39,874 bases of DNA, from contig JASJAX010000002.1 of the NCBI GenBank assembly GCA_030066755.1, forward strand, positions 1 to 39,874, given 5' to 3'. Below are positions 1-39,874 of the stretch, piece after piece (position 1 is the first letter of the stretch; every line of letters starts with the position of its first letter). This stretch comes from Acidimicrobiia bacterium (GTDB lineage: Bacteria; Actinomycetota; Acidimicrobiia; Spongiisociales; UBA5794). Below the pieces are notes generated by a model that ran no database searches, was not told where the DNA came from, and was given only the letters and a program-made list of their open reading frames with translations. A program made the translations under genes and the position numbers.

Positions 1-2
1 CC

Positions 3-95
3 GAAGCCCTCCGCGCCCTCAAACGACACCTCTCAGACGTCACCTACCGAACCCTCACCCACGACGCCACCAACCAACAACCCAAAGCCGCTTGA
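3..95 (+). CDS. IS110-family transposase, C-terminal fragment at window edge
   Basis: The open frame enters from the left edge and ends at TGA 93-95. The last residues include ALKRHLSDVTYR, which matches the conserved tail of IS110/IS116/IS902 transposases (usually A-L-K-R-R-L-S-D-x-x-Y-R). The bases after the stop (cataggag) resemble the usual right end of such elements. Only about 30 codons are visible, so integrity upstream is unknown. An IS481-like element begins about a dozen bases downstream, so this spot has received two insertion sequences side by side. Confidence 0.7.
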   Translation, partial: EALRALKRHLSDVTYRTLTHDATNQQPKAA

Positions 96-106
96 CATAG
101 GAGTCA

Positions 107-1259
107 CCCTCCGGTGTCGGGTTGCGCGATTGGCCCGACGGTTCATGGTTGGTTTCTGGTGTTGGGGGTGATGATGGTGGTTGGGGGTTGTCCGTTGTTC
201 CATTTGCCTTGGTGGGGTCGGTGGTTGTTGTAGTGGGTGAGGTAGCTGTCGAGGTCGTTTCGTAGGCCGGTGATGGATGGTGTGGTGTAGGTGACGAAGG
301 CGGGTTTCCAGCATTCTTGGAGGATGGTGTTGTGGACTTGTTCGACTTTGCCGTTGGATTGGGGCCGGCCGGGTGGGATGAACCGGTGGGTGACTCCGAG
401 TTCGGTCAGGGTGTGTTGGAAGCGGTGATCGACGAATTCGTTGCCACGGTCGGTTGAGGCTTGGTGCCATGGCCAGCCCCATCGGGTCAGGTCTTCAGCT
501 ACCCGTAACGCTAGGGCGGTGGTGTGGATGGCGGATGGGTTGTGGGCGGTGGTGTGGAGTTCGGCCCACACGAATGAGGAGGCGACATCAATGGCGGTGT
601 ATTGCCACACCACCCCGGGTTGTTTGACCCGCCCGAGGCGGGCTTCTTTCAATGCTCCAATATGGAAACAGTCGAGTTGGACCAGGTCACCGGGCTGTTT
701 CGCCTGCAGGGCACCAACGGGTCGCCGCGACGATCGGGCTGGTCGATGCAGTGCAGTGTCGGCTTCGGTGAGACCGTGGGCCACGGCGAGCATGCGGTAG
801 CGGAGTCGACGCTGATTCAACCGGTGGTGCTTCAAGATGCGCCACACCTGCGACGCTGAACCCACCATCACGTCGCGTTGGTGGAGTTCGTGAAACAACC
901 GGTTGGGTCCCCATGGGGGATTCGCCAACGACAACGCCACGACTTCGGTCTCGAGGCGGATCCGTTCCGGGGACTTGATCCGAGTCCGACCCGACCGTGG
1001 CGTCAACCCGTCAAGACCGTCACGATCCAATCGTTGCAGCCAGTCGTAATACGTTGACGGGTGAATCCCCGCCCGGCGGCAACCCTCCCGAACCGACGGA
1101 GCCGCCTCGACAACCGCCATCAAACGCATACGATGAGAACCGATCAGCTGATCAACACGCACAGCGGCGCTCCTTCCTAGTCGACACCAGAAAGGATGCG
1201 CCGCTGGCGCGTCCACAACCAGACCCGTCGGACCCAAACCGCGACAGATCACCGGAGGG
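107..1259 (-). mobile_element. IS481-like insertion sequence
   Basis: One DDE transposase gene on the minus strand is flanked by inverted ends. Positions 107-116 (CCCTCCGGTG) are matched exactly, inverted, by 1250-1259. Inward from the TG at 115 and the CA at 1251 about 17 of 27 positions also pair, including a shared CCGACGG. If the true ends are TG/CA, the CCGG at 111-114 and 1252-1255 would be a 4-bp target duplication; if not, CCGG belongs to the inverted repeat. The element looks complete and lies upstream of the paa operon. Confidence 0.7.
143..1162 (-). CDS. IS481-family DDE transposase
   Basis: A 339-residue transposase, the usual size for IS481/IS3-type integrase-core enzymes. An N-terminal helix-turn-helix (about residues 10-60, with the turn around STYYDWLQRLDRDGL) precedes an rve integrase core. 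The catalytic triad is visible as D164 (VQLDCFHIG), D238 (ASTDRGNEF) and E274 (NGKVEQVHN), with the typical 35-residue spacing of the last two. I chose the GTG at 1162 because GGAAGGAG lies 7 bases before it on the minus strand; the frame stays open back to 1252 but without a better site. No frameshift or stop is seen, so the protein is probably functional. Confidence 0.88.
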   Translation of the reverse strand: MRVDQLIGSHRMRLMAVVEAAPSVREGCRRAGIHPSTYYDWLQRLDRDGLDGLTPRSGRTRIKSPERIRLETEVVALSLANPPWGPNRLFHELHQRDVMVGSASQVWRILKHHRLNQRRLRYRMLAVAHGLTEADTALHRPARSSRRPVGALQAKQPGDLVQLDCFHIGALKEARLGRVKQPGVVWQYTAIDVASSFVWAELHTTAHNPSAIHTTALALRVAEDLTRWGWPWHQASTDRGNEFVDHRFQHTLTELGVTHRFIPPGRPQSNGKVEQVHNTILQECWKPAFVTYTTPSITGLRNDLDSYLTHYNNHRPHQGKWNNGQPPTTIITPNTRNQP

Positions 1260-1326
1260 GGGAAGGTACCGCTGCCGGAAGGGCGGGGGTAGGGGGGTCC
1301 AGCACTCGTCGATCATTCTGCATTGC

Positions 1327-1361
1327 GGTCTCGGTACTCCGTACTCGGTACTCAGTACTGC
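1327..1361. repeat. Heptad tandem array 1 (TCAGTAC type)
   Basis: Five degenerate 7-bp units in phase: GGTCTCG, GTACTCC, GTACTCG, GTACTCA, GTACTGC. On the minus strand the core is GTACTGA. It lies between the insertion sequence and the paa promoter and runs directly into a perfect hairpin at 1360-1374. Confidence 0.8.
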
Positions 1362-1374
1362 GGCCGAAGGCCGC
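1360..1374. terminator. Triloop hairpin GCGGCC-GAA-GGCCGC
   Basis: Perfect 6-bp stem with a 3-nt GAA loop, fused to the end of the heptad array. There is no T-tract, so terminator function is inference. It lies 16 bp before the paa operator palindrome. Confidence 0.5.
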
Positions 1375-1390
1375 TTGCCCGGCCGCAAAC

Positions 1391-1406
1391 AAACGAACGT
1401 TCGTTT
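1391..1406. promoter_or_regulatory. TetR-type operator palindrome of the paa operon
   Basis: Perfect 16-bp palindrome AAACGAAC/GTTCGTTT, 45 bp before the paaA start. A -10-like TAGACT at 1410-1415 follows directly, so a repressor bound here would occupy the -35/-10 spacer. Size and symmetry fit TetR operators. The natural candidate regulator is the TetR protein encoded at the 3' end of the same operon; that pairing is inference. Confidence 0.75.
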
Positions 1407-1451
1407 AGTTAGACTCCCGGTCACGTTCTCACGCAGGGAGAGTCCACCACC

Positions 1452-2399
1452 GTGACCATGTCGGGACCAGAGCGCTTCGCCGCCACCATCGATGCGGATT
1501 CGAAGGTCGAGCCGCAGGATTGGATGCCGGACGACTACCGCAAGACCCTCATTCGCCAGATCGCCCAGCACGCCCACTCAGAAGTCATCGGCATGCAGCC
1601 GGAAGGCAACTGGATCAGCCGGGCACCGACGCTGAAGCGCAAGGCGATCCTCATCGCCAAGGTCCAGGACGAAGCCGGGCACGGCCTGTACCTCTACTCG
1701 GCGGCGGAGACGCTCGGGATCTCGCGAGACGAGCTCGTCGATCTGCTCCACGCCGGACGACAGAAGTACTCGTCGATCTTCAACTATCCGACGCTGACGT
1801 GGGCCGACATCGGTGCGATCGGCTGGTTGGTCGACGGCGCAGCAATCACGAATCAGGTGGCGCTCACCCGGACGTCCTATGGGCCGTACTCCCGCGCCAT
1901 GGTGCGGATCTGCAAGGAGGAATCGTTCCACCAACGTCAGGGCTACGAGATCCTCCTCACGCTGTGCCGTGGCTCGGATGAGCAGAAGGCGCTGGCACAG
2001 GATGCGCTCAACCGGTGGTGGTGGCCATCGTTGATGATGTTCGGTCCGAAGGACACCGACTCGCCGCACACGAAGCAGTCGATGGACTGGAAGATCAAGC
2101 GGGTCTCCAACGACGATCTGCGTCAGCATTTCATCGACATGACCGTCCCGCAGGCGGAGTACCTCGGGCTCACCGTCCCCGATCCGGATCTGAGCTGGAA
2201 CGAGGAGCGAGGTCACTACGACTTCGGCGAGATCGACTGGAACGAGTTCTGGAACGTGATCAAAGGCCATGGCCCGATGAACCGTGAGCGGATGGCGCAC
2301 AAGCGCCGTGCGTGGGACCAGGGTGCGTGGGTCCGTGAAGCGGCAAGGGCTCATGCGGCCAAACAGCAAGCCCGCCGCGCCGAGCAGAAGAGTGCGTGA
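1452..2399 (+). CDS. paaA: 1,2-phenylacetyl-CoA epoxidase, catalytic subunit PaaA
   Basis: Catalytic alpha subunit of the multicomponent epoxidase that converts phenylacetyl-CoA to ring-1,2-epoxyphenylacetyl-CoA in aerobic phenylacetate breakdown. The 315-residue length is typical. The ferritin-like di-iron motifs are all visible: E44 in [11 protein letters not shown]74 and H77 in DEAGHG, and E157/H160 in [10 protein letters not shown]. The GTG at 1452 has AGGGAG 11 bases upstream; an ATG two codons later is possible. It is the first gene of a tight paaABCDE-tetR operon behind a palindromic operator. No phenylacetate-CoA ligase, isomerase PaaG or hydrolase PaaZ is present in the window. Confidence 0.97.
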
Positions 2400-2402
2400 A
2401 GC

Positions 2403-2747
2403 ATGAGCTATGAAGTACCGAAGATGGCCGGCGAGCAGGACGCCGAGGTCACGAGTACGGCCGACGACTCTGCGTGGCCGATGTGGGAGGTGTTCGTGCG
2501 GCAGCGGCGTGGGTTGAGCCACGTCCATGCCGGCAGCCTCCACGCTCCGGACGCCGAGACAGCACTGCTGAACGCGCGGGACGTCTACACCCGGCGCGCC
2601 GAAGGAGTCAGCGTGTGGGTGGTGCCCTCGAGTTCGATCACCGCGTCGGACCCGGATGAGGCGGATGCCCTGTTCGAACCCTTCGAGAGCCAGGACTACC
2701 GCCACGCCACCTCGTACGACATTCCCGACGAAGTGGGGCACATGTGA
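2403..2747 (+). CDS. paaB: 1,2-phenylacetyl-CoA epoxidase subunit PaaB
   Basis: Small non-catalytic subunit (114 residues) of the phenylacetyl-CoA epoxidase, which bridges PaaA-PaaC units. The conserved core is W-P-x-W-E-V-F-V-R-Q-R-R-G-L-S-H-x-H-x-G-S-L-H-A, followed by A-L-x-N-A-R-D-x-Y-T-R-R and a V-W-V-V-P stretch, all hallmarks of the family. The ~20-residue N-terminal extension before the core is acidic and probably flexible. The gene starts 3 bp after paaA. A triloop hairpin and a heptad repeat array separate it from paaC, which is unusual inside this operon. Confidence 0.96.
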   Translation: MSYEVPKMAGEQDAEVTSTADDSAWPMWEVFVRQRRGLSHVHAGSLHAPDAETALLNARDVYTRRAEGVSVWVVPSSSITASDPDEADALFEPFESQDYRHATSYDIPDEVGHM

Positions 2748-2749
2748 GG

Positions 2750-2770
2750 GGCCGAGCCGGAGGCTCGGCC
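2750..2770. terminator. Intra-operon triloop hairpin
   Basis: Perfect 9-bp stem GGCCGAGCC/GGCTCGGCC with a GGA loop, starting 3 bp after the paaB stop. It sits inside an otherwise tight operon and has no T-tract. It could attenuate or protect mRNA rather than terminate; which one cannot be seen from sequence. Confidence 0.55.
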
Positions 2771-2771
2771 T

Positions 2772-2813
2772 GTACTGAGTACCGAGTACTGAGTACAGAG
2801 ACTGGGGACTGTC
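2772..2813. repeat. Heptad tandem array 2 (GTACTGA type), abuts paaC start
   Basis: Six units in strict 7-bp phase: GTACTGA, GTACCGA, GTACTGA, GTACAGA, GACTGGG, GACTGTC, ending at the base before the paaC ATG. The GGGGA spanning the last two units is the only purine-rich stretch at ribosome-binding distance, so the repeat appears to supply the paaC Shine-Dalgarno site. Confidence 0.85.
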
Positions 2814-3617
2814 ATGAGTGACACACCGATCGTCGCGCATGCGCCGCAGGGGACGCCGGCGGTTTCGGTTGACCCGCACTTTGCCTACGTGTTGCGTCAC
2901 GCCGACGACAATCTCGTCCTGGCGCATCGGTTGGGGGAGTGGGTGTCGAACGCCCCGGAGCTCGAGGAGGACATCGCGCTGGCCAACACGGCGATCGATC
3001 ACCTCGGAGTCGCTCGGGTGCTCTTGACGCATGCCGGTGCGCTCGAAGGCGCGGGGCGTGACGAGGACGCCCTCGCGATGACCCGGACCGAAAGGGAGTA
3101 CACGAACGTGCTCCTGGTGGAGCAGCCGAACGGCGACTTCGCGATGTCGATGGCTCGGGCCCTCTTCTTCGACGCCTATCAGCTCGAGCTGTGGGAAGCG
3201 CTGAAAGGCTCAGCCGACTCGACCTTGGCGGCAATCGCAGCGAAGGCGCACAAGGAGACCCGCTATCACTTCCGGCACAGCTCCGGCTGGGTGATCCGTC
3301 TCGGCGACGGCACCGACGAGAGCCACCGGAGGATGCAGGACGCCGTCGACTCGCTCTGGCGATTCACAGGAGAGCTCTTCGTCGCCGATGACGTCGATCA
3401 CGCTGTGGTCGAGCAGGGAATCGGCGTTGACCCGGGGACGCTGCGCAAGGCGTGGTTGGCTGCAGTCACCGAGGTGCTCGAGATGGCGACCCTCGAGATC
3501 CCCGACGAGCCCATCGTTCGTACCGGCGGGCGGACCGGATTCCACACGGAACACCTCGGGCACGCCCTGAGCGAGATGCAGTGGATGCAACGAACGTATC
3601 CCGGATTGGAGTGGTGA
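2814..3617 (+). CDS. paaC: 1,2-phenylacetyl-CoA epoxidase, structural subunit PaaC
   Basis: Structural partner of PaaA in the epoxidase, with a ferritin-like helical fold but degenerate metal site. The 267-residue length is normal. Recognisable family segments are L-A-H-R-L-G-E-W near residue 36, E-E-D-I-A-L-A-N-T-A-I-D-H-L-G near residue 50, and the A-K-A-H-K-E-T-R-Y-H region near residue 143. The C-terminus has the typical H-x-E-H-L-G-H-A-L-x-E-M-Q-W-M-Q-R. The stop codon overlaps the paaD ATG (TGATG). Its ribosome-binding site is part of a heptad repeat array. Confidence 0.96.
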   Translation: MSDTPIVAHAPQGTPAVSVDPHFAYVLRHADDNLVLAHRLGEWVSNAPELEEDIALANTAIDHLGVARVLLTHAGALEGAGRDEDALAMTRTEREYTNVLLVEQPNGDFAMSMARALFFDAYQLELWEALKGSADSTLAAIAAKAHKETRYHFRHSSGWVIRLGDGTDESHRRMQDAVDSLWRFTGELFVADDVDHAVVEQGIGVDPGTLRKAWLAAVTEVLEMATLEIPDEPIVRTGGRTGFHTEHLGHALSEMQWMQRTYPGLEW

Positions 3618-4084
3618 TGGCGGACGTCATCGATGTCGCCGGCGTGCGCAGGATCCTCGACGCTGTCACGGATCCCGAGATCCCCGTCCTGACCATCCAC
3701 GACATCGGGATCCTCCGTGACGTCGCCATCGAGAACGGCACCGTCGTGGTGACGATCACGCCCACCTACAGCGGATGCCCGGCGATGGACACGATTCGTG
3801 AGGACATCACGACGGCGCTCAACGACGCCGGGATGCTCGATGTCGAGGTGCAGACGGTCCTCGCACCGGCGTGGACAACCGACTGGATGTCGGAGGACGG
3901 TCGCCGCAAGCTCGAGGCATACGGGATCGCCCCGCCGCGGATCGACGAGTCGACCGCAATCCGTTGCCCGCAATGTCGCAGCGAGGAGTCACGTGTCGTC
4001 AGCCGTTTCGGTTCCACCGCGTGCAAGGCACTCCTCGTGTGCACCTCATGCGGCGAACCCTTCGACCACTTCAAGGAGTTGTGA
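3617..4084 (+). CDS. paaD: Phenylacetyl-CoA epoxidase assembly protein PaaD
   Basis: Fe-S/metal-assembly type accessory protein of the paa epoxidase (155 residues). The N-terminal MIP18/DUF59 domain has D-P-E-I-P-V-L-T-I near residue 20 and a T-P-T-Y-S-G-C-P-A motif. A C-terminal zinc-ribbon-like part carries C117-x2-C120 and C142-x2-C145, with an extra C136. I set the start at the ATG overlapping the paaC stop; the frame is open further upstream but inside paaC. It is required for maturation in other bacteria, by family knowledge. paaE follows with no gap. Confidence 0.94.
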   Translation: MADVIDVAGVRRILDAVTDPEIPVLTIHDIGILRDVAIENGTVVVTITPTYSGCPAMDTIREDITTALNDAGMLDVEVQTVLAPAWTTDWMSEDGRRKLEAYGIAPPRIDESTAIRCPQCRSEESRVVSRFGSTACKALLVCTSCGEPFDHFKEL

Positions 4085-5167
4085 GTGACCACCGCTGCAC
4101 CCGTCTTCCACGAACTCGAAGTCGAATCGGTTGAACCACTCACCGACGATGCCGTTGCGTTGACCTTCCACGTCCCCGATGACCTCGCCGGCGAGTACCG
4201 CTACCTCCCCGGCCAACACGTCACGTTGAAGGCCATCATCGACGGAGAGGACATTCGGCGGAGCTACTCGATCTGCGCAAACGCCAACGAAGGCCGGTTG
4301 CGTGTTGGGATCAAACGGCTCCAGGGTGGGGCCTTCTCGACGTATGCCACGACGGCGCTCAAGGCAGGGGACCGGCTCGAAGTCATGCCGCCGATGGGTG
4401 AGTTCACCATCACACCGGATGCGACGCAGGCGCGTCACTACGGCGCAGTCGCTGCCGGCAGCGGCATAACGCCGGTGTTGTCGCTGGTGTCGACGATTCT
4501 CGAGTCGGAGCCGGCGAGCACATTCACGCTGATCTTCGGCAACCGGAACGCCGGTGCGGTCATGTTCCTCGAGGAGCTGGAGGGTCTGAAGGATCGGTAC
4601 CCCGATCGGTTCCAGCTCGTTCACGTCCTCACCGGCGAGATCGCCATGGTGCCGCTGTTCAGCGGTCGGCTCGATCAGGCCAAGCTCGCCGAGTTGTTCG
4701 ACCGTGTCGTCGATGCCGACCACATCGACGCCTGGTACCTCTGCGGTCCCTACGAGGTCGTCACCGCTGCGCAAACCGAACTCGCGGCCCGCGGTGTCCC
4801 GGACAATGTCGTCCATGACGAGTTGTTCTTTGCAGGACCGGTCGACCCGTCCTCGATCCCCGCACCACCGGCCGACGACGAAGCGGGCACGGTGGCTCTC
4901 ACCTTCACGCTCGACGGCCGCGGATCGCAGGTCCGGATGCGTCCGGAGACCACGGTGCTCGACGCGGCGCTTGCGATCCGGCCTGAATTGCCCTTCTCCT
5001 GCAAGGGCGGCATGTGCGCCAGCTGCAAGGCCCGAGTGCTCGAGGGTTCGGTCGAGATGGACAAGAACTTCGCTCTTGTCGAAGATGATCTTGCGGCCGG
5101 TTACGTGCTGACGTGCCAGGCGCATCCGACCAGTGACGCTGTGACTGTCGATTTCGATCAACGATGA
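4085..5167 (+). CDS. paaE: Phenylacetyl-CoA epoxidase reductase PaaE
   Basis: NAD(P)H-dependent reductase that feeds electrons to PaaA (360 residues). It has an FAD-binding beta-barrel with R-R-S-Y-S at residues 58-62, a nucleotide-binding domain with GSGITP at 125-130, and a C-terminal plant-type [2Fe-2S] ferredoxin domain with ligands C306, C311, C314 and C344 (C-x4-C-x2-C-x29-C). The GTG start directly follows the paaD stop. The end overlaps the TetR gene by 4 bp (ATGA), so reductase and repressor are translationally coupled. Confidence 0.96.
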   Translation: MTTAAPVFHELEVESVEPLTDDAVALTFHVPDDLAGEYRYLPGQHVTLKAIIDGEDIRRSYSICANANEGRLRVGIKRLQGGAFSTYATTALKAGDRLEVMPPMGEFTITPDATQARHYGAVAAGSGITPVLSLVSTILESEPASTFTLIFGNRNAGAVMFLEELEGLKDRYPDRFQLVHVLTGEIAMVPLFSGRLDQAKLAELFDRVVDADHIDAWYLCGPYEVVTAAQTELAARGVPDNVVHDELFFAGPVDPSSIPAPPADDEAGTVALTFTLDGRGSQVRMRPETTVLDAALAIRPELPFSCKGGMCASCKARVLEGSVEMDKNFALVEDDLAAGYVLTCQAHPTSDAVTVDFDQR

Positions 5168-5733
5168 CCCGCCACTCCCGAGAAGACATCATCGAAGCCG
5201 CAGGAAGGCTCTTCGCCGAACGCGGATACGACGGGACGTCGATGCGTGACCTGGGCAAGGAACTTGGCCTGCTGGGGTCTTCGATCTACTCACACATCAG
5301 TGGGAAACAGGAGCTCCTCGTTGCGGTGGTCGACCAGGGTGCAGAGCTGTTCCAGGCGTCGGTCGAGCGTGCCATGCAGGCTGAAGGATCCAGCCGCGAC
5401 CGGCTCACCACGTTCGTCGCAGGTCACGTCGACGTGGTGCTCGACCACGGTGAGGTCTCCCGGACGTTCCTCAACGAGGCTCGCTCGCTCGAACCGAAGT
5501 ACCGCAAGCCGATCCTCGCGGCGCGCGATCGCTACGAGGCGGGTCTCCGCACCATCCTGTCGGACGGAAGTGGTGACGGCTCCTTCCGCGCCGACCTCAA
5601 CCCCACCGTGGCCGGGATCTTCGTACTGTCGGTGCTCAATGCCATCGACCGCTGGTACCGCAGCGACGGAGCCCTCGACCGGGCGGCGCTCGTTGCCGCC
5701 CTCTCTGCGTTCATCAGCGACGGCATCAGCTGA
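5164..5733 (+). CDS. TetR-family repressor, probable paa operon regulator
   Basis: A 189-residue TetR/AcrR-type regulator. The N-terminal helix-turn-helix covers about residues 7-50, with A-A-G-R-L-F-A-E-R-G-Y-D-G-T-S-M-R-D-L and S-I-Y-S-H-I-S-G-K. The rest is an all-helical ligand-binding domain. Position as last gene of the paa operon, with a 4-bp overlap, and the 16-bp palindrome in front of paaA suggest autoregulated repression relieved by phenylacetyl-CoA, as for PaaR-type TetR proteins elsewhere. The ligand is inference. Confidence 0.9.
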   Translation: MTRHSREDIIEAAGRLFAERGYDGTSMRDLGKELGLLGSSIYSHISGKQELLVAVVDQGAELFQASVERAMQAEGSSRDRLTTFVAGHVDVVLDHGEVSRTFLNEARSLEPKYRKPILAARDRYEAGLRTILSDGSGDGSFRADLNPTVAGIFVLSVLNAIDRWYRSDGALDRAALVAALSAFISDGIS

Positions 5734-5816
5734 GCCGAGTTGCGGCAAAGCGCAGCTGCGGTCGACCCGACTGGTACCTTTCGCAAACACCGGCCGATAG
5801 ACCTCGCGGAGGATCG

Positions 5817-6956
5817 ATGGAACCCGCACTCGTGCTCGCTCAGGAAACGATCGCCGACGCCTGCGGCACCGATCCGGGCATCATGTGTGAGCTCGTCTAC
5901 GACGTCACCGGCAGCGAGTCCGTTGCTCAGGTCGCCGACTGGCTCCAAGCGCCGATCGCCGCCCTGCTCATCCTCGCCGTTGCGTGGTTCGTCAACCGAA
6001 TCGCTCGTCGGTTGATCGGGCGCACCGTGGATGGTGTGCTCGCCAGGCGCGAAGCCGAGCAGGAATCCGAAGCGGCGGAAGCCGAAGCGAAGGCGAAGGC
6101 CGAGGTCCGCCCGAATCTGCAGCAACGTGCGTTCGCCCGAGCCCTTGCGCTCCGGGAGTCCTCCGAGCGGCGAACTCAACGCACCCGGACGCTCGGAAAC
6201 GTCATGGGGAGCTTGGCAACGATCGTGATCTACACGATCGCCGTGTTGATGGCCCTTGCCGAGTTCGACGTGAACCTCGGACCGCTGATCGCCAGCGCCG
6301 GGATCGTCGGTATCGCGCTCGGCTTCGGTGCCCAAAGCCTCGTCAAGGACTTCCTCAGCGGCATCTTCATGCTGGTCGAGGATCAGTACGGTGTCGGCGA
6401 CGTCATCGACGTCGGAGATGCCGCCGGAGTCGTCGAGGCGGTCAACCTCCGCACGACCCAGCTTCGTGACGTCCACGGCACGTTGTGGCACGTCCCCAAC
6501 GGGGAGATCCGGCGAGTCGCCAACAAGTCGCAGGAGTGGGCTCGGACCGTGCTCGATGTCGAAGTCGCCTACGACACCGACATCGCCAAGGCCATGGAGG
6601 TCATCAAGCGGGTCGCCGACGAGGTGTGGGAAGAAGCGCCCGAGAACGCCACGATCCTGGAGGAGCCGGAGATCTGGGGTGTCGAGGCATTCGGCGCGAG
6701 CTCCATCGCCATCCGCTTGGCGATGAAGGTCGAACCCGCTGAGCAGTGGGCGACGGGCCGTCTTGTGCGTGGCCGGCTCAAGGAGGCGTTCGACGCCGAG
6801 GGAATCGAGATCCCGTTCCCGCAACGCACGGTGTGGATGCACCAGGTCGAGGACGAGCCGGAGCCACCACCCGCCCCGGCGGACCGCAAGCCCGAAGACC
6901 ATGCCCACGAGGAGTACCTGCCGGAGAAACCTGCCGAGGAAGAGGCCGGGGACTAG
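5817..6956 (+). CDS. MscS-family mechanosensitive ion channel
   Basis: A 379-residue small-conductance mechanosensitive channel for osmotic down-shock. Membrane helices lie near residues 45-60 and 128-148, and the pore helix near 155-188 has the family signature G-I-A-L-G-F-G-A-Q-S-L-V-K-D followed by G-D-V-I. The beta and alpha/beta cytoplasmic domains follow, then an acidic/proline-rich tail. A charged coiled-coil-like insert (residues 78-97, rich in E, A and K) lies between helices 1 and 2. GGAGGA precedes the ATG, and a -10-like TACCTT lies ~36 bp upstream. It converges with the large regulator, 8 bp apart. Confidence 0.93.
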   Translation: MEPALVLAQETIADACGTDPGIMCELVYDVTGSESVAQVADWLQAPIAALLILAVAWFVNRIARRLIGRTVDGVLARREAEQESEAAEAEAKAKAEVRPNLQQRAFARALALRESSERRTQRTRTLGNVMGSLATIVIYTIAVLMALAEFDVNLGPLIASAGIVGIALGFGAQSLVKDFLSGIFMLVEDQYGVGDVIDVGDAAGVVEAVNLRTTQLRDVHGTLWHVPNGEIRRVANKSQEWARTVLDVEVAYDTDIAKAMEVIKRVADEVWEEAPENATILEEPEIWGVEAFGASSIAIRLAMKVEPAEQWATGRLVRGRLKEAFDAEGIEIPFPQRTVWMHQVEDEPEPPPAPADRKPEDHAHEEYLPEKPAEEEAGD

Positions 6957-6958
6957 CC

Positions 6959-6977
6959 GCCTGCTCAGGGAGCAGGC
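6959..6977. terminator. Bidirectional triloop hairpin between convergent genes
   Basis: Perfect 8-bp stem GCCTGCTC/GAGCAGGC with an AGG loop. It begins 2 bp after the mscS stop and contains the stop codon of the convergent regulator gene (6965-6967). The position argues for transcript-end function for both genes; no T-tract is present. Confidence 0.6.
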
Positions 6978-9900
6978 AGTACCTCCATTGGGACGCTGTC
7001 GGTGTATGCGAAGTCAGTGATGCAGACCGCACCCCAAAGCCCGTCCCCACGGAATGGGGCGACGACAGTCGAGGAGGTTGATGGTTCCACGAACGCAAAC
7101 GCGAGTTCGCGCACGCTCTGCGTGACCATGCCGTCGTCATCCGGGCTGAACCCGGGAGCGAGCATGTGTACTGCTACACCTGTGCCCACCTCCGCTTCGT
7201 TCGCTATCGACACTTCCACGACGTCCCCGACCACAATCGGGCGTTCTGTCTCAATGCGGCACTCCGTGCCGTCGAATGAGATCGTGGCGCTCGCCGTCGG
7301 CTCTGCCGCAGCAACCGAGGCCACCGTCTTGGAAGACTCCATTGACGTGCTGAGGTCCAGGCAATCAACTTTCCATTCGCCGGCGCTCACCAACACGGTG
7401 CTCAGTGTCGTTGAGCCTCCGCCTGAAGTGGTGACGGCGAAGTTGCCGAGGCCGATCGATTCATTTGGCCCAACGATCGAGAAGATCACTCGACCATTGC
7501 TCTCGTTGCGGGCATCGACTTGGAGCACGTCCTGGACAACCATGGCCATCGGGACGCCGTCGGCCCGGCATCCGTTGTCGTCGAAGGTGATCTCGACCAC
7601 CGCATCGGCGGGGGCCGGCGCGGTGATGCCGTCGCGTGGAAGGTCCGGAACGGTGACGTCACCCGCAACGACCGCCGCCTTGGCGTCCTCAATTGCCTCG
7701 ATCGTCGTCTCGGAGAGCCACCCACCGGTCTTCGCGTAGTCAACCCCTCCGTTGGTCAGGCCGAGAACCAAGTTCCCGCGTTCGCCAGCCAGGAATCGCT
7801 CGACGGCCAACTCGACCCCGCGGTCGTGGCGCTTGACCATCGAGGTGAGGATCCGTCCGGCGAGCTGGGCAGACACCGTGCGCGCCTGATCGGTGTCGAC
7901 GCCGATCGCCCACAGAGGCCGCGTGCCCGTCGTGCGATTCGCGATTACTTCGAAGACGGCGTCTCCTGCGGGTCCAATAGCGTGGTAGATCACGTCGGCC
8001 CCCTGGTCGACCAGCTGTTCGGCCCGCTCGCCGGCGAACCCTGCGGAGCCCCAGACGACGTCGGGTCCTGCGAGACTCGTCGTCGAGAGGATCCGGATTC
8101 CCTCGTCGACACTCCAGACTCCCGCCTCGAATCCGGCTCGGAAACGATCGATGACGCCGGGTACACCTCCGACGAAGCCGACGATCCCGGACTGCGTTGC
8201 GTGGGCTGCGGCAACACCGACGAGGTACGAGCCTTGCTCGGCAGCAAACGTGACATGGGAGAGGTTCGGCGGACCGTCGGGGCGGGCGAAGCCGTCGAGC
8301 AGCACGAACTCGGTCTCGCCGAACTCTGTAGCGAAGGCCGCAATGCCGTCCGGGAGGAACAAGTCCACGTCGATACCCAGGACCACCAGATCCGGTGCCG
8401 ACGCCATTGCATCGCGCAGCTCCTCCTCGACGTCGCTGAGCGAGAAGACGCTGTCGATCGTGATGTCGAAGTCGATCTCCGCTTGCTCTAAGCCGCTGAG
8501 CATCTGACTGGCGATCGGGTGGTAAGCGGGGGCGCCCTCGAAGAGCAGGACATGGGGAGGTTCGGGTCGGAGCGCCGTGATGAGGAAGCCGACTGCGATC
8601 ACCGCAAGGCTGCCGAGCGCGGCAACGAGCCCGACCAGCCGGCGTCGTTGCCTGCGTTCCGTGGCTGCGGACGTTGCCTGATCGCGGTCCCGGGCTACCA
8701 GCGACGCGTCCAGGAACTCGCGATCGAGCTCCGTGAACTCGATCGTGGCTACGTCCGCCCAGGCCTCGTAGTCATCGAGGCGGCGCCCGGTCCACAGATA
8801 GCCGGCGTCGCGCTCTGATGCGGCCCACTCGCTTGCGGCGGTGGCCAACGTCGCGTACCGCCGGAGGTCGTCTACCGCGTCGTCAATCCACCGTTGCAGC
8901 CGCGGCCACTCCGTCAGCAATGCCTCATGGGCGACCTCGACTGTGGGCTCGCCGGTCGCGAGATCCCGGTCGAGCGTCAGCAAGCGGTGAGCGGCGAACG
9001 CGTCGATCACTGTTTGGAGGTGCAGTGTGTCGATCTCGAGATCGAGCAGTTCGGCGGCCGTCGCTCGGCGTCGCCCCCAATCGCCGCCGTCGGCAATGGC
9101 GACGAGGCGCAAGAACAGCTGGCGCGAAGCGTATTGCACCTCCGCACTGAGCCCGTCGAACAGTTCCTCGGCTCGGTTCGTCAGCGACCCGGCGAGTCCA
9201 CCGAGGCGCTGGTAATCCGTCAGCGTCAGCACCCCACCCTCGGCCTCGTTATACAGATCGGTGAGGGCGTATTCGAAGAGCGGCAGGCTCCCCGGCCGCC
9301 CGAGCACATCCGAGATCAGGTTGCCGAGCAACGCCGGTTCGATGCTGGCACCGGCCTGCTCCGCAGGGCGCATCGCCGCTTCCTCGAGCTCATTGGGGAG
9401 CATCGGTACGACGTTGACGATGCCAGTGGCCATGGCCGCCCCGAAGTGGGGCGCCTCGAGCACATGGGTGTAGAAGTCGGCGCGGAGCGTGGCGACGACC
9501 ATGATGCGGGCCTTCGGATCAGCCACCGCGTTGGCGATGCCTTCGAGGAAACGATGGGCGACGTCCGGATCCGTGGTGAGGGTGAAAAGCTCCTCGAGCT
9601 GGTCGATCACAAGGAGCATCCGGCTCTCTTCGTCTGGGAGAACCCGCAGGACCGCCCGCAGCACCCCGGTCTCCGGGTCGGCGAGTTGGTCACCGAGGCT
9701 CGACGGCGCATCCAACGCGCTTCGGAGCAGCGCACTCTCGAGTTCTGCAAACGGATGCGACCCGGGGACCATGGATGCGATCAACCACCGGTCGCTCTCC
9801 GGCAGGCTCTGCTTGCGGATCGCTGGGACCAAACCGGCCCGCACGATGCTCGACTTCCCGGCACCGGATGCTCCAACCAGCGTGATGAGCCGCTCGCCTG

Positions 9901-10783
9901 CACCCAGACGATGGAGCAATCCCGCCACGACGTTGGATCGGCCGAAGAAACGGTCGGCGTCCTGCTCGCGGAACACCTGCAGACCGAGGAACGGGTTGCC
10001 CTGGTGCATGAACACGGCGGATTCGGACGGGGCCTGACCCATGTCGTGGAGCAAGACCTGCTCTTCCAGGCGACGCAGTTCCGGTGTCGGCTCAATCCCG
10101 AGTTCCTCGCCGAGGCGCTCCTCGAAACGGCGATACTCGCGCAACGCGTCGGCCTGTCGCCCCGACCGATACAGCGCCGTCATGAAGAGCCGGACCGGGC
10201 TTTCTCGCAGTGGGTGCTCGACGGTGAGCCTCTCGAGATCGGCGACCAACGCGGCGTCGACACCCGCGGACAACCTGGCCGCGTACAGCTCCTCGGTAGC
10301 GGCATCACGCAGCCCCTCGAGTCGTCGGATCTCGCTCTGAGCGAACTCCTCGTATCGAACGTCCTCGTACGCGTCGCCGCGCCACAGATCGAGCGCTGCC
10401 TCGAGCCTGATAGCTCGATCTGGATGTGTGGTACCGGCCTCCTGTGCCACGCCAACCAGGTCCTCGAATTGTCGTGCATCGATGCTGTCCGGCGGTACTT
10501 CGAGGGCGTATCCGTGGTCACGCGTGACGAGCAGGGTGTCGCCATCGGCGTTGCGATCCGGGTCGAGCGCAGCGCGGAGACGCGAGATCGTCACCCACAG
10601 CGCGTTCTCCTTGCCAACCGCACCTTCGCCCCACACGCCGTCGAGGAGGCGTTCCGTGGTGACCGCTCGACCGGGTCGCATCAGCAACATGGCCAGGACG
10701 GCGCGCTGCTTGCGTGGCCCGAGGTCGACTGGATCGCCATTGCGGGTGGCCTCCAACGGGCCGAGGACGCTGAATCTGAGCAT
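6965..10783 (-). CDS. Transmembrane SARP-STAND regulator with extracellular BMP-type sensor
   Basis: A 1272-residue fusion with these parts in order. Residues 1-95: winged-helix OmpR/SARP DNA-binding domain (R-K-Q-R-A-V-L-A-M-L-L; L-W-V-T-I-S-R-L-R). Residues 100-245: bacterial transcriptional activation (BTAD) helices. Residues 262-700: STAND/AAA NTPase with Walker A GASGAGKSS at 304-312 and Walker B LLVIDQLEELF near 390-400. Residues ~716-737: one hydrophobic helix preceded by an arginine-rich stop (RRQRRR). Residues ~743-1047: Bmp/PnrA-type solute-binding domain. Residues 1062-1150 and 1160-1270: two related beta-sandwich repeats, each with a Cys pair. By topology the regulator half is cytosolic and the sensor half is outside. 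Family knowledge: BMP domains bind nucleosides or similar small ligands; SARPs activate from direct repeats. The signal and targets are inference. Confidence 0.88.
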   Translation of the reverse strand: MLRFSVLGPLEATRNGDPVDLGPRKQRAVLAMLLMRPGRAVTTERLLDGVWGEGAVGKENALWVTISRLRAALDPDRNADGDTLLVTRDHGYALEVPPDSIDARQFEDLVGVAQEAGTTHPDRAIRLEAALDLWRGDAYEDVRYEEFAQSEIRRLEGLRDAATEELYAARLSAGVDAALVADLERLTVEHPLRESPVRLFMTALYRSGRQADALREYRRFEERLGEELGIEPTPELRRLEEQVLLHDMGQAPSESAVFMHQGNPFLGLQVFREQDADRFFGRSNVVAGLLHRLGAGERLITLVGASGAGKSSIVRAGLVPAIRKQSLPESDRWLIASMVPGSHPFAELESALLRSALDAPSSLGDQLADPETGVLRAVLRVLPDEESRMLLVIDQLEELFTLTTDPDVAHRFLEGIANAVADPKARIMVVATLRADFYTHVLEAPHFGAAMATGIVNVVPMLPNELEEAAMRPAEQAGASIEPALLGNLISDVLGRPGSLPLFEYALTDLYNEAEGGVLTLTDYQRLGGLAGSLTNRAEELFDGLSAEVQYASRQLFLRLVAIADGGDWGRRRATAAELLDLEIDTLHLQTVIDAFAAHRLLTLDRDLATGEPTVEVAHEALLTEWPRLQRWIDDAVDDLRRYATLATAASEWAASERDAGYLWTGRRLDDYEAWADVATIEFTELDREFLDASLVARDRDQATSAATERRQRRRLVGLVAALGSLAVIAVGFLITALRPEPPHVLLFEGAPAYHPIASQMLSGLEQAEIDFDITIDSVFSLSDVEEELRDAMASAPDLVVLGIDVDLFLPDGIAAFATEFGETEFVLLDGFARPDGPPNLSHVTFAAEQGSYLVGVAAAHATQSGIVGFVGGVPGVIDRFRAGFEAGVWSVDEGIRILSTTSLAGPDVVWGSAGFAGERAEQLVDQGADVIYHAIGPAGDAVFEVIANRTTGTRPLWAIGVDTDQARTVSAQLAGRILTSMVKRHDRGVELAVERFLAGERGNLVLGLTNGGVDYAKTGGWLSETTIEAIEDAKAAVVAGDVTVPDLPRDGITAPAPADAVVEITFDDNGCRADGVPMAMVVQDVLQVDARNESNGRVIFSIVGPNESIGLGNFAVTTSGGGSTTLSTVLVSAGEWKVDCLDLSTSMESSKTVASVAAAEPTASATISFDGTECRIETERPIVVGDVVEVSIANEAEVGTGVAVHMLAPGFSPDDDGMVTQSVRELAFAFVEPSTSSTVVAPFRGDGLWGAVCITDFAYTDSVPMEVLPAP

Positions 10784-10834
10784 GCGGTCTACCCCTACGA
10801 CGAGCGTACGCGTCAGTAGGGATTACGTCCCGGA

Positions 10835-10900
10835 GACCTTTCATCGACCTTTCAGACACCTTGGGAAGCCGGGAAAGCCGCCGTTTCGGGCTCTGAAAGG
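10835..10900. promoter_or_regulatory. SARP-like direct-repeat operator in divergent promoter
   Basis: On the minus strand TGAAAGG occurs at 10843-10837 and 10854-10848, exactly 11 bp apart, with a weaker third unit another 11 bp up. A TAATCC (10825-10820) follows 11 bp later as a -10 for the regulator gene, so the repeats cover its -35 region. On the plus strand TGAAAGG recurs at 10894-10900, with GGAAAGC 22 bp before it, facing the small-protein gene. 11/22-bp spacing near -35 is the hallmark of SARP operators. Confidence 0.6.
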
Positions 10901-10970
10901 GTCGTGGTCGATCGTTCCTGACAACAACGCAGCGCACCACACGCACTGCACCAGGAGGAGAGGAACCACT

Positions 10971-11309
10971 ATGTCGCAAGCAACAGCCAGCCGTTCAACA
11001 AGCGTGGCCAGCCGGTTCGCAGTCCAGCTCGCAATCGTCTTGGCGATTGTCTTCATCGTGGCGGCGGCCGGTCTCGTCGTCGGCTCAACCAGCACCGGGG
11101 AGGCTTCCGCCGACCGAGCCGGCATGTCCCAGTTGGCGCAGGACGCCTGGGCTGCACGCTACGAGGGCATCGCCGTGGGTCACGAGTCGTCGCTCACACG
11201 AGGACAGGCCGCCGCCGGAGCCCGATGGAAGGCCATCGCCAACGCTCACCAGCGGGGGCACCAGGCGTGGGCCGATCGGTGGGAAGGTCTCGCCGACACC
11301 TACGAGTAG
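10971..11309 (+). CDS. Small membrane-anchored protein with aromatic repeats
   Basis: A 112-residue protein I do not recognise. Residues 16-38 form one hydrophobic helix, and the remaining ~70 residues would lie outside. That part holds three similar short segments, DAWAARYEGIA (58-68), GARWKAIANAH and QAWADRWEGLADTYE (98-112), giving a W-A-x-R-(Y/W)-E-G-(I/L)-A theme. GGAGG lies ahead of the ATG. It is divergent from the SARP-STAND-BMP regulator and shares its repeat-containing promoter region, so it is the most likely regulatory target. A strong hairpin closes the unit, making it a monocistronic transcript. Confidence 0.72.
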   Translation: MSQATASRSTSVASRFAVQLAIVLAIVFIVAAAGLVVGSTSTGEASADRAGMSQLAQDAWAARYEGIAVGHESSLTRGQAAAGARWKAIANAHQRGHQAWADRWEGLADTYE

Positions 11310-11331
11310 GCCCAACGTTCTGGCGAGTATC

Positions 11332-11361
11332 CGTTTGAGCCCCCGGTCGGGGGCTCAAACG
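11332..11361. terminator. Strong bidirectional hairpin terminator
   Basis: Perfect 13-bp stem (CGTTTGAGCCCCC with its complement) and a GGTC loop, 22 bp after the small-protein stop and 55 bp before the convergent gene's stop. It is the strongest single hairpin in the window. Confidence 0.75.
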
Positions 11362-11416
11362 CGTCAGGGTGCGAAGTGGAGCACTTCCCGCCCGGGTCCG
11401 AACGGCATGTCGGTTG

Positions 11417-12025
11417 TCACTCCGCCCCGAATGCCTCGTCGAGGACCTTCTTCAGGCGGCGTTCGCCTTCGCCTCCGACGAACCACCACCAGCCAACGAT
11501 CAGTGCGGCCAACGTCAGGCTCACCAGCACGACGGTGTAGGCGACCCCCCACAGGGGATCGTGATCGCGCAACACCGGCAGGGCGAGGGCTGCTCCGAAC
11601 GCGTACGACGCAACGCCCACCGCGGTGTAGAGCAGCGTCATGAACCCGAACCACGTGAAGTCCGGTCCAAATCGTGCCGTCACGATCTTGCGCTCGTCGA
11701 GCGGGAAGAGATAGGTCGCTTCGAGGTCGGCCGCAACGAGCAGCTGGTCGCCGAGGTCGGCGTTGATCCTCCGTTCCAGCCGGGCAGCGTACTGGCGGGC
11801 GAAGATGAGGTACGAGGCGTCGAATGCCGTCTGCGCAGCACCGACGAGGGCAATCACCGGTACCAGCAGGAACGCCTCGGGCACCTCCCACCAGCCCACG
11901 AGCAACAGAGCCACGGTGACGGTGGTCGAGTACCGGACGTCGGAGAAGAAACGTTCGTGGTAGTAGCGGGTCATGCCCCGCATGCGGCCGAGTTGCTGTG
12001 CGGCGATGCGAGTCGAGTCGTTCAT
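11417..12025 (-). CDS. Integral membrane protein of unknown function
   Basis: A 202-residue protein with four hydrophobic stretches, two in the N-terminal half (the pair around V-T-V-A-L-L-L-V-G-W-W and F-L-L-V-P-V-I-A-L-V-G) and two near the C-terminus, ending in V-G-W-W-W-F-V-G-G and a basic tail. A soluble loop of ~60 residues lies between the pairs. I chose the ATG at 12025 rather than the longer open frame because a TAGATT hexamer ends 7 nt before it, giving a leaderless start like several neighbours. It is divergent from the E2 gene. No family was recognised. Confidence 0.7.
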   Translation of the reverse strand: MNDSTRIAAQQLGRMRGMTRYYHERFFSDVRYSTTVTVALLLVGWWEVPEAFLLVPVIALVGAAQTAFDASYLIFARQYAARLERRINADLGDQLLVAADLEATYLFPLDERKIVTARFGPDFTWFGFMTLLYTAVGVASYAFGAALALPVLRDHDPLWGVAYTVVLVSLTLAALIVGWWWFVGGEGERRLKKVLDEAFGAE

Positions 12026-12032
12026 CGATTCG

Positions 12033-12038
12033 AATCTA
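12033..12038 (-). promoter_or_regulatory. -10 hexamer TAGATT, leaderless start
   Basis: TAGATT on the minus strand ends 7 nt before the ATG at 12025, which places the predicted transcription start at or next to the start codon. Confidence 0.5.
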
Positions 12039-12149
12039 CTGCGTCGGAGCCCCTGCGAGATCGGGCGAGGAGCGAACCCCGCAGACGGTATGCAGCCGGT
12101 AGCGTGGTGCGAGCAGCACCGGCGACGACGAGCAGGAGGTGCCGGGTAC

Positions 12150-13319
12150 GTGGCCAAGGAGTTTGTGCTCCCCGACATCGGGGAAGGTCTCGTCGACGCG
12201 GAGATCGTGCAGTGGCATGTCGCCATCGGCGACGAGGTGGTCGAGGATCAGGTACTGGTCGAAGTCGAGACGGCCAAGGCCGTCGTTGAGCTCCCATCGC
12301 CGTACGCGGGCACCATCCTCCGCCTCGCTGCCACCGAGGGTGAAACGGTCGCAGTCGGCGACGCGTTGGTGGTGATCGGCGACCCGGGGGAGGTGCTGGC
12401 GGACACCCCGACAGGACCCGAGGCGGAATCGGAGACTGGGGTTCAGGAAGTCGTCGCGCCCCCGGACGCGGACGACCGCACCGTCAAAGCCATGCCCGTG
12501 GTTCGGCGGCTCGCTCGAGAGCACGGGATCGACCTGGCCGATGTCACGCCCTCCGGCCCGGGTGGCCGCATCACCCGGGAGGACGTTGAAGCCATGATCG
12601 ACTCGGCGCCGGCCCCGGCCGCCGCAACGTCGGTGACCTCCGATTCCGCCGATCAAGACCAGCGGGTGCCGATGGCTCGTGTGCGCCGGGCGGTTGCCGC
12701 ACACATGGCGAAGTCTTGGAGCGAGATTCCCCACGTCACGGTCTTCGACCGGGTGAATGGCACGCGACTGCTGGAGGCTCGCCGGGAACTCTCGAGCCAA
12801 CTCGATCGCAAGATCCCGCTGGAAGCGTTCGTCGTGAAGGCCGTGGTACCCGTGCTCAAGGAGTTCCCCGAGTTCAACGCCACACTCGATGGCGATGATC
12901 TGATCCTGCGCGCGGCCTGCAACGTCGCAGTTGCCGTCGACACGCCCGATGGTCTCATCGTCCCCGTGGTGCATCACGCCGACCAGCGTTCGATCGTTGA
13001 GCTCGCCGACCGGATCGAACACATGGCAACTGCCGTGCGCGACCGGACCGCAACTCCGGACGATCTCGCCGGGGGGACGTTCACCGTCTCGAACATCGGT
13101 GCGCTCGGCGGAGGATTCGGGACCCCGATCATTCCCCACGGAACGACGGCGATTCTGTCCATCGGCCGTGCCGTGGTGAGGCCGATTGTCGAGGCCGACG
13201 GCTCGATCGGCACGGCTCCGCTCTTCCCGTTGAGCCTCAGCTACGACCACCGCGTCATCGACGGCGGCCTCGGTCAGCGTTTCTTCGCCCGCCTCATGGA
13301 GGAGCTAGAGCAGGCGTAG
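12150..13319 (+). CDS. Dihydrolipoamide acyltransferase (E2) of a 2-oxoacid dehydrogenase complex
   Basis: E2 core enzyme (389 residues) that moves acyl groups from E1 to CoA. It has one lipoyl domain (residues 2-77, lipoyl lysine K43 in ETAKAVVE), an E3-binding domain near 112-148 (P-V-V-R-R-L-A-R-E-H-G-I-D-L), and the catalytic CAT domain with SYDHRVIDGG carrying H367 and D371. The GTG start has AGGAGGT 9 bases upstream. The pattern suits a branched-chain or pyruvate-type complex; substrate cannot be decided. No E1 or E3 gene adjoins it, so it acts with partners encoded elsewhere. Confidence 0.9.
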   Translation: MAKEFVLPDIGEGLVDAEIVQWHVAIGDEVVEDQVLVEVETAKAVVELPSPYAGTILRLAATEGETVAVGDALVVIGDPGEVLADTPTGPEAESETGVQEVVAPPDADDRTVKAMPVVRRLAREHGIDLADVTPSGPGGRITREDVEAMIDSAPAPAAATSVTSDSADQDQRVPMARVRRAVAAHMAKSWSEIPHVTVFDRVNGTRLLEARRELSSQLDRKIPLEAFVVKAVVPVLKEFPEFNATLDGDDLILRAACNVAVAVDTPDGLIVPVVHHADQRSIVELADRIEHMATAVRDRTATPDDLAGGTFTVSNIGALGGGFGTPIIPHGTTAILSIGRAVVRPIVEADGSIGTAPLFPLSLSYDHRVIDGGLGQRFFARLMEELEQA

Positions 13320-13340
13320 TTCTGCTGCCAGGAGGAGTGG

Positions 13341-13431
13341 GTCCCAGGTCTCAGGTCCCAGGTCTCAGGTCCCAGGTCTCAGGTCCCAGGTCTCAAGTCT
13401 CAAGTCTCAAGTCTCAAGTCCTGGGACCTGC
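13341..13431. repeat. Heptad tandem array 3 (GTCYCAG/GTCTCAA type)
   Basis: Thirteen units in strict 7-bp phase. The first eight alternate GTCCCAG and GTCTCAG, giving a 14-bp higher-order repeat; four GTCTCAA-type units follow; the last two are GTCCTGG and GACCTGC. It lies 21 bp after the E2 stop, between convergent genes. The alternation suggests recent duplication of a 14-bp dimer. Confidence 0.92.
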
Positions 13432-13491
13432 CGGCGAAGCCCCCTCAGGGTGCCTCCACAGTGACTTGGCTCGCATCGCCACCGGCTCGTG

Positions 13492-13512
13492 GAACGCGCT
13501 TCGAGCGCGTTC
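13492..13512. terminator. Triloop hairpin between heptad arrays
   Basis: Perfect 9-bp stem GAACGCGCT/AGCGCGTTC with a TCG loop, lying between two heptad arrays in the convergent E2/acyl-CoA dehydrogenase gap. No T-tract. Confidence 0.55.
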
Positions 13513-13527
13513 AGCGCGTGTTGTCGC

Positions 13528-13562
13528 GGTCTCGGTACTCAGTACTTGGTACTCAGTACTGG
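13528..13562. repeat. Heptad tandem array 4 (TCAGTAC type)
   Basis: Five units: GGTCTCG, GTACTCA, GTACTTG, GTACTCA, GTACTGG. The leading GGTCTCG is identical to that of array 1. It runs directly into a CCGGC-GAA-GCCGG hairpin. Confidence 0.85.
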
Positions 13563-13575
13563 CCGGCGAAGCCGG
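13563..13575. terminator. Triloop hairpin CCGGC-GAA-GCCGG
   Basis: Perfect 5-bp stem with a GAA loop, 3 bp beyond the stop of the minus-strand acyl-CoA dehydrogenase gene and joined to heptad array 4. Same array-plus-GAA-hairpin arrangement as at 1327-1374. Confidence 0.5.
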
Positions 13576-13578
13576 GCC

Positions 13579-14781
13579 CTACTGGAATCGGCGCAGCTCT
13601 CGGCGGGCTACCGAGCGGCGGTGGACTTCGTCGGGGCCGTCGGCGAGGCGGAGCGTTCTTGCCTGGGCCCAGAGCTCGGCAAGTGGGAAGTCCTGGGCGA
13701 CTCCGCCGCCGCCGTGCGCTTGGATGGCCCGGTCGAGGACGTTGAGCGCAACGTTCGGGGCGACGACCTTGATGGCCGAGATCTCGATCCGGGCTCCCTT
13801 GTTGCCGACCGTATCCATCAGCCACGCGGTCTTGAGCACCAGCAGGCGTGCCTGTTCGAGCTCGATTCGGCTGTCGGCGATCCATTCCTGGACGACTCCC
13901 TGTTCTGAGAGGGGACCGCCGAAGGCCACCCGTTCGTTCACCCGTTGACACATGAGATCGAACGCTCGCTCGGCCATGCCGAGAAGCCGCATGCAGTGGT
14001 GGATCCGGCCGGGACCGAGGCGCGCTTGTGCGATGGCGAAGCCGTCGCCCTCCTGGCCGAGGAGGTTGGTCACGGGGACTCGGACGTCGTCGAGCGTGAC
14101 CTCGGCGTGGCCGTGGGGTGCGTCGTCGTAGCCGAACACGAGAAGTGGGCGGACCACGGTGACGCCGGGAGCGTCCATCGGAACCAGGACTTGGGATTGT
14201 TGGCGGTACGTCGGGCCGTCCGGATCGGTCTTGCCCATGACGATCATGATCTTGCAGTTCGGGTGCATCGCTCCCGACGTCCACCACTTGCGGCCGTTGA
14301 TGACGTACTCGTCGCCAACCCGTTCGATGCTCGTCTCGATATTGCGTGCATCGGAAGACGCAACGTCGGGTTCGGTCATGCCGAACGCAGAGCGAATCTC
14401 GCCCTCCAGGAGGGGCTCGAGCCAGGTCGCCTTCTGCTCTTCGGTGCCGTAGTCGTGAAGGATCTCCATGTTCCCGGTGTCCGGGGCCGCGCAGTTCGTG
14501 GCCGTAGGCGCGAGGAACAGTGAGCGGCCCATGACCTCGGCGAGATGTGCATATTCGAGATTGGTCAGTCCGGCACCGTGCTCGGCGTCGGGGAGGAACA
14601 GGTTCCACAGGCCGCGCGACCTCGCCTCAGCCTTGAGCTCGTCCATGATGGGCGGCTCGCTCCACCGGTCGGCGGCGACCTGCTCGCGATAGACCGGCTC
14701 AGCGGCATAGATGTGCGAGTCCATGAAGGCCTCGAGCCGGGTCCGCAGCTCGATGACCTTGTCCGACACTGCAAAGTCCAT
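13579..14781 (-). CDS. Acyl-CoA dehydrogenase
   Basis: FAD-dependent acyl-CoA dehydrogenase, 400 residues, for alpha-beta oxidation of an acyl-CoA in beta-oxidation or related breakdown. Visible features are the F-G-M-T-E-P substrate/FAD loop near residue 133, W-W-T-S-G-A, a central beta domain, and the C-terminal A-H-G-G-G-G followed by DGPDEVH, where E385 sits in the position of the catalytic base loop. The sequence style is closest to the ACAD10/ACAD11-like long group; the substrate is unknown. The frame is open to 15108 through a heptad array, but GAGGAG 5 bp before 14781 fixes the start there. Confidence 0.92.
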
Positions 14782-14868
14782 GGCACTCCTCGTCTCGCCG
14801 ACCCGCTCGCGAGCGTAGCCGGGCACCAGGCTCCGAGGAGCCCGCCTCACGTCGACGCAGCCCATTGC

Positions 14869-14966
14869 GACTCGGGACCTGTGACCTGCGACTTGAGACC
14901 TGGGACCTGTGACGTGTGACTTGGGACTTGGGACTTGTGACCTGGGACCTGGGACTTGTGACCGAG
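14869..14966. repeat. Heptad tandem array 5 (GACYTGN type)
   Basis: Fourteen consecutive 7-bp units beginning GAC, nearly all GACCTG or GACTTG plus one variable base. It is the only array in a divergent (5'-5') gap. It is not a gene although two reading frames stay open through it. Confidence 0.93.
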
Positions 14967-15011
14967 ACACCTGTCGATCCCGCTTCGCTCGTCCCTCGCC
15001 CCGCAGTCTCC

Positions 15012-15017
15012 TAATCT
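15012..15017 (+). promoter_or_regulatory. -10 hexamer TAATCT, leaderless start
   Basis: TAATCT ends 6 nt before the ATG at 15024, and no Shine-Dalgarno sequence is present. Confidence 0.55.
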
Positions 15018-15023
15018 CGCCCG

Positions 15024-16199
15024 ATGAAACGGGTCTTGGCGGTGCACCTTGCGCTCTGGCTGATCGGCGGCGCGGCCTTCCGGATCGTGGTGGCTCCTCC
15101 GGAGGCATGTCCTCCCGTCGGTGCTGCCGGAGCGCACGCTTCTGCGATCGCAGCAGGCGACTGGCTGGTCGCCAACCTCGACGGCGGAGGACGTTTCACG
15201 TACGGCTACGACCGAGACACCGGCGAGGACAATCCCGACTACAGCCTCGTCCGCCACGCCGGAGCGACGATGTCGTTGTTCCAGCTCGTGATGGCGGGTG
15301 AGGACCGCTATCTCGAGCCCGCCGACCGTGCCCTCGGCTACCTGCTGCGGCGACAATTCGAACATGCGGACTGGAGCGCTGTGGCCGACCGGGGGTCACG
15401 TGCGCGGCTCGGGGTGACGGGTTTCGTGATCGTCGCGCTGCTGATGCGTCGGGACGCCACGGGCGATCGCTCGTACGACGAGCTCAGCCGGCGCCTCGGT
15501 CGCTTCGTGGTCGCTCAACAGGAGTCGAGCGGCGCACTCCTGGCGTTCTGGGATCCAGACACCGAGCGACCCCTGGCGAACGCCTACGGCCCGTTCGCCA
15601 CCGGCGAGGCACTCTGGGCCCTCGTGGAGCTCGACAACCGATTCCCGGGCGAGGGGTGGTGGGAGGCGGCGGATCCGACCTTCCGATACCTCGCTTCCGG
15701 CACACGCGAGCGCAACGAGGGCTACCTCGCCAGGCTCCCCGATCACTGGGCGGCCTATGCGCTCGAGGCCGCCGGACCCGAACGCCTCGATAACGAGCTG
15801 GTCGATTTCGCTCGCCGTCTGGCCGGCTACTTCTCGCTGCGTCTACGAATCGAGGCCCAGCGCACCGGCGAAGGGTTGAATCTGTGGGTGCGGTGGTACC
15901 CGGGGCCGCCCGCCGGGGTGGGGACGGCAGCGGAAGGGATGGCTGCGTTGTGGCGGCTGAGCACCGAGGAGACCCGGCTGGACGATCTGGAAGCCGACAT
16001 GGCAGAACGTATGGCATGCGGCGCCGGCACGATGGCAGAACGTCAAGTGACAGAGGGCGATGTCCGCACGTCACCGGTGCGCGAGGTAGGTGCCTGGTTC
16101 TACCGTGGCTACACGCAAGTCGACGATCAGCAGCATGTGCTCTCCGGGTTGTTGGGCGCCGCACAATCACTGGAGCGTCAGGAGGCCAAGGAGTCGTGA
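15024..16199 (+). CDS. Secreted alpha/alpha-toroid-like protein of unknown function
   Basis: A 391-residue protein with an N-terminal signal peptide (hydrophobic residues 4-20). The rest is rich in repeated helices with aromatic and acidic motifs ([37 protein letters not shown]), reminiscent of (alpha/alpha)6-barrel glycoside hydrolases or prenyltransferase-like toroids. I cannot assign a substrate or catalytic residues. The stop overlaps the next gene (GTGA), so the two form an operon. Its start looks leaderless. In this context it may be a cell-envelope enzyme; that is inference. Confidence 0.7.
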
Positions 16200-16732
16200 G
16201 TATGTGGTTTCTCCTCCTGAGCGCAGTTGCGGCATCCAATCCACCACGCGTGGCCGAGCTGTTGTCGGCCACGCCAGCCCACGATCGACGACGTCCGCTG
16301 ACCGTCGGTGCCGCGATCACGGCATTGGTGTTCATCGCCGCCGCCGGACTCGGCACCCAGATCCTCGAGCTGCTCGAGCTGAGCGATGAGACCTGGCGCA
16401 TCGCAACGGGTGCGGTCGCCGTTTTGGCCGGGGCTCGTGTGGTGCTCGCACCCCTCCGACCGGTGCCCGCGCTCGGTCGCGACGCGCATGCCGTGGTCCC
16501 GGTCGCATTCCCGGTGATGCTGGTCCCCGAGCTCCTCCTGCTCATGGTGCTGTGGGGAGCAACCGAGGGGTTCGGAGCCTCGGTGGTTGCGCTGGCGGTC
16601 GCGATCGGCGGGGTGCGGCTGTGGGGGACCGCAGACAGCGGTGCGGTGACCCGTGGGTTTGCGCGGTTATTGGCAGCATTCTTGGTCGTGGTCGGCATCG
16701 GGCTGCTGGTTGCCGGGATCCGCGACGTCTAG
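16196..16732 (+). CDS. Small multi-span membrane protein
   Basis: A 178-residue protein with about five to six hydrophobic helices (opening M-W-F-L-L-L-S-A-V-A-A-S-N-P-P-R, then V-P-V-A-F-P-V-M-L-V-P-E-L-L-L-L-M). The N-P-P and proline-containing helix pattern resembles MarC/LysE-type transporters, but the match is weak. The GTG overlaps the upstream stop by 4 bp; an ATG two codons later is an alternative. Pairing with the secreted toroid-like protein suggests a shared envelope function. Confidence 0.65.
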   Translation: MSMWFLLLSAVAASNPPRVAELLSATPAHDRRRPLTVGAAITALVFIAAAGLGTQILELLELSDETWRIATGAVAVLAGARVVLAPLRPVPALGRDAHAVVPVAFPVMLVPELLLLMVLWGATEGFGASVVALAVAIGGVRLWGTADSGAVTRGFARLLAAFLVVVGIGLLVAGIRDV

Positions 16733-16744
16733 CGGTTTGCCAAC

Positions 16745-17797
16745 TCAGCTGCGGGCGACAGCCCAGTACGTCTCGAGGCGCTGGGTGAACGCCGTGGGCT
16801 TCTCCTGATACACCGTTGCTCCGATACGAAGCGCAACGGCCTGGAGATCGAGACGGCGTCGGGCGATCTCGACGAGCAAGATCCGGCGGCCACGGTCATC
16901 GGGCACGAGCGAAGGCTGGGCCATGATCGTATGACCGAGCTCGGCGAGATCGTGCTCGTCCCCGAGGGTCTCGCCCAAGGTGTCGAGGGCTTCCGCCAGG
17001 CCGCCAACGACCTCCGGCCACACGAGGTGGAGCGCTTCCATGTGATAGCGCAGGTACTTGGCTCGTTTGCGCCACTCATGGAATGCGTGCACGGTCGGCG
17101 ACTCCTGGGCAACCCGCATGGCTCGGCGTCCCCGCCGGTAGGTCCTTCGAATCCCCGGCTCGATGCTCGAGAACTCGTCCGGAATGCGATGCCGGGGCTG
17201 GCCGAGGGCTGACAGATCCGTGTCGACGACCGGCCAGCTCTCGTAACGAGACCGCGCCGCCAACAGCGTCGTAACGACGTTGGTCATCGTCTGCTGATCG
17301 TCGAGCACGGCTGCGGACTGCTCCCGGCTCATGGCATCCAGCGACGTGACGAGGTGGCTCGCCGCATCGGGGGGGACATTCGCCCCGAGCTCGAGGAGCA
17401 AGCTTCGAGCCAACTCACCGAGCACGTGGGCCGTCCGCACGGGGGACAGGACACGAGCAACGTCGCGCAGCACGGCATTCTCCGCCTGGAAGATCTCCTC
17501 ACCGATCTCGTCGCGGGCCATCCGCAACATCGCCCGGAGGCGCTTCATCGCCTTGCGTGCCTCGTGAACGCCGATCTCGGGATCGAGACTCTGTCGAATC
17601 GACGCCAGGGCGGTGTCGATCTCGGTGAGGCACACGCGATAGAGCGCAAGGGACAGCGGTTCCCGTTGTCCGAACTCGAGATGGAACCGCAACGGTTGGA
17701 GGATCTCCATCGTGAGCTGGGCAGGCCGACCGACCGCAGGAAGGTGCGGCGCTGTCGTTTCGGCCTGTCCCATATCGGTCATGTGACCCTCGTTCAT
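16745..17797 (-). CDS. CHAD-domain protein
   Basis: A 350-residue all-helical CHAD (conserved histidine alpha-helical) protein. Two copies of the helical unit are seen, each with the H-E-x-R-K signature: H-E-A-R-K-A-M-K-R-L-R-A-M-L in the first half and H-E-W-R-K-R-A-K-Y-L-R-Y-H in the second. CHAD domains bind polyphosphate through these basic and His residues. No CYTH or polyphosphate kinase gene is adjacent. Start choice: TAATGT ends 7 nt before the ATG at 17797 (leaderless); an internal ATG at 17782 preceded by GAGGG is the alternative. Confidence 0.88.
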   Translation of the reverse strand: MNEGHMTDMGQAETTAPHLPAVGRPAQLTMEILQPLRFHLEFGQREPLSLALYRVCLTEIDTALASIRQSLDPEIGVHEARKAMKRLRAMLRMARDEIGEEIFQAENAVLRDVARVLSPVRTAHVLGELARSLLLELGANVPPDAASHLVTSLDAMSREQSAAVLDDQQTMTNVVTTLLAARSRYESWPVVDTDLSALGQPRHRIPDEFSSIEPGIRRTYRRGRRAMRVAQESPTVHAFHEWRKRAKYLRYHMEALHLVWPEVVGGLAEALDTLGETLGDEHDLAELGHTIMAQPSLVPDDRGRRILLVEIARRRLDLQAVALRIGATVYQEKPTAFTQRLETYWAVARS

Positions 17798-17804
17798 CAC
17801 ACGG

Positions 17805-17810
17805 ACATTA
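17805..17810 (-). promoter_or_regulatory. -10 hexamer TAATGT, leaderless start
   Basis: TAATGT on the minus strand ends 7 nt before the ATG at 17797. Confidence 0.45.
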
Positions 17811-17928
17811 TCGCTGAGCCCGGCGGCGGCTCCGAGCCGCTGCTGATGTATCGGTCCCGGTCCGCAGTCGCTTCATCGATCTTGCGAGCCGAAGGAGGGG
17901 ATCGTGCAGGTAGAGACGGCGGTGGGGC

Positions 17929-17934
17929 TACGGT
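17929..17934 (+). promoter_or_regulatory. -10 hexamer TACGGT, leaderless start
   Basis: TACGGT ends 6 nt before the ATG at 17941; no Shine-Dalgarno sequence lies between them. Confidence 0.55.
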
Positions 17935-17940
17935 CGACTC

Positions 17941-18927
17941 ATGGCTTCACGACTCAACACTCGTCTCGGCCTTCAGGTGCCGAGTTTCACGTATCCCGAC
18001 GGCGACGGCGCCCAGATCTTCGACCAGGTCATCGCACAAGCCCGCGCCGCTGAGAACGCCGGCTACGACAGCTTCTGGGTGATGGACCACTTCTACCAGT
18101 TGCCGATGCTCGGAAGTCCAGACGAGCCGATGTTGGAGGCCTACACGCTGCTCGCAGGGGTCGCGGCGCAAACCTCGACGATCCAGCTCGGCGCCATGGT
18201 CGGCGGGGTGACGTACCGCAACCCGGCGTTCCTCGCCAAGACGGTGACCACGCTCGACGTCATCTCCAAGGGGCGGGCGATCTGGGGTATCGGCGCCGGT
18301 TGGTATGAAGCCGAGCACGACGGGTACGGCTACGAGTTCGGCACGTTCACCGATCGGTTCGAGAAGCTCGAAGAAGCGCTTCAGATCGTGAAGGGCATGT
18401 TCACCGAGTCGACGGTGACGTTCGACGGCAAGTGGTACCAGGTCAAGGATGCGCTCAACTCGCCGCCGCCGGTTCGTGAGGGCGGCCCGCCGATCATGAT
18501 CGGCGGAAGCGGCGAGAAGAAGACGCTCCGGATGGTTGCCCAGTACGGCGACGCCTGCAACGTCTTCGGTGGACCCGACCAGATTCGCCACCTCATGGGC
18601 GTGCTCGATCAGCACTGTGAGCGTCTCGGGCGCGATCCGGCCGACATCTGGCGAACCCGCCTCGGCACCGTGGTCGTTGCTCCGACGATGGAGGTGGCGA
18701 AGGCCGGCATCGGGCGACGGTTCGGTGTGGGGAGCTTCGACGACTTGCCCGAGGACCTGCAGCTGCAGATCAGCGCAGCGATGACCTTTGGTGACCCCGA
18801 CACAGTCGGCGAGGAGCTCCAGGCATTCCGCGACGCCGGGCTCGACGGCATCGTGCTGAACATGCCGGGTACCCCGGTCGAGCACATCGATGCCGTTGCG
18901 GCGGTCGCAAAGCCGATCTTCAGCTGA
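17941..18927 (+). CDS. Luciferase-like (LLM) F420-type oxidoreductase
   Basis: A 328-residue TIM-barrel flavin/F420 oxidoreductase of the bacterial luciferase-like family. Family signatures are F-W-V-M-D-H-F-Y-Q near residue 45, the G-A-M-V-G-G-V-T-Y-R-N-P strand near 84, T-L-D-V-I-S-K-G-R-x-x-x-G-I-G-A-G-W near 104-122, and P-P-I-M-I-G-G-S-G near 183. The G-I-G-A-G-W-Y-E-x-E-H pattern is common in actinobacterial F420-dependent members. Substrate unknown. Single-gene transcript with a probable leaderless start; a 33-bp direct repeat lies just downstream. Confidence 0.9.
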   Translation: MASRLNTRLGLQVPSFTYPDGDGAQIFDQVIAQARAAENAGYDSFWVMDHFYQLPMLGSPDEPMLEAYTLLAGVAAQTSTIQLGAMVGGVTYRNPAFLAKTVTTLDVISKGRAIWGIGAGWYEAEHDGYGYEFGTFTDRFEKLEEALQIVKGMFTESTVTFDGKWYQVKDALNSPPPVREGGPPIMIGGSGEKKTLRMVAQYGDACNVFGGPDQIRHLMGVLDQHCERLGRDPADIWRTRLGTVVVAPTMEVAKAGIGRRFGVGSFDDLPEDLQLQISAAMTFGDPDTVGEELQAFRDAGLDGIVLNMPGTPVEHIDAVAAVAKPIFS

Positions 18928-18942
18928 GCGACCCGTCACACC

Positions 18943-18975
18943 CCCGATCCGTCACGCCGTTGGTCCGCCAGTCAG
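18943..18975. repeat. 33-bp direct repeat, copy 1
   Basis: Starts CCCGATCCGTCACGCC and matches 19045-19077 at 32 of 33 positions. It lies 15 bp after the LLM gene stop. Confidence 0.9.
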
Positions 18976-19044
18976 CTCGACCTGCCTGCCGCACCACGTC
19001 AGTTCCGGCTCGGGCGGCCGGTCGACGTGGATAGCGTTGAGTAA

Positions 19045-19077
19045 CCCGATCCGTCACGCCGTTGGTCCGGCAGTCAG
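19045..19077. repeat. 33-bp direct repeat, copy 2, overlapping the nei stop codon
   Basis: One mismatch (C to G at position 26) against copy 1, offset 102 bp. The last bases include the stop codon of the minus-strand DNA glycosylase gene (19074-19076), so copy 1 is probably a duplicate of that gene's 3' junction. Confidence 0.9.
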
Positions 19078-19874
19078 GTCTGACAGGACGGGCACCACCA
19101 CATCAGTCGGTTTGCCATCTCGGTCATGCGGATCTCGGTTCCGCATCGTCGACACGGCAAACCATCACGTTTGTAGGCGTACAGCCGTTCGCTGCGGTCC
19201 AGGTCGCGGTCGCGCCGAGCCCCGAAGTCGGCCGGATCGGTAGTGACGATACGCCCGCTCTTCTCGCCGCGACGCAGCTCAGTCACCGTACGGTCCCACA
19301 GGGCCATTGCAGTGGATGAGTCGAGCTGATTCGCCGGTGTCTGCGGGTCGATGCCGAGGATGAAGAGGAGCTCGGCTCGGTAGACGTTGCCGATGCCGGC
19401 GATCACCTTCTGGTCGAGCAGCGCTGCGCCGATGGGGATGCGGCGCCGTCCGAGGTTCGCAATGAATCGCTCCGGGTCGGCACGTCGGTCGAGGGGATCG
19501 GGTCCCAGCCGCTTGCGGATCCCGGCCTCTTCGTCGGGGTCGATGATCTCGCAAACGGTCGGTCCGGCCAGATAGATCGTGGCGTCTTCAGTGCGCATGG
19601 CGAGGCGGGTGCCGTCGGTGGGAGGTGGCGGATCACCGAGGAAGGTCTTGTACTTGCCGAACAGACCGAGGTGGACGTGCAAGGTGTCACCTTGGTCCCA
19701 CCGATAGAAGAGGTGCTTGCCGGAAGCCTGGACCGCCGTGACGCGACTCCCGTCCAAGCGGGCGGCGCCCGCTGCGAAGCGACCTTGGGGAGACGACACC
19801 GCGATCGGTCCGGCGTTGCGCAGATGCTTGCGCTGCAGCCGGGCGTGGCGGTGGATCGTATGTCCTTCGGGCAT
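19074..19874 (-). CDS. nei: Fpg/Nei-family DNA glycosylase (endonuclease VIII type)
   Basis: Base-excision repair glycosylase/AP lyase of 266 residues. The N-terminus MPEGHTIHRH supplies catalytic P2 (Schiff base) and E3, and K53 in A-S-G-K-H-L-F fits the conserved beta-domain lysine. The H2TH segment has I-G-N-V-Y-R-A-E-L-L-F. The C-terminal zinc finger is intact, with C241, C244, C261 and C264. M-P-E-G-H-T-I-H points to the actinobacterial Nei group rather than MutM. It is divergent from the photolyase gene, giving a repair-gene neighbourhood. A TACGCT hexamer ends 7 nt before the start. Confidence 0.93.
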   Translation of the reverse strand: MPEGHTIHRHARLQRKHLRNAGPIAVSSPQGRFAAGAARLDGSRVTAVQASGKHLFYRWDQGDTLHVHLGLFGKYKTFLGDPPPPTDGTRLAMRTEDATIYLAGPTVCEIIDPDEEAGIRKRLGPDPLDRRADPERFIANLGRRRIPIGAALLDQKVIAGIGNVYRAELLFILGIDPQTPANQLDSSTAMALWDRTVTELRRGEKSGRIVTTDPADFGARRDRDLDRSERLYAYKRDGLPCRRCGTEIRMTEMANRLMWWCPSCQT

Positions 19875-19881
19875 GAGAGGC

Positions 19882-19887
19882 AGCGTA
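19882..19887 (-). promoter_or_regulatory. -10 hexamer TACGCT, leaderless start
   Basis: TACGCT on the minus strand ends 7 nt before the nei ATG at 19874. Confidence 0.45.
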
Positions 19888-19936
19888 CGCAGCGCTCGGC
19901 CAGTACCTGAATCACCCGCATCGGCAGCCAGCCTCG

Positions 19937-19942
19937 TACCCT
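19937..19942 (+). promoter_or_regulatory. -10 hexamer TACCCT, leaderless start
   Basis: TACCCT ends 6 nt before the photolyase ATG at 19949; no Shine-Dalgarno sequence. Confidence 0.55.
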
Positions 19943-19948
19943 CGGTGT

Positions 19949-21433
19949 ATGGATACGGTGTGGATCCTCGGCGACCAGCTCAATCGATCGATCGCCAGCC
20001 TCGAGGGCCGATCACCCGGCGACGTGCGCTTGCTCTTCGTCGAGACCGATGGGCTGATCACACGGAGGCGGTACCACCGCCAACGCGTGCACTTCGTCCT
20101 CAGCGCGATGCGCCACTTCGCTGCAGAACTGGAAGTGGAGGGGTGGGATGTCGACTACCGGTCAGCCCCCTCCTTTGCCAACGCGGTGATGGAGCACCGG
20201 TCTGAGTTCGGCCCAGAACGCATCCTGGCGATGGAGCCGATGAACTGGCATGGCCGTCAGCTGCTCGAACGTCTCGGGATCGACCTCGTGCGGTCCAATC
20301 AGTTCATCTGCCACTACGAGGATTTCGCAGCGTGGGCCGCCGGCCGGAAGCGTCTCGTCATGGAGGACTTCTATCGCATCCAGCGCGCCGCAACCGGGTA
20401 CCTGATGGACGGGGACGAACCTGTCGGTGGGCGATGGAACTTCGACGACGAGAACCGCCAACCTCCACCCCGTGACGGCCGCTCGTGGCCGGAACGCCCG
20501 ACGTCGGAACTCGACGCCATCGACCGAACGGTGCTGGCCGACCTGCCGGATTCGCTCTTCGGGGCCGATCCGGACGGCACCTGGGCGACCACGAGGAGCG
20601 CTGCACAGGATCGCCTCGCCTACTTCGTCGCCGAGGTGCTTCCGATCTTCGGCCCCCATCAGGACGCGATGCTGACGGAGGAGTGGTCGATGGCGCACTC
20701 GCTCCTCAGTCCCTACATCAACGTGGGGCTGCTCACACCCCGAGAGGTGTGCGATGCCGCGATCGCCGCCTTCGAACGTGGCAGCGCTCCGCTGGCCTCG
20801 GTCGAAGGCTTCATCCGGCAGATCATCGGTTGGCGTGAATACGTCTGGGGCATCTACTGGCTGCACATGCCCGAGTACGCCGAGGAGAACGCACTCGACG
20901 CCGACTTGCCGGTCCCACCAGCCTTGCTCGACGGCAGGACCTCGATGACGTGCGTAGCGGCGGCCATGCGTGGCGTCACCGACCATGCGTACGCCCACCA
21001 CATCCAACGGCTGATGATCTTCGGCAACCTGGCGTTGATCGCCGGCATCGATCCTCAAGCGATGACCGAGTGGATGCGATCGTCGTTCATCGATGCTGCC
21101 GACTGGGTGATGGTGCCGAATGTCATCGGTATGGCCTTGTACGCCGATGGCGGCCGCATGGCGACGAAGCCGTACGCCGCAGGTGGCAACTACATCTCGA
21201 AGATGAGCGACCATTGCAAGCACTGTCGGTACAACCCCAAGAAGCGCACCGGCGACGATGCGTGCCCGTTCACCACGCTGTATTGGGACTTCCTCGCGCG
21301 CAACCGGGACGCACTCGAAACCAATCACCGCGTCCGACGTCAGCTGTGGGCCCTCGAACGTCTGACCGATCTCCCGGAGGTGCGCACGCGAGCTGAGTGG
21401 GTGCGTGGCGCACTCGTAGCGGGCGAGCTCTGA
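19949..21433 (+). CDS. Fe-S bacterial cryptochrome/photolyase (PhrB-like)
   Basis: A 494-residue member of the FeS-BCP branch of photolyases, light-driven DNA repair enzymes, in some cases (6-4) photolyases, with FAD and a [4Fe-4S] cluster. The N-terminus V-W-I-L-G-D-Q-L-N is the family's Rossmann start. Cysteines C335, C423, C426 and C439 have spacings of 88, 3 and 13, the same as the cluster ligands I recall for Agrobacterium PhrB (350/438/441/454). The FAD-binding region contains W-R-E-Y-V-W-G. It heads an operon with an SDR-like protein 50 bp downstream and a small membrane protein. Confidence 0.93.
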   Translation: MDTVWILGDQLNRSIASLEGRSPGDVRLLFVETDGLITRRRYHRQRVHFVLSAMRHFAAELEVEGWDVDYRSAPSFANAVMEHRSEFGPERILAMEPMNWHGRQLLERLGIDLVRSNQFICHYEDFAAWAAGRKRLVMEDFYRIQRAATGYLMDGDEPVGGRWNFDDENRQPPPRDGRSWPERPTSELDAIDRTVLADLPDSLFGADPDGTWATTRSAAQDRLAYFVAEVLPIFGPHQDAMLTEEWSMAHSLLSPYINVGLLTPREVCDAAIAAFERGSAPLASVEGFIRQIIGWREYVWGIYWLHMPEYAEENALDADLPVPPALLDGRTSMTCVAAAMRGVTDHAYAHHIQRLMIFGNLALIAGIDPQAMTEWMRSSFIDAADWVMVPNVIGMALYADGGRMATKPYAAGGNYISKMSDHCKHCRYNPKKRTGDDACPFTTLYWDFLARNRDALETNHRVRRQLWALERLTDLPEVRTRAEWVRGALVAGEL

Positions 21434-21483
21434 TCCCGTCCGGCGATCGGCTCCGTAGTTCCGGTGACTACTCGAGAGGAACC

Positions 21484-22221
21484 ATGACCGCGCCTTCGTC
21501 CATTGTCGTCCTCGGTGCCGCCGGCGGCATCGGCACCGCTGTGAGCCGCCAGGTTGCCAAGCTCGGCGAACCGCTCCTGCTTGCTGGGCGGACGGCGTCG
21601 ACCCTCCAGGATCTCGCCGCCGAAGTCGGAGGGACACCATTCACGCTCGATGCGACTCGTCCGGATCATGTGGACGAGGCGATCGCCTGGGCAGAGGCCA
21701 ACCTCGGCCCGGTGCGCGGCATCGTCAACGCCGTGGGATCGATCGTGCTGAAGCCGGCCCACGGCATGGCGGCGAGTGATTGGGACGAAGTGATCGCCAC
21801 GAACCTCACATCGGCGTTTGCCGCCGTACGGGCGGGGGCCAAGGTCATGCGTGGTCGGGGAGGGTCCATCGTGCTCTTCTCGAGCGTTGCCGCTGGCTTG
21901 GGTCTGGCCAACCACGAGGCGATTGCCGCAGCCAAGGCCGGAGTCGAGGGCCTCGCCCGCGCCGCTGCGGCGACGTATGCCCGGCACGGGATCCGGATCA
22001 ATGCGGTGTCGCCCGGCCTGGTCCGCACGCCGCAAGCGGCGAGCCTCCTCAGATCCGAAGCGGCCGAGGAAGCGTCGGCGAAGATGCATGCACTCGGCCG
22101 CGTCGGCGAACCCGAAGACATCGCGCCCGCCGTTGCATGGCTACTCGACCCGGACACCACGTGGGTCACCGGCGAGGTCATCGCAGTCGACGGGGGATTC
22201 CGCAACGTCCGAAGCCGATGA
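21484..22221 (+). CDS. Short-chain dehydrogenase/reductase-like protein lacking the catalytic Tyr
   Basis: A 245-residue SDR fold. GAAGGIG (residues 11-17) is the dinucleotide-binding loop, N-A-V-G (82-85) and the S133/S134 strand are present, and V-S-P-G (175-178) and the C-terminal V-D-G-G-F are typical. In the usual Y-x3-K site the lysine is K151 but the tyrosine position holds I147 (N-H-E-A-I-A-A-A-K). It may therefore be a non-classical reductase or a binding protein. GAGAGG precedes the ATG. It is co-transcribed with the photolyase and overlaps the following membrane protein gene (ATGA). A role in photolyase cofactor supply is speculation. Confidence 0.85.
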   Translation: MTAPSSIVVLGAAGGIGTAVSRQVAKLGEPLLLAGRTASTLQDLAAEVGGTPFTLDATRPDHVDEAIAWAEANLGPVRGIVNAVGSIVLKPAHGMAASDWDEVIATNLTSAFAAVRAGAKVMRGRGGSIVLFSSVAAGLGLANHEAIAAAKAGVEGLARAAAATYARHGIRINAVSPGLVRTPQAASLLRSEAAEEASAKMHALGRVGEPEDIAPAVAWLLDPDTTWVTGEVIAVDGGFRNVRSR

Positions 22222-22646
22222 CTGCAGAGACCATTGTCATCGTGCACGCCGCCGCGACGTGGGCAATGGTCGGCCTCATCTGGTTCGTCCAGCTCGTTCA
22301 CTATCCGCTGTTCGCTTCGGTCGGCATCGAGGGCTTCGTGCAATACGAGGCGCAGCACACCAAGCGCACCACGTGGGTGGTCGCCGCCCTGATGCCGGTG
22401 GAGGTCGGGACCGCACTGCTGCTGACGGCGTTGGATCTGGTTCCGACTCCATTGGCCTGGACCGGAGCGGTCCTGGTCGTTGCGATCTGGATCGTCACCC
22501 TCGTCGTGCAGGTCCCGCAACACCGCGAACTGGGGACCGGCTTCCGCGACGCCACCTGGCGCTCCTTGGTGCGGGGCAACTGGATCAGAACGGCCGCATG
22601 GTCGGTACGAGGCCTGATCGCGGCGGCAATGCTGGCATCGCTCTGA
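22218..22646 (+). CDS. Four-helix membrane protein in photolyase operon
   Basis: A 142-residue protein with four hydrophobic segments: H-A-A-A-T-W-A-M-V-G-L-I-W-F-V-Q near the N-terminus, V-A-A-L-M-P-V-E-V-G-T-A-L-L, W-T-G-A-V-L-V-V-A-I-W-I-V-T-L-V, and a last one ending at the C-terminus. The Q-L-V-H-Y-P-L-F and V-P-x-H motifs may be functional. The start overlaps the SDR stop by 4 bp, so translation is coupled. I do not recognise the family with confidence; membership of the photolyase operon is the main clue. Confidence 0.7.
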   Translation: MTAETIVIVHAAATWAMVGLIWFVQLVHYPLFASVGIEGFVQYEAQHTKRTTWVVAALMPVEVGTALLLTALDLVPTPLAWTGAVLVVAIWIVTLVVQVPQHRELGTGFRDATWRSLVRGNWIRTAAWSVRGLIAAAMLASL

Positions 22647-22689
22647 TCTGCTTCGCTCGGTAGCCTGACCGCAGGCGAGAGGAGCGACG

Positions 22690-24168
22690 ATGGCCGAACC
22701 CGGATGGGCAAAGGGCGACCCGATCCGCACGAGCGATGACTATCTCGAGAGCCTCCGAGGCCGGGACCTCGACGTGTGGCTGTTCGGGGAACGAGTGGAC
22801 GAGCCACTCGACCATCCGATCATCCGACCGTCGATCAACGCCATTGCGGAGACGTTCGATCTCGCCGAACGCCGGCCCGACCTCGCTACCGCCAAATCGG
22901 CGATCACCGGCGAGCGCGTGAACCGGTTCCTCCATGTCACGGAGAGTGTCGATGATGTGGTTGCCCAGAACCGGATGCAGCGAGAACTCGGCCGCCTGAC
23001 CGGCACCTGCTTCCAGCGGTGCGTGGGCATGGACGCAGTCAACTCGCTCTACTCCGTGACCTTCGACGTCGATGAGGCGCACGGCACGCAGTACCACGCA
23101 CGGTTCCGGAACTTCCTCGAGATGGCGCAGCGGCAGGGCTACGTGCTGGGTGGTGCGATGACGGACGTCAAAGGCGATCGTTCGAAAGGACCATCTGAGC
23201 AGTCGGACCCTGACCTGTTCGTCCGAATCGTCGAACGACGCGACGACGGCGTCGTCATACGGGGAGCCAAGGCGCACCAGACCGGCTGTATCAACTCCCA
23301 TTGGATCCTGGTGATGCCCACCATGCGGCTCACTGCGTCGGACCGTGACTACGCCGTCGTGTGCGCCATTCCGGTCGAAGCTTCGGGACTGACGTACATC
23401 TACGGGCGCCAGGCGTGCGATACCCGAGCGATGGAGCCCGGCAGCATCGACGTCGGAAACGCCCAGTACAGCGGGCAAGAAGCCATGATCATCATTGATG
23501 ACGTCTTCGTTCCGTGGGACAAGGTGTTCCTCGACGGTGAGCACGAGTTTGCCGCGCCGCTGGTTGAGCGTTTCACGGCGTACCACCGCAGGTCCTACGT
23601 GTGTAAGTCGGGCGTTGGAGACGTGCTCATCGGGGCGGCGGCGCTGGTCGCCGACTACAACGGTGTCGAACGGGCGTCTCACGTTCGCGACAAGCTGGTC
23701 GAGATGAACCACCTCAATGAGACGATCTACGGGACCGGCATGGCCGCCTCGCACGAGTCGTTCCGCACGGCCGCGGGGAACTACGAGAACGACGGGATGC
23801 TCGCCAATGTGTGCAAGCACCACGTAACCCGGTTTCCCTTCGAGATCGGTCGGCTCGCTCAGGACCTCGCCGGCGGGTTCGTGTCGACGCTGCCGTCGGA
23901 GGCCGAGCTCACCCACGAGCGGCTCGGACCACTGCTGGACAAGTACCTCGCCGCCAAGGACGGGGTTCCGACGGAACACCGTGTGCGGGTCCTCCGGCTC
24001 ATCGAGAACATGACGATGGGTCGCAACGCCGTCGGCTATCTGACCGAGTCGATGCACGGAGCGGGGTCGCCACAAGCGCAACGGATCCAGATTGCCCGGC
24101 TCGCCGACATGGAGGGCAAGAAGGAGGCAGCGAAACGGCTCGCCGGTATCGACGACGGGACGCGATAG
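22690..24168 (+). CDS. abfD: 4-hydroxybutyryl-CoA dehydratase / vinylacetyl-CoA isomerase-like protein
   Basis: A 492-residue flavin/[4Fe-4S] enzyme of the AbfD branch of the 4-hydroxyphenylacetate 3-hydroxylase fold. AbfD dehydrates 4-hydroxybutyryl-CoA to crotonyl-CoA. The cluster ligands are visible: C107 and C111 in TGTCFQRC, H299 in AYHRRSY, and C305. Clostridial AbfD as I recall it has C99, C103, H292 and C299, so the H-C spacing is one residue shorter here. G-A-M-T-D-x-K-G-D-R-S, R-G-A-K-A-H-Q-T-G and L-T-E-S-M-H-G-A-G-S-P-Q-A-Q-R-I also fit AbfD, not HpaB. GAGAGGAGC lies before the ATG. The pathway partners are not in the window. Confidence 0.88.
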   Translation: MAEPGWAKGDPIRTSDDYLESLRGRDLDVWLFGERVDEPLDHPIIRPSINAIAETFDLAERRPDLATAKSAITGERVNRFLHVTESVDDVVAQNRMQRELGRLTGTCFQRCVGMDAVNSLYSVTFDVDEAHGTQYHARFRNFLEMAQRQGYVLGGAMTDVKGDRSKGPSEQSDPDLFVRIVERRDDGVVIRGAKAHQTGCINSHWILVMPTMRLTASDRDYAVVCAIPVEASGLTYIYGRQACDTRAMEPGSIDVGNAQYSGQEAMIIIDDVFVPWDKVFLDGEHEFAAPLVERFTAYHRRSYVCKSGVGDVLIGAAALVADYNGVERASHVRDKLVEMNHLNETIYGTGMAASHESFRTAAGNYENDGMLANVCKHHVTRFPFEIGRLAQDLAGGFVSTLPSEAELTHERLGPLLDKYLAAKDGVPTEHRVRVLRLIENMTMGRNAVGYLTESMHGAGSPQAQRIQIARLADMEGKKEAAKRLAGIDDGTR

Positions 24169-24169
24169 C

Positions 24170-24253
24170 GTCGTCAGTCGTCAGTCGTCAGACCTGAGAC
24201 CTGAGACCTGGGACTTGCGACCTGGGACCTGCGACCTGGGACGTGAGATCTGA
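24170..24253. repeat. Heptad tandem array 6 (composite GTCGTCA + GACCTGR)
   Basis: Twelve units in one 7-bp phase: three GTCGTCA, then nine GACCTGA/GACCTGG/GACTTGC-type units. It fills nearly the whole gap between convergent stop codons (24168 and 24256). The first three units are opposite in orientation to the rest, but the phase is unbroken. Confidence 0.93.
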
Positions 24254-24255
24254 GG

Positions 24256-24963
24256 TCAGGTGTCGTGTGGCTGATCCACTTCGACCATGACCTCGGCGAG
24301 TGCCTTCCTGGTCAAGTCCGGGACGATGGCGTCCTCTGCGGGATAGCCGATGGGGAAGAGGATGAAGGGACGTTCGTTGTCGGGCCGCCCGAGGATCTTC
24401 GTCAGAAAGCGCATCGGGCTCGGGGTGTGGGTCAGCGTTGCCAGTCCGATGCGGTGCAGCGTCGAGATGAACATCCCGCACGCAATCCCGACACTCTCCT
24501 TGACGTAGTAGTTGTGCTGCTTGGTCCCGTCGTCGTGCGCGCCGTAGCGTTGCTCGAACACGACCACGATCCACGGCACGGTCTCGAGGAACGGCTTCTG
24601 CCAGTCGGTGCCGAGCGGTCGCAAGGCCTCCTGCCACTCCTCGTTCATCCGTCCCCCGAGGTAGTTCTGGCGCTCCTCGGCCTCGGCTACCTCCCGGATC
24701 CGCCGTTTGACCTCCGGGTCGCCCACGAGGACGAATGTCCACGGTTGGCGGTGGGCACCGGACGGTGCGGTGGACGCCGCTCGGATCGCGTACTCCACCG
24801 CCTCGCGTGGTACCGGGCGGTCACTGAAGTGCCGGACCGACCGCCGAGTGTCGGCTTCGGCGTAGATCGCCTTGGCGCGTTCGACGATTTCGTCTGGCTC
24901 GACGACCGGGCGGTCGTACGGAACGAACCCGGAATCGTCTCGATCCGATGGAGTAGAGGTCAT
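24256..24963 (-). CDS. Nitroreductase-fold protein, iodotyrosine deiodinase-like
   Basis: A 235-residue flavoprotein of the nitroreductase superfamily that resembles iodotyrosine deiodinase (reductive dehalogenation of halotyrosines) more than classical nitroreductases. R-R-S-V-R-H-F (40-46) and A-P-S-G-A-H-R-Q-P-W (66-75) bind FMN. The substrate-clamp residues of mammalian IYD (Glu, Tyr, Lys) have counterparts in E97, Y101 and K123, with one residue inserted between Tyr and Lys. N-Y-Y-V-K-E-S-V-G-I-A-C-G and T-H-T-P-S-P-M follow. Next to hppD, a tyrosine-catabolic gene, this supports action on halogenated tyrosine. A TAGCCT hexamer ends 6 nt before the start, so it has its own promoter. Confidence 0.85.
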   Translation of the reverse strand: MTSTPSDRDDSGFVPYDRPVVEPDEIVERAKAIYAEADTRRSVRHFSDRPVPREAVEYAIRAASTAPSGAHRQPWTFVLVGDPEVKRRIREVAEAEERQNYLGGRMNEEWQEALRPLGTDWQKPFLETVPWIVVVFEQRYGAHDDGTKQHNYYVKESVGIACGMFISTLHRIGLATLTHTPSPMRFLTKILGRPDNERPFILFPIGYPAEDAIVPDLTRKALAEVMVEVDQPHDT

Positions 24964-24969
24964 CTGGTG

Positions 24970-24975
24970 AGGCTA
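24970..24975 (-). promoter_or_regulatory. -10 hexamer TAGCCT, leaderless start
   Basis: TAGCCT on the minus strand ends 6 nt before the ATG at 24963. Confidence 0.55.
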
Positions 24976-24997
24976 GATGGAAGGGGAGTGGCGTTGC

Positions 24998-25074
24998 GGG
25001 TCGTGGGTCGCAGGTCGCAGGTCTCGGGTCGCAGGTCTCAGGTCTCAGGTCTCAGGTCTCAGGTCTCGGGTTCC
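24998..25074. repeat. Heptad tandem array 7 (AGGTCTC type)
   Basis: Eleven units in 7-bp phase: GGGTCGT, GGGTCGC, AGGTCGC, AGGTCTC, GGGTCGC, then five identical AGGTCTC and GGGTTCC. It lies between the deiodinase-like gene start and the hairpin cluster behind hppD. Confidence 0.92.
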
Positions 25075-25097
25075 AACGGGTCGACGAGTGCTGGCGT

Positions 25098-25212
25098 ACT
25101 TGCTCCGCAAGTCCGTCTGGAGTTCGCCATGCGAACTCCCACGTGCCCGAAGGGCACGCCCCCCTACCCGCGAGGACTTCGTCCTCGGCGGTACTTCCCC
25201 CCAAAGGGGGGA
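25098..25212. repeat. Cluster of five consecutive triloop hairpins after hppD
   Basis: Five perfect stems, each closing a 3-nt loop, in 115 bp: 25098-25112 (6 bp, loop TCC), 25119-25139 (9 bp, CAT), 25142-25158 (7 bp, GAA), 25171-25187 (7 bp, TTC), 25196-25212 (7 bp including TCCCCCC, loop AAA). The last is 15 bp beyond the hppD stop, so on the minus strand they form the 3' UTR of hppD, followed by heptad array 7. No T-tracts. Terminator, mRNA-stabilising or protein-binding roles are all possible. Confidence 0.8.
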
Positions 25213-25227
25213 CTGTCCGCCCCGTGC

Positions 25228-26328
25228 CTACAGATTGCCGCGCAGGGCTTGGTCGCGTTCGATGGCTTCGAACAGGGCTTGGAAGTTGCCGACGCCAAAA
25301 CCACGGGAACCGTGACGCTCGATGATCTCGTAGAAGACCGTCGGTCGGTCCTGGACTGCCTTCGTGAAGATCTGCAACAGGTAGCCCTCGTCGTCCTGGT
25401 CGGCGAGGATGCCCAGCTCGGCGAGTTCCTCGAGGTCGGCGTCGATGGTCGACCAATCGAGACGACTCCGGAGATCGTCGTAGTACGTCTTCGGAGTCGT
25501 GAGGAACCGCACCCCGGCTTCTCGCATCCTGCGCACCGTGGCCACGATGTCGTCGGTGGCGAGCGCCATGTGCTGCACCCCGGCCGAGCCGTAGAAGTCG
25601 AGATACTCCTCGATCTGGCTCTTCTTCTTGCCGTCGGCCGGCTCGTTGATCGGCAGCTTGATCCGTCCGTTGCCATCCCACAGCACCTTGGACATGAGTG
25701 CGGTGTACTCGGTGGCGATCTGCTCGTCGTTGAAGTGGTGGAGCTGCGTGAAGCCCATGATGTTGGCGTAGTAGGCCGCCCACTGGTCCATCTCGCCGAG
25801 GTCGACGTTGCAGACGACATGATCGACGAACTGCAGGCCCATTGGATCGGCCGGGCGCTGGTGCTTCGTCGGCTTGTAACCGGGCGCGTAGACACCCGAG
25901 TAGTTCGAGCGGTCCACGAACGTGTGGATCGTCTCGCCGTACGCCTTGATTGCAGCCATCACGATCTTGCCGTGCTCGTCTTCGACCACATACGGCTCGC
26001 GGTGGGGTTCGGCCCCACGCTCCACCGCAATGCGGAACGCCTCCTCGGCATCCGGCACGGTGAAGGCCACATCTTTCACACCATCCCCGTGACGGGCGTG
26101 GTGCTGGACAATGGGGGAGTCCGCAGTCAGGCCGGCGGTCATCACGAAACGGATCCCGTTCTGCTCGAGTACATAGGAGCAGCGGTCGCGTGTGCCATGC
26201 TCGGGGCCGGCATAGGCAACGACATCGAAGCCGTAGGCAGTGCGGTAGTAGTGCGCGGCCTGGCGTGCGTTGCCCACGTAGAACTCGATGGCGTCGTAGC
26301 CGAGGATCGGCATGAGGTCGCTGGTCAT
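25228..26328 (-). CDS. hppD: 4-hydroxyphenylpyruvate dioxygenase
   Basis: Fe(II) dioxygenase that turns 4-hydroxyphenylpyruvate into homogentisate in tyrosine catabolism, 366 residues. It has two vicinal-oxygen-chelate domains. The iron ligands lie in the C-terminal one: H170 (F-V-D-H-V-V), H253 (V-Q-H-M-A-L) and E334 (F-Y-E-I-I-E-R). The C-terminal G-F-G-V-G-N-F-Q-A-L-F-E-A-I-E lid is intact. A GAGGGAGAG ribosome-binding site precedes the ATG. An Lrp-type gene is divergent; the deiodinase-like gene is downstream on the same strand. Homogentisate dioxygenase is not in the window. Confidence 0.97.
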   Translation of the reverse strand: MTSDLMPILGYDAIEFYVGNARQAAHYYRTAYGFDVVAYAGPEHGTRDRCSYVLEQNGIRFVMTAGLTADSPIVQHHARHGDGVKDVAFTVPDAEEAFRIAVERGAEPHREPYVVEDEHGKIVMAAIKAYGETIHTFVDRSNYSGVYAPGYKPTKHQRPADPMGLQFVDHVVCNVDLGEMDQWAAYYANIMGFTQLHHFNDEQIATEYTALMSKVLWDGNGRIKLPINEPADGKKKSQIEEYLDFYGSAGVQHMALATDDIVATVRRMREAGVRFLTTPKTYYDDLRSRLDWSTIDADLEELAELGILADQDDEGYLLQIFTKAVQDRPTVFYEIIERHGSRGFGVGNFQALFEAIERDQALRGNL

Positions 26329-26354
26329 GTGCTCTCCCTCTCAGCGTCTGGTTG

Positions 26355-26455
26355 AACGAACGGTTGTGCGATACTTCACAATGTCGTGCGTTCTGCCCAG
26401 TGATCATGGACTGGGTAGGGCGTATGCGCAACGGAACCAACTGAAGCTGTACAAT
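26355..26455. promoter_or_regulatory. Divergent hppD / lrp promoter region
   Basis: A TACAAT hexamer at 26450-26455 is a good -10 for the lrp gene, with a ~24-nt leader. AACGAACG at 26355-26362 (in AACGAACGGTT) repeats the 8-bp half-site of the paa operator palindrome. No clear hppD -10 was identified. Lrp proteins often act on the divergent gene, so this 157-bp gap is the likely control point. Confidence 0.4.
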
Positions 26456-26485
26456 CCGCTCATTCGATGACCCAGGAGGGCGGCG

Positions 26486-27010
26486 TTGACTGTGCACAGT
26501 GCGGAGACTCCAGAGGCATCGGCGATCGATGCGCTCGATGGGCGCATCATCCGACAGCTCGCCGACGAGCCGCGTATCGGCATGTTGGAGCTCTCTCGAC
26601 GTCTCGGCATCGCCCGGGGAACCGCCACGGCCCGGTTGGAGAAGCTCCAGCGGAGAGGTGTCATCACCGGGTTCGGTCCCGAGATCGACCTCCGAGCGTT
26701 GGGATTCCCCGTCACGGCATTCGTCACGATTGAGGTCAGCCAGGGCCAACTCGCCACCGTGACGGCTCCGCTCCGTGCGGTACCGGAGGTCATCGAGGCC
26801 CACGTCATCGCCGGACAGGGCGACCTCCTGGTGCGCCTGGCGGCTCGCTCGAACGATCACCTGATGGAGGTGCTCGAGCACATCCTCTCGTTGCCCGAGA
26901 TCGACCGGGGCGCCACGGCGATCGCCCTCGCCGAGCAGGTGCCCCTGCGCACGATGCCGCTCGTCGAGCAAGCCGCGGGGCTGGGCGGCGGCTCCGCCGC
27001 CGACCAGTAG
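26486..27010 (+). CDS. Lrp/AsnC-family transcriptional regulator
   Basis: A 174-residue regulator with an N-terminal winged HTH (residues ~12-58: A-L-D-G-R-I-I-R-Q-L-A-D-E-P-R, then G-T-A-T-A-R-L-E-K-L-Q-R-R-G-V-I) and a C-terminal RAM/AsnC ligand-binding domain (G-Q-G-D-L-L-V-R-L-A). The start is a TTG with AGGAGGG about 6 bases upstream. The C-terminus is longer than the classic ~150 residues, with an A/G-rich tail encoded over a GC hairpin. Divergent from hppD, it probably responds to an aromatic amino acid and controls tyrosine breakdown. Confidence 0.9.
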   Translation: MTVHSAETPEASAIDALDGRIIRQLADEPRIGMLELSRRLGIARGTATARLEKLQRRGVITGFGPEIDLRALGFPVTAFVTIEVSQGQLATVTAPLRAVPEVIEAHVIAGQGDLLVRLAARSNDHLMEVLEHILSLPEIDRGATAIALAEQVPLRTMPLVEQAAGLGGGSAADQ

Positions 27011-27043
27011 CGGTGCGCCGTCGATCGGGCGCGGGCTACGCCG

Positions 27044-27071
27044 CTGACGACTGACGACTGACGACTGATTG
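27044..27071. repeat. Heptad tandem array 8 (CTGACGA type)
   Basis: Four units: CTGACGA three times, then CTGATTG, ending 3 bp before the convergent gene's stop. Same type as the first three units of array 6, in the opposite orientation. Confidence 0.85.
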
Positions 27072-27074
27072 CTC

Positions 27075-28400
27075 CTATTCCACAATCCCGTCGAAGTCGA
27101 TCGACTGGAGCCAGATCGCTCCGGGCTGGCCGGTGCGTGAGCGGACCCACGTCGCCGTCGTGGCGGCGGTGGGTCGGCTCCATACCATTGGCCGCGGGTA
27201 CGCCGTCCCGACTCCACCAGAGCTGTTGGTGACCACCGTGAATCTCGTACCGGTCGTCGAGCGGAGTGTTCCTGAGTTGTCGTAGGTCTCTGATCCAGCG
27301 GCCCCGTCGATTGTGAGGGTGCCGGTTGCGCTCGAAGTCGGGATTCCTGTTCCGTTGTATGTGCCGAATCGGTAGTCGACGGCCAGGTCGGGGTGGCTGT
27401 GGACATACACGGCGGCAGTTCGATTGTCACCGTATTGGGCCGACACAGCGATGCTCGACTCGGTGGCGTTCTGCGTCACGCCGTTGCCGAGCGTGAAGAT
27501 CTGACCCTCCCAGCCATCGCCCAGACCGTTGTCTGCGGTCCGCCCGTACGCAAGCACAAACGTCTCGGCTCGGGCTACGGGGGCGATGGCTGCGGTGACG
27601 TAGTTCCCCGTCTGATCCGAGCCCCCACCGCCGCCCGTTCCGCTGAGCGTGGTCTGCTGGATCGACCAATCGGCGCCCCACTCGACGACGTAGGTGGAGA
27701 ACGTCGTGGTGCCCGAGAGCTGCCCGCCGCCGCCGGTCTGTCGGGTGTAGGTGACGCTGTCTGAGCCGGAAGGCACGATGGTGGCCCATGCGGTGTTGTG
27801 ATGGTTCCGGTTGCCGGTCGTTGCCGTCGCCCCTCCGCCGCGGATGCCGCCGTACAGGCCGACTTGGTTGAGGTCAGTCCAGTTCGTTGCGCTGGTTGCG
27901 GAGGTCGAAGCCACACCAGGTCCCATCGACGTCTGGACCACGTCGAGGAGGCGGAACCCCGACCCAGCACTATCGGCGAGGCTCTCGACGACCGTCACCT
28001 GACCCTGCCAGTTGCCGCCGCCGTTGACCCGTGCGAGGCGCAGCTGTGAGGCACCGGTGGAAGAGGCGAAGTTGCCGTGCGGGTCGGCATCGACCCTGGC
28101 GTAGTTCTGGCTCGGAGTGCGGTTTCCGCCATTGCTGCCGTTTCCGGCGCCGCCGCGGAGGACGACGAAGTAGTCGGTGGCGAGCGGGTTGTTCAAGGAG
28201 ATGGTGTACGACGTGCCGGAGAACTCGCCTGACCGGATTTCGTAGGTCGTGACTCGAAACACTCGGCTCAGGATCGCAGCCGTGAAGCTGTTGGCGTCGT
28301 TGTCGGCGGTGTCGGAGAAGTTGGCGCCCGAGATCGGCAGCATCGCAACGGCCGCCATGGCGGCGATCACGGTGAGCACGGCGAAGCGGGGGCCTCGCAT
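27075..28400 (-). CDS. Secreted surface protein downstream of SipW-type signal peptidase
   Basis: A 441-residue secreted protein of unknown function. The N-terminal signal segment (residues 8-26) ends in A-N-F-S-D-T-A-D-N-D-A-N-S-F-T-A-A, the pattern of SipW-processed TasA/camelysin precursors. The mature part is rich in G, S, T, N and tandem beta-type motifs, including several G-G-G runs, with few Lys and no Cys seen, as in extracellular beta-sandwich or fibre proteins. The start overlaps the signal peptidase stop (TGATG), so the peptidase likely processes it. Probable matrix or pilus-like component. Confidence 0.72.
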   Translation of the reverse strand: MRGPRFAVLTVIAAMAAVAMLPISGANFSDTADNDANSFTAAILSRVFRVTTYEIRSGEFSGTSYTISLNNPLATDYFVVLRGGAGNGSNGGNRTPSQNYARVDADPHGNFASSTGASQLRLARVNGGGNWQGQVTVVESLADSAGSGFRLLDVVQTSMGPGVASTSATSATNWTDLNQVGLYGGIRGGGATATTGNRNHHNTAWATIVPSGSDSVTYTRQTGGGGQLSGTTTFSTYVVEWGADWSIQQTTLSGTGGGGGSDQTGNYVTAAIAPVARAETFVLAYGRTADNGLGDGWEGQIFTLGNGVTQNATESSIAVSAQYGDNRTAAVYVHSHPDLAVDYRFGTYNGTGIPTSSATGTLTIDGAAGSETYDNSGTLRSTTGTRFTVVTNSSGGVGTAYPRPMVWSRPTAATTATWVRSRTGQPGAIWLQSIDFDGIVE

Positions 28401-29140
28401 CAGCCCGTCTCCTCAGCGGCGGTCTCTTCTGCCGTCTCCTCGAGCGGCAGGTTGCGGAGATCACCGGTCGCGATCGAACGCCAGGCGGGCGACACGGCGA
28501 CCGGCCGGGGCGCAGCGTCGGGCAGCGGCTCGGGCCGGATCGTGAGATCGGCCTCCTCGTCCTCGATCCGCCACGGGTTGTGAACCTCGAGGATGGCGAA
28601 CGCACTGAAGCGGATTGCGAGACCCATGACGGCGATGGCTGCGGCAAGGGCGAGCCAATTCCCCTGGGCGATCCACGCCCGGGGGAGAGCGACGAACGGG
28701 ACGAGGATGCGGCCGACCGCCTGTACTCGGCTTGGTGACACCGGGGTCGAGTCGGCGCCGCGGTTGGCATCGCCCTGAGTGATGTACTCGCCGGCGGGCG
28801 TGAGTCCAACGATTCGATGGGTCAGAAGATCGCCGGTGACGGGGTCGTCAAAAACGATCACCGTCCCCGGGCCGAGACCGACGCCATCGTGGTTGGATGC
28901 GATCACAACATCGCCGGCTCGGATCACCGGCTCCATCGAACCGGAGATGATCGACGCCGATTGCCATCCGGGCACGATGAGTGGGAGCAGGGCCATCACC
29001 GCAAGGGTCCCGAACATGATGACCACGATGAGGGCTGCGAGACCGGCGTAGAACCGTCCCTTTGGCGGGGTCCCGACGCGCACATCCGGATCAGGAAGTG
29101 GCTCCTGACCCGGATGCAGCGACGGACGTTCGCGTGTCAT
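28400..29140 (-). CDS. sipW: Signal peptidase I, SipW/ER type
   Basis: A 246-residue membrane serine peptidase of family S26B. Catalytic S68 is in S-G-S-M-E-P, and the general-base position carries H108 (L-L-T-H-R-I-V-G) rather than the Lys of bacterial type I, the mark of SipW-like enzymes. Helices lie at residues 31-53 and ~161-184, giving two spans with the active site outside. A C-terminal cytosolic tail of ~55 residues is acidic at the end (E-E-T-A-E-E-T-A-A-E-E). It lies between two genes for SipW-type precursors and overlaps the second. Confidence 0.9.
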   Translation of the reverse strand: MTRERPSLHPGQEPLPDPDVRVGTPPKGRFYAGLAALIVVIMFGTLAVMALLPLIVPGWQSASIISGSMEPVIRAGDVVIASNHDGVGLGPGTVIVFDDPVTGDLLTHRIVGLTPAGEYITQGDANRGADSTPVSPSRVQAVGRILVPFVALPRAWIAQGNWLALAAAIAVMGLAIRFSAFAILEVHNPWRIEDEEADLTIRPEPLPDAAPRPVAVSPAWRSIATGDLRNLPLEETAEETAAEETG

Positions 29141-29162
29141 CTCACCGTGGCGCAGTCACCGG

Positions 29163-29741
29163 TCAGCTGTTCTGCGCCTCCCAAGTGAAGTCAACGGTCG
29201 CATCCAGCCCTTGTGCGGCGTTGTCGTCCTGCAAGGTCACGACGACCCGGTACCACTGGGACTCGCCGGTGGCAGCGGGTGCCCAGGTGCCGGCGCCGGA
29301 CGCGAAGTCCGTTGATGCCGCGGCGAACGCCGCGAGGGTGCCACCGGTCGTGAGCGTCTCGGCCGACGTGAAGCCAGTGCAGTCACCGAACGCCGCAGCG
29401 CCGCTGCCGCGTTCGACGGTGAGGTCGAGATAGCCGGCGAGCCCGCTGCCTCCGAGATCGCCGGGTGCCACATAGAGCACCACGTCGGCGGGGGTCAACG
29501 AGCCGTCGTAGGTGACTTCGATGCAGCTCTCGACCGTGTCGTTCGGTGCCATGTCGGACACGCTGAACATCGCCGCATCGAGGTCGTTGTCGGTGAGGAC
29601 GACGTCGCCTGCGGCGAAGTCGTTGTTGGGGTTCACCGTGGTGTCGCTGAAGGCCGCTCGCGACGTGGTCACGACGAGGACACTCGCCATGAGAACCGCC
29701 GTCACGGCCGCGCCCAGGCGCTGGGTGAGTACCGCGTTCAT
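29163..29741 (-). CDS. TasA/camelysin-like secreted protein
   Basis: A 192-residue precursor with an N-terminal hydrophobic signal and the junction A-A-F-S-D-T-T-V-N-P-N-N-D-F-A-A-G-D-V-V-L-T-D-N-D, typical of TasA/camelysin-type proteins cut by SipW. The mature part is a predicted beta-sandwich with two cysteines (in S-C-I-E-V and D-C-T-G-F) that may pair. I placed the start at the ATG 25 codons inside the open frame because GGAGGAGA lies 5 bp before it. First gene of a three-gene secretion operon; the peptidase gene follows 22 bp later. Confidence 0.82.
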   Translation of the reverse strand: MNAVLTQRLGAAVTAVLMASVLVVTTSRAAFSDTTVNPNNDFAAGDVVLTDNDLDAAMFSVSDMAPNDTVESCIEVTYDGSLTPADVVLYVAPGDLGGSGLAGYLDLTVERGSGAAAFGDCTGFTSAETLTTGGTLAAFAAASTDFASGAGTWAPAATGESQWYRVVVTLQDDNAAQGLDATVDFTWEAQNS

Positions 29742-29844
29742 TCCGTTCTCCTCCAGAGAAGTCGAGGAATACTCTCTGTTGTCAACGGCATCGGCAGGTG
29801 GTTCTGGAGACATAATCCGCCAGTTTCTGGGGGGACTAGTCAGG

Positions 29845-29857
29845 CGGCCTTCGGCCG
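29845..29857. terminator. Triloop hairpin CGGCC-TTC-GGCCG
   Basis: Perfect 5-bp stem with a TTC loop (GAA on the other strand) joined directly to heptad array 9, downstream of the minus-strand GNAT gene. Confidence 0.5.
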
Positions 29858-29858
29858 A

Positions 29859-29886
29859 GTACTGAGTACCAAGTACTGAGTACTGA
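29859..29886. repeat. Heptad tandem array 9 (GTACTGA type)
   Basis: Four units: GTACTGA, GTACCAA, GTACTGA, GTACTGA, flanked by the triloop hairpin on one side and CGGCTC/GAGCCG around the GNAT stop on the other. It is the inverse of arrays 1 and 4. Confidence 0.85.
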
Positions 29887-29892
29887 GACGGC

Positions 29893-30750
29893 TCAGGAGC
29901 CGGTGCGGGGAACCAGGACGAGCTGCAGGAAGCGGGCGGTTGGGGGTCCGGCGAGGCGGACGAGCCTGGGGTGGATTGCGTGGTTTGAGGTGCTCGTCTC
30001 CGTGGTGAACGTGCCGAAGCCCCAGGTCGAGGCGGCTTCGAGTCCGGCTCGCAGCAGGGCGGCAGCGATCGTGGTGCGGCGGAATGCCGGGAGTACGCCG
30101 ATCAAGCCGAGCCGCGGGCCGGATCGGTTGCGCCAGAACCGAATCAACCCGGCGTAGTCGCCGGACGACTCGTGGACGGCCACCAGATAGCCGGCCGGAT
30201 CGAACGGTGGCGAGTCGCTCAGCTCGGCGTCGAACCACGTACGGTCTCCCTGCCACCCGTCCGTTCCGGGGACACTGGCGCGCAACCGGTTGTCGAGCTC
30301 GAACAGGCGGTCCCGATCAGCGAGGTCGGCTGTGAGGAGACGGAATCCAGCCGGCACGCTCCGCGGCCGCAACCATCCAAGGGCCGTCTCGAACGGGACA
30401 CCGAACACATCGCTTTCCACCTCCGTGGTGAAGCCAGCCTGGGCGAGCGAAGCGACGGTCCCGGTGTCTGCAGCGTCGATGCTCACATAGACCGGCCGAC
30501 CGAGCCCCTCGGCCGCAGCAGCACCGAGCATGCCGCGCCGGTCCACGTCGTCGCCGGCGAACGAGAGGAACATGCGCTCATCCGGCCGAACCCACGCCGT
30601 GACCGCCGCAACCGCAACCCCCTCTTCCGTGGCGAGCCACCTCCCGACGAGCCGCGAGTTCGACGTGTCGTCAGCGCGCAGTGCCCCGGGGTCGACGCCG
30701 TACAAGGGGGCGGCGAGGTCGTAGTGATCGTCGAAGGGAAGGATCTTCAC
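29893..30750 (-). CDS. GNAT-family N-acetyltransferase
   Basis: A 285-residue protein with two GNAT-like halves. The C-terminal half has the clearer fold: G-L-I-R-F-W-R-N-R strand, then L-G-L-I-G-V-L-P-A-F-R-R-T-T-I-A-A-A-L-L, the acetyl-CoA loop, although the usual (R/Q)-x-x-G-x-(G/A) is degenerate (R-R-T-T-I-A). The closing T-S-N-H-A-I-H-P-R-L-V-R-L-A-G fits motif B. The N-terminal half (residues 1-125) is weaker. GTG start with TACGGT ending 6 nt before it, so leaderless. Substrate unknown. Confidence 0.78.
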   Translation of the reverse strand: MKILPFDDHYDLAAPLYGVDPGALRADDTSNSRLVGRWLATEEGVAVAAVTAWVRPDERMFLSFAGDDVDRRGMLGAAAAEGLGRPVYVSIDAADTGTVASLAQAGFTTEVESDVFGVPFETALGWLRPRSVPAGFRLLTADLADRDRLFELDNRLRASVPGTDGWQGDRTWFDAELSDSPPFDPAGYLVAVHESSGDYAGLIRFWRNRSGPRLGLIGVLPAFRRTTIAAALLRAGLEAASTWGFGTFTTETSTSNHAIHPRLVRLAGPPTARFLQLVLVPRTGS

Positions 30751-30756
30751 GTCGGC

Positions 30757-30762
30757 ACCGTA
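30757..30762 (-). promoter_or_regulatory. -10 hexamer TACGGT, leaderless start
   Basis: TACGGT on the minus strand ends 6 nt before the GTG at 30750; identical in sequence and spacing to the LLM gene promoter. Confidence 0.55.
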
Positions 30763-30786
30763 GTTGGGGCGGGTCGTCGAGGACCG

Positions 30787-30807
30787 ACTGATTACTGACT
30801 ACTGACT
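30787..30807. repeat. Heptad tandem array 10 (ACTGACT type), overlaps a coding end
   Basis: Three units ACTGATT, ACTGACT, ACTGACT and a partial ACCGG. The second and third cover the stop codon and last two codons of the AhpD-like gene that ends at 30799. Confidence 0.8.
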
Positions 30808-31380
30808 ACCGGATCGGCCCATCCGATAGAACTCCTCATTCGGCATCATCGAAGCGAAGTTCGCCATGCGGTTGGAGTACGCAAACAGAGCGGCGATCGA
30901 GCCGATATCCCATATGTCGTCGTCGGTAAACCCTTCGGCGTGCAGCGCTGCGAAATCGGCGTCCGCCACGGTGGCGGACGCCGTGGCCACCTTGAGTGCG
31001 AAGTCCAACATGACCCTTTCCCGGCTGTTCAGGTCGGCCTTTCGGTAGTTGGTCGCCACCTGATCGGCGATCAGCCCATCCCGCCGTCGGATGCGGAGCA
31101 CGGCACCGTGCGCCACGACGCAGTACACGCAGTCGTTTGCGGCACTCGTGGCGACGACGATCATCTCGCGATCTGCCTTCGACAATGCGGGGCTCTCCTT
31201 CATCATCAGGGCGTCGTGCATTCCGATGAAGGCTCGCAGCTCGTCCGGTCGGTGGGCGAGCGCGAGGAACACGTTCGGCACGAACCCGGTCTTCTCGGCG
31301 ATCGTCTCGACATACGTGCGGAGATCGTCGGGCAACTCGGCGAGTTCGGCGACCGGGAAACGGCTGATCGGGGTGGTCAT
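30799..31380 (-). CDS. AhpD-like / carboxymuconolactone decarboxylase-family protein
   Basis: A 193-residue alkylhydroperoxidase D-like protein of the peroxidase-related subgroup. The redox motif is C84-x2-C87-x3-H91 in D-C-V-Y-C-V-V-A-H-G, preceded by K-A-D-R-E-M-I-V-V-A-T-S, typical of the family. The N-terminal half carries G-F-V-P-N-V-F-L-A-L-A-H-R-P. An AAGGGA ribosome-binding site lies before the ATG, and prpE ends 3 bp upstream, so the two form an operon. The final S-Q-stop is encoded by heptad repeat DNA. Likely peroxide defence; substrate unknown. Confidence 0.9.
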   Translation of the reverse strand: MTTPISRFPVAELAELPDDLRTYVETIAEKTGFVPNVFLALAHRPDELRAFIGMHDALMMKESPALSKADREMIVVATSAANDCVYCVVAHGAVLRIRRRDGLIADQVATNYRKADLNSRERVMLDFALKVATASATVADADFAALHAEGFTDDDIWDIGSIAALFAYSNRMANFASMMPNEEFYRMGRSGSQ

Positions 31381-31383
31381 GGC

Positions 31384-33282
31384 CTATCCCTTTCGCTGCG
31401 GGTAGCCGAGTTCGGTCAAGGCTGAGCCGATCTCGTCGAGGATCACCGGGTCGTCGATCGTCGCCGGCATCTTCCAGTCGTCACCGTCCGCGATCTTGCG
31501 CATCGTGCCCCGCAGGATCTTGCCGGAACGTGTCTTGGGGAGCCGGGCCACGACGGTGGCCTGCTTGAAGGCGGCGACCGGTCCGATCCGTTCACGCACC
31601 ATTCCGACGAGCTCCGCGCTGATCTCGTCGGCGTCGCGGTCGACGCCGGCCTGCAGCACGACGAATCCAACGGGAAGCTGGCCCTTCAGAGTGTCGGCCA
31701 CGCCGATCACTGCACATTCGGCGACGTCGGGGTGTTCGGCGAGCACCTCTTCCATCGCACCCGTCGACAGTCGGTGGCCGGCGACGTTGATGATGTCGTC
31801 GATGCGGCTCATGATCGACAGGTACCCGTCGGCGTCCATGAAGCCGGCATCCGAGGTCAGGTAGTAGCCCGGGAACGTCTCGAGGTACGACGCAACGAAC
31901 CGGTCGTCGGCGTTCCAGAGCGTCGGCAGGTTGCCCGGCGGGAGGGGGAGCTTCACGACAATCGCACCGATCGTGTCGGCGTTCACCTCTTCGCCGTCGT
32001 CATCGAGGACGCGGATGTCGTACCCGGGCACCGGAACCGACGGGGACCCCGGCTTGATCGGGAGCGGCTCGATCCCGATCGGGTTGCATGCGACGGGCCA
32101 GCCGGTTTCGGTCTGCCACCAGTGGTCGATGACGGGCACATCGAGGGTGCGCTCGGCCCAATGCAACGTGTCGGGATCACACCGTTCCCCGGCGAGGAAC
32201 AACGTGCGGAAGCCGCCCAAGTCGTAACGTTCCAGATGATCCGCATTGGGGTCGTCTCGCTTGATCGCCCGGAACGCGGTCGGAGCGGTGAAGAGCACCG
32301 AAACGTCGTGCTCGCTGATGACACGCCAGAACGCACCGGGATCCGGAGTCCCAACCGGTTTGCCCTCGTAGAGAACGGTCGTGCAGCCGTAGATGAGTGG
32401 GGCGTAGACGATGTAGCTGTGGCCGACGACCCACCCGACGTCGGACGCTGCCCAGTACACCTCCCCGGGCTCCATGCCGTAGAGGTGGTTCATCGACCAG
32501 GCCAGCGCAACGGCGTGGCCGCCGTTGTCGCGTACGACACCCTTGGGTTCCCCCGTCGTGCCCGAGGTGTAGAGGATGTACAGGGGATCGGTTGCGGCGA
32601 CGGTGACACAGTCGGCCGGACGGGCATCTGCCAACCAGGTGACCCAATCGTGATCGCGGCCGGGTACGAGTTGAGCCTCGGCTTGGGGTCGCTGGAGCAC
32701 GACGACGTGTTCGGGCTGGTGGTCGGCGAGCTCCAGGGCCGAGTCCAACAGCGGTTTGTACTCGACGATTCGACCCGGCTCGATGCCGCACGACGCCGCC
32801 AGCACGGCGACCGGTTCGGCGTCGTCGATGCGGGTGGCGAGCTCGTTGGCGGCGAAACCACCAAAGACGACCGAGTGCACGGCGCCGATCCGGGCGCACG
32901 CCAGCATCGCCATCACCGTTTCGGGCACCATCGGCATGTAGATGACGACCCGGTCACCCTTCCCGACCCCGAGATCGCTGAGCCCACCGGCGACGCGGGC
33001 GACCTCGTCCCGCAGTTCGCTGAACGTGTAGCTGCGCTTGGTCCCAGTGACCGGGCTGTCGTAGACGAGGGCGAGCTGATCGGCGCGGTCGCCGGCAGCG
33101 TGGCGGTCGAGCGCGTTGAAGCACGTGTTCAACGATCCGTCGGGAAACCAGCGATAGAAGGGCGCGTCCGAGTCATCGAGGACCCGGGTTGGCGCCTGTT
33201 CCCAATCGATCGCTGCGGCGGCCTCGCCCCAGAAGCCATCGGGGTCGTCCAATGAACGGGCGTAGACCTCGTGATACTCCAC
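31384..33282 (-). CDS. prpE: Propionyl-CoA synthetase (propionate-CoA ligase)
   Basis: AMP-forming acyl-CoA synthetase, 632 residues. It has the P-loop Y-T-S-G-T-T-G-E-P-K-G, the adenylate core W-W-Q-T-E-T-G-W-P, and the C-terminal lysine site L-P-K-T-R-S-G-K-I-L-R. The S-C-G-I-E-P-G-R-I-V-E-Y-K-P-L-L-D segment and the G-H-A-V-A-L-A-W-S-M-N region match PrpE-type propionate ligases more than acetyl-CoA synthetase. GTG start with AGGAGG 6 bases upstream. It leads an operon with the AhpD-like gene. Confidence 0.92.
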   Translation of the reverse strand: MEYHEVYARSLDDPDGFWGEAAAAIDWEQAPTRVLDDSDAPFYRWFPDGSLNTCFNALDRHAAGDRADQLALVYDSPVTGTKRSYTFSELRDEVARVAGGLSDLGVGKGDRVVIYMPMVPETVMAMLACARIGAVHSVVFGGFAANELATRIDDAEPVAVLAASCGIEPGRIVEYKPLLDSALELADHQPEHVVVLQRPQAEAQLVPGRDHDWVTWLADARPADCVTVAATDPLYILYTSGTTGEPKGVVRDNGGHAVALAWSMNHLYGMEPGEVYWAASDVGWVVGHSYIVYAPLIYGCTTVLYEGKPVGTPDPGAFWRVISEHDVSVLFTAPTAFRAIKRDDPNADHLERYDLGGFRTLFLAGERCDPDTLHWAERTLDVPVIDHWWQTETGWPVACNPIGIEPLPIKPGSPSVPVPGYDIRVLDDDGEEVNADTIGAIVVKLPLPPGNLPTLWNADDRFVASYLETFPGYYLTSDAGFMDADGYLSIMSRIDDIINVAGHRLSTGAMEEVLAEHPDVAECAVIGVADTLKGQLPVGFVVLQAGVDRDADEISAELVGMVRERIGPVAAFKQATVVARLPKTRSGKILRGTMRKIADGDDWKMPATIDDPVILDEIGSALTELGYPQRKG

Positions 33283-33297
33283 TCCAGCCTCCTCGCG

Positions 33298-33444
33298 ATG
33301 ATCGACCGCGTCAGCCTATCGGACGTCCTTGATGCTCGGCTGGCCGCAGCGGGCCGAAGAAGCGTGACGATCGGCCCTATCCCCGTCGACGAACGGGATG
33401 GGACGCTCAACAAGAAGCGCCTCGACGGCACCTTGCTCCGGTGA
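33298..33444 (+). CDS. Possible small protein, 48 residues
   Basis: An ATG-started frame divergent from prpE by 15 bp. It encodes M-I-D-R-V-S-L-S-D-V-L-D-A-R-L-A-A-A-G-R and continues with a K-K-R-L-D-G-T-L-L-R end. The composition is like a real protein, but no ribosome-binding site, promoter or family was seen. The rest of this ~335-bp stretch (33283-33617) holds only the 33542-33570 hairpin. Confidence 0.3.
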   Translation: MIDRVSLSDVLDARLAAAGRRSVTIGPIPVDERDGTLNKKRLDGTLLR

Positions 33445-33541
33445 GTAGCGGAATCGGGTCCGGAAACGGGGTCTCGGAAGCATGGTGGAGCGAGACGGCC
33501 CTTTTGGCCCGGCGCCACGTGTCAGGTGACCGCGAGGCTAT

Positions 33542-33570
33542 GCGAGGGGTCCGCTCGTCGGACCCCTCGC
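33542..33570. terminator. Hairpin with 12-bp stem
   Basis: Perfect stem GCGAGGGGTCCG and its complement with a CTCGT loop, 48 bp before the next gene. No T-tract follows. It may end a transcript covering the small frame upstream. Confidence 0.6.
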
Positions 33571-33605
33571 CGCGTGATGGTCAATGGGCGGGCAATGGCG
33601 GCCGA

Positions 33606-33611
33606 TACCCT
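33606..33611 (+). promoter_or_regulatory. -10 hexamer TACCCT, leaderless start
   Basis: TACCCT ends 6 nt before the GTG at 33618; no Shine-Dalgarno sequence. Confidence 0.5.
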
Positions 33612-33617
33612 GACACA

Positions 33618-34016
33618 GTGACTGACGCCACGCCCACAGATGCCGGCGTCGATGCCGTGTCCGAGCCGACGCCCAAACCACCGCCGTCGTGGCTCCTCGT
33701 GGCGGCGGGGACGTTGACGCTTGTCTCCCTGGCGTTGGCGCTGGTCGCCTGGATCGACGTCCATGTCGAGGTCTGGGAGGCGGCGGCCCGGTGTAGCGGC
33801 TCCTTCGTAGCGCCAGCGTGGGCGCGCGGCCTCGCATCGATCATCGCCGGGACCAGCATGATCGGTTTGGCCATATCGGGCCTGTGGCTCGGGTTGCATC
33901 CTGGAGACCGACGGGCCCGACGGCTTTTCTGGGCGGCGATCCTGCTGGCGTGGGTGGGATTCGTAGCGATGGCGTTGTTCGCCGGACACGAGATCAGCGA
34001 GTGTTCCGTCCTGTGA
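33618..34016 (+). CDS. Small integral membrane protein
   Basis: A 132-residue protein with a proline-rich N-terminus and three hydrophobic helices (L-L-V-A-A-G-T-L-T-L-V-S-L-A-L-A-L-V, then S-I-I-A-G-T-S-M-I-G-L-A-I-S-G-L-W-L-G-L, then W-A-A-I-L-L-A-W-V-G-F-V-A-M-A-L-F). A cysteine in the first external loop (A-R-C-S-G) and one near the C-terminus (E-C-S-V-L) could pair. The GTG is leaderless with TACCCT 6 nt upstream. The stop overlaps the next gene's GTG (GTGA), so it is translationally coupled to the beta-propeller protein. No family recognised. Confidence 0.72.
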   Translation: MTDATPTDAGVDAVSEPTPKPPPSWLLVAAGTLTLVSLALALVAWIDVHVEVWEAAARCSGSFVAPAWARGLASIIAGTSMIGLAISGLWLGLHPGDRRARRLFWAAILLAWVGFVAMALFAGHEISECSVL

Positions 34017-35710
34017 ACTCGAAGACGCCGAGTGCCCGTGTTCGACGAGTCGAATCTCCGTCGCTCGTCGCCCTCGGTCTTGCCGCCTCCTTGTCCGCGC
34101 TCGTCCTGCTGGCGCTTGCCATCGGGGCGCTCAATCGAACGTATCTGCAGGTGGACGTGGAAGCCCGTGACCTGCTGACCGGGGAAGTTCTGTGGGTCCG
34201 GAGCGACGGCACCAGCGAGTACCCGACCTTCAGCAGCGAGTTCATGCTCCTGGAGAAACGAGGGGGAACCGTTGCGATCAACGACACCGGGGTCGTCGTC
34301 TGGCGAGTCGACGAAATGGCGTCGTGGCGGATCGCGGAAGTGGGCAGCGTGGTCTTGTTGCAGAGCGGCGGATCGGTGGCAGCTGTGGATGTGAGGAGCG
34401 GCGAGGTCCGCTGGCGGGCCGAGGGCTGGTTGGATACCGCCGGCGAGCGGTACGCCATCGTCCGATCCGACCAAGCCGCCGAGGTCGTGGACATAGCTTC
34501 GGGTGACGTCGTCCATTTCGAAGATCGAGTCCGAGACGCCGCAACCGATGGTGGCACCGTGGCCTTCCTCGAACGTCGGATGCTTCGGATCGTACGGCCG
34601 GCTTCAGACCTGGTGCGGGAGATCCCCGACGATCGGTGGCGCCGGCTGTTGGCGGTCGTGGACCCGATCATCATCGTCGACGCGCGGGCGTCGGGGACCG
34701 ACGCCGATTCGGGAGGAAGCCAACGCAGCCTGACGGGCTACGACTCTCGCACCGGGGAGGTGCAGTGGGAGGCGACGATCCCGGTCTTCGGCACCAGCGT
34801 GGCCGTCGACGGTCGGAGCTTGCGTCTCGGCGTGGGTGGTTCGGCCAAGCGGATCGACACGTTGACCGGTGAAGTCCTTCCAGCAGACCCAACAACGCCC
34901 AGCACCAAGCTCGAATCGCTGCTGAGCGAAAGCGCGCAATCGGCCATCGTGGACCGTTTCGAGCGGGTCGACAACGGTTCCGGGACCATGGTGCTCAGCG
35001 CAGGGAGCAACGACCCCCGAGACTCGGCGACGATCGCGGTAGACGTGCAGACGGGTCGTGTCGTGTGGACCCTGGATGGACTGCAGCCGATTGTCGCCAA
35101 CGCTCACCTCGCCGTGCTCTACCAAGCGGCGTCGTTCCACCTCGTCGACTCAGAGAGCGGGAGCGAGGTGGGTGCGCTCCCGGGTCGGAAGTGGAACGCG
35201 GCCGTGGCAACCGACCAACTCATTGCCGTGCTGGCGAAAGGGGAACTGGTCGTCGTCGATGACACGAAACGCTTCCGCACGATCGCCGGCGGGCTGGGGT
35301 CCACTGCCCGGATCGAGGCGAACTCCGGCGACATCATCATCGTGCACACCCGGAATCGGACCACCGGGAAACGGTTCCTCACCGCCTACGACATTGCCGC
35401 CGGCGAAGAGTTGTGGACCCACCAAGTGCCGTACGGCGGCAGTCTCGAGCTCACCGAGGGCACGCTCGAGTTCGTCAAGGGCAAGAAGCTGATCGAGATC
35501 GGTCTCCTCGATGGCGAACGCACCGATCAGAGGACGGAGGATCGAATCGAAGCCGACGAACCACTGCCGCAGTACACGGCGGCGGTGTTCGATCGGGCAC
35601 TGTCCCGCCTGCTGTGGAGCCATGACCTCCAGTACGGGGAGCGCGTCGAGGTGATCGGCGATGTCGTGCTGATCGTGGATGTCACGGCGACGTACCGCGA
35701 CGAGCAGTGA
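34013..35710 (+). CDS. Membrane-anchored PQQ-like beta-propeller protein
   Basis: A 565-residue protein with one N-terminal hydrophobic helix (residues 18-40) and an outward domain of repeated beta-propeller blades. At least seven blade ends carry the (A/V)-x-D-x-x-(S/T)-G-x-x-x-W theme (D-L-L-T-G-E-V-L-W, D-V-R-S-G-E-V-R-W, D-S-R-T-G-E-V-Q-W, D-V-Q-T-G-R-V-V-W and others). This is the PQQ-binding-like repeat also used in BamB and dehydrogenases, but no PQQ-ligand set is evident. It is probably a scaffold or sensor on the cell surface. The coupled small membrane protein upstream is its likely partner. Confidence 0.8.
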   Translation: MNSKTPSARVRRVESPSLVALGLAASLSALVLLALAIGALNRTYLQVDVEARDLLTGEVLWVRSDGTSEYPTFSSEFMLLEKRGGTVAINDTGVVVWRVDEMASWRIAEVGSVVLLQSGGSVAAVDVRSGEVRWRAEGWLDTAGERYAIVRSDQAAEVVDIASGDVVHFEDRVRDAATDGGTVAFLERRMLRIVRPASDLVREIPDDRWRRLLAVVDPIIIVDARASGTDADSGGSQRSLTGYDSRTGEVQWEATIPVFGTSVAVDGRSLRLGVGGSAKRIDTLTGEVLPADPTTPSTKLESLLSESAQSAIVDRFERVDNGSGTMVLSAGSNDPRDSATIAVDVQTGRVVWTLDGLQPIVANAHLAVLYQAASFHLVDSESGSEVGALPGRKWNAAVATDQLIAVLAKGELVVVDDTKRFRTIAGGLGSTARIEANSGDIIIVHTRNRTTGKRFLTAYDIAAGEELWTHQVPYGGSLELTEGTLEFVKGKKLIEIGLLDGERTDQRTEDRIEADEPLPQYTAAVFDRALSRLLWSHDLQYGERVEVIGDVVLIVDVTATYRDEQ

Positions 35711-35755
35711 CCCTCGCCGCGTAGGCTCGATCCCGACGGCGGAGGGAGCGGTTTC

Positions 35756-36802
35756 TTGGACCTCGAGACCATTCAGCGGTACGCACTGAACGTATGGCAG
35801 GCGAAGCAGGGCGAAATGGTGTCGCTCATGATCCAACTTGGTGATCGTCTCGGGCTCTTCCGTGCGATGGCGGGCCGCGGGTTCATGACGCCGGCGGAAC
35901 TCGGTAAGGAGACCGAGCTGCACGCTCGGCCGTTGCGCGAGTGGCTCTACGGCCTCGCCGCCGCCGATGTCCTCTCGCACGACGACGGCCGCTTCGAACT
36001 TCCGCCCGAAGGTGTGCCGGTGCTCGTCGACGAAGCGACCAGTCTGTTCTTCGCCGCCGGGGCGTTCGGGGCGACGTTCCCCTCCGAGCTCATCGACACC
36101 GTCATCGGACTCTTCGAGACGGGTCGTGGTGCCGACTACGACAGTCTGGGCGACGACATGGCCATGATCGTCGAACGGCTCACCGGTCCGTTCAATCGAT
36201 TGGCGCTCGTTCCCATGGTGTTGCCGCAGTTGTCCGTTGGCACAACCCGGCTGGGCGAGGGCGGCCGTGTCGCCGACGTCGGCTGTGGGACGGGAATGGC
36301 GTCCGAGGCGGTGGCGCGGGCATTCCCCGGTGCAACGGTCACCGCCCTCGATCCATCGGTACGCGCCCTCGACCGGGGTCGCGCCCGTGCGGGGGAGATT
36401 CCCAACCTCGTGTTCACCCAGGGTCGCGCCGAGGACCTATCGGGCGGTCCGTTCGACTTGATCATGGCGCTGGACTGTCTCCACGACATGCCCCGTCCCG
36501 ACACGGCGCTCGCGGCAATGCGGCGAGAAGTCGCCGACGACGGCGTGCTCCTGATCAAGGAACTCCGGTCGTCCGGCGACTTCGAGCGGGATCGCCGGAA
36601 CCCCCTGCTTGCGATGTCGTACGGGTTCTCGCTGATCGGATGCCTGTTATCGGGGATGTCCACCGATGATGGCTGGGCTCTCGGCAACACCGGTCTCCAT
36701 CAGGATGCGCTCACGGCGCTCGTCGCCGATCACGGTTTCCGTGAACTCCGGCGACTCGACGTTCCGGATCCCGGAAACACGTACTACGAGGTTCGACCGT
36801 AG
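35756..36802 (+). CDS. SAM-dependent methyltransferase with winged-helix dimerisation domain
   Basis: A 348-residue class I methyltransferase. Residues 20-90 form an N-terminal winged helix of the O-methyltransferase dimerisation type (L-G-D-R-L-G-L-F-R-A-M; M-T-P-A-E-L; R-P-L-R-E-W-L). Motif I is V-A-D-V-G-C-G-T-G at 172-180, acid D196-region A-L-D-P-S follows, and D-L-I-M-A-L-D-C-L-H-D is motif IV. The start is TTG, with GGAGGGAG about 7 bases upstream. Substrate unknown; this domain order is common in ubiquinone-like and small-molecule methyltransferases. It ends 12 bp from the convergent response-regulator gene. Confidence 0.88.
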   Translation: MDLETIQRYALNVWQAKQGEMVSLMIQLGDRLGLFRAMAGRGFMTPAELGKETELHARPLREWLYGLAAADVLSHDDGRFELPPEGVPVLVDEATSLFFAAGAFGATFPSELIDTVIGLFETGRGADYDSLGDDMAMIVERLTGPFNRLALVPMVLPQLSVGTTRLGEGGRVADVGCGTGMASEAVARAFPGATVTALDPSVRALDRGRARAGEIPNLVFTQGRAEDLSGGPFDLIMALDCLHDMPRPDTALAAMRREVADDGVLLIKELRSSGDFERDRRNPLLAMSYGFSLIGCLLSGMSTDDGWALGNTGLHQDALTALVADHGFRELRRLDVPDPGNTYYEVRP

Positions 36803-36814
36803 GAGGCGAGCGCC

Positions 36815-37447
36815 TCAGACGATGCGTCGGTCGCTCGCCCAACGCGCCAACTCGTGACGCGAGGAGAGTTGCAGTTTCCGGAGCACGGCGGACACGTGCG
36901 TTTCGACCGTCTTGATGGAGATCGAGAGCCGGCTTGCCACCTGCTTGTACGTGAAGCCTCGAGCGATCTGACGGAGGACTTCGCGCTCGCGCGGAGTGAG
37001 CTGATCGAGCTCGGGATCGGTCGGCTTCGGTACGGCACCTGCGAACGCGTCGAGCACGAAACCAGCGAGGCGCGGCGAGAAGACGGCGTCTCCGGCACCG
37101 ACTCGCTTCACGGCATCGACGAGCTCTGTGGGTGAGATGGACTTCGTGACGTAGCCGCGAGCGCCTGCCCGGATCATCGCAATGACGTCCTCAGGGGCAT
37201 CCGACACCGACAGTGCGAGGAACACCATTTCGGGGTGGGTTTCGATGACGTTGTCGATGACGGAAACTCCACCGCCGCCGGGCATGTGGACGTCGATGAG
37301 CACGACATCCGGATCGGCCCGCCTGATCCCGGCGATTGCATCGTCGACATCCCCGGAGACGCCGACAACGTCGAAGTGCTGCTGCAACTCGGTGCGCACC
37401 CCGGTGAGGAACAACTCGTGGTCGTCCACGAGGTAGACGCTCGTCAT
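36815..37447 (-). CDS. NarL/LuxR-type response regulator
   Basis: A 210-residue two-component regulator. The receiver has the acidic pair at D8/D9, phospho-acceptor D52 (V-V-L-I-D-V-H-M-P) and K102 (G-Y-V-T-K-S). The C-terminal LuxR HTH begins near residue 148 (L-T-P-R-E-R-E-V-L-R-Q-I-A-R-G) and has I-S-I-K-T-V-E-T-H-V as recognition helix. The start overlaps the upstream histidine kinase gene by 4 bp (ATGA), making a fixed kinase-regulator pair. Confidence 0.95.
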   Translation of the reverse strand: MTSVYLVDDHELFLTGVRTELQQHFDVVGVSGDVDDAIAGIRRADPDVVLIDVHMPGGGGVSVIDNVIETHPEMVFLALSVSDAPEDVIAMIRAGARGYVTKSISPTELVDAVKRVGAGDAVFSPRLAGFVLDAFAGAVPKPTDPELDQLTPREREVLRQIARGFTYKQVASRLSISIKTVETHVSAVLRKLQLSSRHELARWASDRRIV

Positions 37448-38667
37448 AACAGTCTCCGATTCACGCGTAGCTGGACATCGGTCCCCTCACCGGGGAGCGA
37501 GGTGATCTCTACCGTACCGCCGTGGCGCTCCATCCTCCCGCGCAGCGACTCCACGATGCCGCGCCGTTCCGGGTCGATGGCCTCCGGGTCGAATCCCTTC
37601 CCTTGATCGCCGACGAACGCCTCGACCGACGTGTCGTTGACCTCGACGTAGACCGATACCTTGTCGGCTCCTGAGTGGCGGGCAGCGTTTGTCATCGCTT
37701 CGCCCGCAGCCTTGACCAATGCGTCGGTATCCGGGTCCAACGCGGCGTCGCCGACCACGACCACCTCGATCGGGATGTTGTGGTCCTTCTCCACCCGATC
37801 GGCCATCGCTTCGATGGCGCCCCGGACCTTGCCGAGCTGCCGGGTGCCCTCGCCGTACAGCCATTCGCGCAGCTCACGTTCCTGCGAGCGAGCGAGTGTC
37901 ACCATTCGCTTCGGGTCATCGGAACGCTGAATGAGCGCCAGTGTTTGCAGTACCGAGTCGTGGAGGTGAGCGGCCATCTCGGCCTTCTCCTCAGATCGGA
38001 TACGGGTGCGGCGTTCCTCGGCGAGGTCGTTCGCCATCCGCATCACCCACGGTCCGAAGAGCAACATGAATCCGGCGGCGGCCATCGCTGCTGCGATGAG
38101 AACCGGTCCGAGATCAAACGTCTCCACGCTGGAGAACAGAAACCCCAAGCCGATCGCAAACAGGGCAATGCCTCCGATGACCCTGGCGCGCCCCGGGCCC
38201 TCCTCCGGCGAGCGGGCGAACTGGGTGAGTCGCTGACGCCGCTCGTCGTCCGTCCGATCCCAGATCACCGCGGCTCCGAAGACGATTGCTCCGACCGGCC
38301 ACACGACGTCGTTTCCAAACCAGATACCGGCGCTCTGCAGCACGCCCAGGAACCCGAGGTACAAGGCGCCGATGGCGATGCGCTGGCGGGTGGTGGCCGG
38401 CGGTGCTTCGACGTGGTCGACGCCTGCCTCGTCGTCGAGCGTCAAGGCCCAGCCGAACAGATAGGCCGCAATGCCTGCCCCGCCGGCGAGGGTTGCCACG
38501 ATGAACCCAGCTCGGACGTACACCGAGGGGATGCCGATCCGAGCGGCAATGCCGCCGGCGAGTCCACTGACGACGCGGTCGGTTTCGCTCCGCACCAGCT
38601 CGCGACGCAACCGTGCCCAGGATCGGGCCGGCTGGGGAGGTGGGGACGTCTCGGGTACGGTTTCCAT
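37444..38667 (-). CDS. PspC-domain sensor histidine kinase
   Basis: A ~407-residue membrane sensor. An N-terminal PspC domain (residues ~30-80, D-R-V-V-S-G-L-A-G-G-I-A-A-R-I-G) is followed by four further hydrophobic helices to about residue 210. The HisKA_3-type dimerisation region has H236 in A-H-L-H-D-S-V-L-Q, and the ATPase domain has an N-box E-A-M-T-N-A-A-R-H-S (323-332) and G-box D-Q-G-K-G-F (354-359). The PspC part suggests sensing of envelope stress. The frame is open to a GTG at 38715; I prefer the ATG at 38667, but neither has a strong ribosome-binding site. Divergent from a second PspC protein, so the trio is one stress module. Confidence 0.9.
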   Translation of the reverse strand: METVPETSPPPQPARSWARLRRELVRSETDRVVSGLAGGIAARIGIPSVYVRAGFIVATLAGGAGIAAYLFGWALTLDDEAGVDHVEAPPATTRQRIAIGALYLGFLGVLQSAGIWFGNDVVWPVGAIVFGAAVIWDRTDDERRQRLTQFARSPEEGPGRARVIGGIALFAIGLGFLFSSVETFDLGPVLIAAAMAAAGFMLLFGPWVMRMANDLAEERRTRIRSEEKAEMAAHLHDSVLQTLALIQRSDDPKRMVTLARSQERELREWLYGEGTRQLGKVRGAIEAMADRVEKDHNIPIEVVVVGDAALDPDTDALVKAAGEAMTNAARHSGADKVSVYVEVNDTSVEAFVGDQGKGFDPEAIDPERRGIVESLRGRMERHGGTVEITSLPGEGTDVQLRVNRRLL

Positions 38668-38828
38668 CGAGGCTCGGGTTCGCTGTGGTGGTGTTGTGTT
38701 CCACGATGTTGTCACAGGCCCGCCGGGGCAACAACCAGGGGATACCCCGAGTGGCCTCAGGGACCCTCAGGGTGGCCGGCGGGCCTTACCCGATGGGCGT
38801 GCGACCGAGAGCGCAGGATGATGGAACC

Positions 38829-39874
38829 ATGACCGATACCAGCCCGCCCCCAGACTCGACCCAACCGCGCGCTCCGCGTCCCCCGCAGGAACGGCCATGG
38901 ATCCGGCCTGCTGACCGCCGGGTCTTCGCCGGCGTCGCACAAGGTACCGCCGATGCGCTCGGCGTCGGCGTCGGCTGGGTTCGAACAGCCTTCGTCCTTC
39001 TCGCCCTCTTCGGCGGACTCGGTGTCCCGCTGTATCTCGCAGGTTGGATCCTGATGCCGGCCGAAGGTGAGTCGGAGTCGATCGCTTCGCGATGGGCCAG
39101 CGGCCTCGGCGGAGACGCAGCCAAGTGGGTCGGCGTCGGCCTGATCGTGGTTGCCGGGATCGTGTTGCTCTCGTCGACCGGGTTCGTCCGTGGAGGATGG
39201 ATCTGGGCTGCCGCCTTGCTGATCATCGGCGTCCTGCTCTATCGCGGTGATCTCGACACCCCTTCCCGTTCGGCTTCGTCGGCAGACGCCGACCAGCCCG
39301 TGGTCTACGGGGCAGATCGACCGTCCGCTTCCTCACACGACGAACCGTCGGGCGATCCGTACTCGGACGACGCCGTCGCGTCGTATGCCGCAACGCCATA
39401 TGCGCCTGAACCAGCACCGGCGACGGACGTGTATGCCCCGCCGGCGCCCCGTCCGGCTCCTCCGCCTCGGCCTCCCAAGTCGATGCTCGGCCGCCTGACG
39501 TTGGCAGCGGTCCTCCTCACGCTCGGTGTGATGGCGCTGCTCGACAACCTCGACATCGCCAGCCCCGACGGCAAGCACTACATCGCAGCCGTCATCGCCG
39601 TGATCGGGCTCGCGTTGGTCGTCGGTGCCTGGTGGGGACGGACGAGGGGTTCGATTGCGATCGGACTCTTGCTGGCACCGGCGCTCATCCTCACGACCGT
39701 CGTCGAGGTCCCGTTCGAGGGATCGATCGGCGAGGCGAGGTTCTCGCCGGAGACACGGGCCGAGATCACAAGCCCCTACGAGCACGCGATCGGCGAGTTG
39801 CGAATCGATCTGCGCGGACTGGATGACGACGCCGAAATCAGAGCGGAACTCGGTATCGGGTCGTTGCGGGTCAT
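38829..39874 (+). CDS. PspC / LiaF-like membrane protein, truncated by window end
   Basis: The frame stays open from the ATG to the last base (348 codons visible). The N-terminal PspC domain (residues ~25-75: R-R-V-F-A-G-V-A-Q-G-T-A-D-A-L-G) is followed by two hydrophobic spans near 97-132, a low-complexity P/A/Y/D-rich linker (~145-215), two more spans (~220-275), and a beta-rich start of a LiaF/DUF-type C-terminal domain (I-G-E-L-R-I-D-L-R-G-L). Such proteins often partner PspC-type histidine kinases in actinobacteria. Divergent from the kinase gene; the control region is the 161-bp gap between them. Confidence 0.85.
   Translation, partial: MTDTSPPPDSTQPRAPRPPQERPWIRPADRRVFAGVAQGTADALGVGVGWVRTAFVLLALFGGLGVPLYLAGWILMPAEGESESIASRWASGLGGDAAKWVGVGLIVVAGIVLLSSTGFVRGGWIWAAALLIIGVLLYRGDLDTPSRSASSADADQPVVYGADRPSASSHDEPSGDPYSDDAVASYAATPYAPEPAPATDVYAPPAPRPAPPPRPPKSMLGRLTLAAVLLTLGVMALLDNLDIASPDGKHYIAAVIAVIGLALVVGAWWGRTRGSIAIGLLLAPALILTTVVEVPFEGSIGEARFSPETRAEITSPYEHAIGELRIDLRGLDDDAEIRAELGIGSLRV

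Follow-up and report, generated by a model that had tools for sequence, protein, structure and literature searches.

The window analyzed here is the whole stretch of 39,874 nucleotides from the start of contig JASJAX010000002.1 of an Acidimicrobiia bacterium (GenBank assembly GCA_030066755.1). Its longest open reading frame encodes a 1,272-residue protein in which SARP and nSTAND1 domains are joined to a single predicted membrane helix and a BMP domain (Table 1). A gene for a 112-residue protein diverges from it across a 187-bp intergenic region, which contains three heptamers at an exact spacing of 11 bp. The initial annotation had given 6965 to 11309 as the coordinates of its finding; the regulator is indeed there, at 6965 to 10783, but 11309 marks where the small divergent gene ends, whose membrane-anchored product had been noticed and was recovered as a frame with a single TM segment. 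The genes nearby are mostly metabolic. Between 1452 and 5733, the window carries PaaA/PaaC-type phenylacetate genes, a PaaE-like reductase and a TetR_C_24 regulator, and an integrase-core transposase is encoded on the minus strand at 143 to 1252.

Table 1. Features of the regulator locus, with positions given in the window
Feature	Position	Strand	Basis
SARP-nSTAND1-TM-BMP receptor/regulator P0001, 1,272 aa	6965..10783	minus	ORF and Pfam; AF2 model
SARP part: winged helix (residues 1-94) and BTAD (101-244)	10052..10783	minus	Pfam; Foldseek to AfsR
nSTAND1 NTPase, residues 264-660	8804..9994	minus	Pfam, E = 2e-109; motif conservation
One membrane helix plus basic juxtamembrane residues, 706-737	8573..8668	minus	KD scan, positive-inside pattern, AF2 helix
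BMP/PnrA-like domain, predicted extracytoplasmic, residues 756-1046	7646..8518	minus	Pfam, HMM match, PDB sequence matches, Foldseek
Two beta domains, residues about 1060-1145 and 1150-1272	6968..7607	minus	One Cys pair each; AF2 strands
SARP-box-like array: CCAAGGT, spacer gtct, GAAAGGT, spacer cgat, GAAAGGT	10836..10864	minus	7 + 4 bp, 11-bp period
112-aa single-pass protein, A-x-x-A-R-[YW] repeats predicted outside; candidate partner or target	10971..11306	plus	

Domain organization and putative ligand pocket

The N-terminal winged helix and BTAD domain that mark a SARP were found both by Pfam (Trans_reg_C at residues 24 to 94, 1e-13; BTAD at residues 101 to 244, 6e-37) and by structural comparison, in which the N-terminal 250 residues matched AfsR in the transcription initiation complex 8k60 with a TM score (target) of 0.90 and 38% identity (Foldseek). 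In the nSTAND1 NTPase that follows, the P-loop (GASGAGKSS, G304 to S312) and Walker B (VIDQLEELF, with D394) are both intact, and these motif residues, together with R434 and D436, are at least 90% conserved in an alignment of 33 proteins. The reading frame and the Pfam matches (Trans_reg_C, BTAD, and nSTAND1) thus bore out the SARP/BTAD and STAND protein of 1,272 residues that had been annotated.

A KD scan found one strong hydrophobic segment in the protein, at residues 717 to 735 (2.58), preceded by RRQRRR. It coincides with the helix annotated at about 716 to 737 and with a helix at residues 706 to 737 in an AF2 model of the outer half built on family alignments, where a BMP fold was predicted with pLDDT mostly above 90. 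The model of residues 1 to 1200 (mean pLDDT, 87.5) contains a long continuous helix at residues 685 to 729, leading from the end of nSTAND1 to the membrane segment, with low confidence at residues 721 to 739. The positive-inside charges and the Cys pairs of the terminal beta domains agree with a predicted membrane location in which the sensor would lie outside. The whole protein has four cysteines, C1072/C1141 and C1175/C1254, all in the beta domains after BMP; this confinement fits disulfides on the outer side, and other family members that have a post-BMP beta domain likewise have a Cys pair there. The two domains had been described as extra beta repeats, and AF2 gave strands for both, the second (residues about 1150 to 1272) in a low-confidence model. 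By sequence definition, the protein is both a TTR, with a DNA-binding domain and at least one TM region in one chain (Pfam, KD scan, and AF2), and a SARP.

The outer domain matched Bmp (PF02608) at residues 756 to 1046 with an E value of 5e-33, and its predicted structure is BMP-like, in accord with the initial annotation. The best Foldseek match was nucleoside-bound PnrA of S. pneumoniae (6y9u, E = 1.2e-22), and further matches were TmpC/PnrA of T. pallidum, Lbp, BmpD and 2hqb, a BMP-fold "transcriptional activator of comK" from Bacillus halodurans. In PnrA and BmpA, the ligand is sandwiched by two stacking phenylalanines, and an Asp and a Lys contact the ribose (PMC13325309, PMC7093131). The equivalents of this Asp and Lys (PMC13325309), D965 and K984, are some of the best-conserved positions in 30 fused BMP domains, at 90% or more. 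From the alignment, the second stacking aromatic is probably W911. At the first position, Phe or Trp is found in about half of the members and a non-aromatic residue in the 1,272-residue protein. As judged from these pocket residues, a nucleoside-like ligand is plausible for the fused family and doubtful for the 1,272-residue protein itself, because the first stacking aromatic is not kept.

Recurrence of the domain order and its outer modules

We searched for relatives with the 1,272-residue protein and with a TM+BMP profile. The same domain order recurs across Actinomycetota, at no fewer than about 30 loci in about 26 genomes, some of the loci being cut by contig ends; at least about 21 genomes in a class-wide sample of 395 have it, as do at least 5 genomes outside the class. 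The relatives are 36 to 48% identical to the protein over most of its length. A scan of named genomes yielded a single full-length relative (L071, counted once with L150), and two further genes of this order lie in the protein's own genome, on C28 (1,299 aa) and on C140 (cut by the contig end). The membrane helix is kept in every full-order member but L162, where it was not detectable. Its presence in about 26 genomes, a single-contig assembly among them, ruled out a one-off fusion or an assembly error for the order.

In the BMP-domain tree, 29 free BMP proteins grouped in one short-branched clade (support, 100/100) that held no fused domain; six rows labeled "free" or "longorf" are duplicates of fused loci. 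The end branches were mostly 0.5 to 1.35 for the fused domains versus 0.005 to 0.27 for the free BMP lipoproteins, and this several-fold excess marks a fast-evolving sensor. Three free BMP proteins encoded in the regulator's own genome (L001, L002, and L006) were distant from the free clade and the fused domains alike. That genome also encodes, on C33, an 865-residue protein (L026) with a SARP part, an NB-ARC-like NTPase and a partial BMP domain, in which no membrane helix was detected; it is perhaps an independent, soluble fusion. Tandem double BMP matches were seen in open frames of approximately 700 to 840 residues (G048:C86, G054:C5, G205:C45, G280:C67, G284:C1, G302:C54, G332:C78, and G041:C41).

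The SARP-nSTAND1-TM scaffold also occurs with other outer parts. In L090, L095 and L096 it ends in SBP_bac_1, a solute-binding family unrelated to BMP, in L091 and L092 it carries WD40 (Pfam), and in L089 and L093 nothing was recognized in the outer part. In L094, which has TPR, nSTAND1 is not followed by a strong helix. Long C-terminal halves and a basic-flanked helix after nSTAND1 characterize L091, L092 and L097, so their propellers may be extracellular. With SBP_bac_1 or WD40 in place of BMP, the sensor looks interchangeable, and the domain orders indicate that the BMP type belongs, as a single branch, to a broader scaffold whose outer modules are exchangeable. In a different SARP protein of the regulator's own genome (L028, on C135), BTAD and nSTAND1 are separated by a protein-kinase domain, and WD40 repeats come after nSTAND1.

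Neighboring genes and operator-like repeats

The 112-residue protein matched no Pfam or NCBIfam family above the cut-off. Its closest relative is the divergent neighbor in L153 (phmmer, 3.6e-10), which is in turn related to the small protein of L151. Small single-pass repeat proteins adjoin the fused gene in 10 loci and lie a gene away in one more, and two additional loci have a small neighbor with another repeat type. A small single-pass protein recurs next to the regulator in about half of the loci, and phmmer found none of this kind in the remaining loci fetched. Its gene is either divergent or co-directional; the divergent arrangement, which the initial annotation had singled out, is not strict, and relatives often have the co-directional one. 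Five loci (L025, L080, L081, L154, and L164) have instead a divergent secreted protein of about 190 to 240 residues with an HExxH motif (HEIAHAW, HELAHLW, HELGHAW, HELAHAW, and HEFAHVW, respectively), one of them about 1.2 kb away; the one tested had no Pfam family above the cut-off. The neighbor is a secreted alpha/beta hydrolase in two loci and another secreted protein in L071. Among the neighbor proteins tested, none but the hydrolase exceeded the Pfam/NCBIfam cut-offs, and no ABC permease or ATPase genes were found among the neighbors scanned.

SARP operators consist of heptameric direct repeats, classically in 11-bp units (PMC10972967). The direct heptamers with 4-bp spacers at 10836 to 10864 make up a putative operator of this type, and GAAAGGTNNNNGAAAGGT has a single mismatch-free occurrence in the 3.8-Mb genome. 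A leave-one-out matrix scan located related sites 63 to 108 bp before the start codon, on the regulator strand, for L089 as well as for 11 of 24 loci (shuffle p, 0.000 to 0.033). We then counted repeated words upstream of the first genes of 24 loci, with start codons that we assigned and with L089, which is without a BMP part, included: exact words of at least 5 nt were repeated at spacing 11 in 16 of the 24 regions, versus 1 to 6 at neighboring spacings, with a harmonic at spacing 22 in 10 of 24. For words of at least 7 nt, the count at spacing 11 was 9 of 24, versus 0 to 2 elsewhere (3 at spacing 22). Among 140 further genes from these loci, spacing 11 did not stand out (18.6%), a control that rules out the box as a generic helical-repeat artifact.

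Box placement tracks operon layout, being before the regulator if the neighbor is divergent and before the small gene if it is co-directional, where the start of the small gene was chosen after the start of the regulator had shown no box. The strictest count, confined to regulator starts, gave AAGG-N7-AAGG in 7 of 24 fused loci, with approximately 0.08 expected from base composition by our estimate; the opposite strand had none. By our reading, six loci (L082, L083, L084, L151, L156, and L162) have an unlike heptamer array (TAGAGCG/TCGAGGC type) upstream of the small gene, also spaced by 11 bp and reaching four copies in L083 and L162. A genome-wide regulon of the box was unsupported: sites with one or two mismatches numbered 5 + 5 versus 2 + 2 in the reversed control, near background, and those elsewhere in the genome were mostly within open frames. 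It could also be that a different regulator, one that favors repeats of the same kind, uses these boxes. We take the 11-bp repeats as independent support for a predicted link between the 1,272-residue protein and gene control, and they likewise favor the original suggestion that a BMP fold is wired to gene control here.

Proposed mechanism and comparison with known systems

Sequence and structure models together make it likely that the protein activates transcription as a membrane-anchored one-component regulator, with its STAND switch released by a ligand from outside. A small molecule, possibly nucleoside-like, would bind the external BMP domain and close its two lobes, and this movement would pass through the single helix and the continuous juxtamembrane helix to the nSTAND1 module. 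From what is known of the family, nSTAND1 would then swap ADP for ATP and assemble, lining up several SARP units that could bind two to four heptamers spaced by 11 bp. AfsR recruits RNA polymerase at heptamer repeats, and the SARP units would do so in a similar way. The first target would be the regulator's own promoter or operon, which in many loci would include the neighboring gene, whose product is an extracytoplasmic protein of single-pass or secreted type. This product may act as a co-receptor comparable to ToxS or TcpH, or it may be the output.

The adjacency of a small repeat gene in about half of the loci, with its repeats predicted on the same outer side, would also suit an outer BMP domain that acts as a docking platform rather than a solute binder, sensing the single-pass repeat protein or another envelope protein and reporting the state of the envelope or membrane. 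The loss of the first stacking aromatic in the 1,272-residue protein and the much faster divergence of the fused domains than of free BMP lipoproteins point in the same direction. However, the BMP fold is intact, D965 and K984 are at least 90% conserved in the 30 fused domains, and several loci are without the small protein, and we consider docking unlikely. BMP proteins usually serve ABC importers and the fold is retained, but a bifunctional part that still feeds an ABC transporter while the SARP part supplies feedback control is very improbable: the anchor is an internal TM helix and not a lipobox, no ABC permease or ATPase gene is among the scanned neighbors, and the fused domains fall outside the clade of free BMP lipoproteins. 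We give equally little credence to a conflict (defense) STAND sensor, whose outer domain would detect phage or competitor products while the SARP head only regulates the response; passages of two papers discuss STAND NTPases as conflict-system components (PMC7159879, PMC10907252) and the sensor evolves fast, but there is no effector domain, the SARP part and the boxes indicate gene control, the surrounding genes are mostly metabolic, and PADLOC profiles gave no match.

Extending the ligand-released activator to its relatives, we see an even chance that Actinomycetota contain a general undescribed class with a membrane-tethered SARP-nSTAND1 core, interchangeable external sensors (BMP, SBP_bac_1, and possibly WD40), STAND modules that an external ligand causes to assemble on heptamer arrays of 11-bp spacing, and a co-component in the small single-pass protein with repeats. 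The SARP-nSTAND1-TM-BMP family is apparently undescribed. As the initial annotation had supposed, no characterized family of this architecture and no published account of it turned up in the literature searched, which lay mostly outside subscription journals and supplements. The proposal is directly testable, since it specifies an operator, the catalytic residues, a pocket and a partner.

With AfsR and the other large SARPs (SARP + NB-ARC/AAA + TPR; SARP-LAL), the protein shares the SARP head, the NTPase switch and the 11-bp heptamer repeats. Those proteins end in TPR or LAL, whereas here an nSTAND1 NTPase is followed by a membrane helix and BMP. The classes in a SARP review (PMC10972967) include no membrane-spanning or solute-binding type, and the word "transmembrane" is absent from it. 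The family extends SARPs, which have mainly been regarded as antibiotic regulators that have no membrane part. It also extends BMP proteins, otherwise transport parts. The nucleoside-binding lipoproteins PnrA/TmpC and BmpA/BmpD have the same fold and the ribose-contact Asp and Lys, but the present domain is not a lipoprotein, has no adjacent transporter genes and is fused to a regulator. The B. halodurans protein 2hqb is a BMP-fold protein tied to gene control by its PDB title; in contrast, it is a separate protein, and its solved chain of 283 residues is without SARP or STAND.

ToxR, TcpP and CadC, which are TTRs, likewise have a DNA-binding domain inside, one helix, a sensory domain outside and no kinase, and the small single-pass partner encoded next door recalls ToxRS and TcpPH. 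They differ in being without a STAND NTPase and a solute-binding-protein sensor, and the present protein has a SARP with BTAD as its DNA-binding part; the main-text passages covered from a TTR census (PMC10269533) make no mention of SARP, STAND or solute-binding TTRs. The swap of sensors suggests a general receptor scaffold. If the proposed mechanism is true, an extracytoplasmic solute-binding domain works a STAND ATPase via one helix, which would be another route from an outside signal to a promoter within one protein, in contrast to kinase routes and to simple ToxR-type regulators.
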